From contig CAUDQR010000015.1 in NCBI GenBank assembly GCA_958451615.1, positions 1-56,695 of the forward strand: a DNA stretch of 56,695 bases, in the 5' to 3' direction. Positions 1 through 56,695 of this stretch are shown in pieces. Every line of letters starts with the position of its first letter. Positions within the stretch are counted from its first letter, which is position 1. The position numbers were made by a program, and so were the translations under genes. The DNA is from an uncultured Collinsella sp. (GTDB lineage Bacteria; Actinomycetota; Coriobacteriia; Coriobacteriales; Coriobacteriaceae). A model generated the notes under the pieces. The model was not told the DNA's origin. It saw nothing but the letters and a program-made list of their open reading frames with translations, and ran no database searches.

Positions 1-109
1 TGTATCCATGTCCCTTAGAAAACGTGCATAGCTCTCCCAACTTACGCTGTTCCCAAGGGTCCGTAAAACCGGCAAAACGAATTTTGGGTACATTAGTCTT
101 TTCCGTCAC
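1..109 (-). CDS. hsdS: Type I restriction-modification specificity subunit HsdS (5' fragment)
   Basis: Reading leftward from a GTG at 109, the first 36 codons include [18 protein letters not shown], the typical opening of a first target-recognition domain in HsdS. A strong Shine-Dalgarno (GGGAGGT) lies inside the end of hsdM, about 8 bases before the GTG, and only one base separates the hsdM stop from this start, so the two are translationally coupled. HsdS sets the DNA sequence recognised by the methylase/restriction complex. The rest of the gene runs off the left edge, so its specificity domains cannot be judged. Confidence 0.85.
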
Positions 110-110
110 G

Positions 111-2672
111 CTATTTACCTCCCAACAGTTTCCGCAGTTCAGCAATGCCCGCCATATCGAATTCATTGCCCGTGAGCTGGCCCAACATCGCTGCCAACTC
201 GTTTTCCGCCTCATTAATCTGATTGCACACGTCCGAATAGGTTGTCGCGTACTTTGCATTCAACGCCACAATCTTCGCAATGAAGTCGCCTATAACGGCA
301 TTGGGCAGTTCGAGCAAATCAGACTGCAGCGGCTCAATCCATTTCGCAGCCAGCAATTCGTCACACTGGACATCAGTCAAGCCCTCAATAACCTTTTTTG
401 TCGTCTCTTCGAGCGCGACAAGCGCCTTTTTGCTTGCCTTTTTGAGGTCTTTCTCCTCATCGAGCAGAGTCTGAGCACGAACAAGCGCCATCTCAAAGTC
501 GCCATTCGGATGCTTGCCGATGCTCTTCACGGCTTTCTTGAGGGATGCCGCCACAAGCATGCCGTCATCGTCAAAAACATCGCTCGAGCCTTTCTCCTCC
601 TCATCAAGATTCTCAAGAATCTCGTCAAGCTCTTGAGATATTTCATTCAAACGGGATTCGCGCGCGGTAATTTCCTTGACATCATCAGCGAGCAGCTGCT
701 CTTGGACAAGCGCAAACGGCAAAATGCGGCCTGTCCAGCCATCCTGCACCTCAACGTCTTTGCCACTCTTCTTCTTAATCACCATATTTGGGTCGACTTT
801 ACGCACGGCTTCCCTGCCCTCGGCTTGAATAACCTCGAGGTCACCGGAAATGCCCGTCCATGCATCATCAAGAGCCTGATAGGCATCGTATTCGTCAACA
901 AGCGCGATACCGGAAAGGGCATCATGAAGTTGCGCCGCAATATGCTCTTCTTCGGCCACGGCGTCGACCTGCGACGCACCGTCCACCAACCTCTTCTGCA
1001 GCTCAGCAGGCAGATGCGACAGTGCATCCCGATAGCCGCCCAGAAATGAGACGACGTTGGCGTTGGTCTTTATCGTTGCCGCCACGTCGTCTGCCACAAC
1101 CGCAAAACACGACCCGCCGCCATCGCCGTAAAGCTGGCCCTTCAGGCTCGGCCACACCTTCCAGTAGTGGTCGAGAGCGTCGACCTCGGCCTTCGGAACT
1201 CCCCCGAACATGGTGGCGTACACGTCCCAGCTTTCAGCAACTTCGGACGAATCAACATAGCGCGGAATGTTGAGGTTGTAATCGTTGGCGCGTATCTCGT
1301 CGATGGTCACCAGGCGACTGAACTTGTCGATGGTCGCTTCAGTCGTGACTGCGTCCACGATGCGACGTATATCGCTCGCGCGCAGTTTGTTGTTTTTGCC
1401 TTCCTTCACAAAGTGCTTCGACGCATCCACGACCAGCACGTCGCTGCTCTCGCGCTGCTTACGGAGTACCATGACGATTGTCGGGATGCCGGTGCCGAAG
1501 AAAATGTTGGCGGGAAGCCCGATAATTGCCTGAATATGGCGGTTCTCCACCAGGTTCTTGCGGATGGTGCCCTCCTCGCCGCCGCGGAACAGCACGCCAT
1601 GGGGCAGAACGATGCACATGATGCCGTCGGGGCGCAAGTGGTACAAATCATGCAAGAGGAAGGCATAGTCGGCTTTGGATTTGGGGGCAACGCCGAACTT
1701 GAAGCGCGGATCGAGTTCTTTGTCTTCCGGATCCCAGTTTTGGGAGTAGGGCGGATTCGACACCACGGCATCGACGAACAGTGGATTGTAGGTCTCATCC
1801 TTGTTCTCGACCGTATCGAACCAAGGCCAATCGTCTTCGAGCGTATCGCCATTGCGCGCCACGATGTTGTCGGGGAGTATTCCGCGCATGACCAGATTCA
1901 TGCGCGTGAGGTTGTACGTGTTCTCCTTAAGCTCCTGCGCATAATACTTGATGGAGTTTGGGTCGCCGTTGCGTCGCGCCACTGCCTTGCCGATATTGAT
2001 AAGCAGCGAGCCCGATCCGCTCGTGGGGTCGTAGATGGTGATGTTCTCGCGTCCGAACAGGTGCCATGAGACAATCTCGCTCATGAGCATGGACACCTCG
2101 TGCGGCGTGTAGAACTCGCCGGCTTTCTTACCGGCGTTGGCGGCGAAGTTGCTGATGAGGTACTCGTAGATGAAGCCGAGCACGTCGTAGTCCTGACGAC
2201 CGTCCATCGGGATGTCCTTGATGAGGTAGATGAGGTCGCGAGCGGCCTTGGACTGGCTCCGTGCGTCGGTGCCGAGCTTGGAGAGGCCGGTCTGCAACGT
2301 GTCGAAGATGCCGTCGAAGACGCGCTTGCGGGCAGGGTCGATATTGCGGCTAAAGGCGGAGAGGGCGTCACGAACATTCGAAATCTCGAAGTCGCCGCTC
2401 TTGGCGACCCAGGTGGAGAAGAGGTTCTCGTAGGCGATGAAGTAGCCGCACTCTCCCTTGACGAACTCGACCGTCTCCCCGTCGTCTTCCACCAGGCTGG
2501 GCAGGTCATCCTCGGCGAAGTCGCGCGCCTTCAGGCGGGAAACCTCGGTCTCGGACAGGAACTTGTAGAAGATGAATCCCAGAATGTAGTCCTTGTACTC
2601 GTTAGCCTCAATCTTGGATCGCATCTTGTTGGCGGACTCCCATATCTTGGAGGCCAGCTGCTGCTTGTTCAT
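111..2672 (-). CDS. hsdM: Type I restriction-modification methyltransferase subunit HsdM
   Basis: N6-adenine DNA methyltransferase of a type I system; it needs HsdS for target choice and uses S-adenosylmethionine. The 853-residue protein has an HsdM N-terminal helical domain (about 1-150), the SAM-binding motif [10 protein letters not shown] near 215-224 and the catalytic NPPY at 306-309. The C-terminal third is long, charged and partly coiled-coil-like, which makes the protein clearly longer than the roughly 500-residue classical HsdM and places it in the long-M class. GAGGAAAA precedes the ATG. The GIY-YIG stop codon directly abuts the start, and hsdS follows one base after the stop. No hsdR is visible in the window. 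Confidence 0.93.
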
Positions 2673-3512
2673 CTAGTTTTCCTCACTTCTATAGACTTGG
2701 TTGAGCGTTTCTCCGTCGTCGCTTACCCACTCGGTCCAGCCGTTCTGGCTGCCGCCGAGCACGAACACCGCCGCGGCGCTGGGCGTCGGGAACTCGAGGT
2801 CCTCGGCGAGCTCTGCGATGCCGCCTGAATCGTCGAAGATTTCCCTGCGCGCGGCCGCGACGCCCGCGTTTTTCAGCACGGGCCTCGAGAGATTAACTTT
2901 CGAGCCGGCGAGCACGGTGAAGTGTCCGGTGGCCTTGTCGTAGCGCCCCGTCCCGCGTATGCCGCTCTTCTTCGTGTGGAAGACCGTCGGCGCACCGGCC
3001 GGACCCTGGTCGACCCTGTCGAGGTCGTACCCCAGAGCTGCCATCCTGAAGAGGATCCTATCGTGCAGGCGTTCGACGGCCTCTTCCTTGTACGGGTCGA
3101 TGTAGGGCTTGGGCGTCGCCGAGTTGTCGGTCTCGTACGAGCCGTGGGTACGCACGTAGTCGATGGCCTTCGCCTCGAGAACATCCAGTGCATCCCTGCT
3201 GATGTTTTGGTCGTCATCGAGGAACATAACGGCCTTGTTCCAGAACTCCTTTTTCGCCTTGTGCGCGTCGAGCCGGGCGATGCCCTGGGTCGTCTGCCCC
3301 GCGTAGACGCGGCTCACGTTGCCGTGGTCCTCGTCGAGCAGGTAGTAGACGCCGCGCTGCGGGATGTTCGGCAGCGACTTCGCCTCGGCGAGGTCTTCCC
3401 TCGGAACGACGATGGTCACAAGCGACTCGCCGTCGATGCGGCAGATGCGGATGCGGTCCGGCTGCGCGTCTATGAGCTGGACGGTGAGAGTCTTGACCCG
3501 AATCACGCTCAC
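2673..3512 (-). CDS. GIY-YIG nuclease family protein with DUF4357-like C-terminus
   Basis: A 279-residue protein. The GIY-YIG core is visible as GVYYL at 54-58 and VYAGQT at 69-74, with the conserved downstream Arg at 80 (ARLDAHK). The last 70 or so residues resemble DUF4357, a domain often found beside restriction systems. The start chosen is the GTG at 3512, whose GTGA overlaps the stop of the upstream ribbon-helix-helix gene; a longer reading frame exists, but its extra N-terminus is only the shifted shadow of that gene. The stop abuts hsdM, so the gene is embedded in the RM operon. GIY-YIG domains cut DNA; whether this one restricts DNA, repairs it, or serves as a toxin is not shown by the sequence. 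Confidence 0.8.
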   Translation of the reverse strand: MSVIRVKTLTVQLIDAQPDRIRICRIDGESLVTIVVPREDLAEAKSLPNIPQRGVYYLLDEDHGNVSRVYAGQTTQGIARLDAHKAKKEFWNKAVMFLDDDQNISRDALDVLEAKAIDYVRTHGSYETDNSATPKPYIDPYKEEAVERLHDRILFRMAALGYDLDRVDQGPAGAPTVFHTKKSGIRGTGRYDKATGHFTVLAGSKVNLSRPVLKNAGVAAARREIFDDSGGIAELAEDLEFPTPSAAAVFVLGGSQNGWTEWVSDDGETLNQVYRSEEN

Positions 3513-3721
3513 ACCCCCTTCTTCGCGAGCTCTTCGATCATGCAGGTGCGCACGAATGCCGAGAAGCTCATGCCCCGCAAGGTCGCCTCCTCCTTCGCCG
3601 CGTCGCGCAGTGCGTCGGGGATGCGCAGGGTCACGGAGACCTGTTCGCCGTTCACCAGGAAGCTCCTGATCTCGGTCTCGTCGGGGTTGCTCTTGATGAG
3701 CTCCTTGTAGCTGTCGGGCAT
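3509..3721 (-). CDS. Small ribbon-helix-helix (Arc-like) protein, first gene of the RM operon
   Basis: A 70-residue protein whose C-terminal half (VTLRIPDALRDAAKEEATLR onward, ending GMSFSAFVRTCMIEELAKKG) fits the ribbon-helix-helix fold: one beta strand followed by two helices. Proteins of this type bind DNA as dimers and commonly autoregulate small operons. I chose the ATG at 3721 because GGGAG lies six bases upstream; an ATG at 3733 would add four residues. The stop overlaps the GIY-YIG start by four bases. Position and fold suggest an operon repressor or an antitoxin-like partner for the nuclease; that role is inferred. Confidence 0.72.
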   Translation of the reverse strand: MPDSYKELIKSNPDETEIRSFLVNGEQVSVTLRIPDALRDAAKEEATLRGMSFSAFVRTCMIEELAKKGV

Positions 3722-3740
3722 CTGCGCTCCCATCGCTCGA

Positions 3741-3781
3741 AATGCAATACAAATGCGTTTGCAGCATTATAGCGTTGCATT
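3741..3781 (-). promoter_or_regulatory. Putative promoter and operator of the RHH/GIY-YIG/hsdMS operon
   Basis: A perfect TATAAT (3766-3771, minus strand) lies between the arms of a perfect 7-bp inverted repeat, TTGCATT at 3775-3781 and AATGCAA at 3741-3747. No good -35 box is visible. An inverted repeat around the -10, just ahead of a ribbon-helix-helix gene, is what an autoregulatory operator would look like. Confidence 0.45.
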
Positions 3782-3901
3782 GCTGGCGACTGTTGAGGCG
3801 AATGGGTGAACGGCAATATGGTTAGGCGTGGAATCAAAGAGTCAGGCAGGGACAATCCTGCCAACAACGCTGTCGCGGTCTCGCGTGGCGGGTGCGTTCG
3901 T

Positions 3902-4324
3902 CTACGCACCCACGATCCCGCGCGCGGCACTCAGCAGCTCGTACTCCCCCTGGCTCCACTGGTACAGCTCGGCCGCGTTGACGGCATCGCGACACAGATC
4001 CAGGAACACCTCGGCTCCCTCGCAGAAGCACTCGCGGGCAAAGGCGCCGGATCCGTCCGCAACGCACGCGCCGTCGGCGAAGAGCTTCCAGCTGGACGGC
4101 TCACGCGAGTCATTTCCGAGCAACTTGATCTGCAGTACGTGAGGGTCTCCGGCAACGCAGAGCTCTTCCTCGAGCGCCTGCACCGTAAAGCGCATCTGAT
4201 GGGAGAGACTGCTCTTGACCATGGCCGAGGCATAGCCGCTCGGCTCGTCCAGAAGATGCATTCGTTTTGGCTTGGCTACCAGGTTGTGGAAGTTGCGCTC
4301 ACTGCGCACGGAGAAATTGTCCAT
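3902..4324 (-). CDS. Conserved-looking protein of unknown function (140 aa)
   Basis: Starts at an ATG preceded by AAAGGAGT five bases upstream; an upstream in-frame extension has no ribosome site and was left out. The protein is soluble, with no signal peptide or membrane segment. The middle reads like a beta-rich domain (SHQMRFTVQALEEELCVAGD, LQIKLLGNDSREPSSWKLF) and the end is helical and acidic with several Cys residues (CVADGSG, CFCEGAEVFLDLC). I do not recognise a family. It is transcribed away from the DUF4143 gene, and the two share a 367-bp intergenic region. The good ribosome site and ordinary codon use argue that it is real. Confidence 0.6.
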   Translation of the reverse strand: MDNFSVRSERNFHNLVAKPKRMHLLDEPSGYASAMVKSSLSHQMRFTVQALEEELCVAGDPHVLQIKLLGNDSREPSSWKLFADGACVADGSGAFARECFCEGAEVFLDLCRDAVNAAELYQWSQGEYELLSAARGIVGA

Positions 4325-4541
4325 ACGGACTCCTTTCATCGATGTTGGCAGGGCCACCGTGCCTCTTGGCCGGTTGGCGCCGGGATCGTGGAGCCAACTC
4401 TCTACCCCGACTCTGGATAAAACGCACCCGCTCCTTGCGGGCGCGATGGAGTCTATCAGCGCGCGCGGACACAAATCAAGCGCCGCCTGCGAAATGATGT
4501 ACAGACGGCGCTTGATTGCGCGGCAATTATTCGGCAAACAT
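4325..4541. promoter_or_regulatory. Intergenic leader region with hairpins upstream of the 140-aa gene
   Basis: This non-coding stretch holds two inverted repeats. CCCGC and GCGGG close a small stem near 4427-4441; on the minus strand it is followed by a short T run, like a weak attenuator. AATCAAGCGCCG (4474-4485) and CGGCGCTTGATT (4506-4517) form a perfect 12-bp inverted repeat around a 20-base loop. I could not match the leader to a known riboswitch class. Confidence 0.4.
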
Positions 4542-4542
4542 C

Positions 4543-4659
4543 CGGAAAAGTGTCGAAATCAGCCGTAAAATAGTACAGAAAAGTGTCAAATTCGAGCCGC
4601 CCAAATTACGGAAAAGTGTCGAAATGAGCACCTAGCAACCACGGAAAAGTGTATCCTAG
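4543..4659 (+). repeat. Four phased repeats (33-bp period) upstream of the DUF4143 ATPase gene
   Basis: The motif CGGAAAAGTGTCGAAAT occurs at 4543-4559 and 4609-4625. A near copy, CAGAAAAGTGTCAAAT, is at 4576-4591, and a shortened copy, CGGAAAAGTGTATCC, begins at 4642. Start-to-start spacing is exactly 33 bp three times, while the 16 bp between copies are unrelated. This is a phased protein-binding array (about three helical turns per step), not a tandem duplication. The last copy overlaps a possible -10 (TATCCT, 4652-4657), 35 bp before the gene start. Confidence 0.8.
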
Positions 4660-4691
4660 TGCTAAAACAGCACGTAATAAGGGGTACGCTT

Positions 4692-6014
4692 ATGCTACAG
4701 AGAAAAGCGAAAGCACAGTTTGAATCTTGGCTTGCCTCGTCGCCTAACAAGGCTCTTTTGGTCAAGGGCGCCCGACAGGTAGGAAAGTCATATTTGGTCA
4801 ACGTCTTTGCAAGCGAATCGTTCGAAAATGTCGTGACGTTCGACCTTATCGCCGACGCGTCCGTGCGCGATTCGTTTTTGGCGGCAAAAAGCGCGGATGA
4901 CCTGCTTATGCGCATGTCTATTGCTGCAACGCAGCCGATGGTTGCGAACAAGACCGTTGTGGTTATCGACGAGGTGCAGCGATGCCCCAACGTAGTGACG
5001 TTTATCAAATACCTGGTCCAGCGCGGCGACTTTCGATACATCCTTACCGGATCGCTCCTTGGTGTTGAGCTCGAGGGCATCGATTCCCTGCCGGTGGGGT
5101 ATGTCGAGCAGGTCCAGATGTACCCGCTCGACTTTGAGGAGTTCTGCTGGGCAAGCGGCGTTGCTGCCGGAGCGTTTGACATGCTCAGGGGTTGTCTAAA
5201 GGACGAAAAGGAGCTCCCCGGCTATCTGTATGACCGCTTGCTCAATCTGTTCCATCAGTATGTGGTGGTGGGGGGCATGCCCGACGCGGTCAATTCCTTC
5301 TTGGCGACGCGCAATGTCGACGAGGTTCGAAACATCCATCGCGATCTTCACGCCCTGTATCGCGATGACATCGCAAAGTACGCTCCGCCTGAGCTACGCT
5401 TGGTTATTCGCGATATCTATGATCTGATTCCCAGCGAGGCCGGCTCCAAAAACAAGCGATTCAAACTGTCATCGATTAACGGTGTCAAACGTTTTTCGCA
5501 GGTGACAGATCATTTTCTCTGGCTATCGGAGGCGGGTGTCGCGCTTCCCGTGTATAACGTAACGGCGCCCGTGGCACCCCTTTTATTGGGGGAGCAACGA
5601 AATTTGTTCAAGCTGTTTTACTTGGACACCGGAATGCTCATGTCGTCGTATTCCAAAAGGGTCGCCCAAGGCGTTTTTGATGGGGGGGCGGAAGACGCCT
5701 TTGGCATGAACATGGGGGCGGCGTTTGAGGGCTTCGTTGCCCAAGAGCTCAAAGCCCACGGATTCAGATTGCGCTACTTTACGTCTAAAAAAGTCGGCGA
5801 GCTCGATTTTGTGGAGGAGACGCTCGATGGGGAGGTTCTTGCCATCGAGGTCAAGTCGGGCAAGAGCTTTAAGTCCCATGCGGCGCTCGACAACGCGCTC
5901 GCGACGAAGGGCTACGGAATCGATCGCGCCCTGGTACTTGCGGAATGTAATCTTCACCGCGATGGTGACGTGCTGTATCTGCCCATCTTTATGGCAGGGC
6001 TTTTGGAGCCGTAA
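4692..6014 (+). CDS. AAA-type ATPase with C-terminal DUF4143 (PD-(D/E)XK-like) domain
   Basis: A 440-residue protein with an N-terminal ATPase: Walker A GARQVGKS at 26-33 and Walker B VVVIDEVQ at 89-96. A winged-helix-like middle is followed by DUF4143, which ends in LDFVEETLDGEVLAIEVKSG, the D...E-x-K layout of PD-(D/E)XK nuclease-like folds. The ATG at 4692 is preceded by AAGGGG; an upstream GTG at 4659 would add 11 residues but lies within the promoter region. Members of this family are abundant in gut bacteria and archaea and their role is not settled; defence, mobile-element control and toxin-like functions have been considered. The phased repeat array ahead of it is the striking contextual feature. 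Confidence 0.85.
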   Translation: MLQRKAKAQFESWLASSPNKALLVKGARQVGKSYLVNVFASESFENVVTFDLIADASVRDSFLAAKSADDLLMRMSIAATQPMVANKTVVVIDEVQRCPNVVTFIKYLVQRGDFRYILTGSLLGVELEGIDSLPVGYVEQVQMYPLDFEEFCWASGVAAGAFDMLRGCLKDEKELPGYLYDRLLNLFHQYVVVGGMPDAVNSFLATRNVDEVRNIHRDLHALYRDDIAKYAPPELRLVIRDIYDLIPSEAGSKNKRFKLSSINGVKRFSQVTDHFLWLSEAGVALPVYNVTAPVAPLLLGEQRNLFKLFYLDTGMLMSSYSKRVAQGVFDGGAEDAFGMNMGAAFEGFVAQELKAHGFRLRYFTSKKVGELDFVEETLDGEVLAIEVKSGKSFKSHAALDNALATKGYGIDRALVLAECNLHRDGDVLYLPIFMAGLLEP

Positions 6015-6051
6015 CATGCCGCCGGCTCTTCCGGCCCTCCCTTAACCCCCG

Positions 6052-7035
6052 CTACTCGTCCCCGTCGTTGGGGTCGCCCTTGAGGGTGTTGATGTCCAGG
6101 TACTGGTTATCGTCCTCTTTTTGCTGGGTCTCCGACTCCGCTTGGGTGGGGCCGCGGAACAGCTGGAATCCCTCAAACGCAATGACGCCGAGCAGGGCAA
6201 TGATAATGGCGATAAAGGCAACCTTGACTGCCTGCGGAAATTCCGAGAAACGCAGCGCCTTTTCCTCGGCGTAATAATCGGCAAAGCGCTCTTCGCCCGT
6301 GCTTTTGGTATACGCCGGCGCGGACGCGGCCTCCGGGTCATATTCCGGTGCAGGCGTGGCAGCGTACGGATCGTTGAGATAATCGCTCGATGCGGTGCCA
6401 TAATCCTCGGTCTCGATGCGACCGGTGCCAGCATAGCCATCGGAATAATCGGAATATGCCGCACCGCCCTCATAGTCCGCGGCGCTCGTGTTGGCGGCAA
6501 AAAGCGGGTTAACTGGAACATCGAGCGCCGGCATGCCGGTAGAGGTCTCATCCAGATCGGTTGCAGCCCAGGAATCGTAGGCAACTTGATGGGCAACGGG
6601 CTCGTCGAGCCTTGCGACCGGAGGCTTGCGTGCCGCAGGAACAGGCAACTGCTGGGCGCTGTACATAACGGTGCTGTCGGCCGATTTGCCCTGCGTCGCT
6701 GCAGCGAGAAATGCTGCCGTCTCGGACGGGTCGCTTGCGGGGCGGGGAGCGGGCGTGGGCGCCGAAGTGGGTGCGGGCGTAGGCGCGGGCGTCGAAACAG
6801 CCGACTGCGCAGGAGTCGGCGCAGATGCGGTCTTAGGCGCAAGTGCGGGATTGGGGTTTGACGGGCGAGCCCCGCCGCCCATGAGTTCGTCGGCGGTCCA
6901 CGGGCGATCATCCATCACGTCGTCAAGGCTCAGCGAAAACAAGTCGTCTTCACCCTCATCGAACATGCGGTGCACATGTCCACCAATTGCCGGAATCAAT
7001 CCGCGACCGGTGCATGATGCCTTGCTCAACGCCAT
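6052..7035 (-). CDS. Pro/Ala-rich protein with one C-terminal transmembrane helix, function unknown
   Basis: The 327-residue protein begins at an ATG preceded by AAAGGGTGG. Residues 1-60 are acidic with a short Cys-containing start. They are followed by a low-complexity Pro/Ala/Thr segment (repeats of TPAPTPAP type), then a Tyr/Asp/Ala-rich stretch. One hydrophobic helix (AFIAIIIALLGVIAFEG) precedes a short acidic tail. With no signal peptide, the likely topology is a long cytoplasmic N-terminal region anchored near the C-terminus. It is convergent with the DUF4143 gene; a small GC hairpin (about 6022-6036) lies between them. I do not recognise a family. Confidence 0.65.
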   Translation of the reverse strand: MALSKASCTGRGLIPAIGGHVHRMFDEGEDDLFSLSLDDVMDDRPWTADELMGGGARPSNPNPALAPKTASAPTPAQSAVSTPAPTPAPTSAPTPAPRPASDPSETAAFLAAATQGKSADSTVMYSAQQLPVPAARKPPVARLDEPVAHQVAYDSWAATDLDETSTGMPALDVPVNPLFAANTSAADYEGGAAYSDYSDGYAGTGRIETEDYGTASSDYLNDPYAATPAPEYDPEAASAPAYTKSTGEERFADYYAEEKALRFSEFPQAVKVAFIAIIIALLGVIAFEGFQLFRGPTQAESETQQKEDDNQYLDINTLKGDPNDGDE

Positions 7036-7158
7036 TCTGTTCCACCCTTTCGAAATACTAATGACATCGATTATATGGAACTTTCCAAGCGGCTCGGTCT
7101 TGGATTCATGCTTTCCAGAACTCGCGCCCAAAAGGGGAGAGGCAATCCAGGCGAGTGC

Positions 7159-7812
7159 CTACTTGTCGCCTGCTGCCGCCTTGGCCTCATTGAGGTAGCT
7201 ATAGAAGCTGTACTTGGAGATGCCAAAGAACTCGCAGGCGCGCTCGCTCGACTTGGAAATGAGGAAGGCGCCGCGACGGTCGAGGTAGCCAATGGCGCGA
7301 ATGCGCTCATCTTTGGTCATGAGCGCCGCGGGCTTGCCCACAAACTGCTCGCACTCGTGCAGCAGGTCCTCGAGCAGGTCGCCGATGTTCTTGGTAATGG
7401 GCTCGGGCTCGGTGTAGCCCGTGCCGCCGGTGCCGGTAAAGGCGTCGAGCGAACGCTCAAAAGCCTTCATGAGCGTAATGTCAAAGTTGATGCCCAAAAT
7501 GCCGACGGGCTTGCCTTCGTCGTTGCGGATAAAGATGGTCGAGGACTTGAGCAGCTTGCCATCGGTGGTTTTAGTGAGGTACGGCTCGCGGTCGTGTACG
7601 TCGGTGGTGCCCTCGTGCATGGACTCAAACACGATATGGCTGGGGCCGTCACCCAGTTTACGCCCGCTGACGTGGCCATTTTCAATCACTACGATGGAGT
7701 GGTCCACGTCCTCGGTCTCCAGATCGTGGACGACGACTTCGCAGTTGGGGCCAAATTGGAGCGCCAGACCGTGTGCAAGGCGCTTGTAAAACTCAATCTG
7801 TGCGGGGGTCAT
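7159..7812 (-). CDS. YheO-type PAS/HTH transcriptional regulator
   Basis: A 217-residue protein with an N-terminal YheO/PAS-like sensor domain (about 1-120, including GILGINFDITLMK) and a C-terminal helix-turn-helix of the HTH_22 type (GAFLISKSSERACEFFGISK). The family includes E. coli YheO and DauR. The chosen ATG at 7812 has AGGAAGG six bases upstream; a GTG at 7842 would add ten residues without a better ribosome site. It is divergent from ygeX, with two identical-architecture inverted repeats between them, so it is the natural candidate regulator of the purine/diaminopropionate operon. The ligand is unknown. Confidence 0.85.
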   Translation of the reverse strand: MTPAQIEFYKRLAHGLALQFGPNCEVVVHDLETEDVDHSIVVIENGHVSGRKLGDGPSHIVFESMHEGTTDVHDREPYLTKTTDGKLLKSSTIFIRNDEGKPVGILGINFDITLMKAFERSLDAFTGTGGTGYTEPEPITKNIGDLLEDLLHECEQFVGKPAALMTKDERIRAIGYLDRRGAFLISKSSERACEFFGISKYSFYSYLNEAKAAAGDK

Positions 7813-7931
7813 GGGTGCCTTCCTAAAAATTAGTTTGGGCACACTTTGCCATAAACCACACTTGTTCGCAAATAACGAAAGCGTCGCTGCGTTATGTGAC
7901 CGTTCGGCGGCGAAAAGGTACCGATTACGGC

Positions 7932-7997
7932 AACAAACAATTTGTTAGGTTTACCAATCAAAAAGTGTGATAGAACAGTGCTAACAAACTTTTTGTT
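7932..7997. promoter_or_regulatory. Pair of AACAAA-N3-TTTGTT operators between the yheO-like gene and ygeX
   Basis: Two perfect inverted repeats with the same arms and the same 3-bp spacer lie at 7932-7946 (centre CAA) and 7983-7997 (centre CTT), 51 bp centre to centre. They are in the 277-bp divergent region, 92-157 bp upstream of ygeX. Their shared sequence and near-integral helical spacing point to cooperative binding of one dimeric regulator, most simply the divergent YheO-type protein. Clear -10 and -35 boxes could not be assigned. Confidence 0.6.
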
Positions 7998-8089
7998 TGG
8001 CATCCACATAAAAGTTCAGCCGTGTGAATGGGATCGGGCTGAAACGCGTATGCGGGGGCCGGCAAGAGAGAACTTAAGGAGTTCACCGT

Positions 8090-9304
8090 ATGGCCGATAA
8101 GATCCAGTGGGCGGGCAACACGATGCCCAAGAGCGATGACAAGCACTTGGGAATCATGAGCCTCGACCACGTGAAGAAGGCCCGCGCCTTCCACCAGTCG
8201 TTCCCCCAGTACACCGTCACTCCGCTTGCCCGCCTGGATGGCCAGGCCGCGCGCCTGGGCCTGTCCAACCTGTGCGTTAAGGACGAGAGCTATCGCTTTG
8301 GCCTCAACGCCTTTAAGGTCCTGGGCGGTTCGTTTGCCATGGCCAACTACATTGCCGACGAGACCGGCAAGGACGTTGCCGAGTGCACCTTCGATTACCT
8401 GACCTCCGATCAGCTTGCCAAGGACTTTGGCCAGGCTACCTTCTTTACCGCCACCGACGGCAACCATGGCCGCGGCGTGGCATGGGCTGCCAACAAGCTG
8501 GGCCAGAAGGCCGTCGTGCACATGCCCAAGGGTTCCACCAAGCCCCGCTTTGATAACATCGCCGCCGAGGGCGCCACGGTGACCATCGAAGAGGTCAACT
8601 ACGACGAGTGCGTGCGCATGGCCGCCGCCGAGGCCGATGCCTGCGAGCGCGGCGTCATCGTTCAGGACACCGCCTGGGAGGGCTACGAGAAGATTCCGTC
8701 CTGGATCATGGAGGGCTACGGCACCATGGCTTCCGAGGCTGCCGAGCAGCTGCGCGAGATGGCCATCAACCGCCCGACGCACGTCTTTGTCCAGGCTGGC
8801 GTAGGCTCGCTCGCCGGCGCCGTGGTGGGCTACTTCACCAACCTGTATCCCGATAACCCGCCCACCTTCGTCGTGGTCGAGTGCGCTCCTGCCGCCTGCC
8901 TGTACAAGGGCGCTGCCGCCGGCGACGGCGATCCGCGCATCGTGGACGGCGACATGCCCTCCATCATGGCCGGTCTGTGCTGCGGCGAGCCTAATATTCT
9001 GGGCTGGGATATCCTGCGCAACCACACCACCGCGTTCGTGTCCTGCCCCGACTGGGTCACCGCTCGCGGCATGCGCACCCTGGGTGCTCCCGAGAAGGGC
9101 GACCCGCGCGTCATCTCCGGCGAGTCCGGCGCGGTGACCACCGGCCTGGTCGAGACCCTTATGCTCGATCCCGAGTACGCCGAGCTCAAGGAGCTCATCG
9201 GCCTGGACAAGACGAGCTCCGTGCTCTGCTTCTCCACCGAGGGCGATACGGATCCCGACCAGTATCGCCGTATTGTTTGGGAAGGCGAATATCCCACTTG
9301 CTAA
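8090..9304 (+). CDS. ygeX: Diaminopropionate ammonia-lyase
   Basis: PLP-dependent enzyme that splits 2,3-diaminopropionate into pyruvate and two ammonia molecules. The 404-residue length fits the family. The PLP-binding Lys is K76 in GLNAFKVLGG, and the conserved TATDGNHGRG loop and a Gly-rich phosphate loop (QAGVGSLAGA) are present. AAGGAG lies ahead of the ATG. It is the first gene of a same-strand series with ygeY and ygeW, the arrangement known from E. coli and from gut anaerobes in which this cluster has been linked to purine/urate breakdown. Confidence 0.95.
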   Translation: MADKIQWAGNTMPKSDDKHLGIMSLDHVKKARAFHQSFPQYTVTPLARLDGQAARLGLSNLCVKDESYRFGLNAFKVLGGSFAMANYIADETGKDVAECTFDYLTSDQLAKDFGQATFFTATDGNHGRGVAWAANKLGQKAVVHMPKGSTKPRFDNIAAEGATVTIEEVNYDECVRMAAAEADACERGVIVQDTAWEGYEKIPSWIMEGYGTMASEAAEQLREMAINRPTHVFVQAGVGSLAGAVVGYFTNLYPDNPPTFVVVECAPAACLYKGAAAGDGDPRIVDGDMPSIMAGLCCGEPNILGWDILRNHTTAFVSCPDWVTARGMRTLGAPEKGDPRVISGESGAVTTGLVETLMLDPEYAELKELIGLDKTSSVLCFSTEGDTDPDQYRRIVWEGEYPTC

Positions 9305-9311
9305 TCGTTAG

Positions 9312-9338
9312 GGCGGAGTAAATAGGTATCGCTCCGCC
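9312..9338 (+). other. Intercistronic hairpin between ygeX and ygeY
   Basis: GGCGGAG (9312-9318) pairs with CTCCGCC (9332-9338) eight bases after the ygeX stop. There is no T run, so it is more likely an mRNA-stabilising or processing hairpin than a terminator. Confidence 0.5.
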
Positions 9339-9378
9339 ACCTCACAGGTAGATTCCTTCGTTTGAAAGGTTATGAACA

Positions 9379-10764
9379 ATGGCTAAAGAACTCGATTTCG
9401 ACGCTATCAAGGCTGCTGCTGAGTCCCATCGTGCTGATATGACTCGCTTCCTGCGCGCCATGATCTCGCACCCCTCTGAGTCTTGCGAGGAGGGTGAGGT
9501 TGTCGCTTGCATCAAGGCCGAGATGGAGAGCCTTGGCTATGACGAGGTCAAGGTCGACGGCCTGGGCAACGTTATGGGCTTTATGGGCGAGGGCGACAAG
9601 ATCATCGCCATCGACTCCCACATCGACACCGTCGGCATCGGCAACATCGAGAACTGGGATGCCGATCCCTACGAGGGCTACGAGACCGACGAGATCATCT
9701 ACGGCCGCGGCGGCTCTGACCAGGAGGGCGGCATGGCTTCTGCTACCTATGCTGCCAAGATGATGAAGGACATGGGCCTCATCCCCGAGGGCTACAAGAT
9801 CATGGTCGTCGGCACCGTCCAGGAAGAGGACTGCGACGGCATGTGCTGGCAGTACATCTACAACAAGGACGGCATTAAGCCCGAGTTCGTCATTTCCACT
9901 GAGCCCACCGACGGCGGCATCTATCGCGGTCACCGCGGCCGCATGGAGATCCGCGTCGACGTTCACGGCACCTCCTGCCACGGTTCCGCTCCCGACCGCG
10001 GCGACAACGCCATCTACAAGATGGCCGACATCATCGCCGACGTCCGCGCCCTCAACAACAACGGCTGCGACGAGTCGACCGACATCAAGGGCCTCGTCAA
10101 GATGCTCGACCCCAAGTACAACCCCGAGCACTTCGAGGACGCCCGCTTCCTGGGCCGCGGCACCTGCACCGTCAGCCAGATCTTCTACACCAGCCCCAGC
10201 CGCTGCGCTGTCGCTGACTCCTGCGCCATCTCCATCGACCGCCGCATGACCGCCGGCGAGACCTGGGAGTCCTGCCTGGACGAGATCCGCAACCTGCCGG
10301 CCGCCAAGAAGTACGGCGACGACGTGAAGGTCTCCATGTACATGTACGACCGTCCGTCCTGGACCGGCGAGGTCTACGAGACCGAGGCTTACTTCCCCAC
10401 GTGGATCAACAAGGAGACCGCTCCGCACGTCAAGGCCCTCGTCGACGCCCACAAGGCCATGTTCGGTGACGAGCGCATCGGCTGCGAGCCCAGCATGGAC
10501 AAGCGCACCGGTCGTCCGCTGTGCGACAAGTGGACCTTCTCCACGAACTGCGTCTCCATCCAGGGCCGCTATGGCATCCCCTGCGTGGGCTTTGGCCCGG
10601 GTGCCGAGTCTCAGGCTCACGCTCCCAACGAGGTCACCTACAAGGACGACCTGGTCACCGCTGCCGCCATGTATGTTGCTGCTTTGAACCTCTACGATCC
10701 GAGCCAGGCCGATGGCGACGCTACCGTGTTCCGCGCTGGTCTGACCAACAACAAGATCGACTAG
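9379..10764 (+). CDS. ygeY: YgeY family M20-type metallohydrolase
   Basis: A 461-residue member of the M20/ArgE/DapE zinc hydrolase superfamily. Metal-binding elements are seen in order: SHIDTV (His and Asp of site 1), [10 protein letters not shown] (bridging Asp), and the Glu pair in [10 protein letters not shown]. The YgeY subgroup is annotated as linked to selenium metabolism because it co-occurs with Se-dependent molybdenum hydroxylases. The substrate is not proved; deacylation or ring-opened-intermediate hydrolysis feeding YgeX is a plausible role. Codon use is strongly biased to highly expressed codons, as in ygeX and ygeW, suggesting a major catabolic flux. Confidence 0.92.
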
Positions 10765-10965
10765 TCCCATTCCTTGATCTTGTTGAGCCGGGGACAGCCT
10801 GTGTCCCCGGCACCCCCTGTTGACTTGGGGCCCGCGGTCGTTATCTCCCATGCTTCCTCAACGGTAGCGGGTCCTCGTCATAGCGCTCTGCATGTTCTAG
10901 CCACACGCGCATGCCGGAGCACATCTACTCATTGCGATCGTTTCATCTATGGAAAGGATATTTAC
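10765..10965 (+). repeat. ygeY-ygeW spacer with a perfect GC hairpin (REP-like)
   Basis: GCCGGGGACA (10787-10796) and TGTCCCCGGC (10802-10811) form a perfect 10-bp stem with a 5-base loop. No T run follows. The GGGGACA/TGTCCCC core recurs in other intergenic regions of the window (about 37754, 38765, 38793 and 49217), so it looks like a dispersed palindromic repeat. The remaining spacer shows no gene. Confidence 0.55.
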
Positions 10966-12168
10966 ATGGACGCCAAGTTTACCGAGCTCGTCGAGCAGCT
11001 GAACGGCCTCGATTTTAAGGGCATGTACGGCAGCGACTTCCTGCACACCTGGGATAAGACCACCGATGAGCTCAAGGCGCTCTACATCGTCGCCGATGCC
11101 CTGCGCGAGCTGCGTGAGAACAACGTTTCGTCCAAGATCTTCGACTCGGGCCTGGCCGTCTCCCTGTTCCGCGACAACTCCACCCGTACGCGCTTCTCCT
11201 TCTCTAAGGCCGCCAACCTGCTCGGCCTCGAGCTGCAGGACCTGGACGAGAAGAAGTCCCAGATCGCTCACGGCGAGACCGTCCGCGAGACCGCTACCAT
11301 GATCTCCTTCATGGCCGACGTCATCGGCATCCGCGACGACATGTACATCGGCAAGGGCGACGCCTACATGGCCGAGGTCTCCGAGTCTGTCCAGCAGGCC
11401 TACGAGGACGGCGTTCTGGATCACCGTCCCACGCTCATCTCCCTGCAGTCCGACTCCGATCACCCCACGCAGTCCTCTGCCGACATGCTCTACCTCATCA
11501 ACGAGTTTGGCGGTCTTGAGAACCTCAAGGGCAAGAAGGTTGCCGTCACCTGGGCCTATTCGCCCTCTTACGGCAAGCCGCTGTCCTGCCCGCAGTCGCT
11601 GATCAGCCTGCTGCCCCGCTTTGGCATGGACGTCACCCTGGCCCACCCCGAGGGCTACGACCTCATGCCCGAGGTCGTCGAGCGTGCCAAGGGCTATGCC
11701 GCCGAGTCCGGCACCACCTTTAAGCAGGTCAACACCATGGCTGAGGCCTTCGAGGGCGCCGACATCGTGATCCCCAAGAGCTGGGCTCCGTTTGCCGCCA
11801 TGGAGAAGCGTACCAACCTGTACGCCGAGGGCGACGACGCCGGCATCGCTGCGCTCGAGAAGGAGCTGCTCGCTCAGAACGCTACGCATCAGGATTGGTG
11901 CTCCACGACCGAGCTCATGGAGAAGACCGCCAACGGCCAGGACACCATCTTTATGCATCCGCTGCCCGCCGACATCTCCGGTGTCTCCTGCGAGCACGGC
12001 GAGGTCAACGCCGACGTCTTTGACATGCATCGTGTGGGCATGTACAAGGAGGCCAGCTACAAGCCGTACGCCATCGCAGCCATGATGTTCCTGCAGAAGG
12101 TTGCCGATCCCGCCGCTACCCTTAAGGCCCTCGACGAGCGCAACACCGACCGTTGGTTCCAGGCCTAA
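10966..12168 (+). CDS. ygeW: YgeW, knotted carbamoyltransferase
   Basis: A 400-residue member of the aspartate/ornithine carbamoyltransferase superfamily. The carbamoyl-phosphate-binding STRTR is at 72-76 within FRDNSTRTRFSF, and the second-domain HPLP motif appears in FMHPLPADISG. YgeW enzymes do not use ornithine or aspartate with certainty; in purine-degrading clusters they are thought to act on an ureido or carbamoylated intermediate and so yield carbamoyl phosphate. The start follows GGAAAGGA and is preferred over in-frame upstream codons that lie in the hairpin spacer. A rho-independent terminator follows. Confidence 0.93.
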   Translation: MDAKFTELVEQLNGLDFKGMYGSDFLHTWDKTTDELKALYIVADALRELRENNVSSKIFDSGLAVSLFRDNSTRTRFSFSKAANLLGLELQDLDEKKSQIAHGETVRETATMISFMADVIGIRDDMYIGKGDAYMAEVSESVQQAYEDGVLDHRPTLISLQSDSDHPTQSSADMLYLINEFGGLENLKGKKVAVTWAYSPSYGKPLSCPQSLISLLPRFGMDVTLAHPEGYDLMPEVVERAKGYAAESGTTFKQVNTMAEAFEGADIVIPKSWAPFAAMEKRTNLYAEGDDAGIAALEKELLAQNATHQDWCSTTELMEKTANGQDTIFMHPLPADISGVSCEHGEVNADVFDMHRVGMYKEASYKPYAIAAMMFLQKVADPAATLKALDERNTDRWFQA

Positions 12169-12191
12169 AGCTGGGCTGAGGTAAGCCATGT

Positions 12192-12231
12192 AAAGGGGGC
12201 GCTCTGCCAACCGGCGGGGTGCCCCTTTTTG
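12192..12231 (+). terminator. Terminator after ygeW
   Basis: AAAGGGGGCGC pairs imperfectly with GGTGCCCC, followed by TTTTT. It ends the ygeX-ygeY-ygeW unit. Confidence 0.75.
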
Positions 12232-12318
12232 CATCGTGGGCGTGCGGGATAAGCGCTTTCGATGTAGATGCCCCGCGACGCGAGTTATGGGTACGATGGT
12301 TTCAGGGGAGGTATCGCC

Positions 12319-12930
12319 ATGAAACTTGGTTGCGTCATTATGGCTTCGGGCGAGGGCAAGCGGTTTGGCTCTAACAAGATGCTTGCCGATATCTATGGCA
12401 AGCCGCTGATTGCCCGGACCATCGATTCGGTTCCCCGGGGCTTTGACGTCGTGGTTTCGACGCGTTGGCCCGAGGTCGCCCAGATTTGCGAGGACAAGCA
12501 TTGCCCGTGTGTGCTGCACGATGGCAAGCTCAGAAGCGAAAGCGTCCGTGCGGGCCTTTCGTGGGGGGCGAGCCGCGGCTGGAAGGGTTGCCTCTTTTTG
12601 CCGGGCGACCAGCCGCTCGTGAGTTCGGATTCTTTTGAGGCCATGGTTCGCGCGTTTGATGAGCGTGGCCGCAAGTATCCGGTGCGTCTTGCGTGCAACG
12701 GTGAGCCTTCGAGCCCGGTGCTCTTTCCGGCGGAACTGTTCGATGCACTTATGTGTCTTGAGGGTAAGGACGGCGGCGGTTCGATCCTCAAGGACCGTAC
12801 CGACGTGGTGCTGGTCGAGGCGCGTGCCTACGAGCTGTGGGACGTCGATACCGTCAAGGGACAGCGACGCATAACGGAGCATATCGCCGCCTGCTCGTAT
12901 TTTGATCGCGTGGCCAACTGCATCAATTAA
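12319..12930 (+). CDS. MobA/MocA-like nucleotidyltransferase of the molybdenum hydroxylase cluster
   Basis: A 203-residue NTP_transf_3 protein. The N-terminal nucleotide-binding loop reads IMASGEGKRFGSNK and the metal-binding Asp is in FLPGDQPL. It resembles E. coli MocA (YgfJ), which transfers CMP to molybdopterin for the xanthine dehydrogenase family. AGGGGAGGT lies before the ATG, which rules out the longer upstream frame. hydA starts 12 bases after the stop, so the two are co-transcribed. CTP versus GTP specificity cannot be assigned by eye. Confidence 0.82.
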   Translation: MKLGCVIMASGEGKRFGSNKMLADIYGKPLIARTIDSVPRGFDVVVSTRWPEVAQICEDKHCPCVLHDGKLRSESVRAGLSWGASRGWKGCLFLPGDQPLVSSDSFEAMVRAFDERGRKYPVRLACNGEPSSPVLFPAELFDALMCLEGKDGGGSILKDRTDVVLVEARAYELWDVDTVKGQRRITEHIAACSYFDRVANCIN

Positions 12931-12942
12931 TAAGGAGCAATT

Positions 12943-14310
12943 ATGATCATCATCAAAAACGGCGCGCTCGTGACGCCCCAGGGGCTTCGCCGCGCCGATC
13001 TTGCCATGGATGGCGATAAGATCGTGCGGATTGCCGCGGCGATTGAGCCGGCCGAGGGCGATACCGTCGAGGATGCTGCGGGCTGCTGGGTGTTCCCGGG
13101 CTTTATCGACGGCCACACGCACATGCAGTGCTGGACCGGCATGGATTGGACGGCCGATAGCTTTGAGACCGGTACGCGTGCGGCTGCCTGCGGCGGTACG
13201 ACGACCATCGTGGACTACGCGACGGCCGATCGCGGCGTGACCATGCCCGATGCCTTGGCCGAGTGGCATCGCCGCGCCGACGGAACCTGCACGGCCAACT
13301 ACGCCTTTCATATGGCACTCGCCGAGTGGAACGAGCGCAACCGCGCCGACCTCTCGGCCATGCGCGAGGCGGGCGTATCGTCGTTCAAGACCTACTTTGC
13401 CTACGATCATCTGCGCCTGGACGATGCCGAGACGCTCGAGGTGCTGGAGGAACTCAAGCGTATTGGCGGCATACTGTGCGTGCATTGCGAGAACGGTACG
13501 CTGGTGAATGAGCTGCAGAAGCGCGTGTTTGAGCAGGGTATCCACGGGCCCGAGGGCCATGCGCTCAGCCGTCCGGATGTGTGCGAGGCCGAGGCCGTGA
13601 GCCGTCTGCTGTATCTGGCACACCTGGCCGGCGACGCACCGGTCAACGTGGTACACCTTTCGACCAAGTTGGGGCTCGAGGCCATTCGCGCTGCCAAAGC
13701 GCGCGGGCAGAAGAACATCTATGTCGAGACCTGTCCTCAATATCTGATGCTCGACGATACGCGCTACTTGGAGCAGGGCGAGGACGGCTTTGCGGGCGCC
13801 AAGTATGTGATGAGCCCGCCGCTGCGCTATGCCGGCGACCGTGCGGCACTGCGCGAGGCGCTTGTGGCCGGCGAGATCGATACGATTGCGACCGACCACT
13901 GCAGCTTTAACCTGCACGGGCAAAAGGACCGCGGGCGCGATGACTTCCGCGCGATTCCCAACGGCGGGCCCGGTGTGGAGCATCGCCCCGTCGCGATCGC
14001 TACGAGTTTTGAGGGACAGCTGGGCCCCGAGGATCTGTGCCGCTTGATGAGCGAGAACCCGGCGCGCGTCTTTGGCATGTATCCGCGCAAGGGCTGTCTT
14101 GCCGAGGGCTCCGATGCCGACGTGTGCGTGTGGGATCCCAAGGCGCGCTGGACGATTAGCGCCGCGACGCAGCATCAGGCTGTGGACTATACGCCGCTCG
14201 AGGGCTTTGAGGCGCACGGCCGCGCCAAGGCCGTGTTTGTGAACGGCGTGCTGGCTGCGCGCGACGGCGAGCCCACCGGAGCCCAACCCGGCCGCTACGT
14301 GCCCCGCTAA
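12943..14310 (+). CDS. hydA: Dihydropyrimidinase/phenylhydantoinase-type amidohydrolase
   Basis: A 455-residue cyclic amidohydrolase with a binuclear metal centre: HTH at 58-60 (DGHTHM), the Lys expected to be carboxylated at 149 (SSFKTYFAY), His in CVHCENG and VVHLS, and Asp in IATDHC. It matches E. coli HydA (YgeZ). In purine-degrading clusters the enzyme would hydrolyse a cyclic amide intermediate; in vitro members act on hydantoins. It is the second gene of the mocA-hydA pair and converges with yqeC. Confidence 0.92.
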   Translation: MIIIKNGALVTPQGLRRADLAMDGDKIVRIAAAIEPAEGDTVEDAAGCWVFPGFIDGHTHMQCWTGMDWTADSFETGTRAAACGGTTTIVDYATADRGVTMPDALAEWHRRADGTCTANYAFHMALAEWNERNRADLSAMREAGVSSFKTYFAYDHLRLDDAETLEVLEELKRIGGILCVHCENGTLVNELQKRVFEQGIHGPEGHALSRPDVCEAEAVSRLLYLAHLAGDAPVNVVHLSTKLGLEAIRAAKARGQKNIYVETCPQYLMLDDTRYLEQGEDGFAGAKYVMSPPLRYAGDRAALREALVAGEIDTIATDHCSFNLHGQKDRGRDDFRAIPNGGPGVEHRPVAIATSFEGQLGPEDLCRLMSENPARVFGMYPRKGCLAEGSDADVCVWDPKARWTISAATQHQAVDYTPLEGFEAHGRAKAVFVNGVLAARDGEPTGAQPGRYVPR

Positions 14311-14323
14311 CGGGAAGACCGCC

Positions 14324-14396
14324 GGGGTAGCTAATTTGGGAGATGATTTTTTGGGACGGGGTAGCAAAAAGAGCCCCGTCCCAAATTTGCTACCCC
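14324..14396. terminator. Large bidirectional hairpin between hydA and yqeC
   Basis: Nested inverted repeats: outer arms GGGGTAGCTAATTTGGG and CCCAAATTTGCTACCCC (14324-14340, 14380-14396), inner arms GGGACGGGG and CCCCGTCCC (14353-14361, 14374-14382). The yqeC stop codon (14390-14392) lies inside the right outer arm. It separates convergent genes and could terminate both transcripts. Confidence 0.65.
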
Positions 14397-15127
14397 TGGA
14401 GGCTGGTGGCGATGAGGGGGCGGCCGAGGGCTGCCTCGAAGCAATCTGCCATCGTTGGATCGGCAAGCGTGTCGACTTGGTTGAGCATGATGCGGGCATT
14501 GTCGAGGTTCAGCATCTGCAGCTCGGCATTGAGCACCATGGCGACGCGCTCTGGGGTGGCAGCGTCGGTGGGCTCGCAGCCGCAGCGCTCGCAGAAGAGC
14601 TCGGGGCGGTGGACAACCTTGGCGACGGGCTTGCCCAGCCCTGAGGCGCCGACGACCCAGACAACGTTTGCCGTGGCGGCGGGAATTACCGGCTCCCAGG
14701 CGGCATGCGCCTTGAGCGGGAGTCGCTTGCTGCCATCTGCCTCGGCCAACACATAGTCAAAGCGCTGCGCCAGCTGGTCGAGCGGCTCAGCGGGGGCGGA
14801 GAGCTTGCCTGTCTCCGGGTCCAAGACGCCTGCCTGGCAGATGCTTCCGCGCACAAGGCCCGCGCAGGCCTCGCAGGTGCAGCCGGGGGCGTGTAAGGCA
14901 CCTGGCTTCCAAGGTGCGGCGTCCAGGCGACGATTCGACCCGTCCCATGGCACGCCGGCAACGGGAAGCATATGCGTGGTGGTACAGAGGAGCACGCGGC
15001 CGCCAGCGCGCATGAGCTCAAGACCCAGCGTCTTGAGCAAGGTCGACTTGCCGCCGCTGCCGATAATCGCGGTAATGCCCGGCTCGATCCTGAGCGCCGA
15101 GGCAAGATTGCCGCTAACCGTTTCCAT
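14390..15127 (-). CDS. yqeC: YqeC family selenium/molybdenum hydroxylase-associated protein
   Basis: A 245-residue protein with a P-loop-like motif IGSGGKST at 22-29 and a Cys cluster (CTCEAC) near the middle. The pattern and neighbourhood match YqeC, a putative selenium-cofactor protein that co-occurs with YqeB and Se-dependent molybdenum hydroxylases. It is probably a cytoplasmic nucleotide-binding maturation factor; the biochemical step is not established. It is the only minus-strand gene in the block and is divergent from yqeB across 102 bp. Confidence 0.85.
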   Translation of the reverse strand: METVSGNLASALRIEPGITAIIGSGGKSTLLKTLGLELMRAGGRVLLCTTTHMLPVAGVPWDGSNRRLDAAPWKPGALHAPGCTCEACAGLVRGSICQAGVLDPETGKLSAPAEPLDQLAQRFDYVLAEADGSKRLPLKAHAAWEPVIPAATANVVWVVGASGLGKPVAKVVHRPELFCERCGCEPTDAATPERVAMVLNAELQMLNLDNARIMLNQVDTLADPTMADCFEAALGRPLIATSLQG

Positions 15128-15229
15128 CTGTTCACCGCCGTATAATACTGTGATAATAAATAATCATCAGAGTAGCGGTCGAACCGCTTTTGCTCTGCTC
15201 AAACCGTAGCACAGGGAGGTGCCCCGGGA
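15128..15229. promoter_or_regulatory. Divergent yqeC/yqeB promoter region
   Basis: An AT-rich centre (15141-15170) contains TATAAT on the plus strand and TATTAT-like boxes on the minus strand, in an otherwise GC-rich region. Matching -35 boxes are weak. AGGGAGGT precedes the yqeB ATG. Confidence 0.4.
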
Positions 15230-16024
15230 ATGCTCGTTTATGTTCGCGGCGCCGGCGATATCGCCACGGGTGTCGCTGCCCGTTTGGTGCGCGCCGGCGT
15301 GTCGGTTGTCATGGCCGATATCGCGGTTCCCACGTGCATCCGCCGCACAATCAGTTTTTGCGAGGCCATTCGCCTGGGCGAGGTCCAGGTCGAGGGCATT
15401 CGCGCTCGCTTGGCACAGACGCCGGCTGAGGCGCTTGCGATTGCCGAGGCTGGAGACGTCGCCGTTGTGGTAGACCCCCAGGCCAAGATGATCGGCGAGC
15501 TGAAACCCGCGGCTGTGGTCGACGCGATTTTGGCTAAGCGCAACTTGGGCACCACGCGCGACATGGCGCCCGCCGTCATCGCCGTGGGGCCGGGCTTTAC
15601 CGCGCCGGTTGACTGCGACGCCGTGGTCGAGACCATGCGCGGGCATTTTCTCGGCCGTGTCATTACCCAAGGTTCGCCCCAGCCTAACACGGGCGTGCCG
15701 GGCATTATCGCCGGCTATGGCAAGGAACGTGTTATCCACAGCCCCGCCGCCGGCGTGTTTCGGTCCGACCGCGCAATCGGCGACATCGTGAGCGCCGGAG
15801 ACGTGATTGGCTACGCGGGCGATACGCCCATGTGCACGCAGATCGATGGCTGTCTGCGCGGGCTTTTGGCGAACGGCGTGCAGGTGACTGAGGGCTTTAA
15901 ATGCGCCGATGTCGATCCGCGCGGCGACGCCAGCTACATCAACTATATTTCGGACAAGGCGACATCGGTCGGCGGCGGCGTGCTCGAGGCACTCGCTATG
16001 CTCACCGATGTCTTTAGAGGATAG
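15230..16024 (+). CDS. yqeB: YqeB family selenium-dependent molybdenum cofactor maturation protein
   Basis: A 264-residue protein starting MLVYVRGAGDIATGVAARLV, a Rossmann-like opening typical of the YqeB group of Se-dependent molybdenum hydroxylase accessory proteins. Conserved PAVIAVGPGFTAP and PQPNTGVPG segments follow. The family is thought to help load or insert selenium on the Mo cofactor of purine-hydroxylating enzymes. xdhC follows after 9 bp, so both are on one message. Confidence 0.88.
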   Translation: MLVYVRGAGDIATGVAARLVRAGVSVVMADIAVPTCIRRTISFCEAIRLGEVQVEGIRARLAQTPAEALAIAEAGDVAVVVDPQAKMIGELKPAAVVDAILAKRNLGTTRDMAPAVIAVGPGFTAPVDCDAVVETMRGHFLGRVITQGSPQPNTGVPGIIAGYGKERVIHSPAAGVFRSDRAIGDIVSAGDVIGYAGDTPMCTQIDGCLRGLLANGVQVTEGFKCADVDPRGDASYINYISDKATSVGGGVLEALAMLTDVFRG

Positions 16025-16033
16025 AAGGCGGCA

Positions 16034-17077
16034 ATGGAAAAGCTCGATGTTGTGAATGCGGCGCTTGCCGCCCTGCGTGCTGGCGAGACGTGCGAGCTCG
16101 TGGTCGTGGCCGGTACGGCGGGGTCATCACCACGCGGCGTGGGCGCCTGGATGGCCGTCTTTGCCGATGGCAGCCAAGCGGGCACCATCGGCGGCGGCAA
16201 GATTGAGCTTTTTGCGCTGGACGAGGCGCGCGAGCTGCTGGCCGCAGGGCAATCGCGTCTGGTCCGCTACACCATGGGCGGCGAGAACTCCGATACCGGC
16301 ATGATCTGCGGCGGGGCCATCTGCCTGTGCTACCTGCATCTGGACTCGACCCAGGCACCGTTGTTCCAGTCGGTTGCCGACGTCTTGGCCTATCGGCGCA
16401 TCGGCGACTTCGTCATCGACTTTGAGCCGTTTATCGCGAGCGCGCTCGAGGGCGATGTGGTTGAGTACCATGGCGAGACATCGCGCCATACCATTGCCGG
16501 CTGCCCCGAGCTTTCGCTGGTGGAGGAGGGGAGTAAGGTCACCTACACCAACGCCGCCTCCGAGATTCCCCCGGCGCACATCGAGACGCTCTGCCCCGAG
16601 GGCCTGACCTATATCTTTGGCTGCGGCCACGTGGGCGCTGCGACGGCGCGGGTGCTCACGGCGGCGGGCTTTGCCGTCGTGGCTTGCGACGACCGCCCCG
16701 GCACGCTGACCCCCGAATGGGTGCCCGGCGTCTACGACCGTCGTCTGGTCGATTATAAGAACCTGAGCGAGCTGTGCCCCATCGGCCCGCGCGACTTGGT
16801 GGTCGTCGCCACGGCGGGTCACAAGTCCGATATCGACGTGGTGATTCAGGCCATGCGCGCTAAACCCGCCTATCTGGGCTGCCTGGGCTCGCGCCGCAAG
16901 ACCGCCTTTGTGCGCGCCCGCCTGGAGCAGGAGGGCTTCACGCAGGGCCAGATCGACGAGCTGCACCTGCCGATCGGTGTCGCCATCGAGGCCGAGGACC
17001 CCGAGGAGATCGCCATCTCCATCGCCGCCGAGATGATCCACCTGCGTCGCACCAAACTCGTCCCCCGCAAGCGCTAA
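16034..17077 (+). CDS. xdhC: XdhC/CoxI family molybdenum hydroxylase maturation factor
   Basis: A 347-residue protein. The N-terminal XdhC/CoxI domain reads TAGSSPRGVGAWM and IGGGKIE, with the conserved Cys in GMICGGAI. The C-terminal Rossmann domain begins YIFGCGHVGAATARVL and contains CLGSRRKTA. XdhC proteins carry the Mo cofactor, receive its terminal sulfur or selenium, and insert it into xanthine dehydrogenase-type enzymes. The enzyme's own subunits are not within the window. It is the last gene of the purine block, directly followed by the ribosomal cluster. Confidence 0.92.
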   Translation: MEKLDVVNAALAALRAGETCELVVVAGTAGSSPRGVGAWMAVFADGSQAGTIGGGKIELFALDEARELLAAGQSRLVRYTMGGENSDTGMICGGAICLCYLHLDSTQAPLFQSVADVLAYRRIGDFVIDFEPFIASALEGDVVEYHGETSRHTIAGCPELSLVEEGSKVTYTNAASEIPPAHIETLCPEGLTYIFGCGHVGAATARVLTAAGFAVVACDDRPGTLTPEWVPGVYDRRLVDYKNLSELCPIGPRDLVVVATAGHKSDIDVVIQAMRAKPAYLGCLGSRRKTAFVRARLEQEGFTQGQIDELHLPIGVAIEAEDPEEIAISIAAEMIHLRRTKLVPRKR

Positions 17078-17402
17078 TCGCATCCCCATATATGAGTTGC
17101 GGTGAAATACGGACTGTTTAAGCCTGTTAAGCCGTCAAACGGTCCCTATTTCACCGCAACTGCCATTTTCCTCCGTCCCCTAGGGATCGATATGTGCGGG
17201 GGAGTTGTGGAGTTGTGCAGGCAGACGAGGTTTTTCTGGAAATACGCTCCCGATGCGCGTATAGTACCGATTGTTTTGTCGGCTCCTGCTGTGTCGAGTC
17301 CAAACCGCAAAATGCCATGAGCGGCGCGGATGCAGTCAGGAGGCACGAGGACAACCCACCGTGGCCACGCCCCGTGCTTAAAACCCCAAGAAGGAGTGAA
17401 CA
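17078..17402 (+). promoter_or_regulatory. xdhC-rplE intergenic region with a long hairpin and probable rplE promoter
   Basis: This 325-bp region has no convincing gene. GTTGCGGTGAAATA (17096-17109) pairs perfectly with TATTTCACCGCAAC (17147-17160), and the inner bases GGAC and GTCC extend the stem, so the element probably terminates xdhC transcription. Further down, TATAGT near 17260 is the best -10 for the ribosomal operon; its -35 is weak. AGAAGGAGTG precedes rplE. No trace of rplX or rplN is seen. Confidence 0.5.
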
Positions 17403-17960
17403 ATGGCAGAAGAGAAGTATGTGCCGCGTCTGAAGACCAAGTACAACAACGAGGTCAAGCAGCAGCTTCAGGACAAGTTCCAGTACGAGAACGTCATGAT
17501 GATCCCCAAGTTTGAGAAGATCGTCGTGAACATGGGTGTCGGCGAGGCCGCTACCGATTCCAAGGCCATCGACGGTGCCGTGCGCGACCTGCGCGCCATC
17601 ACCGGCCAGCAGCCGATGATCACCCGTGCCCGCAAGTCCATCGCTACCTTCCGCCTGCGCGCTGGTATGCCGATCGGCTGCAAGGTTACCCTGCGTGGCG
17701 ACCGTATGTGGGAGTTCTTCGATCGTCTGACCTCCGTCGCGATCCCCCGTATCCGCGACTTCCGCGGCATCTCCGCCAAGAGCTTCGACGGCCGTGGTAA
17801 CTTCTCCATGGGCGTCACCGAGCAGCTCATCTTCCCCGAGATCGACTTCGATTCCGTCGATCACCAGCGTGGTATGGACATCACTTTCGTGACCACCGCC
17901 AACACCGATGAGGAGGCCAAGGCCCTTCTGGACGCCTTCGGTTTCCCGTTCAAGAAATAG
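17403..17960 (+). CDS. rplE: 50S ribosomal protein L5
   Basis: A 185-residue L5, of normal length. It binds 5S rRNA in the central protuberance. Recognisable blocks are [11 protein letters not shown] near the start, [19 protein letters not shown], and the C-terminal [20 protein letters not shown] lies before the ATG. It is the first gene of the ribosomal run here, unlike the usual rplN-rplX-rplE order. Confidence 0.97.
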
Positions 17961-17975
17961 GTTCACCTGCCCTAA

Positions 17976-18005
17976 AAGCGCCGTTTCCATAAGGGGACGG
18001 CGCTT
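17976..18005 (+). other. Intercistronic hairpin between rplE and rpsZ
   Basis: AAGCGCCGT (17976-17984) and ACGGCGCTT (17997-18005) form a perfect 9-bp stem with a 12-base loop and no T run. It may be a processing or partial attenuation site. Confidence 0.5.
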
Positions 18006-18039
18006 GGGGCGAACAATACTCTATGTGAGGAGGATATAA

Positions 18040-18225
18040 GTGGCTAAGACATCGATGATCGTCAAGTGCAATCGCAAGCAGAAGTTCTCTACTCGTGAGT
18101 ACACGCGCTGCCAGCGCTGCGGCCGTCCGCACTCTGTGTACCGCAAGTTCGGCCTGTGCCGTGTCTGCTTCCGCGAGCTTGCACTCAAGGGCGAGCTTCC
18201 CGGCGTTAAGAAGGCCAGCTGGTAA
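18040..18225 (+). CDS. rpsZ: 30S ribosomal protein S14, zinc-binding (type Z)
   Basis: A 61-residue S14 of the short zinc form: CQRCGR and CRVCF supply the four Cys ligands. It starts with GTG after GAGGAGG. S14 sits in the head of the 30S subunit. The zinc form is the primary actinobacterial paralogue in the spc operon; a zinc-free paralogue would be elsewhere if present. Confidence 0.96.
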
Positions 18226-18344
18226 GTCACTACCAGCGTTTCAAGCATCCGTTTGGAACAGGGAAAACGCGCTAGTTAGGCTTTGCCGTTAAGGGCGGCG
18301 AAGAACCAAGAGCACGTGTTCATCAAGAACGAAGGAGAATCTGT

Positions 18345-18743
18345 ATGAACCTTACAGACCCGATCGCAGATATGCTTACGCGCATCCGTAACGCTAACTC
18401 TGTGAACAAGGCCACGGTCTCCATGCCGAGCAGCAAGAAGCTCGTCGAGATCGCTCGTGTTCTGCACGAGGAGGGCTACATCGAGGGCTACGATGTCGAG
18501 GACACCGTTCCCCAGAAGACTCTGCACATCACGCTTAAGTATGGTCCCAAGAAGGCTAAGGTCATCAACGGCATCCGCCGCATTTCCAAGCCGGGTCTGC
18601 GTAAGTACACCGGCGTTGCCGACATGCCCCGCGTCCGCGGTGGCCTTGGTACCGCCATTATTTCCACCAGCCATGGCGTCATGACCGACCGCGATGCTCG
18701 CAAGCACAACGTCGGCGGCGAGATCATCGCTTACGTCTGGTAA
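18345..18743 (+). CDS. rpsH: 30S ribosomal protein S8
   Basis: 132 residues, normal length. It opens [18 protein letters not shown] and ends GGEIIAYVW, both diagnostic for S8, which binds the central domain of 16S rRNA and in many bacteria also represses the spc operon. Preceded by GAAGGAG. A 119-bp spacer separates it from rpsZ and holds no gene. Confidence 0.97.
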
Positions 18744-18776
18744 TTCGCTCGGTAGGTAGAAGGAAAGGAGATCACC

Positions 18777-19313
18777 GTGTCTCGTATCGGTAATAAGCCT
18801 GTCCAGATTCCCGCCGGAGTCGAAGTGGCAGTCAACGGCAACAACGTTGTCGTCAAGGGCCCCAAGGGCCAGCTCGAGCTCGATGTCTATGAGAAGCTCG
18901 CTATCAACGTCGAGGACAACGTCCTCACCGTTTCCCGTCCCGACGACGAGCGTGAGACCCGTGCCCGCCACGGCCTCACCCGCGCCCTCATCCACAACAT
19001 GGTTGTTGGCGTTTCCGAGGGCTTCGAGAAGAAGCTCGAGCTCGCCGGCGTCGGTTACCGCGTGCAGCAGAAGGGCAAGAACCTCGAGTTCTCCCTGGGC
19101 TTCTCGCACCCCGTGATCGTCGAGGCTCCCGAGGGCATCACCTTCGAGGTTCCCGACAACACCCACGTGAACGTCAAGGGTATCAACAAGCAGCAGGTCG
19201 GTCAGATCGCCGCTGAGATCCGCGGTCATCGTCCTCCCGAGCCTTACAAGGGCAAGGGTATCCACTATGTTGGCGAGCACATCCGCCGCAAGCTGGGTAA
19301 GGCCGCCAAGTAG
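18777..19313 (+). CDS. rplF: 50S ribosomal protein L6
   Basis: 178 residues with the two L6 repeats: [17 protein letters not shown] at the start, and the C-terminal [16 protein letters not shown] and RRKLGKAAK. It starts with GTG after GAAAGGAG. L6 binds near the sarcin-ricin loop of 23S rRNA. Confidence 0.97.
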
Positions 19314-19338
19314 TCGTAACCGACTCACTCGCATAAGA

Positions 19339-19360
19339 CCAGCACCCCGTCAGGTGCTGG
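19339..19360 (+). other. Intercistronic hairpin between rplF and rplR
   Basis: CCAGCACC (19339-19346) pairs with GGTGCTGG (19353-19360). No T run follows; it is probably an RNA-processing or stability element. Confidence 0.45.
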
Positions 19361-19388
19361 CAAGATCAACCTTTTTAGGAGTTTACGT

Positions 19389-19757
19389 ATGAACAAGCAT
19401 AAGGCGAAGCTGGAAGGCCTCAAGCGTCGTCAGCGTCGTGTTCGCGGCAAGGTCTCGGGTACCGCCGAGCGTCCGCGTCTTCGCGTGACCCGTACTAACG
19501 CCAACATCTATGCCCAGATAATCGACGACAGCAAGGGCTCCAGCCTGACGCTCGTCTCTGCCTCGACCCTCGAGGCCGAGTTCAAGGGCACCCACACCTC
19601 GAACAAGGAGGCTGCGGAGAAGGTCGGTCAGCTCGTTGGCAAGCGCGCCATCGAGGCCGGCATCACCAAGGTCGCCTTCGATCGCGGTGGCCGTATCTAC
19701 CATGGCCGCGTCAAGGCCCTCGCCGACGGTGCTCGTGCCGCCGGTCTCGAGTTCTAG
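19389..19757 (+). CDS. rplR: 50S ribosomal protein L18
   Basis: 122 residues; it opens with the basic stretch [19 protein letters not shown] and ends [20 protein letters not shown], typical of L18, which binds 5S rRNA with L5. TAGGAG precedes the ATG, and rpsE follows after 14 bp. Confidence 0.97.
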
Positions 19758-19771
19758 GAGGTATGTAGCAC

Positions 19772-20296
19772 ATGGCTCGTAATCAGAAGCAGCAGCGCGA
19801 GGCCTCCGAGTTCGAGGAGCGCGTCGTTTACATCAACCGCGTGTCGAAGACCGTCAAGGGTGGTCGTCGCATGAGCCTCGTCGCTCTCGTCGTCGTTGGC
19901 GACGGCAAGGGCAACGTCGGCGTTGGCATGGGCAAGTCCGCTGAGGTGCCCCTGGCCATCTCCAAGGCGTCTCTCGATGCCAAGAAGAACATGTTCCACG
20001 TGCCGGTGACCGAGCAGGGCACCATCCCGCACGAGGTTCTCGGCCACTTTGGTGCCGGCCGCATCATCATCAAGCCCGCTGTCGAGGGTACCGGCGTTAT
20101 CGCCGGCGGCGCTGTGCGTCCCCTCTTCGAGCTTGCTGGCATCAAGAACGTCCTGTCCAAGTCCCTCGGTACCGACAACGGCCTTAACATCATCAAGGCT
20201 GCCGTCGAGGGCCTCAAGGAGCTCTCCAGCCCTGAGGACGTCGCGGCTCGCCGTGGCCTGACGGTCTCCGAGATGTTCGTCGGTAAGGAGAACTAA
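19772..20296 (+). CDS. rpsE: 30S ribosomal protein S5
   Basis: 174 residues. The S5 signature regions [20 protein letters not shown] and [14 protein letters not shown] are present. S5 helps decoding accuracy and mRNA unwinding at the entry channel. The stop is two bases before rpmD. Confidence 0.97.
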
Positions 20297-20298
20297 GC

Positions 20299-20481
20299 AT
20301 GGCTGACACCATCAAGATCAAGCAGGTCCGCAGCACCAACGGTTGCAAGCAGGACCAGGTCCGTACTGTCCGTGCCCTCGGTCTCCACAGGATCCGCGAG
20401 GTTCGCGAGATTGCTGACAACGAGTCCGTCCGCGGCATGATCTTCAAGGTCAAGCACCTTGTCGAGATTGTAGAGGAGTAG
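20299..20481 (+). CDS. rpmD: 50S ribosomal protein L30
   Basis: 60 residues, the usual size of bacterial L30. It contains IKIKQVRSTNGCKQDQ and TVRALGLHRIREVREIADN. It is tightly packed between rpsE and rplO (gaps of 2 and 3 bases), consistent with translational coupling. Confidence 0.96.
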   Translation: MADTIKIKQVRSTNGCKQDQVRTVRALGLHRIREVREIADNESVRGMIFKVKHLVEIVEE

Positions 20482-20484
20482 CAA

Positions 20485-20934
20485 ATGCAGCTTCACGATC
20501 TTACTCCCGCGCCCGGTTCCACCAAGAACCGCAAGCGCGTCGGCCGTGGCAATTCTTCGGGTCACGGCACCACTTCTGGCCGCGGTCAGAAGGGCCAGGG
20601 CTCTCGCTCTGGCGGCACCAAGGGTGCCGGCTTCGAGGGTGGCCAGACTCCGCTGGCTATGCGCCTGCCCAAGCTTCCGGGCTTCCGCAACCCCCGTCGT
20701 ATCGAGTACACCGCTGTTAACGTTGAGCGTCTCGAGCGTAAGTTCGAGGATGGCGCTGTGATCGACGGTGCCGCTCTTAAGGCCGCTCGCATCACCAAGA
20801 GCGAGTTCGAGCCCGTCAAGGTGCTCGGCAATGGTGAGCTCACCAAGAAGTTCACGGTCAAGGTCGACAAGGTCAGCGCTTCTGCGCAGGCCAAGATCGA
20901 GGCCGCCGGCGGAAAGGTCGAGCTGCCGTGCTAA
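20485..20934 (+). CDS. rplO: 50S ribosomal protein L15
   Basis: 149 residues. The Gly-rich basic N-terminus ([20 protein letters not shown]) and the [18 protein letters not shown] block identify L15, an early assembly protein of the large subunit. Its stop codon overlaps the start of secY. Confidence 0.97.
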
Positions 20935-22214
20935 ATGGTCTTAAGAATGCTTTCCGCATCAAAGAATTGCGCGAAAAGATTCTTTTTACCATAGCTATGC
21001 TCGTCGTGTACCGCATTGGTGCGCACGTTCCTGTGCCCGGCATTCCCTTTCAGGGGATGCTGGGCCTTTTCTCGACCGATAACAATTCGGTCGCCGCAGG
21101 TGCTATGGCCCTCCTGAATCTTTTCTCTGGCGGCGCGTTGAGCTATGTTTCGGTGTTTTCGCTGGGCATCATGCCTTACATCACCAGCTCGATCATCCTC
21201 CAGATGCTCCAGGCCGTTGTGCCTTCCCTGCATGAGCTTGCCCGCGAGGGCGAGGTCGGTCAGACCAAGATTACGCAGTATTCGCGTTACCTCACCCTGG
21301 CTCTGGCAATCCTCAACTCCGTGGGTTACCTCTTCCTCTTTAAGAGCTTCGGCATCAGCTTTAATGGCGCCGGCGCTCCCGAGATCATCTTCGACCTCAT
21401 GGTCGTCGGCACGCTCACCGCGGGCGCCATGCTGATCATGTGGATTGGTGAGCTCATCACCCAGCGCGGTATCGGCAATGGCATGTCGCTGATCATCTTT
21501 GCGAACATCATGGCCGGTCTGCCGCAGGCTATCTTCTCCAGCACCGAGGGCAATGCCGGTGGCATCATCACCATGGTGATCATCTGCGCCATCATCCTGC
21601 TGGTTATCCCGCTGATCGTTTTCCTTGAGCGCGGCCAGCGCCGCATTCCGGTCTCCTACGCCAAGCGCGTCGTGGGCCGTCGCATGATGGGTGGACAGAC
21701 CACCTACCTGCCCATCAAGGTCAACACCGCGGGCGTCGTGCCGATCATCTTCGCTTCGGCGCTGCTGTACTTCCCGGCTCAGATTGCCGTGTTCTTCCCC
21801 GGCATCGGCTGGATTCAGGCAGTTGCCTCTGCGCTTTCGACCGGTTGGCTCAACTGGGTGCTTAACGTTGTCCTCATCGTGTTCTTCGCGTACTTCTACA
21901 CCTCCATGGTGTTCAACCCCGATGACACGGCCGACAACCTTAAGAAGCAGGGCGGCTTTATTCCGGGCGTGCGTCCGGGTAGGGCTACCGCGGCCTACAT
22001 CAAGAACGCGCTCAACAAGATCACGCTTCCCAGCGCTGTCTTTTTGGCGCTCATCGCCATCGTGCCTTCGATCATCTTCTCCTTCACGGGTAACCATCTG
22101 ATCCAGGCATTTGGCGGCACGTCCATCCTCATCATGGTCGGCGTCGTGCTCGACACGGTCGATAAGCTCGAAGGCCAGATCAAGATGTATGATTACGATG
22201 GATTCTTTAAATAG
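20928..22214 (+). CDS. secY: Protein translocase subunit SecY
   Basis: 428 residues with about ten membrane helices; this is the channel-forming subunit of the Sec translocon in the cytoplasmic membrane. Diagnostic segments are [26 protein letters not shown] and [15 protein letters not shown]. The GTG start overlaps rplO by seven bases with GGAAAGG upstream, so translation is coupled. The ATPase partner SecA is encoded at 49.4 kb. Confidence 0.97.
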
Positions 22215-22232
22215 GCTAGAGGAGGATTGCTC

Positions 22233-22859
22233 ATGAACCTCGTATTGCTCGGAGCTCCGGGTGCCGGTAAGGGCACCGTCGCACAGGAGCTCGTCGCCGA
22301 GTTTGGCGTCGCTCACATTTCTACGGGCGACCTGCTGCGTGCTGCCGTCAAGGGTGGCACCGAGCTTGGTATTCAGGCTAAGAAGTACATGGACGCTGGC
22401 GAGCTCGTCCCCGACCAGCTCGTGATCGACCTTGTCAAGGAGCGCCTTGCCGCCGATGACGCCCAGCAGGGCTTCATCCTCGACGGCTTCCCGCGCAACA
22501 CCGCCCAGGCTGTGACGCTCGATTCCGAGCTCTCCGCCATGGGTCGCGAGATCGACTGCGCCCTTCTGGTCGACGTGGCCCCCGAGGTCATCATCGATCG
22601 TCTGTCTTCGCGTCGCACCTGCCGCGCCTGCGGTTACACCGGCACGGCTGCCGATGCTACCTGCCCCAAGTGCGCAGGCGAGATGTATCAGCGCGACGAC
22701 GACAAGCCCGAGACCATCAAGAACCGTCTCGACGTCTACGAGAAGTCCACGAGCCCGCTCGTCGACTACTATCGTGGCCAGGGTCTGCTCAAGTCGGTCA
22801 ACGGTGACCAGGCTCGCGAGACCGTGTACGGGGATGTCAAAGAGGCTCTCGGTCTATGA
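22233..22859 (+). CDS. adk: Adenylate kinase
   Basis: A 208-residue kinase that equilibrates 2 ADP with ATP and AMP. The P-loop is GAPGAGKGT, followed by HISTGDLLR and FILDGFPRN. The lid carries four cysteines (CRACGYTG, CPKCAG), so it is the zinc-binding long form. GAGGAGG places the start at the ATG at 22233 rather than at an in-frame TTG just upstream. The stop overlaps the map start as ATGA. Confidence 0.97.
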   Translation: MNLVLLGAPGAGKGTVAQELVAEFGVAHISTGDLLRAAVKGGTELGIQAKKYMDAGELVPDQLVIDLVKERLAADDAQQGFILDGFPRNTAQAVTLDSELSAMGREIDCALLVDVAPEVIIDRLSSRRTCRACGYTGTAADATCPKCAGEMYQRDDDKPETIKNRLDVYEKSTSPLVDYYRGQGLLKSVNGDQARETVYGDVKEALGL

Positions 22860-23644
22860 TCAGGATTAAGTCTGCAACGCAAATCGAGCAGATGAAGAAG
22901 GCAGGAGCGCTATCTAAGATGGCGCTCCGCCACGTTGGAGCCATGGTGCGCCCCGGCGTTTCGACCTTTGAGCTCGATCAGCTCGCGGAGCAGATTATCC
23001 GCATGCATGGCGGCATCCCGGCCTTTAAGGGTTACGGCGGGTTCCCGGGAACCATTTGCGCATCGATCAACGATGCCGTGGTCCACGGTATTCCCAACCC
23101 CGACATGATCCTGCGCGATGGCGATATCATTTCCATCGATACGGGAGCCGTTGTCGACGGTTGGGTCGGCGATAACGCTTGGACGTTTTTCGTCGGCACC
23201 CCCACGCCCGAGGCCAAGGCCCTGTGCGAGGTTACGCGCGATTGCCTTAAGGCTGCCATCGAGCAGGCTGTCCCCGGTAACCATATCGGGGACGTCGGTT
23301 ATGCCGTTCAGTCCCTCGCCGAGTCTCACGGTTACGGCGTGCTTCGTGACTATGTGGGCCATGGCATTGGCCGCGTGATGCACGAGGACCCCAACGTTCC
23401 TAACTATGGAAAGAAGGGGAGGGGCGTTCGCCTCCAGGCCGGCATGGTCATTGCCATCGAGCCGATGGTTACGATGGGTTCCAACCATGTGAGCACGGGC
23501 TCCGACGGTTGGATTGTTACGACCAACGACCACCTGCCCGCCGCGCACTACGAGAACACCGTCGCCATTACCAATGACGGTCCGGTGATTCTCACCACGG
23601 ATGCCCAGGGTGCTTGGTGTTCCTTGCAGGGCGGTGAAATGTAG
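22856..23644 (+). CDS. map: Methionine aminopeptidase, type I
   Basis: A 262-residue dinuclear metalloprotease that removes N-terminal Met. Metal ligands are recognisable: Asp in IDTGAVVDGWVGDNAW, His in GHGIGRVMHEDP and Glu in AIEPMVTMG. Coupled to adk by a 4-base overlap. The secY-adk-map-infA order is standard in actinobacteria. Confidence 0.97.
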   Translation: MIRIKSATQIEQMKKAGALSKMALRHVGAMVRPGVSTFELDQLAEQIIRMHGGIPAFKGYGGFPGTICASINDAVVHGIPNPDMILRDGDIISIDTGAVVDGWVGDNAWTFFVGTPTPEAKALCEVTRDCLKAAIEQAVPGNHIGDVGYAVQSLAESHGYGVLRDYVGHGIGRVMHEDPNVPNYGKKGRGVRLQAGMVIAIEPMVTMGSNHVSTGSDGWIVTTNDHLPAAHYENTVAITNDGPVILTTDAQGAWCSLQGGEM

Positions 23645-23719
23645 GGCTTGCGTCAAATGCACGCCTTAACATTTCAAATGTAACAAGTTTCACTTAGTTG
23701 TGGAGCCATTACGAAGTTA

Positions 23720-23748
23720 TTACGATGCGTGCATACGTGTTGTAGAAT
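23720..23748 (+). promoter_or_regulatory. Promoter upstream of infA
   Basis: TTACGA (23720-23725), a 17-bp spacer and TAGAAT (23743-23748) form a sigma-70-type promoter 40 bp before infA, giving the distal alpha-operon genes their own start. Confidence 0.55.
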
Positions 23749-23787
23749 ACTCAATCGCTGTCGTTTTCTAGAGAAAGATGATTGCTT

Positions 23788-24006
23788 GTGAAGAAGGAAG
23801 ACGCAATTGAGCTCGAGGGTACGGTAAAGGAACCGCTGCCCAATGCCATGTTTAAGGTCGAGCTCGAGAACGGTCATTCGGTTCTGTGCAACATTTCTGG
23901 CAAGATCCGAATGAATTACATCCGTATTCTCCCCGGTGACAGGGTTGTCGTGGAGCTTTCCCCGTACGACCTGACCCGCGGCCGCATCACCTATCGCTAC
24001 AAATAG
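23788..24006 (+). CDS. infA: Translation initiation factor IF-1
   Basis: Reading from the GTG at 23788 gives 72 residues, the exact usual length of IF-1, an OB-fold protein that occupies the A site during initiation. [19 protein letters not shown] and [20 protein letters not shown] are diagnostic. An in-frame TTG two codons earlier is less likely. Confidence 0.96.
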
Positions 24007-24156
24007 CGGCACGCATACGCGCACTCCATTTCCGACTGCAGGCTTAGCTCAACCTACGGTCGGATTGTGTGTGAAGACCAGCCATAGTTTTAAACGCCTG
24101 CGGCTGGGCGAGTAGATAGTAGGGAAGTAGTTTGAGCGCTACCGAAAGGAAGAACG
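24007..24156 (+). other. infA-rpmJ spacer with two hairpins
   Basis: TCCGAC/GTCGGA (24031-24036, 24059-24064) and CCAGCC/GGCTGG (24078-24083, 24102-24107) can form two successive stems. No gene is present. The pair may be a leader or processing element ahead of rpmJ-rpsM-rpsK-rpsD. Confidence 0.35.
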
Positions 24157-24270
24157 ATGAAGGTACGTCCTTCGGTCAAGAAGATGTGCGATAAGTGCAA
24201 AATCATTAGGCGCCATGGCAAGGTCCTCGTCATTTGCGAGAACCCCCGTCATAAGCAGCGTCAGGGTTAA
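24157..24270 (+). CDS. rpmJ: 50S ribosomal protein L36 (zinc form)
   Basis: A 37-residue protein, [19 protein letters not shown] at its start and ending [10 protein letters not shown]. The three Cys and one His (CDKC, CEN, RH) are the zinc ligands of the C+ form of L36. GAAAGGAAG precedes the ATG. L36 is a late-assembling large-subunit protein; its place before rpsM is standard. Confidence 0.96.
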
Positions 24271-24284
24271 GAGAGGAGACTACG

Positions 24285-24659
24285 TTGGCCCGTATTAATG
24301 GTGTCGACCTCCCGCGTGAGAAGCGCGTTGAGATCGGTCTGACCTACATTTACGGCATCGGCCGCACCACTGCGACGAAGATCTGCGTCGAGTGCAACGT
24401 TAACGTGGATACGCGCGTTAAGGACCTCACCGAGGATGAGGTTAACGCCATCCGTGATTATATCGATAAGAACCAGATCATGGTTGAGGGCGACCTCCGC
24501 CGTGAGCGCAACCAGAACGTCAAGCGCCTTATGGACATCGGCTGCAACCGCGGCCTTCGTCACCGCAAGGGCCTCCCGGTCCGCGGCCAGCGCACCCACA
24601 CTAACGCTCGTACCCGCAAGGGCCCGAAGCGTCAGATCGGTGCTAAGAAGAAGAAATAA
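24285..24659 (+). CDS. rpsM: 30S ribosomal protein S13
   Basis: 124 residues starting at TTG (24285) after GAGAGGAG. It contains [20 protein letters not shown] and ends in a very basic tail ([14 protein letters not shown], then IGAKKKK). S13 contacts the P-site tRNA and the intersubunit bridge. Confidence 0.96.
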
Positions 24660-24673
24660 GGAGCGCTAGATAG

Positions 24674-25078
24674 ATGGCTACTGCTAAGAAGAACGTTCGC
24701 GCTGCCCGTCTGAAGCGCGCGGACCGTAAGAACATTTCCGTGGGCCAGGCTCACATTCGTTCTACGTTCAACAACACGATCGTTTCGATCACCGATCCCC
24801 AGGGCAACGTCATTTCCTGGAAGTCGGCTGGCCAGGTGGGCTTCAAGGGCTCCCGTAAGTCCACGCCGTTCGCTGCCCAGATGGCTGCCGAGGCTGCTGC
24901 CAAGCAGGCCATGGAGCACGGTATGAAGAAGGTTTCCGTCTTCGTCAAGGGCCCCGGCTCCGGTCGTGAGACCGCCATTCGCTCCCTCCAGGCTGCTGGC
25001 CTCGAGGTCTCGAGCATCCAGGACAAGACCCCCATTCCGCACAACGGCTGCCGCCCCAAGAAGCGTCGCCGCGTGTAA
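24674..25078 (+). CDS. rpsK: 30S ribosomal protein S11
   Basis: 134 residues. [19 protein letters not shown] and the C-terminal [15 protein letters not shown] identify S11, which lies on the 30S platform near the mRNA exit. ATG start 14 bp after rpsM. Confidence 0.97.
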
Positions 25079-25097
25079 CTGAAAGGATCGTATCAAT

Positions 25098-25694
25098 ATG
25101 GCAATCGACAGGACTCCTGTTCTTAAGCGCTGCCGTCAGCTCGGGATCGATCCCGCTGAGCTCGGTTACAGCAGCAAGAAGGAATCTATCCGTCAGCCCA
25201 AGCGCCGTCGCAAGGAATCTGAGTACGGCATGCAGCTGCGCGAGAAGCAGAAGGTCAAGTTCATCTATGGCGTTCTGGAGAAGCAGTTCCACGGCTACTT
25301 CAACAAGGCCCGTAAGATGAACGGCGTCACCGGTGAGAACCTCATGATCATCCTTGAGTCTCGCCTTGACAACGTCGTCTTCCGTCTTGGCTTCGCCCGC
25401 ACCCGCAAAGAGGCTCGTCAGTCCGTCCGTCACGGTCACTTCACCGTGAACGGCAAGCGCGTGGATATTCCGTCCTACCGCGTCAAGGCCGGCGACGTCG
25501 TCGCTGTCGGCGAGAAGTTCCGTGACCTCCTCCCCATCAAGGAGGCTCTGATTTCCTCCGAGCGCTTTGAGGTCCCTGGCTGGCTCGAGGTCGATATCGA
25601 GAAGCTGTCTGGTAACGTGCTCGCTCTGCCGACGCGTGAGCAGATCAGCGGTGATATCAACGAGCAGCTCATCGTCGAGCTCTACTCTAAGTAG
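25098..25694 (+). CDS. rpsD: 30S ribosomal protein S4
   Basis: 198 residues, slightly shorter than the about 205 usual. It has the S4 RNA-binding domain (ESRLDNVVFRLGFARTRKEA, then RHGHFTVNGKRV). Only one Cys is present in the N-terminal region, so it is the zinc-free form. S4 nucleates 30S assembly. GAAAGGATCG lies upstream of the start. Confidence 0.96.
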   Translation: MAIDRTPVLKRCRQLGIDPAELGYSSKKESIRQPKRRRKESEYGMQLREKQKVKFIYGVLEKQFHGYFNKARKMNGVTGENLMIILESRLDNVVFRLGFARTRKEARQSVRHGHFTVNGKRVDIPSYRVKAGDVVAVGEKFRDLLPIKEALISSERFEVPGWLEVDIEKLSGNVLALPTREQISGDINEQLIVELYSK

Positions 25695-25726
25695 TCCATC
25701 CGGGCTGCTGAGGCTGGAGGTAATAC

Positions 25727-26668
25727 ATGTCAGAATTCATTAGGCCTCAGGTTCAGGTCGAAGAGATCAACGAGACGTCTGCTCGTGTCTCCGTCGAGCC
25801 GCTCGAGCGTGGCTACGGCGATACGCTGGGTAACTCCCTTCGTCGCGTTCTTCTGTCCTCGCTCGAGGGTGCCGCCGTCGAGGCTATTCAGATCGATGGT
25901 GCGCAGCACGAGTTCATGACCATCCCTAACATGGTCGAGGATGTCACCGACATCGTCCTGAATGTCAAGGGTCTTGTCTTCAGGGCTCTCGGCACGACCG
26001 ACGAGGCGACCGCCACCATCTCGGTTGACGGCCCCTGCGAGGTCACCGGTGCGGACTTCTTTATTCCGTCCGAGTTTGAGCTGGTCAACCCCGAGCAGCA
26101 CATCGCTACGCTCACCGAGGGTGGCCATCTCACCATGAGCATGCGCATCGGCTATGGCCGCGGCTATGTCTCTGGCGAGGCTAACAAGCGCGACAACGAT
26201 CCCATCGGTGTGATCCACGTCGACTCGCTGTACTCGCCGGTGTCCCGTTGCGCCAAGCTCGTTGAGGCTTGCCGTGTCGGTCAGCACACCGACTACGACC
26301 GCCTTGTCCTCGAGATCGAGACCAACGGCTCCATCGCTCCGCGCGACGCCGTGGTCCAGGCTGCCAATATCATCAACCAGCATATGGCTGCCTTTATGAA
26401 CCTTGCCGAGACCCCCGAGGTCGAGGAGGAGGCTTCGATCTTCGCTCCCGAGGTCACCAACGACAACGCCGAGCTGGACAAGCAGATCGAGGATCTGGAC
26501 CTTTCCGTCCGTTCCTACAACTGCCTTAAGCGCGCCAGCATTCACTCGGTCCGTCAGCTCGTTGAGTTCTCGGAGAACGATCTGCTCAACATCCGTAATT
26601 TCGGTGTTAAGTCGATCGAGGAAGTGAAGGACAAGCTTGAGTCCATGGGCCTGAGCCTGAAGGCTTAA
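25727..26668 (+). CDS. rpoA: DNA-directed RNA polymerase subunit alpha
   Basis: 313 residues. The N-terminal assembly domain includes ERGYGDTLGNSLRRVLLSSL, and the C-terminal domain that binds UP elements and regulators contains SYNCLKRASIHSVRQLVE and NIRNFGVKSIEEVKDKL. GGAGGTAAT precedes the ATG. rplQ follows after 30 bp. Confidence 0.97.
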   Translation: MSEFIRPQVQVEEINETSARVSVEPLERGYGDTLGNSLRRVLLSSLEGAAVEAIQIDGAQHEFMTIPNMVEDVTDIVLNVKGLVFRALGTTDEATATISVDGPCEVTGADFFIPSEFELVNPEQHIATLTEGGHLTMSMRIGYGRGYVSGEANKRDNDPIGVIHVDSLYSPVSRCAKLVEACRVGQHTDYDRLVLEIETNGSIAPRDAVVQAANIINQHMAAFMNLAETPEVEEEASIFAPEVTNDNAELDKQIEDLDLSVRSYNCLKRASIHSVRQLVEFSENDLLNIRNFGVKSIEEVKDKLESMGLSLKA

Positions 26669-26698
26669 TGCTTCGCATATTTGAGGAGAAACTAGACC

Positions 26699-27181
26699 AT
26701 GCGTCACAACGTTAAGAAGGGCCTTAAGCTCGGCACCGATGCGAGCCACACCAAGGCCATGAAGAAGAGCCTTGCTAAGGCCCTCTTCGAGAACGACCGC
26801 ATCAAGACCACCGAGACCCGCGCTAAGGCGCTGCGTTCGGTCGTCGATCCGATCATCACTTGGGCCAAGAAGGGCGACCTGCACTCTCGTCGTCTGGCTA
26901 TCGCCAAGCTCGGCGATAAGCAGCTCGTTGCCGAGATCTTCGACAAGGCTGCTCAGGGCATGTGGCAGGACCGCAACGGCGGTTACACCCGCATCATGAA
27001 GCTCGGTAACCGTAAGGGCGACAACGCTCCCATCGTTATCATGGAGCTCGTCACCGAGCCTTGCACGCCTAAGGCCAAGAAGGCTGCTCCGGCCCCCAAG
27101 AAGGCCGCTGCTCCCAAGAAGGTCGAGGCTGTCGAGGAGACCGCTGCCGAGGAGGCTCCTGCTGAGGAGACCGCTGAGTAG
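26699..27181 (+). CDS. rplQ: 50S ribosomal protein L17 with Ala/Lys/Glu-rich C-terminal tail
   Basis: 160 residues. The first about 120 are a normal L17 (RHNVKKGLKLGTDASHTKAM; RTTETRAKALR-like block). The last 40 are low-complexity: Lys/Pro/Ala repeats followed by an acidic Glu/Ala stretch (VEETAAEEAPAEETAE). L17 surrounds the polypeptide exit tunnel, so the tail would hang from the ribosome surface. It ends the alpha operon, with a terminator 29 bases later. Confidence 0.96.
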   Translation: MRHNVKKGLKLGTDASHTKAMKKSLAKALFENDRIKTTETRAKALRSVVDPIITWAKKGDLHSRRLAIAKLGDKQLVAEIFDKAAQGMWQDRNGGYTRIMKLGNRKGDNAPIVIMELVTEPCTPKAKKAAPAPKKAAAPKKVEAVEETAAEEAPAEETAE

Positions 27182-27209
27182 ACATTCCGTCTGCATAGGC
27201 TATATTCGA

Positions 27210-27239
27210 GGGGTACGTTCGCGTACCCCTCTTTTTTTG
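27210..27239 (+). terminator. Terminator after rplQ
   Basis: GGGGTACG-TTCG-CGTACCCC, a perfect stem with a stable UUCG-type tetraloop, followed by CTTTTTTT. It closes the alpha operon. Confidence 0.93.
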
Positions 27240-27273
27240 TCGCGATACCGTTGCTTGTTTGTTGGGAGCGCCC

Positions 27274-28098
27274 ATGACTGCGCCGTCTGATTTCAATTCG
27301 ATTTCCGAGCTTGACGCCACGCTCGTATTTCGCGTGGCCTATGATGGCTCGTCGTATAGCGGATTTGCCGAGCAGCCGGGACAGACGACGGTTGCGGGTG
27401 AGCTACGTCGAGCCATCGAGACGCTGCTTCGCCGCCCGATCGATCTGACGTGTGCGGGGCGTACCGATGCCGGCGTGCATGCCGTGGCTCAGTACATCAG
27501 CGTGCCCGTAACGGACGCTGAGCTCGCTTGTACGCGCCGTAGGTGGCTGCGGGCTATGGATGCCCTGCTGCCCAAAGATATCGCCATAAACGAGGTCTAC
27601 AAGGCCCGTAAAGGCTTTTCTGCACGTTTTGACGCGCGTTCCCGTACGTATACGTACCGTATTGCCGATCGAGATGCGCGCCCCGTGCTGTCCCGTGGTG
27701 CCGTGTGGTGGCATCGCTATCCCTTGGATGTTGAGGCTATGTCTGCTGCCTGCCCCGCACTGCTGGGCGAGCAGGACTTTAAAAGCTTTTGCAAGGTTGC
27801 CTCGGCCGTTGGCAAGCCCACGCATCGCTGCGTGATGCGTGCCGAATTTGGCCATGAGGTTGCGTTTGGCGAGGACATCCTGACGTTCACCATCGAGGGC
27901 AATGCGTTTCTGCATTCGATGGTCCGTACGATCGTGGGCACGCTTGTCGAGATTGGCATGCATCGCCGTGAACCCGAGTGGATGCGCGAGGTTATCGATG
28001 CTTGCGACCGTACCGCTGCGGGCCCCACGGCTCCTGCCTGCGGCCTTACGTTTATGGGCGTGGATTACGATCCCGCCGAGCTTGTCGTGCTCGACTAG
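27274..28098 (+). CDS. truA: tRNA pseudouridine(38-40) synthase TruA
   Basis: A 274-residue pseudouridine synthase acting on the tRNA anticodon arm. The catalytic Asp is in CAGRTDAGVHA, and the conserved FHSMVR-type segment appears as AFLHSMVRTIVGTLVEIG. GGGAG six bases before the ATG supports this start over two in-frame TTG codons just upstream. It comes straight after the alpha operon terminator. Confidence 0.95.
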   Translation: MTAPSDFNSISELDATLVFRVAYDGSSYSGFAEQPGQTTVAGELRRAIETLLRRPIDLTCAGRTDAGVHAVAQYISVPVTDAELACTRRRWLRAMDALLPKDIAINEVYKARKGFSARFDARSRTYTYRIADRDARPVLSRGAVWWHRYPLDVEAMSAACPALLGEQDFKSFCKVASAVGKPTHRCVMRAEFGHEVAFGEDILTFTIEGNAFLHSMVRTIVGTLVEIGMHRREPEWMREVIDACDRTAAGPTAPACGLTFMGVDYDPAELVVLD

Positions 28099-28259
28099 GG
28101 GAGGGCTTGACGTGTCGTGCGTCGACACCTGTCATCTGTGGGCTGCGCGTGTGCAACATCTGTTCTTGGCGTGCAATGCAACCGGTGTCTCATTGCTTTT
28201 ATTGCCGGGGTGTACCATGAACCACGGTTTGATTCATTGCTGTCGAGAGGACGGATAAT

Positions 28260-29300
28260 TTGGTTCGACGTGGTTCGCATCCGCGACTTTCGGTGATCCT
28301 TGTGGTAGAAGGTTCGCCCAGCTATGCGATGCGTGCGCTCGAGAGTATCCAGAACCAAGACCTCTACGATTTGCAGATTGTCGTTGTCTGCCGCGATGCT
28401 GCGCCCGGTGTGCGCCATTCGCTTCAAGTTGCTGCCGACAGGGACATCCATATTGATTTGATTGACGTCGAGGACGCGAAGCGCGGCGCTTGTCTTCGTG
28501 CCGGTTTTGATGCCTCGCGCGGCTCTCAAATCATCGCCATGAACGCCGATGAGTGGTTTGCTCCGCAGGCCCTTTCCAAGATGGTCGATATCGCGTGCGA
28601 TACTGCGGCAGACATTGTGCTCCCCTCGGTGTCGCTCGATCGATACGATGCGCATCGCGAGCGTCATTCGCGCGTCTTGGATGCTGCCTCTATTGCCATA
28701 GAAGACGAGTCTTCTATGGTGACTGGGCTGCCCCAGTTGATTTTGGGCGGCCTAGTCGCTCAGACCTCTGGCGTGATGTATAGCCGTCCGCTGTTTGAGG
28801 CATGCCTGTCGCGCGGCAAGGCGTACCGTACGGTTGAGTTTATGGCTTATGCGCTCTCGCAGGCACGATTCGTGTCCGGCTGCGGCGACGCTTGTTTCCA
28901 CGCGGCGGCACCTAAGCTTACAGATGCCTTTGATCCCACCATGTATGCCAGGATATCCGATGACACTCGAGCGCTCGACGAGCTTGCGGACTCACTCTCG
29001 GAAGCAGATAGCGGTGGTCGGCTCAAGCTGGCAAGCCAAAAGTTCTACTTTGCCGGACTGGTCGCCTGCATCGAGAATTTGTGTCTGAGCCCGCATGGGG
29101 TGTCGTCAATCGAGCGTTCCGCCCGCATGCGTGATATGCTCGAGGCGCCTCGAACCCGTCAGATGGTCGCCGCGCTCAAGGACAACCATCGGGGACTCGG
29201 TCTGTTGTTTGGGCCGATCGCCAGCGCCAAGCCCGCGCGCTGCGTGATGTGTACGCATCTGGCAGCTTTTCTTAACCGGACGGGCGCAAAAACCGCCTAA
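28260..29300 (+). CDS. Glycosyltransferase family 2-like protein
   Basis: A 346-residue protein with a GT-A-type N-terminus: LSVILVVEGSPSYAMRALES, LQIVVVCRD and the acidic metal-binding-like MNADEWF that stands where DxD is found. The C-terminal part is helical and less familiar. It starts at TTG behind GAGAGG, or at an internal ATG further in. The likely role is transfer of a sugar to a surface polymer or lipid, but no partner genes are near, so donor and acceptor are unknown. Confidence 0.6.
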   Translation: MVRRGSHPRLSVILVVEGSPSYAMRALESIQNQDLYDLQIVVVCRDAAPGVRHSLQVAADRDIHIDLIDVEDAKRGACLRAGFDASRGSQIIAMNADEWFAPQALSKMVDIACDTAADIVLPSVSLDRYDAHRERHSRVLDAASIAIEDESSMVTGLPQLILGGLVAQTSGVMYSRPLFEACLSRGKAYRTVEFMAYALSQARFVSGCGDACFHAAAPKLTDAFDPTMYARISDDTRALDELADSLSEADSGGRLKLASQKFYFAGLVACIENLCLSPHGVSSIERSARMRDMLEAPRTRQMVAALKDNHRGLGLLFGPIASAKPARCVMCTHLAAFLNRTGAKTA

Positions 29301-29384
29301 ACGGCTCATTACGAAACAAACTTGCATAGAATTGTTTCGAAATGCGTTCTTATACACAAAAGCCTTCAAATAGCGTTAAACTAT

Positions 29385-29399
29385 TCAATCACTGATTGA
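29385..29399. promoter_or_regulatory. Palindrome in the argR leader, candidate ARG box
   Basis: TCAATCA-C-TGATTGA is a perfect 15-bp palindrome 34 bp before the argR start, in an AT-rich stretch with AATTCA-like halves. It resembles, but does not exactly match, the ARG-box pattern used by ArgR for autoregulation. Confidence 0.4.
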
Positions 29400-29432
29400 T
29401 TGTCTCCGCCATCTTTTGGAGAGAGGGTTTGT

Positions 29433-29870
29433 ATGGCTAAAAAACGCAATGGGCGCCAGGATGCCATTAGAGATATTGTGCGCAATAAGGATGTCCGCAC
29501 GCAGCGCGTGCTGGTCGATGAGCTCCGTGCTATGGGCTTTGATTGCACGCAGGCGACTGTCTCTCGCGATATTGCCGATATGGGGCTGCGTAAGCTCCCT
29601 GAGGGCATCTATGTTCTGGCAGAGGACCTGCACCTGCAGCGTATGGTTTCCGAGCTCGTAACGGGCGTTCTGCGTACTGATAATCTGGTTATGATCAAGG
29701 CTCAGCCTGGCACGGCTTCCGGCATCGCCGCCGCCGTTGATGCGGCAGAGTTACCCGATGTGCTTGGCTCGCTTGCCGGCAACGATACGATTTTGGTTAT
29801 TGCCCAGACGGCCGAGGACGGCGAGCGTCTCGAGGCGCTGATCAATAAGTTGAGCAATTCTCGCAAGTAG
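29433..29870 (+). CDS. argR: Arginine repressor ArgR/AhrC
   Basis: A 145-residue regulator. The N-terminal winged helix includes TQATVSRDIADMGLRKLPEG. The C-terminal hexamerisation and arginine-binding domain includes QPGTASGIAAAVDA and SLAGNDTILVI. GAGAGAGGG places the start at the ATG at 29433. It senses arginine and represses biosynthesis or activates catabolism. No arg genes are beside it; carbamoyl metabolism through YgeW in this window could be a distant target, which is speculation. Confidence 0.93.
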   Translation: MAKKRNGRQDAIRDIVRNKDVRTQRVLVDELRAMGFDCTQATVSRDIADMGLRKLPEGIYVLAEDLHLQRMVSELVTGVLRTDNLVMIKAQPGTASGIAAAVDAAELPDVLGSLAGNDTILVIAQTAEDGERLEALINKLSNSRK

Positions 29871-29919
29871 GTGTGCGGGTCGTGCGCTCGGCATTGTGTG
29901 CGCTGACATAGTGGCTTGT

Positions 29920-29953
29920 AAGGGGCATCGACGTTGGTCGGTACCCCTTTTTG
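29920..29953 (+). terminator. Terminator after argR
   Basis: AGGGG and CCCCT with an inner CGAC/GTCG pairing, followed by TTTTT. Confidence 0.7.
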
Positions 29954-29993
29954 TTTGCCGGTATAAAGACCGCCCACCAGGTCGCTTCAAACT

Positions 29994-30032
29994 AAAAGGC
30001 CCCCGAGCAGTTCAATAGGCTGCTCGGGGGCC
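29994..30032 (-). terminator. Terminator of the penicillin-binding protein gene
   Basis: Perfect 13-bp stem GGCCCCCGAGCAG/CTGCTCGGGGGCC with an 9-base loop, followed on the minus strand by TTTT. Confidence 0.92.
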
Positions 30033-30056
30033 TTGTTGCTTATGGCCGGATGATTT

Positions 30057-32249
30057 CTAGCCGACCGTATCGTCAGGCGTGGGCGAGGGGTCGGGAGTGG
30101 GCGTAGGCGTAGGCGTGCCGCCATCGCCGCCGGTCGAACCACCAGTGGAGCCGCCCGTCGAGCCACCGGTCGTACCGGTGCCGCCGGTGGTGTCGCCGCC
30201 CGTGGTCTCGGTGGTCGTGGTCGTCGTGGTAGTCGTCGTGGTGGTTTCCTCTTCGTCCTCGTTCTCGTCCTTGTCGTCGTTCTCCGTCTTCTTGGTGTTG
30301 TTGGTGCCGTAGAACTTCCAGACGCTGTTGTTCTTGTAGGTGGGCGCCGTTCCGGTCGCAAACTCCTCGCGCTCGGTACCGGTCAGAACGGTGTTCATAA
30401 ACCGCTTAAAGACAGGCAGGTTGGTGCTGTCGCCCAGCAGGTCCGTGCCGTACTTTTGGATGGGGATCTCGCCCGCGGAATAGCCGGTCCACAGGGCGCA
30501 CGCCAGCTGCGGGGTATAGCCGCAGAACCAAAGGTTGGTGGTGTTGTCGGTGGTGCCCGTCTTGCCGGCATAGGGCTGGTTGACACTCAGGGCGCCGGCA
30601 GCACCCGTACCGCTGCCCTTCATGACGCCGGACAGAACATCGGTGACCGCGGCGGCCTCGCCCTCGGTAAGCACCTGTGAGGGATTGTCGGTGTGCTGGT
30701 ACAGCACCGAACCGGTACGAGAATCAATCTCGGTGATGGCGATCGGCTGGCGATAGTAGCCGCCGTTGGCAAACGTCGCGTAGGCGGCGGCCATCTCGAG
30801 TGGCGAGATCGAGCCGGTGCCGAGCGTCATGACGGGAACGTCCTCGATGTTGTCCTTGGCGGGGTCGATGCCGAGCTTTTTGACGAGCGAGATGATCTTG
30901 CTGTTGCCGACGGCTTCCGCCACCTGGATGTAGCCGGTGTTGGAGGAGTATGCCGTCGCCTGCTTAAGCGTGATGTTGCCGTAGCTCTGGTTGGCGTAAT
31001 TTTGGACCTCGGTCGTGGTGCCCTTGGCCTTGAGCGGCGAGTTGCAGTTGAGGGTGACGTTGGGGTTCATGCCGTTTTGGATGGCAGTTGCCAGCGTAAA
31101 GGCCTTAAAGGTGGAGCCGACGGGACGCTTGGCCGTGGCATGGTTTACGTGGTTCTCGTCGGCGTTGTAGTCGTAGCCGCCCACCATGCACTTGATGTAG
31201 CCGGTCTTGGGGTCGACGACGACCATGCCCATGTCCAGGCCGTCAAGCGAGAGCGTGTCGAGCTGCTCGCGGACGGCATTCTCTGCCACCTGCTGCATCG
31301 TGGGGTCGATGGTGGTCTTGACGGTTAGGCCGCCCTTAAAGAGCACGTCGGTCGAGAACTCCTGCTCCAGCAGCTGCTTGACGTAGGAGACAAAGTAGGG
31401 CTGCGAGTAAACGTCGACGCCGCTGCCCGAGATTTCGGTCACGTTGAGGGTGATGGGCTCGGCCTGTGCGGCATCGTGCTCCTCCTGGGTGATGTGGCCC
31501 AGGCGCAGCATGTTGTCGAGAACCTTGTTGCGGCGAGACAGTGCCAGATCGGGATTGACCGTGGGGTCGTACTGCGAAGGCGAGTTGGGAAGGCCGATGA
31601 GTAGCGCGGCCTCGCTCAGGGTGAGGTCGGCGGCGCTCTTGGACAGATAGGTCTCGGCTGCGGCCTCGATGCCGTAGGCGCCGTGGCCGTAATAGATGGT
31701 GTTGAGGTACATCATGAGGATCTCGTCTTTGGAGTACATGTCCTCCATCTTGATGGCGATGTAGGCCTCGCGCACCTTACGCTCAATGGTCGAGTCGAAT
31801 TGCTCCTCCTGCAGGATGGTGTTGCGCACCAGCTGCTGGGTGATCGTCGAGGCGCCTTCGTGCCCGCCGCCGAGGGTTGCCACCGCAGCACGCGCGATAC
31901 CCCACAGGTCGATACCGCCGTGCTCGTAGAAGCGCTCGTCCTCGACGTCAACGGTGCCCTGCAGCACGTAGGGGGAGACCTCGTCCTTGGTGATAGACTT
32001 GCGGTTTTGCGTGTAGAAGCTCGCGATCTTGTTGCCGTTGCAGTCGACGATCTCGGTGGGCTCGCTCACCAGATACGCGTTGGCGTCGGTGTAGTCGGGC
32101 AGATCGGACAGCCAGCGGTTGACGTTGCCGACCATGCCGATGCCAAATGCCACGCCCGCAATCAGCAGAAAGCCCAAAAACGAGAGCAGGATTATGGGCA
32201 GAGCATGCGTCTTTGAACGGCTGCGTCCCTGTCGTTGGCGAGGACCCAT
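30057..32249 (-). CDS. Class A penicillin-binding protein (bifunctional peptidoglycan synthase)
   Basis: 730 residues. A single N-terminal membrane helix (about 17-40) is followed by a GT51 glycosyltransferase domain (EDERFYEHGG at 103-112; GASTITQQL) and a transpeptidase domain with SxxK (STFK 379-382), SxN (SSN 435-437) and KTG (KTGT 563-566). It polymerises and cross-links peptidoglycan on the outer face of the membrane. The last 70 residues are an acidic run, about 12 Thr in a row, and Gly/Ser/Thr then Pro/Thr repeats, probably a flexible extracellular tail. GGAGGT fixes the start at 32249; an upstream in-frame extension has no ribosome site. Divergent from the U32 peptidase. Confidence 0.94.
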   Translation of the reverse strand: MGPRQRQGRSRSKTHALPIILLSFLGFLLIAGVAFGIGMVGNVNRWLSDLPDYTDANAYLVSEPTEIVDCNGNKIASFYTQNRKSITKDEVSPYVLQGTVDVEDERFYEHGGIDLWGIARAAVATLGGGHEGASTITQQLVRNTILQEEQFDSTIERKVREAYIAIKMEDMYSKDEILMMYLNTIYYGHGAYGIEAAAETYLSKSAADLTLSEAALLIGLPNSPSQYDPTVNPDLALSRRNKVLDNMLRLGHITQEEHDAAQAEPITLNVTEISGSGVDVYSQPYFVSYVKQLLEQEFSTDVLFKGGLTVKTTIDPTMQQVAENAVREQLDTLSLDGLDMGMVVVDPKTGYIKCMVGGYDYNADENHVNHATAKRPVGSTFKAFTLATAIQNGMNPNVTLNCNSPLKAKGTTTEVQNYANQSYGNITLKQATAYSSNTGYIQVAEAVGNSKIISLVKKLGIDPAKDNIEDVPVMTLGTGSISPLEMAAAYATFANGGYYRQPIAITEIDSRTGSVLYQHTDNPSQVLTEGEAAAVTDVLSGVMKGSGTGAAGALSVNQPYAGKTGTTDNTTNLWFCGYTPQLACALWTGYSAGEIPIQKYGTDLLGDSTNLPVFKRFMNTVLTGTEREEFATGTAPTYKNNSVWKFYGTNNTKKTENDDKDENEDEEETTTTTTTTTTTTETTGGDTTGGTGTTGGSTGGSTGGSTGGDGGTPTPTPTPDPSPTPDDTVG

Positions 32250-32411
32250 ATATTGACCTCCAGGTATGTCGTGCCGGACGGTGGATGTGCCGTCGGGGCA
32301 GGATGGACATAAGTTATTACACGATAAACCAAACGGGGCGCGCGAGGCCTCGTGTATGCTGGAAGACGGCATTTTTCAGAGTGAATGCATACCTTGGTAA
32401 GGAGTTTGTCG

Positions 32412-34370
32412 ATGGCGATTCGGACGATGGGGCCGAGCGGACAATACGAGACTGGATTGGATGCTGCCGGTGCGGCGCTGCCCGAGCTGCTGGCGCCGGC
32501 GGGCGGACTCGACCAGATGCTTGCGGCCATCGCCGCGGGTGCCGATGCCATCTATGCGGGGTTGGGCGGCTTTAACGCCCGTGTGAGCGCCCATGGCTTT
32601 ACGGATGACGAGTTTGCGCGCGGCTGCGCCGTGGCGCATGCCCATGGCGTGCGTGTGTACGTAACGCTCAACGTGTTCGTGTTTGACGATGAGTTGTCCG
32701 ACGCGGTGGCGTTGGGAGCTCATGCACTGGAGTTGGGCGCCGATGCTCTGATTGTCGCCGATGCCGGGTTGGCCTGCGCGCTGCGCGCGGCGATTCCCGG
32801 GGTCGAGATTCACCTGTCCACGCAGGCGGGCGCTCATAGCGAGAGCGCCGTGCGGCTTGCCGCCGATGAGCTTGGGGTCGAGCGCGTGACGACGGCACGC
32901 GAGCTGACGGTCGACGAGATTGCGGCGCTATGTGCCACGGGCGTGCCCATCGAGGTATTCTGCCACGGTGCGATTTGCATCGGCTATTCGGGGGCGTGCG
33001 AGTTCTCGGCCCTGCGGCGTGGGCGCTCGGCGATGCGCGGCGACTGCACGCAGCCGTGCCGTTTGGCGTACGACCTGGTGGACGAGGCTGGACAGAGCGT
33101 TGTCGCCGTCGAGGGAGATCGCCTGCTGTGCCCGCGTGACTATCTGGGTATTGCGCATCTGCCCGAGCTTGTAGATGCCGGCGTGGCGTCGCTCAAGATC
33201 GAGGGGCGCATGAAGAACCCTGATTACGTATTCAACGTGGTGCGGGTGTGGCGCCGGGCACTCGATATGCTGTGCGACGGCGCGTGGGACCCCGGTGCCG
33301 TGGAAGAGCTCGAGCGCGAGCTGGGAAGGTCGTTTAACCGTGGGTTTACCGATGCGTACCTGCGAGGACGTTCGGGTGCCGAGCTTATGAGCTTTGAGCG
33401 TGCGATCAACCAAGGTGTGCGCGTGGGACGCCTGGTGGCCGTTGGCCACGAAGAGGTAACCGTTGAGCTCGATGCCGCCGTGGCGGCGGGTGACACGCTC
33501 GAGATTCGGTTCTATCCGGGTGCCGACGCGCGTCCCGATGTGCCCAAGCGCTGGCCGCAGGTGCCCTGTCCGGTGGATGCCGCGGCGGGGGAGCGCGTCG
33601 TCATGCATTGCAAGCGTAAGGTTGACACGGGCTGCGAGGTGTACCTGATTCGCAGCGCCGGCGTGTTGGATCAGACGGCGGCGGTGTTGGAGCGCATGCG
33701 GGCCGAGGCGGATGCGATTGCGCCCGTTGCGCGTGCCGTTGAGGTGCTGCCCTTTGAGGGCGTTACGGTGGATGGCGGTGCGTCGACGGAGTTGGTGGAG
33801 TGCGCGGTTCCCGCTCGCATGGTTTTTGCTTGGCAGCTGATGGATGCCGACCCGCGCGGAGAACTCGATTTGTCCGACGCTGTTGTGGTGCTTGACGAGG
33901 TGTGCCGCACGTGTGACGCTGACTGGACCCGCTCACTGATGCAGCGTGCCGGGCGCGTTGTCTGCCGCAACCTGGGACAGGTGGTGATCGCTCGCGAGCT
34001 GGGCGTGACGTTTGACGTGGCGGCCCCGGTGTTCTGCGCGAATCGGGCCACGCTTACCTGGCTGCGCGGACTCGGTGCGGGGCGGGTGTACTTGCCGGCC
34101 GAGTTGCTCGGCAATGATGCGGAGCGTATTGCCGAACTGGCTGCTGAACCCGGCGTCTGGGGTCCGGTCGATGCCGACCGTCCCGAGCTTATGGTGTGCG
34201 AGCACTGCCTGCTGACCGCCGAGGGCGTCTGCGCTACCGATGCGACGGGACAGGTCCGTTGCCGCGACTGCTCGCGCCGTCGGCAGGTACGCTATCTGGT
34301 CGAGCGTGACGGTACACGTTTGCCAGTTGCCATTGACGCATGCGGCAGGACGAGGATTTTCCTGTCGTAG
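32412..34370 (+). CDS. U32 family peptidase (RlhA/TrhP-like, Fe-S type)
   Basis: A 652-residue U32 protein. ELLAPAGGLDQMLAAIAAGA at the start and the Cys-rich block (CHGAICIGYSGAC, GDCTQPCR) are diagnostic; these cysteines bind an iron-sulfur cluster in related proteins. KIEGRMKNPDYV is another family signature. The C-terminal part adds a second Cys cluster (CEHCLL, CRDC). Relatives RlhA and TrhP hydroxylate rRNA or tRNA from prephenate, so an RNA-modifying role is more likely than proteolysis. The ATG at 32412 follows AAGGAG; the one at 32385 lacks a ribosome site. Confidence 0.87.
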   Translation: MAIRTMGPSGQYETGLDAAGAALPELLAPAGGLDQMLAAIAAGADAIYAGLGGFNARVSAHGFTDDEFARGCAVAHAHGVRVYVTLNVFVFDDELSDAVALGAHALELGADALIVADAGLACALRAAIPGVEIHLSTQAGAHSESAVRLAADELGVERVTTARELTVDEIAALCATGVPIEVFCHGAICIGYSGACEFSALRRGRSAMRGDCTQPCRLAYDLVDEAGQSVVAVEGDRLLCPRDYLGIAHLPELVDAGVASLKIEGRMKNPDYVFNVVRVWRRALDMLCDGAWDPGAVEELERELGRSFNRGFTDAYLRGRSGAELMSFERAINQGVRVGRLVAVGHEEVTVELDAAVAAGDTLEIRFYPGADARPDVPKRWPQVPCPVDAAAGERVVMHCKRKVDTGCEVYLIRSAGVLDQTAAVLERMRAEADAIAPVARAVEVLPFEGVTVDGGASTELVECAVPARMVFAWQLMDADPRGELDLSDAVVVLDEVCRTCDADWTRSLMQRAGRVVCRNLGQVVIARELGVTFDVAAPVFCANRATLTWLRGLGAGRVYLPAELLGNDAERIAELAAEPGVWGPVDADRPELMVCEHCLLTAEGVCATDATGQVRCRDCSRRRQVRYLVERDGTRLPVAIDACGRTRIFLS

Positions 34371-34466
34371 GTGCCGCGTCGCGTCAGTTTGTTATCATAT
34401 GAGAGTTTATGGACTTCCAGCACCGCCGTATCCGGTGAGGGTGCTATAGCAAAAGGAGGATACCCA

Positions 34467-35678
34467 ATGCTGTCTGTTGACGAGCAAATGCGTATCATCA
34501 CCTCGGGCGCCGCGCAGATCGTTCCCGAGGCCGACCTTCGCAAGAAGCTTGAGAAGGGCGAGCCCCTCAACATCAAGCTCGGCGTCGACCCCACCAGCCC
34601 CGACCTGCACCTGGGCCATGCCGTGCCGCTGCGCAAGATGCGCCAGTTCCAGGACCTGGGCCACAACGTCACCCTCATCATCGGCAACGGCACCGCGCTG
34701 ATCGGCGATCCCTCGGGCAAGAACTCCACGCGTCCGCAGCTTTCGCAGGAGCAGATCGAGGCCAACGCCGAGACCTACGTGAGCCAGGCCATGAAGATCC
34801 TGGACCCCGAGAAGACCACCATCGTGCACAACGGCGACTGGATCCTTTCGATGGATCTGGCCGGCCTGCTGCAGGTGTGCTCCAAGTTCACCGTTGCCCG
34901 CATTCTTGAGCGCGACGACTTTACCAAGCGCTACCAGTCTCAGACGCCGATCGCCCTGCATGAGTTCCTGTATCCCGTGATGCAGGCTTTCGACTCTGTG
35001 CAGATCAAGGCCGACGTGGAGATGGGCGGCACCGATCAGCTCTTCAACCTGCTCGCCGGCCGCGAGCTCATGGAGAAGATGGGTATGGAGCCGCAGATTG
35101 CGCTCACCATGCCGCTGCTCGAGGGCACCGACGGCGTGCGCAAGATGTCCAAGTCCTATGGTAACTACATCGGCCTGACCGACGCTCCCAAGGACATGTT
35201 CGGCAAGACCATGTCCATCCCCGACGAGATGATCGGCAAGTACTATCGTCTGGCCAGCTCGCTCGCCCCGGCCGAGGTCGACAAGATCGACGCCGCCCTG
35301 GCCGACGGTTCCGCCGACCCCTACGAGCTCAAGCGCGCTCTGGGCCGCGACCTGTGCGATACCTACCACGGTGCCGGCGCCGGCGACGAGGCCCAGGCCG
35401 AGTTCGACCGTGTGTTCAAGGAGGGCCAGCTCGCCGACTTCCCCGAGAAGCACGTTGAGCTGACCGTCAACGACGAGGGCCAGATTTACCTCGCTGGCCT
35501 GCTCAAGGACCTGGGCCTTTCGGCCAGCGCCGGTCAGGCCCGCCGCGACATCGACGGCGGCGGCGTCAAGATCAACGGCAAGGCTGTGGCTCCCAAGAGC
35601 TACAACATCGATCCGAGCGCCCTCAAACTGGGCGACACCCTCTCCGTGGGCAAGCGCAAGGGCTTTAAGTTGGTCTAA
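34467..35678 (+). CDS. tyrS: Tyrosyl-tRNA synthetase
   Basis: 403 residues, class I. The HIGH motif is HLGH at 48-51 and KMSKS is present as KMSKSYGNYIGL. The C-terminal S4-type RNA-binding domain begins near SASAGQARRDIDGGGVKING. It matches the TyrZ-like subgroup by length and motif. AAAGGAGG precedes the ATG. The 96-bp leader has a small hairpin (AGCACC/GGTGCT) but no T-box consensus. Confidence 0.95.
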   Translation: MLSVDEQMRIITSGAAQIVPEADLRKKLEKGEPLNIKLGVDPTSPDLHLGHAVPLRKMRQFQDLGHNVTLIIGNGTALIGDPSGKNSTRPQLSQEQIEANAETYVSQAMKILDPEKTTIVHNGDWILSMDLAGLLQVCSKFTVARILERDDFTKRYQSQTPIALHEFLYPVMQAFDSVQIKADVEMGGTDQLFNLLAGRELMEKMGMEPQIALTMPLLEGTDGVRKMSKSYGNYIGLTDAPKDMFGKTMSIPDEMIGKYYRLASSLAPAEVDKIDAALADGSADPYELKRALGRDLCDTYHGAGAGDEAQAEFDRVFKEGQLADFPEKHVELTVNDEGQIYLAGLLKDLGLSASAGQARRDIDGGGVKINGKAVAPKSYNIDPSALKLGDTLSVGKRKGFKLV

Positions 35679-35705
35679 CGAGCGAGTTGACCTCACAAGT
35701 GCAAT

Positions 35706-35741
35706 AAGGCCGCAGCCGGGAATCCCGACTGCGGCCTTTTT
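35706..35741 (+). terminator. Terminator after tyrS
   Basis: AAGGCCGCAG and CTGCGGCCTT with a 13-base inner loop, then TTTT. Confidence 0.9.
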
Positions 35742-35803
35742 GGTTGCGACGATCCCTTGGGGACGGAGGGATCATTTGGCGGTGCCGTTAAGCGGAAGGG
35801 GTG

Positions 35804-35881
35804 TTAGCGGGACTATCTTTTTGGCATACAATGGCTATTGGCTTGCTGCGGTGAAGGTCTGTCCGCTCCGCAGCTTTTTTC
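35804..35881 (+). promoter_or_regulatory. ade promoter and terminator-like leader
   Basis: TTAGCG (35804-35809), a 17-bp spacer and TACAAT (35827-35832) form a promoter. The short leader then contains GCTGCGG (35845-35851) and CCGCAGC (35868-35874) followed by six T residues, an intrinsic terminator sitting 20 bp before the ade start. The arrangement implies regulated read-through. No known purine riboswitch sequence is visible. Confidence 0.55.
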
Positions 35882-35900
35882 TACGGTTAAAGGAGTATGT

Positions 35901-37721
35901 ATGTCCGTTGAGGTCATGAGGTCTGTGATCGATGCTGCCGAGGGGCGCGTGCCCGTCGACACGCTGTTTGCCAATGCGCAGATTGTCGACGTGTACGGTC
36001 AGCGCGTGGCGCCCGGTAGCGTTGCCGTCAAGGACGGTCTGATCGTCGGCGTGCTCTACGATGGTCGCGACGATGCCGCTGACACCTACGAGGCAACTGA
36101 GGTCATCGACTGCCAGGGTCGCTATCTCGCTCCTGGTTTTATTGACGGGCATCTGCATATCGAGTCTTCGAACATCCGCCCCGCCGAGTATGCGCGCATG
36201 GCGGCGACGCGCGGTACCACCACTGCCATTGCCGACAGCCACGAGATCGCCAACGTGGCGGGCCTGGACGGCCTGCACTTTATGATCGAGGACGGTCGCC
36301 GCGCGCCCATTTCCATCAAGTACATGATGCCCTCGTGCGTGCCCGCGCTACCCGATGAGCAAGCGGGCGCTGTGATTACCGCCGCTGACATGCAGGCGTT
36401 TTTTGCCGAGCATCCGGGCGATGTTTTTGGCCTGGGCGAGATGATGAACCTGCCGGGTGTCTTTATGGCCGACCCCGAGACCTGTGCTCGCATCGATGCT
36501 GCCAACCAGACGCCGTCCAAGCAGGTCGACGGCCATGCACCGCTCGTTGCCGGCAAGGACCTTAATGCCTATGCCGCGGCGGGCATTATCGCCGATCACG
36601 AGTCGACGATTCCCGAGGAGGCGCTCGATAAACTGTCTCGTGGCATGTACGTGATGCTGCGCGAGGGCACGTGCAGCCATGACCTGGCCAATCTGTCGCC
36701 GATGCTGCTGGAGAACCCCGCGCGCGCCCGCCGCTGCTGCTTTGCGACTGACGACCGCGCCCCTTCCGATGCGCTTGCGACTGGCATGATCGACAATGCC
36801 TGCCGCGTGGCGATTGAGGCCGGTATCGACCCCGTGGTCGCTATCTCTATGGCGTCCCTCTCCACGGCCGAGGCGTTTGGCCTGGATCACGGCTGCCGCG
36901 ACCCGCACGAGCTGCGTGGTGCGATTGCCCCGGGCAAGCGCGCCGACCTGCTGGTGCTTAATGACCTGACGTTCGCCACGGCTCCGCATCGCGTATATGC
37001 CGCCGGTGCTCTGGTGGCGCAGGACGGCACCTTTGTGGGCGAGATCGCACCCGAGATGGCTGAGGTTGCGGCGCTTGCCGATGAGCTTCGCGCCTCCGTT
37101 AAGCTGCCGAAGCTTTCGCTCGACGTGTTTGACTATGCCTTTAAGCCGGGCGAGGCCGTTATCGATGTCATCCCGGGTATGGCTATCACGGGTATGGTTC
37201 GCCCCGAGAGTGCCGAGGGCCTGCGCCGCATTATGCTGATCGAGCGCCACGGCCGCGGCGTGTCGCTGCAGGCCGAGGGCGCCGACGGTGACGGCCCCGC
37301 GGGTCTGGGCTTGGTTGGCAAGCATATCGGTCGCGGCTGGGTGCGCGGCTTTACCATCACGGGTGGCGCCGTTGCCTCCACGATTGGCCACGACTCGCAC
37401 AACGTGTGCGTGGTGGGCGACAATGCGGCGGATATGATGGCTGCCGTTGAGGCCGTGGGCCAGGGCGGCCACGTGCTGGTGCGCAACGGCGAGGTCGTGG
37501 CGCGCATTCCGCTGGCGCTCGGTGGCCTTATGAGCGAGGGCACGGCCGAGGATGTCGCCGCGCAGCACGACGACTTTATGGTCAAGGCGCGCGCCATGGG
37601 TATCGAGCCGCCGCTCGACCCCATCATGGGCATCATCTTCCTGCCCCTGCCGGTCATCCCGACGCTCCGCATCCGCCCCGAGGGTATGTTCGACGTCACG
37701 ACCTTCACCTACGCCGACTAG
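35901..37721 (+). CDS. ade: Adenine deaminase
   Basis: 606 residues. It deaminates adenine to hypoxanthine, releasing ammonia, in purine salvage and catabolism. The amidohydrolase metal site appears as GHLHIESS, and the family segments DGHAPLV, LREGTCSHDL and CFATDDRAPSD are present. AAAGGAG before the ATG at 35901 fixes the start. Its product could feed the xanthine dehydrogenase-linked purine route whose accessory genes lie at 8-17 kb. Confidence 0.95.
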   Translation: MSVEVMRSVIDAAEGRVPVDTLFANAQIVDVYGQRVAPGSVAVKDGLIVGVLYDGRDDAADTYEATEVIDCQGRYLAPGFIDGHLHIESSNIRPAEYARMAATRGTTTAIADSHEIANVAGLDGLHFMIEDGRRAPISIKYMMPSCVPALPDEQAGAVITAADMQAFFAEHPGDVFGLGEMMNLPGVFMADPETCARIDAANQTPSKQVDGHAPLVAGKDLNAYAAAGIIADHESTIPEEALDKLSRGMYVMLREGTCSHDLANLSPMLLENPARARRCCFATDDRAPSDALATGMIDNACRVAIEAGIDPVVAISMASLSTAEAFGLDHGCRDPHELRGAIAPGKRADLLVLNDLTFATAPHRVYAAGALVAQDGTFVGEIAPEMAEVAALADELRASVKLPKLSLDVFDYAFKPGEAVIDVIPGMAITGMVRPESAEGLRRIMLIERHGRGVSLQAEGADGDGPAGLGLVGKHIGRGWVRGFTITGGAVASTIGHDSHNVCVVGDNAADMMAAVEAVGQGGHVLVRNGEVVARIPLALGGLMSEGTAEDVAAQHDDFMVKARAMGIEPPLDPIMGIIFLPLPVIPTLRIRPEGMFDVTTFTYAD

Positions 37722-37727
37722 TCATCA

Positions 37728-37763
37728 GGGACGTTCTTAAACGACTAGCCGTTGGGGACACTC
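37728..37763 (+). repeat. Left copy of a 36-bp inverted repeat flanking a HAD gene
   Basis: A 21-bp arm (37728-37748, beginning GGGACGTTCT), five unmatched bases, then GGGGACACTC (37754-37763). The same sequence occurs inverted at 38791-38826, with only the five central bases different. Confidence 0.85.
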
Positions 37764-37817
37764 TTTGGCGGGCTGCCTGACGTCGCGACCGTGGGGCCTC
37801 TGGCGCGCGTGAGCTAT

Positions 37818-37930
37818 TTGCTAGGTCCATGTAACGTTTATAACTACGGGGTCTTATTCGAGCTCCCTTTGGGTACGGTGTTTTCAGATATACATCTGTT
37901 TTCACTACTAAGCCCGAAGGGAGCTTTTCT
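37818..37930 (+). promoter_or_regulatory. HAD gene promoter and ribosome-site-sequestering leader
   Basis: TTGCTA (37818-37823) and TATAAC (37839-37844) are promoter-like, with a short spacer. In the leader, AGCTCCCTTTGGG (37861-37873) pairs with CCCGAAGGGAGCT (37913-37925), whose GGGAG is the ribosome site of the HAD gene. An inner stem CAGAT/ATCTG (37885-37889, 37894-37898) nests inside. The right outer arm is followed by TTTT. The ribosome site is therefore hidden when the stem forms. Confidence 0.55.
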
Positions 37931-38725
37931 ATGTTTAAACTGATTGCATCCGATATGGACGGCACACTGCTTGACGAAAACGGCCAGGTGCCTCCCGAGA
38001 CCTACGAACTGATTCTGGCGCTACACGAGCATGGCGTGCATTTCGCCGCATCGTCAGGTCGTCGCTACGATCGCCTGTGCGAGTTCTTTGCGCCCGTTCG
38101 CGACAAGATGGACTTTGTCGCCGCTAACGGCGCCCAAGTCTACGCCGACGGTAAGATGGTAGACCGTGAGGTGTATTCCCACCTGGCGATTCGAAGGCTC
38201 GCCCAAGCCGTCAGGACGTTTCCCAATCTGCATCTTGCGCTCTTTGACCGAACCAAGTCCTTCCTGCTCGATGACGAGTGCAAGTTCGTGCGTGAGGTCG
38301 ATAAGGACCTTCCCAATGCCGAGCGTATTTGGGAGCTGCCCGATCCCAGCGTAAATATCATCAAAGCGAGTATCTTTTGCGACGACAGTGCGGTTATGGA
38401 CAGTGCGTACGTGCTACAGCGCGAACTTGGTCAGCTCTTTACTTTTGCGCCTTCGGGCAACGCGTGGATCGATGCCATGCAGCCCGGTGTGTCGAAGGCC
38501 TCGGGTATCGCGCAGCTCGCGGAGCATTACGGCATTGGTCGCGACGAGGTCATGGCGTTTGGCGACTCGATGAACGACTACGAGATCATTCGCTTTGTCG
38601 GCACGGGCTGCGCGATGGAAAACGCGCGCCCCGCGCTTAAGGCGGTGGCCGATCGCGTGGTAGGTTGTAACCGCGACCACGCCGTCCAGCAGGAGCTCCG
38701 TCGCGTGCTGGAGAGTCTCTCCTAA
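37931..38725 (+). CDS. Cof-type HAD-IIB family hydrolase
   Basis: 264 residues. HAD motif I is SDMDGTLLDE at 7-16; motif IV appears in MAFGDSMNDYEI. The cap domain is of the Cof/IIB type. These enzymes dephosphorylate sugar phosphates, FMN or related compounds; the substrate is unknown. The ribosome site is inside a leader hairpin, and the gene is flanked by inverted copies of a 36-bp repeat. A second HAD gene converges from the right. Confidence 0.88.
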   Translation: MFKLIASDMDGTLLDENGQVPPETYELILALHEHGVHFAASSGRRYDRLCEFFAPVRDKMDFVAANGAQVYADGKMVDREVYSHLAIRRLAQAVRTFPNLHLALFDRTKSFLLDDECKFVREVDKDLPNAERIWELPDPSVNIIKASIFCDDSAVMDSAYVLQRELGQLFTFAPSGNAWIDAMQPGVSKASGIAQLAEHYGIGRDEVMAFGDSMNDYEIIRFVGTGCAMENARPALKAVADRVVGCNRDHAVQQELRRVLESLS

Positions 38726-38790
38726 TCCGGCAGATGGGGACGTTCCTTTTCTGCCGACAGTGGGGGACAGTCCTTGCAGCTTTTTGCGAA

Positions 38791-38826
38791 GAGTGTCCCC
38801 AGTGACTAGTCGTTTAAGAACGTCCC
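38791..38826 (-). repeat. Right copy of the 36-bp inverted repeat flanking a HAD gene
   Basis: GAGTGTCCCC (38791-38800), five bases, then the 21-bp arm 38806-38826 ending ACGTCCC, the exact reverse complement of 37728-37748. Just upstream (38731-38775) lie further GGGGAC-containing short palindromes, including GGCAGA/TCTGCC. Confidence 0.85.
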
Positions 38827-38843
38827 CAATGACTGACTAATGA

Positions 38844-39686
38844 CTAGGCGAGGGCGGCCATGATGGTGCGGGCGACGCCGTCGTGGTCGTTGTCGTATTC
38901 GGTGATGGCGTCGGCGGCCTCGCGATCTTCGGGCTCGGCGTTGATCATGGCCATGCCATGGCCCGCTGCCTGCAGCATGGGGATGTCGTTGATGTTGTCG
39001 CCGAACGCCCAGGCGTCGGCGAGACGCTCGCCCAGATGCTCACACAGCCACGTGAGGGCCGTTCCCTTGGTGGCGCCTTCGCCCATAACCTCGATATTCA
39101 TGGCGTACGAACGCGTGACCTCAATGCCTCCGAGCGTGTCGAGCGCCGCCGCGATGGCGTCGCGATCGGCGGGGTCGTGCCAGTACATAGCGATGCGTTC
39201 GAGCGTCTCGACCTCGTCGATCTTGCTGTCGATATTCATGTCGATCGGCGTTCGTGTGCGCTTGAGCGAAGCCGCGATGTGGGGGTCGCCGCCACAGAAC
39301 TCATCCAGACGCCCGTATAGCGAGCGGGGGAGGAAGCACTGCCCATCCGCGAAGATATCGAAGGTCACATCGTGGCCGGCGGCAATGCGATGGATGCGGT
39401 GGGCAATGCCACGGTCGAGCGGACGGCTCAAGATGCACGTGGCGCGCGAGGCGTCGGTGGGCGTATCCTCGTCGAGCTGCCAGACGCTGGCGCCGTTGGC
39501 ACAGACCGCGTAATGCACGGCGGGATGGGCGAGAATGGGCTCAAAGATGCCCGACAGTGGACGTCCCGTGCAGGGAACAAACTCGATGCCACGACGTGCG
39601 AGCTCGTCGAGCATCGCCCAGGTGGCATCGCTCATTTGCTTATCGCTCGTCAGCAGCGTCCCATCCATATCGGAAAACACAATCAT
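38844..39686 (-). CDS. Cof-type HAD-IIB family hydrolase (second)
   Basis: 280 residues. Motif I is SDMDGTLLTS near 5-14 and motif IV is AWAFGDNINDIPML. It has the same Cof/IIB architecture as the plus-strand HAD gene but low sequence similarity, so it is not a recent duplicate. Predicted cytoplasmic phosphatase acting on a small phosphorylated metabolite. It is followed on the same strand by nothing but the repeat-rich spacer. Confidence 0.88.
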   Translation of the reverse strand: MIVFSDMDGTLLTSDKQMSDATWAMLDELARRGIEFVPCTGRPLSGIFEPILAHPAVHYAVCANGASVWQLDEDTPTDASRATCILSRPLDRGIAHRIHRIAAGHDVTFDIFADGQCFLPRSLYGRLDEFCGGDPHIAASLKRTRTPIDMNIDSKIDEVETLERIAMYWHDPADRDAIAAALDTLGGIEVTRSYAMNIEVMGEGATKGTALTWLCEHLGERLADAWAFGDNINDIPMLQAAGHGMAMINAEPEDREAADAITEYDNDHDGVARTIMAALA

Positions 39687-39710
39687 TTGATGCAGCCCTT
39701 TCTACTGGCA

Positions 39711-39750
39711 TAAAAAGCGTGGCCGAGGGCGGTGATGCCCTGGCCACGCT
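39711..39750 (-). terminator. Terminator of the citrate synthase gene
   Basis: AGCGTGGCC/GGCCACGCT (39716-39724, 39742-39750), followed on the minus strand by TTTTTAT. Confidence 0.85.
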
Positions 39751-39773
39751 CGAGTTCTATAACGGTCCGCGTC

Positions 39774-41192
39774 CTAGCGGTCGGCGAGCGGCTTGTACTC
39801 CAGCGGCTCGATCATCGGACGATAGGCGGGGCGGATGATACGGTGCGCGCAGAAGAGCTCTTCCATGCGGTGTGCCGACCAGCCGGCCATGCGGGCGACG
39901 GCGAATAGCGGCGTAAAGAGCGTTTCGGGCACGCCGAGCATCTTGTAGATAAAGCCCGTGTACAGGTCGATGTTGGCGCAGATGGGCTTGGTCATGCCGT
40001 GGTCGCGCATGACCTGGGGTGCCAGGCGCTCGATGCGCTCGATGAGCGCGAACTCTTCGCCCAAGTCCTTCTTGGCTGCCAGCGAGCGCGCGTAACGACG
40101 GCAGACCTCGGCGCGCGGGTCGCTGAGCGTATAGACGGCGTGGCCCATGCCGTAGATGAGGCCCGTGCCGTCGAAGGCCTGCTTGTCGAGGATCTTGCCC
40201 AGGTAGGCCGCGACTTCGTCCTCGTCCTCCCAGTTGGAGACATGCGCGCGGATGTCCTCGTGCATAGACACGACCTTGGCATTGGCACCACCGTGGCGCG
40301 GGCCCTTGAGCGAGCCGATAGCCGCGGCGTAGGCGGAATACGGGTCGGTGGCCGAAGACGACAGCACGCGGCAAGCGAAGGTGGAGTTGTTGCCGCCGCC
40401 GTGCTCGGCATGCAGCATGAGCATAACGTCGAGCAGCATCGCCTCATCGCGGGTGAACGCCATGCCGCCGCGCAGGACCTGTAGGATGGTCTCGGCGGTG
40501 GAGAGACCGGGCGTAGGGTGCGGCACGTGAACCTCGGAGCCGCGAAGCTTGGCGACCGAGGCCATGTGTGCGAAGGCGGCGATGCGCGGGAGACGTGCGA
40601 GCATGGAAATGGCGACGTCGATTTCGTGCTCGGGCGTGATCACGTCTGGTTCGGCATCGAAGGCGTAGAGCAGCAGTACGGCGCGCTGGAGCACGTTCAT
40701 GATGCTCGACGATACCGTGGTCATAGGGAACTCTTTAACGTACTCGTCGCTCAGATGTCTAAAGGCGCCCAGGCGCTCGCAAAAGCCGTCGAGCTCTTCC
40801 TTGTTGGGCAGCGAACCCGTGATAAGCAGATAGGCGACTTCCTCGTAGCCATAGCGATTCTCGGCCTGGGCATTGTTGACCAGATCCTCGATGCTGTAGC
40901 CGCGAAGCGTGAGCTTGCCCTGATCGGGCACGACCTTTCCGTCGACCTTGTTGTAGCCGTGCACATCCGAGATACGAGTGAGACCCGCGACCACGCCCGA
41001 GCCGTCGGCATTGCGTAGGCCGCGCTTGACATTGTGCTCGACAAACAGGCCCTCGTCATAAGGGTCGGTCGGCAGGCCGTGGTAGAGGCTTTCGCTCTCA
41101 GACGAAATCTGGCGGCTTGCTTCGTAATCCAGAACCAGTCGGCTCAAGTGGTCATCGAAGCGGTAATAGATTTTCTTGGCGTCGTAGGCCAT
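39774..41192 (-). CDS. Citrate synthase (citrate/2-methylcitrate synthase family)
   Basis: 472 residues. Active-site blocks are visible: MLHAEHGGGNNSTF, GSLKGPRHGGANAKV, YGMGHAVYTLSDPR and ANIDLYTGF. It condenses oxaloacetate with acetyl-CoA (or propionyl-CoA). The length and N-terminal extension resemble the anaerobe/Firmicutes-type enzymes. In an organism without a full TCA cycle it would supply citrate for glutamate synthesis. The ACT-domain gene upstream on the same strand may be a small regulatory neighbour. Confidence 0.92.
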   Translation of the reverse strand: MAYDAKKIYYRFDDHLSRLVLDYEASRQISSESESLYHGLPTDPYDEGLFVEHNVKRGLRNADGSGVVAGLTRISDVHGYNKVDGKVVPDQGKLTLRGYSIEDLVNNAQAENRYGYEEVAYLLITGSLPNKEELDGFCERLGAFRHLSDEYVKEFPMTTVSSSIMNVLQRAVLLLYAFDAEPDVITPEHEIDVAISMLARLPRIAAFAHMASVAKLRGSEVHVPHPTPGLSTAETILQVLRGGMAFTRDEAMLLDVMLMLHAEHGGGNNSTFACRVLSSSATDPYSAYAAAIGSLKGPRHGGANAKVVSMHEDIRAHVSNWEDEDEVAAYLGKILDKQAFDGTGLIYGMGHAVYTLSDPRAEVCRRYARSLAAKKDLGEEFALIERIERLAPQVMRDHGMTKPICANIDLYTGFIYKMLGVPETLFTPLFAVARMAGWSAHRMEELFCAHRIIRPAYRPMIEPLEYKPLADR

Positions 41193-41269
41193 GCGCGCTC
41201 CTCTCCGGGCCGCATCGGGGTGGCCTGCATGGGCATGCGCGTGTCAGGCTATCCCCAGCGGCCTGCTCG

Positions 41270-41557
41270 CTACAGGCGGTACATAAAGTTAAAGACGTCC
41301 TCGCGCTGGATGGACACGTTGACGCCCGAAAGCTCGCCGGCCTCGGCCAGGGCCTTCTGCAGCTCAGCGAAGTCGAGCTTGGACTCGGCGGTATCGGCCA
41401 GCATGGTCATGGTGAAGATGTCCTCGATAATGGACTGCGTGATGTCGCGGATGTCGACGTTGGCCTCGCCCAGGACACGGGTGACGCCGGCGACGATGCC
41501 GGGGCGGTTCTTGCCAAGGACGGTGATGACGATACGGGAGGACGAGATCTCGGCCAT
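41270..41557 (-). CDS. ACT domain-containing protein
   Basis: 95 residues, nearly all one ACT domain with an N-terminal strand RIVITVLGKNRPGIVAGVTR and the following VDIRDITQSIIEDIFTMTML. It resembles the UPF0237 group of small stand-alone ACT proteins. ACT domains bind amino acids and act as sensors. The gene is 77 bp upstream of citrate synthase on the same strand. Confidence 0.9.
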   Translation of the reverse strand: MAEISSSRIVITVLGKNRPGIVAGVTRVLGEANVDIRDITQSIIEDIFTMTMLADTAESKLDFAELQKALAEAGELSGVNVSIQREDVFNFMYRL

Positions 41558-41954
41558 GGGAAACCCTTTCGCGTGGTTGCGGCGCGCGCGGGGCGCTCCG
41601 CTACGGTACAGTGTTCATCATTGTACCTGTCTGGCGCCAAAAGAGGTGCGCTCGCTGCGGCGTTACATGCCTGCAACATGAGCGTAAGGGGGAAGGCCGC
41701 ACGGGGAAGAGCCGTCTGGCGCGTGTCCGGCTCGTGTTGGGTTGATTTCCGATCTCAGCCGAACACATTGAGCGGACAGGCCGTTCCCGCAGTCAGCCGA
41801 ACGCCTCCGACGGCTGATTTCGAACTGGAAGCGGAGGGCATCCCCGCCCTTCGGTAGGGGATACCGCTCCGCGGCGCATGCCGCGGGCGGCGCCCCTATC
41901 GGACCACCGTGACCTCAGTTGGGATGGGCCCAGCACTGCCGCGTACTCGGTGAG
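41558..41954. other. Gene-free junction between the ACT gene and the integrase remnant
   Basis: About 400 bp with no convincing gene. It holds TCAGCCGAAC twice (about 41756 and 41793), one copy of which starts a palindrome CAGCCG...CGGCTG, and an ATCCCC/GGGGAT hairpin around 41838-41863. No tRNA gene or clear attachment site is visible. Confidence 0.4.
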
Positions 41955-42680
41955 CTAGAGCCAACTGTTCGTCTCCACGTCGCGTATGGCGATATTTCGG
42001 TCGTCCGGCTCGGTGATGCCGTAGCCGAACGCCTGGAGCGTCTCGATGGACTCCTGGATCCTCTGTTGGAACATGGGACCCGGATCGACCCTCGGCCCGA
42101 GGTGCCCGCGCCAAAGGCACGGCGTGGCGCGCAGCATGTTATGGATTTTGGAGATGGGCTCGATGTCGGCGTAGACGTTGAGCGTCGCCATGGCGTCCTT
42201 GTGGCCGAGGATCGATTGGAGCGCCTTGATATCGCCGCCTTGGCGGATCCACTGCGTTGCGAACGTGTGGCGAAGGCCGTGGAACGTGATCAGCTCGTCG
42301 TTGGTGCCCATGAGGCCGTTGGTCTCCGAGAACGTCTTGAACGCCCTGCGGATATAGCTTGTCGTCGCGAAGGTCGCGCCCGGCTCCGACAGGATGTAGC
42401 AGTCCCCGATCTCGACCGCCCCGGTAAGGCCGCGCAAGCGCAGCTTTCCGCAGTCGATCTCGTGGGTCTCCTTCAGGAAGGGGAGTAGGCCGACCGGGTC
42501 GATGGGGATACCCCTAGCGTCATGGGTCTTGGTGTCCTTGATGAACGAACCCATTCCCTTCGCGTACGCCACCGAGTGTCTGATCGAGATCAGGCCCGTC
42601 TCGAAATCCACATCGCACCACCGAAGGCCGCAGACCTCGCCGATTCGCATCCCCGTGTGCAGGGCGAGTACGACCGCCCT
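41955..42680 (-). pseudogene. Tyrosine recombinase (phage-type integrase) remnant, N-terminus missing
   Basis: The catalytic domain is present: Arg I in TGMRIGEVCGLRW, the HxxR block ITFHGLRHTFATQW and LGHKDAMATLNVYA with the nucleophilic-type Tyr. The N-terminal core-binding domain is absent. The readable frame begins straight after the TAG of the XRE gene and is in the same frame as it (ten codons, RAVVLALHTG, then the first ATG). It is therefore most likely the leftover of an integrated element, truncated by deletion. A shortened expressed protein from the ATG at 42650 cannot be excluded. Confidence 0.75.
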
Positions 42681-42932
42681 CTAATCCTCGGCGGACCAAT
42701 CGAGTCCGAACTCCTTTCGGGCATCCTCTTCGCTCATGACTTCGAGAAGGTCTCCGGGTTGGCAACGAAGGGCGAGGCATAGCTGCTCGAGTGTGTTGAA
42801 GCGAATGCCGCGAATATGCCCTTTTTTAATACGGGACAGGTTCACGGGCGTGGTTCCAATCCTTTCGGCAAGTTCGTTCGAGGAAATCTTTCGCTCGGCC
42901 ATGATCTTGTCGAGGCGAACAATTACGGGCAT
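42681..42932 (-). CDS. XRE-family HTH regulator (YozG-like)
   Basis: An 83-residue Cro/C1-type helix-turn-helix protein: LDKIMAERKISSNELAERIG, TPVNLSRIKKG, then TLEQLCLALRCQPGDLL. It lies 9 bp downstream of a DUF2975 gene, the standard partner of this YozG-like class. It probably represses its own operon and perhaps the divergent ABC transporter genes. It ends WSAED, and the integrase remnant continues in frame right after its stop. Confidence 0.9.
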   Translation of the reverse strand: MPVIVRLDKIMAERKISSNELAERIGTTPVNLSRIKKGHIRGIRFNTLEQLCLALRCQPGDLLEVMSEEDARKEFGLDWSAED

Positions 42933-42941
42933 GGCGTTTCC

Positions 42942-43454
42942 TTACGCAATCTCGTCGGAGTCGAGGTACAGCTCTCGGGCGTACAAGAAGAGCTGGGAAA
43001 GCATGAACAGGACGATGCCGAGAACCAGAGAGGTCCAATCGAATGATGAAGCGATCTCTTGGGCGCCGACGGCCCCCTCGCCGCCAAACATCGAAACGGA
43101 GGTTTTGAGTGAGCCGGCGTAGAGGCTGGTGGCAGCTTGAACAACGAAGAGAATGCCGAGCACCTTCAAGCATGTCGCAGACCCTTTCTTGAAGGGGTCT
43201 CCGCTCTTGATCGTCCACACGAGAACGGCGCTGAGGATGGTCGTAGCGATACCGATGACGGCAGGGACCAATGTCGAGATCGCAAGGGCTGGATACGCGG
43301 GGGAGTCTGCAATTACAGGGTTGTCGAGCACTTCGATTGCTGGCTTTAAGGAGAACGCCACTTGTGCGATGGCGGTGGCGCAAAGGGTCGCAGAGGCTAT
43401 CGCACATGCGATGCGGAAGGAATGAAGCCGGGGAGTACGATTGTCGGAACTCAT
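42942..43454 (-). CDS. DUF2975 domain membrane protein
   Basis: A 170-residue membrane protein with four hydrophobic helices: one at the start (IACAIASATLCATAIAQVAF), a second around ALAISTLVPAVIGIATTILS, a third around VLGILFVVQAATSLYAG, and a last, LVLGIVLFMLSQLFLYA. This layout, and an adjacent YozG-type regulator, fit DUF2975 (YoaS-like). GAGGTTATT precedes the ATG. The family is thought to work with the regulator in sensing or stress at the membrane; no biochemical function is known. Confidence 0.82.
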   Translation of the reverse strand: MSSDNRTPRLHSFRIACAIASATLCATAIAQVAFSLKPAIEVLDNPVIADSPAYPALAISTLVPAVIGIATTILSAVLVWTIKSGDPFKKGSATCLKVLGILFVVQAATSLYAGSLKTSVSMFGGEGAVGAQEIASSFDWTSLVLGIVLFMLSQLFLYARELYLDSDEIA

Positions 43455-43492
43455 AATAACCTCCGAGGAATTTAAAAGACTCAGGTTACTTT

Positions 43493-43510
43493 TTAACAGT
43501 TTATGTTAAA
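43493..43510. promoter_or_regulatory. Inverted repeat in the divergent region, candidate XRE operator
   Basis: TTTAACA-GTTA-TGTTAAA is a perfect 7-4-7 inverted repeat, 39 bp upstream of the DUF2975 start and 80 bp upstream of the permease start. TTGACT (43511-43516) next to it may be a -35 for the transporter. A GGGCCGA/TCGGCCC hairpin (43534-43556) lies between it and the permease. Confidence 0.5.
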
Positions 43511-43589
43511 TTGACTTTGCCGGCAAGTAATAAGGGCCGAGCATTTTGTTCGGCCCCTCTGTTCCGACTGGATGAGGTTAAGGTTGGCG

Positions 43590-45812
43590 ATGAATATGCT
43601 CAAAATCTCGAAGGCGATCTTTAGGTCGCTTCTCTCCTCCAGGTCGCTCTGTGTTGTCGTTGTTGCGTTGATGGTTCTTTGTGCTCTGCCCGTCTTCAGG
43701 AGCGCGGCTGGCATCGACGGACGGGTCGAATACCTCGAGTCGGGAATAACCCGTGTTGAGCAGGAATTGTCAGCATCCTATGCGGATGCGCTTGTGAATG
43801 CGGGGGAGGACGGTGTCTATACCTCTTCATCAAGCATGCCCGCGCTTCTGTACCCTCTTGCCGCGGGACGTCTTATCTTGGCACCGCTCTCTCCCCTACT
43901 TCCGTTTCTGCAGATATCGGATGGAGAGTACACCTATTATGACGGATCGAAGGAGTACTTGCTATGGGTCGCAACGGCCGTTGCCGTCTCGTTCCTTGCC
44001 GCGCGTCTTAACAAACGTGAAAAGCTCATCATCCAGGCACCGATGGGCGAGCTGGGTAGACTTGTTGCATCGAGCGTATGGGCGAGTGTTTTTGCAATGC
44101 TTGCCGTCCTCGCCATCAATCTTCCAGGGATAATCGCCGCGCTTGTGAAGAATGGCCCGGGCTCGCCGTTCTATCCGATAGGCTACATTCAATATGCGAC
44201 TCCGGTTATCAAACCGGCTTGGCTGGTGTTCGCGCAGACGGCCATCTTGCAATTCTTGGTGGCAGCGTTCATCTCGCTTGTCGTTCACCTTGCCGTGAAG
44301 ATTGCCAATAACCCTACGCTTGGAATCGTGTTCGTATGTGCCCTGATGGGGGTGACGATGGTTCCCGGGTATTACGGAAGATCCATCGCTTTACGTGAGT
44401 TCGCCCTGTTGAATCCCCTTACGTATGCGAACACTGAGTTGACCGTCGGCGCCTATAGCCCGTACCCGACAACGCAGATAGTGAATCTGCCTGGACTTTG
44501 CTTCGAGCGTGGCGCGATTGCCCTCGTATGCGCAATCGGGATCGAGGTGCTGGCAATTAGCCTGCTTTGCGTTGCTGGAAAGAGCGGCTGCGCGCGCCCG
44601 ATATCCCCGATTTGTCTTGAGAGAGGTTCCTTCGCTGCATCGAGAACGGCAACTCGTTCGAGCGCTTGTGCCTCCGCCGTTGCATACGTAAGAACGATGG
44701 GGAAACTGCTCCTGCGTTCTCCTACCCTCGCCGTATGCGCGATTGCAATGTCGGCGACGATGCTGGCCCCGGCTCTGGTCGAGATGTTTCCTGACGCTGA
44801 TAACGTTTCCGCTGTTCGGTATAGGGATGGGGAGCTCCGTTCAATAGATCGGTATCTAGAGCAGAACGCTGCGAATATGGACGTCGAGGGCAAAGCGGCC
44901 CTGGAAGACATGCGGGATGCTCTTTCGGGTTTCGTGTACGCGCCTATGCCTGCGGAGGGGTTTCGAAGCCTTGCGACGTACGAGCGCGCTCGAGGTGAGC
45001 TGGGCGCGGCAGATGCGACTCTCCTGCAATCGATCGGAATCGAGCCGGAGACTCCTTCTCGTGCGGAGGCGCGCGCCCTTCTGCTTGAGTCGATCGCGAG
45101 CTTGCCGGACCCCAAGGTTTACGAGTTAAGTACGAAGATGCCCCCATTAATCCTCCTTTCGTATCTCCAGGCAGCGCTTCCCTCCTTATTTTTGCTGTTG
45201 CCCGTGGTTGTCACATCGCTCGCGTGCACCCACCTGCAGTGTCGTTCCCTTCTGGTTCTCCAGATCCCCGCAACAGCGCATGTGCGTTTTCTGACGGCTG
45301 TTGCGCTGGCTCTCCTGCTTGGCTTGGTGCTGCTTTTGGTGTCGATGGTTCCCGCTGTCGTTGTGTCCGTGATTAAGAACGGTGCGGGTGGATCGGAGTA
45401 TCCCGTCGCTCTCATTCGGGCGGGAGCTTCGACAACGTCCATGGTGGGGGAGGCGGTGTTGTGCAGTATTCCGTTGCTGGTCATGGCATACGGCGTGATT
45501 TCCGTCGTCGCTGCGTTGACAGCAGCGATTAGCCGCAACCCCGTTGTCACCGGAATGGTTTGCGCGGTTCTCTTGGTGTTGGGTTCGTTGAGCGCTCATG
45601 TCGAAAGCGTGGGCATGGGCGTCGCGCTGCTGGCTCCATTCGCCTCGTTTGATCCCGCTTCCCAGGTGGGGACGATTGGGTTCCTTGGGCGAGGGACGAA
45701 CGCGATGCCTTTTGGAGAGGTCGTCGGCGCATCGGGCGCTCTGCTGGTGGTCTTGGGCGCCGTATCTCCGTTGATGGTGCGCCTGAGTGTTCCAAAGATC
45801 GAAAGGGGATGA
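43590..45812 (+). CDS. ABC transporter permease with tandem-duplicated membrane module
   Basis: About 740 residues built from two similar halves. Each half has a first helix (VVVVALMVLCALPVF; TLAVCAIAMSATMLAPALVE), a polar extracytoplasmic segment, then a bundle of helices containing a shared KNG-x3-(F/E)YP element (ALVKNGPGSPFYPIGYI and SVIKNGAGGSEYPVALI). A tandem permease duplication makes a one-chain equivalent of a permease dimer. I chose the ATG at 43590; an ATG at 43572 is possible. The stop overlaps the ATPase start (ATGA). Likely an exporter; the substrate is unknown. Confidence 0.75.
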   Translation: MNMLKISKAIFRSLLSSRSLCVVVVALMVLCALPVFRSAAGIDGRVEYLESGITRVEQELSASYADALVNAGEDGVYTSSSSMPALLYPLAAGRLILAPLSPLLPFLQISDGEYTYYDGSKEYLLWVATAVAVSFLAARLNKREKLIIQAPMGELGRLVASSVWASVFAMLAVLAINLPGIIAALVKNGPGSPFYPIGYIQYATPVIKPAWLVFAQTAILQFLVAAFISLVVHLAVKIANNPTLGIVFVCALMGVTMVPGYYGRSIALREFALLNPLTYANTELTVGAYSPYPTTQIVNLPGLCFERGAIALVCAIGIEVLAISLLCVAGKSGCARPISPICLERGSFAASRTATRSSACASAVAYVRTMGKLLLRSPTLAVCAIAMSATMLAPALVEMFPDADNVSAVRYRDGELRSIDRYLEQNAANMDVEGKAALEDMRDALSGFVYAPMPAEGFRSLATYERARGELGAADATLLQSIGIEPETPSRAEARALLLESIASLPDPKVYELSTKMPPLILLSYLQAALPSLFLLLPVVVTSLACTHLQCRSLLVLQIPATAHVRFLTAVALALLLGLVLLLVSMVPAVVVSVIKNGAGGSEYPVALIRAGASTTSMVGEAVLCSIPLLVMAYGVISVVAALTAAISRNPVVTGMVCAVLLVLGSLSAHVESVGMGVALLAPFASFDPASQVGTIGFLGRGTNAMPFGEVVGASGALLVVLGAVSPLMVRLSVPKIERG

Positions 45813-46558
45813 TCTCGATGATTGACCTTCAAACGCTGACGATCTCTTATGGAAAGAAGGTGCTCGTAGATTCGGTGAACGCTGAGTTTGCCCCGGGTAC
45901 GGTCTACGGTCTCGTCGCTCCGAACGGGCATGGAAAGACGACGTTGCTGCGTGCGATGGCAGGTTTGCCGGGTCCTCGCGTGGACGGGAGCATCGTTCTG
46001 GATGAGGTGCAGGGTACGGGTGCGAGAGAGGTCCGTTCTATGATCTTCTATGCACCTGGTGAGGGGACGCTGCTGTATCCCGGATTGCGTGCGGAAGATC
46101 ACCTCAAGATGGTTTGCGATATGTGGCCGCATGCTCGCGATATCGAAGAGATAGTGGAACAAACGCAGATAGGCGAGTTCGCGAAGATGAGGATCCGCAC
46201 TCTGAGCCAGGGCATGAAGCAGCAGCTTACCCTGGCGATTGCGTATGCGACGGGCGCGCGGTACCTTCTATTAGATGAGCCCATGAACGCGCTCGACCCC
46301 AGCAGGGTGGACTTGCATTCCGAGATTCTCAGGAAGCTGGCCGATTCTGGTACGTGCATCATCATGTCATCCCACATCTTGGATTCGGTCGATAGGCTGT
46401 GCGATGAGATTCTGTTTTTGAAGGATGGGAGGCTCATTAGAAGCATTCCGCAAGATGATGCTGCGCCGAAGTCTCCTGGATCCCATTTCGCAAAGCCTGC
46501 CGGACGCGCCGAGGGTGCGCTAAGCACGTATCGGCGACTCTACGAAAAGGGCGGGTAG
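45809..46558 (+). CDS. ABC transporter ATP-binding protein
   Basis: A 249-residue nucleotide-binding domain: Walker A VAPNGHGKTTLL, signature LSQGMKQQL, Walker B RYLLLDEPMNAL and the switch His in IMSSHIL. AAAGGGG precedes the start; the first ATG overlaps the permease stop, and an ATG three codons later is equally possible. It powers the duplicated permease encoded just before it. The unusual Walker A neighbourhood LVAPNG is shared with the fused transporter that follows, so both belong to one subfamily. Confidence 0.9.
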   Translation: MISMIDLQTLTISYGKKVLVDSVNAEFAPGTVYGLVAPNGHGKTTLLRAMAGLPGPRVDGSIVLDEVQGTGAREVRSMIFYAPGEGTLLYPGLRAEDHLKMVCDMWPHARDIEEIVEQTQIGEFAKMRIRTLSQGMKQQLTLAIAYATGARYLLLDEPMNALDPSRVDLHSEILRKLADSGTCIIMSSHILDSVDRLCDEILFLKDGRLIRSIPQDDAAPKSPGSHFAKPAGRAEGALSTYRRLYEKGG

Positions 46559-46560
46559 AA

Positions 46561-46692
46561 ATGCAAGTTAAAAATCTATGTGGTCAATATAATACCGTTA
46601 AACCCGCATATCGATACCGCTCAGCCATTCGCCTCGCCCCCGTCGCACGTATCTTCATCCGGTCTGTTACTTTTAATCTAACGATTCTTTGA
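46561..46692 (+). CDS. Possible small cationic peptide gene (43 aa)
   Basis: An ATG two bases after the ATPase stop opens 43 codons to a TGA at 46690-46692, with GGGCGGG six bases upstream. The product would be strongly basic (five Arg, two Lys, no acidic residue), with one Cys and a hydrophobic end. The region is AT-richer than its surroundings and could simply be a spacer. It may also carry the promoter of the next transporter. Confidence 0.25.
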   Translation: MQVKNLCGQYNTVKPAYRYRSAIRLAPVARIFIRSVTFNLTIL

Positions 46693-46711
46693 GGAACGTA
46701 GGTGCTTCCAA

Positions 46712-48520
46712 ATGTACTGTCGACTTCTTCTCAAACTGATCCTAAGAGACAAGGCCGCATGGATTTGTACGCTCGTTCTCGCTGCAGCCTTTTCCGTCCC
46801 CATTGCGTTCAATTCACCCATCTACGGGCCCTTCTTTATGAAGCAGGGCATGCAGAGCTTTGTCGACGCATTCAATACGCGCGCACCCCAGGCCAACGGC
46901 ACAGACCTATCGCCAGAGCAGCAAGCTGACGCGGAGCTTGCAAGATACGCGAACGCCGCCCTTGCCGCTCAAACCGACGCCGCCTTTCTCGATTCTGCCG
47001 AGAGCTACTACGCGCTCATGGACGAAGGCTTCCAATCCGGGTCCATCGTGGGAGACCGAGAGACCAATGACGCAGACCTCGCGTATTGCCGTGCCCTGAG
47101 CAGCTCCGGCATCACGGATATCCCGGCCTCCGCAAACGACCTGCCATTCCTTTCCTTCCTGCCTTACGCCATTGCCACGGCGCCGTCTTTCCTTCCCTTC
47201 ATCCCCTTCCTTCTCTCGTCGATACTCCTGCTCGGGGCCACAAGGCCTGCGACCCTGGCGGCGAAGGCGCCCGCGCCCAAATTCCGGCGCCTTATCCAGA
47301 TCGTGTTTTCGATAATCGCCGCGGGGACCGCGATGCTCCTCGCCGGCCTCGCACCCGGGGGCATTTACGCCTTGGCCCTAAACGGCTTCGGGCAAATTGG
47401 GTACCCGATCGCCTTCTTCCATGACGGCGCGCTTACCACCACGACCGCGGGAAACGTCTTCACGACCCTGCTTCTCGCGCTGCTTGCGGGCGGAACCTTG
47501 ATATCCGTTTGCTCCGCCGTCCTATCGACCGCAACGAGGCGCGTCCTCGCGGGCCCCCTTACCTCCGCGCTGCTTGTCGCGGCCCCGGCATTCCCGTTAT
47601 TGTCCGATTCGGCACTAGGGCATAATGCCGTGCTCGGGCTCCTGCCGCTGGCCGTGTTCTCGCCTATCGAGGCCACGGGTTACGTAGGATGCTTCCCGAC
47701 AGAATTCATTGGCTCCGGTTCAGGCAGCGCATCGATGCTTGCCGTGGCCCTGGCATACGTCGCGGTCCTTTTTGCGGTCGGAGCCGTTGCGGCACGTTCG
47801 CCCAAACAGGCTGGACCCGCTAAAAAGCACCATGGGCTCGAGCTTCTAGACGCGAGCGTGGGATACGGGAGCACGACGGTACTTTCAATCGGGTCGCTTC
47901 TCCTGAGCCCGGGAACGGCGGCGGGCCTCGTCGCTCCCAACGGCTCGGGGAAAACCACCCTTCTTGAAGCGCTGTCGGGCCAATTTCCCACCCGCATCCA
48001 CTCGGGAAGCCTGGCGGCAGACGGAATCAGCCAACGTCGATCAGCCGAATTTGCAGAACTCGTCTACCTGAGCTCTTCGGGCAGCGCGGATCTCTACCCC
48101 ACGCTATCGGCCATCGAGCACCTTGCTTTCGTTAGGGAGGCGTGGAAATCGGCCGCCGACATCGACTCGCTCTGCAACTCCCTCGGAATCTCCCCATATC
48201 TCGACAAGCCGACCCGTAAACTCTCGACAGGAATGAAGCAGCAGGTAAAGCTTGCCATGGCGATAGCGACCGATTGCCCGTACCTTATCCTCGATGAACC
48301 GCTGAACGGCCTCGATCCGGGAAAGCGGAAAACCTCCTGCGACGCGATGCGCAGCGAGGTGGCGCGGGGACGAAGCGTGCTCATTTCAAGCCATCTGCTC
48401 GACGACCTGGCAGACCTCACCAACTCGTTCTACTTCATCGAGGCCGGCACGCTCGTGGAAAAGATCAAGTCGTCCTCGCAGACGCTCAAGCAGGAATACC
48501 TCGATACATACGAGAGATGA
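46712..48520 (+). CDS. ABC transporter with fused permease and ATP-binding domains
   Basis: 602 residues. The N-terminal half is a permease module with a leading helix (WICTLVLAAAFSVPIAF), an extracytoplasmic loop rich in Ala/Asp, and several helices that include the same GYP-type element (LNGFGQIGYPIAFF) as the duplicated permease upstream. The C-terminal half is an ATP-binding domain: VAPNGSGKTTLL, LSTGMKQQVKL, LILDEPLNGLDP and ISSHLLDDL. It would work as a homodimeric half-transporter. It is homologous to the two-gene system directly upstream but with the domains joined in one chain. Probably an exporter; the substrate is unknown. Confidence 0.88.
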   Translation: MYCRLLLKLILRDKAAWICTLVLAAAFSVPIAFNSPIYGPFFMKQGMQSFVDAFNTRAPQANGTDLSPEQQADAELARYANAALAAQTDAAFLDSAESYYALMDEGFQSGSIVGDRETNDADLAYCRALSSSGITDIPASANDLPFLSFLPYAIATAPSFLPFIPFLLSSILLLGATRPATLAAKAPAPKFRRLIQIVFSIIAAGTAMLLAGLAPGGIYALALNGFGQIGYPIAFFHDGALTTTTAGNVFTTLLLALLAGGTLISVCSAVLSTATRRVLAGPLTSALLVAAPAFPLLSDSALGHNAVLGLLPLAVFSPIEATGYVGCFPTEFIGSGSGSASMLAVALAYVAVLFAVGAVAARSPKQAGPAKKHHGLELLDASVGYGSTTVLSIGSLLLSPGTAAGLVAPNGSGKTTLLEALSGQFPTRIHSGSLAADGISQRRSAEFAELVYLSSSGSADLYPTLSAIEHLAFVREAWKSAADIDSLCNSLGISPYLDKPTRKLSTGMKQQVKLAMAIATDCPYLILDEPLNGLDPGKRKTSCDAMRSEVARGRSVLISSHLLDDLADLTNSFYFIEAGTLVEKIKSSSQTLKQEYLDTYER

Positions 48521-48593
48521 ATGTGGGGGAGTGTTCGGATGAAGTTGATATTTAAGGTCCAGCTCGTGTTGTGCCGAAAAGACCGTGAACCTT

Positions 48594-48622
48594 TTGTGGG
48601 ACACGCGGCGCCGTGGTACCAT
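48594..48622 (+). promoter_or_regulatory. rpmE promoter
   Basis: TTGTGG (48594-48599), a 17-bp spacer and TACCAT (48617-48622), followed by an 84-base leader to rpmE. Confidence 0.65.
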
Positions 48623-48635
48623 AGCCGAGTTTGTT

Positions 48636-48706
48636 GTCTTGGTCGGAAACCAAGACGCCTTATGCGCTGATCGGTAACCAGCGCCTGACCAATAAGGAGT
48701 CCTACC
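48636..48706 (+). ncRNA. Ribosomal protein L31 leader (candidate L31-Corio-type motif)
   Basis: Two consecutive stem-loops with matching loop-side sequence: GTCTTGGT-CGGAA-ACCAAGAC, then GCGCTG-ATCGGTAAC-CAGCGC, ending just before AAGGAG. The loops TCGGAAACC and TCGGTAACC are near copies. Leader RNAs by which L31 controls its own synthesis are known, including a coriobacterial class, and this position and shape fit one. Identity as that class is inferred. Confidence 0.6.
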
Positions 48707-49120
48707 ATGAAGCAGGGTATCCATCCCCAGTATGTCGAGTGCACGGTGACGTGCTCCTGCGGCAACACCTTCAAGACGCACGCTACCGTGTCCGAGATGA
48801 AGGTTGAGCTTTGCAACGAGTGCCACCCGTTCTACACCGGCCAGCAGAAGTTCGTCGACACCGGTGGACGCGTCCAGCGCTTCGCCGACAAGTTCGGTGG
48901 CGCCGCTGCCGCCCAGCTCAAGAAGGCTGAGGAGGCCAAGGCTGCCAAGGCTGCCAAGGCTGCTGAGGCCGAGGCCGCTCGCAAGGCCGCCGCTGAGGCT
49001 AAGGCTGCGGAGAAGGCTAAGCGTGCTGCTAAGTTTGCCGAGGAGGCTGCCAAGCAGGCCGCCGAGGCTCCCGTCGAGGAGGCCGCTGCCGAGGCCGAGA
49101 CCACCGAGGCTGCTGAGTAA
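48707..49120 (+). CDS. rpmE: 50S ribosomal protein L31 with long Ala/Glu/Lys tail
   Basis: 137 residues. The first about 75 are a zinc-type L31: CSCGNTF and [20 protein letters not shown] give the four cysteine ligands, ending in the FADKFG block. The remaining 60 are a charged, Ala-rich stretch ([20 protein letters not shown]) likely to be helical. L31 bridges the two subunits at the central protuberance. Normal L31 is about 70 residues, so the tail roughly doubles it. Controlled by the leader upstream; a terminator follows. Confidence 0.95.
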
Positions 49121-49155
49121 ATAGCTCGCCGCGGAATCGCTCGCATTCATGGCAT

Positions 49156-49198
49156 AAGGGCCGTGCATCCATTTGGGTGCGCGGCCCTTTTCTTTTTA
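49156..49198 (+). terminator. Terminator after rpmE
   Basis: AAGGGCCGTGCATCC pairs with GGGTGCGCGGCCCTT around ATTT, followed by TTCTTTTTAT. Confidence 0.88.
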
Positions 49199-49427
49199 TT
49201 GGTGCAAGCTAACCTGTCCCCGTGGCACCAAATGGCAGATAGACGGCGTTTGCTCAGATAAAACTTGCCAAAATAAACCTGTCCCATTGTGGCAGGTTGG
49301 TCATAGTTATTACGTGGCGGTCGAGGTCGACCGTATAGGCCGCGCCTTGTTTGGCTAAAGTACAATCATCTGTGTTTAACTCGCCCGCAGCTGCACGGCG
49401 TGGGCGATGGCCAAAAAGGAAAACCAC
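49199..49427 (+). repeat. rpmE-secA spacer with two AACCTGTCCC palindromes
   Basis: AACCTGTCCC occurs at 49211-49220 and 49276-49285. The first copy lies inside TTGGTGC/GCACCAA (49199-49205, 49225-49231); the second lies inside TGCCA/TGGCA and AACCT/AGGTT pairings. Both look like palindromic intergenic repeats of the GGGAC family seen elsewhere in the window. TACAAT near 49365 is a possible secA -10. No gene. Confidence 0.5.
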
Positions 49428-52234
<2,807 letters not shown>

Positions 52235-52235
<1 letters not shown>

Positions 52236-53383
52236 TGGCCGAGGCTTTAGAGGTAACGCCCGCCGAGCTGGACGCGTTTGCGGACCGGCTCGGCGAGGTC
52301 GAGTCGTATCTTCATTTGGACGAGAAGCGCACGCGCGTGACCGAGCTCGAGGCAAAAAGCGTGGCCCCCGGCTTTTGGGATGACGCCGACGCCGCTCGCG
52401 CCACCATGGAGGAGATCGCTCGCGCCAAGGAAGATATCGCTGCCGTGGATACCGCGCGCGGCGAGCTATCTGACGCCCGCGCGGCGCTGGAGCTTGCCGA
52501 GGAGATGGGCGACGACCCCGATGCCGCCGCATTGCGCGAGGAGGCTGCCGCTACGGCAGAACGCCTGGCCCGCGCTATCGACGAGCTCGAGCTTTCGAGC
52601 TGGTTTACCGGTGAGTTCGATCACGGCGACGCGATTGTGACCATCAAGCCCGGACAGGGTGGCCTGGAGGCACAGGACTGGACCTTCATGCTCTTTAAGA
52701 TGTACATGAAGTACTGCCAGCGTCGCGGCTGGAAGGTCACCATTAACGACTGCCCCGCGGCTGAGGTCATCGGCATCGACCGTGCGACCTTTACCGTCGA
52801 GGGCAAGGACGCGTTTGGCATGCTGCGCGCCGAGGCCGGCGTTCACCGCCTGGTACGCATCAGCCCCACCGATGATAAGAAGCGCCGCCAGACCACGTTT
52901 GCCGGCGTCGAGGTCATTCCCGTGTTGCCTGACGATATCGACATCGAGATCAGTCCCGACGATATCCGCGTGGACGTGTATCACGCGAGCGGTCCGGGCG
53001 GCCAGGGCGTCAACACCACCGACTCTGCCGTACGCGTGACGCATTTTCCCAGCGGCATCGTTGTCACCTGCCAAAACGAGCGCAGCCAGATTCAAAACAA
53101 GGCCGCGTGCATGCAGATTCTCAAGGCCCGTCTGTACGAGATCGAGCTCGAGAAGCGCGCCGAGGCCCTGGATGAGATTCGCGGGCCCAAGACCACGATC
53201 GGTTTTGGCAACCAGATCCGCAGCTACGTGCTCTACCCGTATCAGATGGTTAAGGACCTACGCACGGGCGTTGAGACCAGCAACGTCGAGGCAGTTCTTG
53301 ACGATGGCGACCTGGACCCGTTTGTTATTGGCTACCATCGCTGGGCCACTGGCAACGCTGACGCAGAGATCCCATCTGCATAA
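52235..53383 (+). CDS. prfB: Peptide chain release factor 2
   Basis: 382 residues. The catalytic GGQ is present in SGPGGQGVNTTDSAV. It releases peptides at UGA and UAA stop codons. The gene reads in one frame, with no programmed frameshift site near the start. The codon-recognition motif, SPF in most RF2 proteins, reads SPT here (RISPTDDKKRRQT). One-base overlap with secA (TAATG) implies coupling, a common actinobacterial pair. Confidence 0.94.
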
Positions 53384-53409
53384 ACCGCCCGGTTTATGTG
53401 GAAATGGAT

Positions 53410-53469
53410 AAAACCCTCCGAGCAGGGTGGTTTTGTATCCAAAGCAAACCCTGCGCAGGGGTGGTTTTT
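53410..53469 (+). repeat. Tandem pair of similar stem-loops after prfB
   Basis: AAAACCCT...CAGGG-TGGTTTT (53410-53434) and AAACCCT-GCG-CAGGG-GTGGTTTTT (53446-53469) are near copies, each able to fold on itself and each ending in a T run. They probably terminate prfB. Confidence 0.5.
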
Positions 53470-53510
53470 GTCCGGCGAATCGGTAGAATCGAACATAAGA
53501 AGAAGTTCAA

Positions 53511-53537
53511 AGCGCATCCGTTTGGGTGCGCTTTTTT
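53511..53537 (+). terminator. Terminator-like hairpin immediately upstream of the yitT gene
   Basis: AGCGCATCC-GTTT-GGGTGCGCT followed by TTTTTT ends 12 bp before the yitT start and just ahead of its GAGGGAGG ribosome site. TAGAAT at 53484 is a promoter-like -10. It may be a second prfB terminator, or an attenuator of yitT. Confidence 0.65.
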
Positions 53538-53549
53538 GAGGGAGGTAGC

Positions 53550-54440
53550 ATGGCATATCGTCTGGACATCAAGCGCATTCTATCGATGAACTTCTTTCAC
53601 GACCTGCCCCAGATTATGTTGGGGTGCGCTCTGGCCGCTATTGCGACCGACCTGTTTTTGATTCCCAACGGCCTTGCTGCCGGTGGTGTTACGGGCCTTG
53701 CCACCATTATCCAGGCGGTCGGCGCATCGCGCGGCATATCGCTTCCCGTTGGTATTCAGACGATCGTGATGAACGCCTTGCTGCTGCTGGTCGTTATGCG
53801 CGAGGGCGGCATGTTCTACGTGGTGCAGACGGCGACGGGCTTTGTGCTGCTGGGCTTTTTCACCGACCTGTTCGCTCCGTTTGTGGCGCCGCTGGCACAT
53901 GCCGATCTGATGCTGCCCGCTATGTGGGGCGGCATCATCACGGGCATCGGTTATGGCATGGTGCTGCGCGCCGGCGCCAACACCGGCGGCTCGGACACGA
54001 TTGGCCAAATCATCTCGCGTAATACCTCGCTGCCCGTGGGCTCGACCGTCATGGCGATCGATGTTGCCGTATGTGCGCTGTCGGCTCCGGTCTTTTCAAT
54101 CGAAAATGCACTATATGCAGGCCTTTCGATGGTCATTAGCGGCTACGTGATCGATGCCGTGGTCGATGGTGGCAACAAACGCCGTATGGTACTCATCATC
54201 TCGGACAAGTTCCCTGATATCGCTGCCGATATTATGTATGGCCTGGGTCGTGGTTGTACCAAGTTTAAGGCGACTGGCATGTATTCGGGTGCCGAGAAGC
54301 CGGTGATCATGGTCATCGTGAGCCGTCGAGAGCTCAATACCCTCAAGACGATCGTGCGCGAGCGCGATCCTCACGCCATTGTGACGGTCGCTGACGTTAC
54401 GGAAGCCTTCGGCGAGGGATTCAAGGACATTAGCGCGTAG
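53550..54440 (+). CDS. YitT family membrane protein (DUF161/DUF2179)
   Basis: A 296-residue membrane protein. Five or six hydrophobic helices with the repeated Gly-rich segments GLAAGGVTGLATII and RAGANTGGSDTIGQII are the YitT signature. A soluble C-terminal DUF2179 domain follows (RRELNTLKTIVRERDPHAIV). GAGGGAGG places the start at the ATG at 53550. Function is not established; a transport-related or sensing role is assumed for the family. Confidence 0.9.
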   Translation: MAYRLDIKRILSMNFFHDLPQIMLGCALAAIATDLFLIPNGLAAGGVTGLATIIQAVGASRGISLPVGIQTIVMNALLLLVVMREGGMFYVVQTATGFVLLGFFTDLFAPFVAPLAHADLMLPAMWGGIITGIGYGMVLRAGANTGGSDTIGQIISRNTSLPVGSTVMAIDVAVCALSAPVFSIENALYAGLSMVISGYVIDAVVDGGNKRRMVLIISDKFPDIAADIMYGLGRGCTKFKATGMYSGAEKPVIMVIVSRRELNTLKTIVRERDPHAIVTVADVTEAFGEGFKDISA

Positions 54441-54647
54441 GGGCGACCGCGTTCCATCCAAAAGACGTTCACATTGATAAACCGTTTCATCAGCGGTTCT
54501 GCCTGCTAAATTGTTCAAATAATGATAAAAACTCTGGTAAAGCCATCAGTTTCCAGCATAATGAATGACGTACGTGCATTGCGGCTGTGTTGGGATTACC
54601 TTCGGTGCCGTGCGCATCTTGTCTAAAGAGGATGAAAGGAAGGCACA
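54441..54647 (+). promoter_or_regulatory. yitT-transketolase spacer
   Basis: AACCG...CGGTT (about 54481-54499) may form a weak hairpin after yitT. An AT-rich stretch follows (54508-54565) with CATAAT (54556-54561) as a candidate -10. GAAAGGAAGG lies just before the transketolase ATG. No gene. Confidence 0.35.
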
Positions 54648-55478
54648 ATGAGCGACGAAGAGCTCAAAAAGGTTGCCAATGAGGTAAGGAAGGGCATCGT
54701 CACCGGCGTGCACGCTGCCAAGTCCGGCCATCCGGGCGGTTCGCTCGGTGCTGCCGACATCATGACCTATCTGTACTTTGAGGAAATGAACGTCGACCCG
54801 TCCGATCCCCGCAAGGCCGATCGCGACCGTTTTGTGCTCTCCAAGGGCCATTGCGCTCCGGGCCTGTACGCCGTGCTCGCCGAGCGCGGGTTCTTCCCCA
54901 AAGAGGACCTCAAGACGCTGCGCCATATCGGCAGCCACCTGCAGGGTCACCCCAACATGAACGACACCCCGGGCGTCGACATGTCCACCGGCTCGCTCGG
55001 CCAGGGCATTTCCGCCGCCGTGGGCATGGCTGTTGCCGCCAAGCACTGGGGCGATACTTATCGCACGTACGCCCTGCTGGGTGATGGCGAGAGCGAGGAG
55101 GGCCAGGTCTGGGAGGCCGCCATGTTTGCCGGCAACCAGCAGCTCGATAACCTCTGCGTGATCGTCGACCACAACGGCCTTCAGATTGACGGTCCCGTCG
55201 AGGAGGTCAACGACCCCATGCCGCTCGCCGACAAGTTCCGCGCGTTCAAGTTCCACGTGGTGGAGCTCGCCGACGGCAACGACTTCGACCAGATCCGCGC
55301 CGCCTTTGCCGAGGCTCGCGCCACCAAGGGGCAGCCGACCGCCATTATCGCCGAGACCACAAAGGGCAAGGGCGTGTCCTTTATGGAGAACCAGGTTGGT
55401 TGGCACGGCAAGGCCCCCAACGATGAACAGTTTGAGCAGGCCATGGCAGAGCTCACGGCCGCCGGAGAGGAGCTCTAG
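54648..55478 (+). CDS. Transketolase, N-terminal subunit
   Basis: 276 residues, the thiamin-diphosphate-binding half of a split transketolase. GHPGGSLGAADIM, SKGHCAPGLYAVL and LGDGESEEGQVWEAA (metal/TPP motif GDG through the following Asn of VIVDHNGLQIDG) are visible. The enzyme interconverts pentose-phosphate pathway sugars. The partner gene starts one base after its stop, so the two are co-translated. Confidence 0.94.
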   Translation: MSDEELKKVANEVRKGIVTGVHAAKSGHPGGSLGAADIMTYLYFEEMNVDPSDPRKADRDRFVLSKGHCAPGLYAVLAERGFFPKEDLKTLRHIGSHLQGHPNMNDTPGVDMSTGSLGQGISAAVGMAVAAKHWGDTYRTYALLGDGESEEGQVWEAAMFAGNQQLDNLCVIVDHNGLQIDGPVEEVNDPMPLADKFRAFKFHVVELADGNDFDQIRAAFAEARATKGQPTAIIAETTKGKGVSFMENQVGWHGKAPNDEQFEQAMAELTAAGEEL

Positions 55479-55479
55479 G

Positions 55480-56463
55480 ATGGCAGACGTCAAGAAAATC
55501 GCCACGCGTGTAAGCTACGGCGAGGCCCTCGTCGAGCTCGCCAACGAGCACGATGACTTTGTGGTCCTCGACGCCGACCTGGCCGCCGCCACGCAGACCG
55601 GTAAGTTTAAGGCCGCTTGCCCCGACCGCTTCTTCGACGTGGGTATCGCCGAGAGCAACCTGATGGGCGTCGCCGCCGGTATCGCGACCACTGGTCGTGT
55701 TGCCTTCGCGAGTACCTTTGCCATGTTCGCTGCCGGTCGCGCCTTTGAGCAGGTCCGCAACTCCATCGGCTACCCGCACCTCAACGTTAAGATCGGTGCC
55801 ACGCACGCCGGCATCTCGGTGGGCGAGGACGGCGCCACGCACCAGTGCTGCGAGGATATCGCCCTCATGCGCGTCATCCCCGGCATGACCGTAATTGTTC
55901 CCGCTGACGACGTGGAGGCCCGCGCCGTGACGCGCGCCGCCTACGAGTGCGACGGTCCGGTGTACATGCGCTTCGCCCGTTTGGCCTCGCCGGTTATCAA
56001 CGACCCCGAGACCTACAAGTTCGAGTTGGGTAAGGGCATTGTCATGCGCGAGGGCGCCGATGTGACCATCATCGCCTGCGGCCTGATGGTCGGCGAGGCT
56101 CTCGAGGCCGCCGAGCAGCTCGCTGCCGAGGGCATCGACGCCGAGGTCATCAACATGCACACCATCAAGCCCATCGATGCCGACCTGATCGTCAAGAGCG
56201 CCACCAAGACCGGCCACGTCGTGACCGTCGAGGAGCACTCTGTGATCGGTGGCCTGGGCAGCGCCGTTGCCGACGTCCTGTGTGAGCAGTGCCCGGCGCC
56301 GCTCAAGAAGATCGGTGTCAACGACACCTTCGGCGAGTCCGGCCCGGGTGCCGAGCTCCTGCACAAGTACGGCCTGGACGCCGCCAACATCGTGGCGACC
56401 ACCAAGGAGTTCTTGGCAGAGAGCAACCACCGCTCAAATCGGCCACAAGCCAATAGCAAATAG
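55480..56463 (+). CDS. Transketolase, C-terminal subunit
   Basis: 327 residues, with the pyrimidine-binding and C-terminal domains: LDADLAAATQTGKF, FFDVGIAESNLMGVAAGIA, GATHAGISVGEDGATHQCCEDIA and TVEEHSVIGGLGSAV. GAGAGGAG lies ahead of the ATG at 55480. With the upstream gene it forms one heteromeric transketolase. The two-gene form is common in anaerobes and actinobacteria. A terminator follows. Confidence 0.95.
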   Translation: MADVKKIATRVSYGEALVELANEHDDFVVLDADLAAATQTGKFKAACPDRFFDVGIAESNLMGVAAGIATTGRVAFASTFAMFAAGRAFEQVRNSIGYPHLNVKIGATHAGISVGEDGATHQCCEDIALMRVIPGMTVIVPADDVEARAVTRAAYECDGPVYMRFARLASPVINDPETYKFELGKGIVMREGADVTIIACGLMVGEALEAAEQLAAEGIDAEVINMHTIKPIDADLIVKSATKTGHVVTVEEHSVIGGLGSAVADVLCEQCPAPLKKIGVNDTFGESGPGAELLHKYGLDAANIVATTKEFLAESNHRSNRPQANSK

Positions 56464-56470
56464 ACGTAGA

Positions 56471-56508
56471 CAGGGACGCCCTCAAAAAGAGGACGCCCCT
56501 GTTTTTAT
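56471..56508 (+). terminator. Terminator after the transketolase operon
   Basis: CAGGGACGCCCTC and GAGGACGCCCCTG pair with one bulge around AAAAA, followed by TTTTTAT. Confidence 0.88.
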
Positions 56509-56617
56509 ATTTCAGCAAAATCAGTGCCGCATCAAGCAAGGCCTTCTTCGGGAAAAGGGCCCAGTACGGCAACGTGCAATTCAGCCCTCCCAACTTTGTA
56601 TGTGCAGCACCCCAAGA
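56509..56617. other. Right-end spacer, nothing convincing
   Basis: No supported gene. On the minus strand, GGGAGGG precedes a TTG opening a 15-codon frame that ends quickly (HVAVLGPFPEEGLA), too short to call. Confidence 0.3.
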
Positions 56618-56695
56618 TCACGCGGCGACCCCATAGTAGCCACAGGCCGCGCACAGGGTTACCTCCCAAATCTTTCCGCAGGACGGAGGCGCCCC
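56618..56695 (-). CDS. 3' end of a possible zinc-ribbon protein (cut by the right edge)
   Basis: On the minus strand the last 25 codons before a TGA (56618-56620) read, in part, PSCGKIWEVTLCAACGYYG. A Cys followed by CxxCG with an aromatic/Gly context is the pattern of a C-terminal zinc ribbon. The rest of the gene is off the window, so the family cannot be named. Confidence 0.35.
   Translation of the reverse strand, partial: GAPPSCGKIWEVTLCAACGYYGVAA

What the first reader, a model, noticed from the sequence alone, without database searches (positions are those of the whole stretch)
4543..4692. Phased 33-bp array of a 17-bp motif ahead of a DUF4143 ATPase
Four copies of CGGAAAAGTGTCGAAAT-like sequence start at 4543, 4576, 4609 and 4642, exactly 33 bp apart, while the intervening bases are unrelated. 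The invariant spacing puts each copy on the same DNA face about three helical turns apart, so a multimeric protein probably binds along it. The last copy overlaps the likely promoter. The ATPase carries a PD-(D/E)XK-like C-terminus and has no settled function, so array plus gene may be a self-contained, possibly autoregulated or DNA-marking system.
Basis: partly seen in the sequence, partly recalled or inferred. Interest (0 to 1): 0.75.

Follow-up and report, generated by a model that had tools for sequence, protein, structure and literature searches.

The report
Private operator arrays of defence-candidate ATPases
Many genes of a widespread bacterial ATPase-nuclease family, suspected to fight phages, carry their own private row of evenly spaced DNA sites in front of them, probably the place where the protein sits to control itself, and some strains keep the sites after losing the gene.

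Summary
Four copies of a ~11-bp motif stand exactly 33 bp apart before an AAA_14/DUF4143 gene (PADLOC candidate PDC-S01). It is not a local curiosity: 123 of 215 distinct DUF4143 genes examined (100 of 185 non-redundant) carry such an array, at 33±1 or 23±1 bp; the in-gene control is about 1% by construction. The period follows the protein tree; the motif differs between paralogues of one genome. Ten of 16 held-out plasmid or phage records also have arrays. In 43 Collinsella genomes, exact 33-bp pairs of two families' motifs occur only at each family's own locus.

Best reading: each ATPase binds its own array and so controls or poises itself. Binding and repression are inferred, not shown.

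Unexpected: in 12 Collinsella genomes no intact gene follows, yet the array remains with every copy perfect (27 of 27 in distinct alleles, against 20 of 36 beside intact genes); a 13th array is decayed. Examined paralogues there carry other motifs or no called array. Arrays may be kept for their own sake, perhaps as decoys, though recent loss is not excluded. Pairs at 33 bp are also over-represented in viral contigs. The papers searched gave no description of these arrays.

The parts
4543..4553 (+). array copy 1, CGGAAAAGTGT (17-mer extends to 4559)
4576..4586 (+). array copy 2, CAGAAAAGTGT (one mismatch)
4609..4619 (+). array copy 3, CGGAAAAGTGT (17-mer extends to 4625)
4642..4652 (+). array copy 4, CGGAAAAGTGT; the copy nearest the gene, perfect in 9 of 9 distinct gene-linked Collinsella alleles
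4652..4657 (+). TATCCT, possible -10 element abutting copy 4; changed in the gene-less alleles (inferred promoter)
   Evidence: sequence; not called by the promoter scan
4692..6014 (+). AAA_14 + DUF4143 ATPase, 440 aa, PADLOC candidate PDC-S01; Walker A 26-32, Walker B 93-94, predicted winged helix about 236-310, PD-(D/E)XK E346/D372/E386/K388 (numbered from ATG 4692)

Best explanation
The array is the private DNA-binding platform of the ATPase-nuclease encoded right behind it. SHOWN: arrays of 3-6 sites at 33±1 bp (one protein clade) or 23±1 bp (another) stand in front of most examined genes of those clades; motifs differ from gene to gene; for the two Collinsella motifs scanned, exact 33-bp pairs occur only at that family's locus. 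INFERRED: the protein binds its sites through the predicted winged helix between its ATPase and nuclease domains; the period reflects protomers lined up on one DNA face, about three or two helical turns apart; the last site, abutting the start region, lets the bound protein repress its own promoter and stay poised. An infection or foreign-DNA signal that changes the ATP state or titrates the protein would release it, raise expression and free the nuclease. Different motifs for each paralogue would prevent cross-talk among the copies in one genome.
For: Period: in the first sample 61 of 79 upstream regions repeat an 11-mer (10 of 11 or better) at offset 33, against 2 of 79 inside genes and 9 or fewer at any other offset (1 of the 80 loci left out because its match starts mid-protein; some loci are near-identical orthologues). 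In 215 distinct genes 115 have a strong three-copy period (71 at 33, 22 at 23, 10 at 32, 4 at 34, 8 elsewhere), against 0 of 215 inside genes and 6 of 153 downstream. A chain caller with its threshold at the 99th percentile of the in-gene control of 215. Other genes of the same loci: 273 upstream regions, 19 strong; the 4 at 33-34 are DUF4143 genes that had been dropped as duplicates or partial, so none of the other 269 is strong at 32-34, one at 23 and 14 at other periods. Period class follows the protein tree: 30 changes on 185 non-redundant genes against mean 76, minimum 66 of 300 shuffles. Held-out named records: 10 of 16 (one marginal), in-gene control 0 of 16. Privacy: 12 arrays among 19 genes of an Akkermansiaceae genome and 7 among 17 of another genome, best match of motif pairs median 5 of 12 in both, maximum 9 and 7; exact window-motif pairs in 14 of 43 Collinsella genomes, only at this locus; the second family's pairs in 10 of 43, with a DUF4143 frame directly behind in 10 of 10. 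Motif similarity falls with protein identity: mean 0.66 at 75-90% (8 pairs) to 0.28 at 25-35% (1181 pairs). Model pLDDT 91 with helix, helix, two strands at 236-310 (winged helix is my reading). Expression clue: a Thermus DUF4143 gene rose 6.6-fold with a plasmid in an Argonaute-positive strain (PMC4406477, section 7 read).
Against: No binding data. Neither windowed correlation nor residue-motif mutual information pointed to the winged helix; in the latter 14 of the top 30 pairs lay in the nuclease domain (8.7 expected by size) and 1 in the winged helix (5.6 expected). No sigma-70 promoter was called, and TATAAT-like sequences do not stand at a fixed distance from the last copy. 85 of 185 non-redundant genes have no called array, including 26 of 28 in a clade of mostly 380-410-aa proteins (counted in the printed tree order). 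In the held-out set 6 of 16 have none called (one of these, Vescimonas, has two perfect copies). Gene-less strains keep perfect arrays, which autoregulation alone does not explain. The Thermus paper saw no such change with the plasmid in the Argonaute deletion strain.
Confidence: 0.6

Rival explanations
1. The ATPase does read the array, but the main purpose is not repression: the array is a functional target, for example an assembly or activation platform, a self-recognition tag that restrains the nuclease, or a DNA-integrity sensor, with any effect on expression secondary.
For: Strains without the gene keep perfect arrays while the adjoining TATCCT and the AAGGGG before the start codon have changed; motif 0 of 33 differences where flanks differ by about 16-21% (L256 against L272); array position relative to promoter-like sequences is not fixed; nuclease residues invariant in 52 of 52.
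Against: The last copy ends at a median of 34 bp before the start codon (arrays were sought only within 250 bp upstream), the usual place for regulation; no evidence for cleavage or protection.
Confidence: 0.25
2. The array binds a different, host-encoded regulator that controls the ATPase gene.
For: Operators often bind unrelated regulators; orphan arrays persist where the ATPase is absent.
Against: Paralogues in one genome carry different motifs at the same period, period class follows the ATPase tree, and arrays accompany the gene in plasmid and phage records of several phyla; one host factor per paralogue is implausible.
Confidence: 0.06
3. Orphan arrays are only relics: the gene was lost recently and the sites have not yet decayed.
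For: The 12 orphan loci lie at the same chromosomal place with similar junctions, so they may go back to few events and recombine between species; only 9 distinct alleles.
Against: 27 of 27 orphan copies perfect against 20 of 36 gene-linked (two loci set aside there, G400 and the G414 remnant, have 4 of 8 perfect). In five pairwise comparisons of orphan alleles motif differences are 0 of 33 while the 120 bp upstream differ at 11-26 sites. In G400, where another gene follows, the array has decayed with indels.
Confidence: 0.45
4. The array is a CRISPR-like, tandem-duplication or protein-repeat artefact.
For: 33 is a multiple of 3, and 58 of 89 distinct viral 33-bp pairs lie inside an open frame of 100 aa or more.
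Against: Conservation is confined to about 12 columns (0.82-0.90 between copies) with other columns at 0.35-0.64 (the columns were chosen by the caller), unlike slipped duplications or repeat-spacer arrays; periods 32, 34 and 23 also occur.
Confidence: 0.02

Closest known systems
PDC-S01 (PADLOC single-gene phage defence candidate; ATPase fused to PD-(D/E)XK)
   Same: The window protein matches PDC-S01 models at E 6e-166. Passages of PMC12988326 describe S01 as ATPase plus PD-(D/E)XK, call it the fourth most common defence across all prokaryotes, and say validation is pending for most such candidates.
   Different: The passages I saw mention no upstream arrays, periods, private motifs or orphan arrays.
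MalT-type STAND activators with direct-repeat MalT boxes (recalled)
   Same: An ATP-switched NTPase that multimerises on direct repeats near a promoter.
   Different: MalT activates a regulon and has no nuclease; here exact 33-bp pairs are found only at the family's own locus.
Toxin-antitoxin or R-M controller autorepression operators (recalled)
   Same: A private operator in front of its own gene, orthogonal between paralogues.
   Different: Usually palindromes bound by a small dedicated protein; here direct repeats with a helical-turn period and, as inferred, the large ATPase-nuclease itself.
Iteron arrays and Orc1/Cdc6 or DnaA boxes (recalled)
   Same: Evenly spaced direct repeats bound by ATPases or initiators, often autoregulatory.
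   Different: Chromosomal gene; no replication or partition family was matched among the neighbouring proteins scanned; conserved 33/23 periods with a freely varying motif.

Membership tests
DUF4143 / AAA_14 ATPase | AAA_14 and DUF4143 Pfam domains above curated cut-offs | tested here: met
   AAA_14 93 bits (cut-off 27), DUF4143 90.2 bits (cut-off 28.1)
PDC-S01 | match to the PADLOC profile | tested here: met
   PDLC04792, 550 bits, residues 1-439
PDC-S01 | protects against phage | not testable with these tools
   no experiment; neighbours match a type I methyltransferase and PDC-S14, which is only suggestive
PD-(D/E)XK nuclease | conserved E...D...ExK motif | tested here: met
   E346, D372, E386, K388 invariant in 52 sequences
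PD-(D/E)XK nuclease | nuclease-type fold | tested here: inconclusive
   only predicted secondary structure; no comparison with known structures was possible
Autoregulatory operator | array in front of, and specific to, the gene | tested here: met
   orphan arrays are the exception
Autoregulatory operator | gene product binds the array and changes transcription | not testable with these tools
   needs gel shift and reporter assays
MalT-type STAND activator | C-terminal LuxR-type DNA-binding domain and a regulon of target promoters | tested here: not met
   only AAA_14 and DUF4143 found; exact motif pairs only at its own locus in 43 genomes
CRISPR array | identical long repeats with unique spacers and cas genes | tested here: not met
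   only about 12 columns conserved between copies; no cas family among the neighbouring proteins scanned

The most novel reading that the evidence does not exclude
The array is the heritable identity tag of a self/non-self or addiction system: cells with the ATPase-nuclease are held in check by their own array, cells that lost the gene keep a perfect high-affinity array as a decoy or immunity element against re-acquired copies, and some phages carry 33-bp-spaced sites as anti-defence decoys. One of the commonest unvalidated defence candidates would then work through a private DNA address.
Probability: 0.2. Interest if true: 0.92.

Novelty: new variant of a known kind. Interest (0 to 1): 0.78.

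Why it matters
PDC-S01 is reported as the fourth most common defence across prokaryotes, with validation pending for most such candidates (passages). A private array in front of many of its genes gives a concrete handle: a predicted ligand for each protein, a reporter, and a way to pair proteins with sites by sequence. A conserved period with a freely changing motif is also a large natural set for learning how an ATPase-nuclease reads DNA. Orphan arrays, if selected, would mean that bacteria keep antidote-like DNA against a gene they no longer have.

Tried and rejected
Host regulator, CRISPR-like, tandem-duplication and coding-repeat readings were considered and disfavoured (see rivals). Regulation of the divergent neighbour (3902-4321, minus strand) by orphan arrays was considered: in G395 and G416 the neighbour has lost its start, yet both remaining array copies are intact, so this is weak there. 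A trans reader was sought: 18 DUF4143 genes of 11 genomes without the gene (10 with an orphan array, plus G403 with neither) were examined; 14 have their own array with another motif, 4 have none called, and none has GGAAAAGTGT with up to 1 mismatch in the 250 bp upstream; the nearest is CCGGAAAAGCTG at 32 bp in G405. These 18 are a part of the matches listed; G406 was not covered and G395 had no match at all. Localising the specificity domain failed. A fixed promoter distance was not found. Viral scans: GGAAAAGTGT pairs at 33 bp in 7 stretches (6 distinct; L313 and L315 look like local tandem repeats) against 0 at 30 bp, 0 at 36 bp and 0 reversed. Only 1 of those 120 stretches has a DUF4143 gene directly behind, and a second has one 4.5 kb away. 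Many may belong to another phage regulator, so they are kept as a lead. In 296 Actinomycetota genomes GAAAAGTG pairs at 33 bp gave two hits: one at recA, taken as chance, one before a DUF4143 gene (L106). A histidine-kinase upstream region with 23-bp period is an ordinary tandem repeat.

Full report
The array is real. Four copies of CGGAAAAGTGT (copy 2 with one mismatch) start at 4543, 4576, 4609 and 4642, exactly 33 bp apart, and they are the only such sites in the window. Shuffles give 0.52 on average. The shared part is 10-11 bp; only copies 1 and 3 have the full 17-mer. The gene behind (ATG 4692 to 6014) is an AAA_14/DUF4143 ATPase that matches the PADLOC candidate PDC-S01 at E 6e-166, with no NCBIfam match and no solved relative found by sequence apart from a 43-residue match to midasin.

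Eighty relatives were fetched from public genomes (the best 80 of 261). In 61 of 79 upstream regions (one left out because its match began mid-protein) an 11-mer repeats at offset 33, against 2 of 79 inside the genes; no other offset from 14 to 59 exceeded 9 (32: 9, 34: 7). I then enlarged the set with genes from more genomes. This gave 219 distinct full-length genes, 215 with at least 150 nt upstream. A strong three-copy period is present in 115 of 215 upstream, 0 of 215 inside genes and 6 of 153 downstream: 71 at 33, 22 at 23, 10 at 32, 4 at 34 and 8 scattered. A chain caller with its threshold at the 99th percentile of the in-gene control calls arrays in 123 of 215. Upstream regions of other genes in the same loci gave 19 strong of 273; the four at 33 or 34 are DUF4143 genes left out of the main set as duplicates or partial, so the other 269 show none at 32-34, one at 23 and 14 at other periods.

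The period is a property of the protein clade. On a tree of 185 non-redundant genes (74 with 33, 26 with 23, 85 without), the label changes 30 times against a mean of 76 and a minimum of 66 in 300 shuffles. The 33 class are mostly proteins close to the window's and the 23 class more distant; in a clade of mostly 380-410-aa proteins 26 of 28 have no called array (counted in the printed order). Spacings inside arrays are 33 (147), 23 (64), 32 (32), 34 (9), 22 (7) and 24 (2). The two modes differ by about one helical turn, which fits protomers lined up on one DNA face; that step is inference. In the 33 class copies agree at 0.82-0.90 over about 12 columns and at 0.35-0.64 elsewhere (the columns were chosen by the caller).

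The motif is private. In an Akkermansiaceae genome 12 of 19 examined genes have arrays, in another genome 7 of 17; the best match between motif pairs has a median of 5 of 12 in both, with maxima of 9 and 7. Across the 33 class, motif similarity falls from 0.66 at 75-90% protein identity (8 pairs) to 0.28 at 25-35% (1181 pairs). In 43 Collinsella genomes, exact pairs of the window motif at 33 bp occur in 14, all at this one locus. Exact pairs of a second family's motif occur in 10, and in 10 of 10 a DUF4143 frame follows directly. Sixteen further genes from named plasmid and phage records, chosen by me from 52 listed rows, served as a held-out test: 10 of 16 have arrays, all at 33 (Fusobacterium vincentii marginal), and 0 of 16 in the in-gene control. 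Positives include Segatella hominis, Prevotella, one of two Parabacteroides, Agathobacter, Glaesserella and 4 of 4 unverified phage records from faeces, which may be bacterial DNA. Negatives are Vescimonas (two perfect copies, below threshold), Fusobacterium animalis, Acinetobacter towneri, Ruminococcus albus, the second Parabacteroides and Segatella copri.

The protein. In 52 aligned relatives (5 of 57 chosen entries were dropped for stop codons) the core Walker A and B residues and the four PD-(D/E)XK residues E346, D372, E386 and K388 are invariant, so an active nuclease is likely. The AlphaFold model has mean pLDDT 91. The order helix (236-250), helix (272-280), two strands (284-290, 301-310) reads as a winged helix; no structure search was possible. 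Two attempts to find residues that co-vary with the motif were inconclusive. That the protein itself reads the array is inferred from pairing, privacy and the tree.

Gene-less strains gave the surprise. Using the two flanks, I compared the locus in 43 Collinsella genomes; 22 have the right flank and 21 neither. Array without an intact gene: 12 loci in 12 genomes (G395, G396, G399, G402, G404, G405, G406, G412, G414, G416, G423, G424), with 2 copies in G395 and G416 and 3 or 4 in the others. G414 has a second array with a 60-residue remnant of the gene, beside R-M sequence. G403 has neither array nor gene. G400 has a decayed array before another gene. In the orphan alleles the possible -10 and the AAGGGG before the start are changed, yet all 27 motif copies of 9 distinct alleles are perfect; beside intact genes only 20 of 36 copies of 9 alleles are, and in the two loci set aside (G400, G414 remnant) 4 of 8. 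Between L256 and L272 the flanks differ by 19 of 117 and 14 of 68 sites and the motifs by 0 of 33; four other pairs also show 0 of 33. A search with the window protein found no orthologue in the 13 genomes concerned; apart from the G414 remnant the best relatives are 42% identical or less, and G395 gave no match. Of 18 such relatives examined in 11 of these genomes, 14 have arrays of other motifs, 4 have none called, and none has the window motif upstream. In G396, G399 and G423 a 144-aa C-terminal fragment of a different DUF4143 gene lies about 0.7 kb before the orphan array; it lacks the ATPase part. This points to selection on the array itself. The alleles share one place and perhaps one origin, so the number of independent events is small and a relic reading is not excluded.

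Viral contigs. Exact GGAAAAGTGT pairs at 33 bp occur in 7 stretches, against none at 30, 36 or reversed, and none of these 7 records, which may be fragments, has a DUF4143 match. With the shorter pattern the excess remains, but many hits lie in open frames. Three non-coding pairs stand before a C-5 cytosine methylase in related contigs (L321, L341, L356, the family tested on L321 only). Decoy arrays are one explanation; an unrelated phage regulator is another.

Literature. Searches for DUF4143, COG1373 (18), 33-bp repeats with AAA ATPase (19), PDC-S01 (48), the Pfam names (49), phage defence candidates (99; 12 of 329 listed) and 33-bp repeat phrasings (100) showed, in listings and the passages opened, no description of these arrays; subscription papers and preprints are not covered. 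Passages of PMC12988326 place PDC-S01 fourth among defences in prokaryotes and say validation is pending for most such candidates. Passages of PMC13356809 report PDC-S01 as the most frequent individual locus in rumen genomes. Section 7 of PMC4406477 reports a Thermus DUF4143 gene up 6.6-fold with a plasmid when Argonaute is present, and no such change in the deletion strain.

Verdict: a real, family-wide and apparently undescribed pairing of a defence-candidate ATPase-nuclease with a private, phased array, most likely its own binding and control site (0.6). Autorepression and release on infection are inference.

Noticed in passing
Collinsella genomes, L256-L265, L272, L273: Arrays kept without the gene, all copies perfect; gene-linked arrays are more degenerate in copies 1 and 3.
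   Followed up: yes
L018, L021, L132, L134, L139, L147, L175, L176, L206, L229 and others: A second class of arrays with 23-bp period before a more distant DUF4143 clade.
   Followed up: partly
L107-L111, L113, L115-L120 and relatives: A clade of mostly 380-410-aa DUF4143 proteins in which 26 of 28 have no called array; what controls them is unknown.
   Followed up: no
L321, L341, L356, L334, L367, L377, L389 (IMG/VR): Pairs of GCAGAAAAGTG 33 bp apart in viral contigs, three before a cytosine methylase; no DUF4143 in the stretch.
   Followed up: partly
window 111-4321 and L293: Defence island: type I methyltransferase, a DUF4357 protein matching PDC-S14, an unknown small gene, then the array; in G414 R-M sequence splits the locus with a duplicated neighbour and array.
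   Followed up: partly
L286, L287, L295 (about 0.7 kb before the orphan array): A 144-aa C-terminal fragment of a different DUF4143 gene beside orphan arrays in G396, G399 and G423.
   Followed up: partly
PMC4406477, TT_P0211: Thermus DUF4143 gene up 6.6-fold with a plasmid in an Argonaute-dependent way; its upstream DNA was not examined here.
   Followed up: no
L269 (G400): Decayed array (indels in copies 1 and 3) before an unrelated gene, an internal control for decay.
   Followed up: partly
window 6740-6792, 27128-27176, 30126-30172, 32707-32764, 48926-48969, 52393-52441: Other tandem repeats listed; not examined.
   Followed up: no
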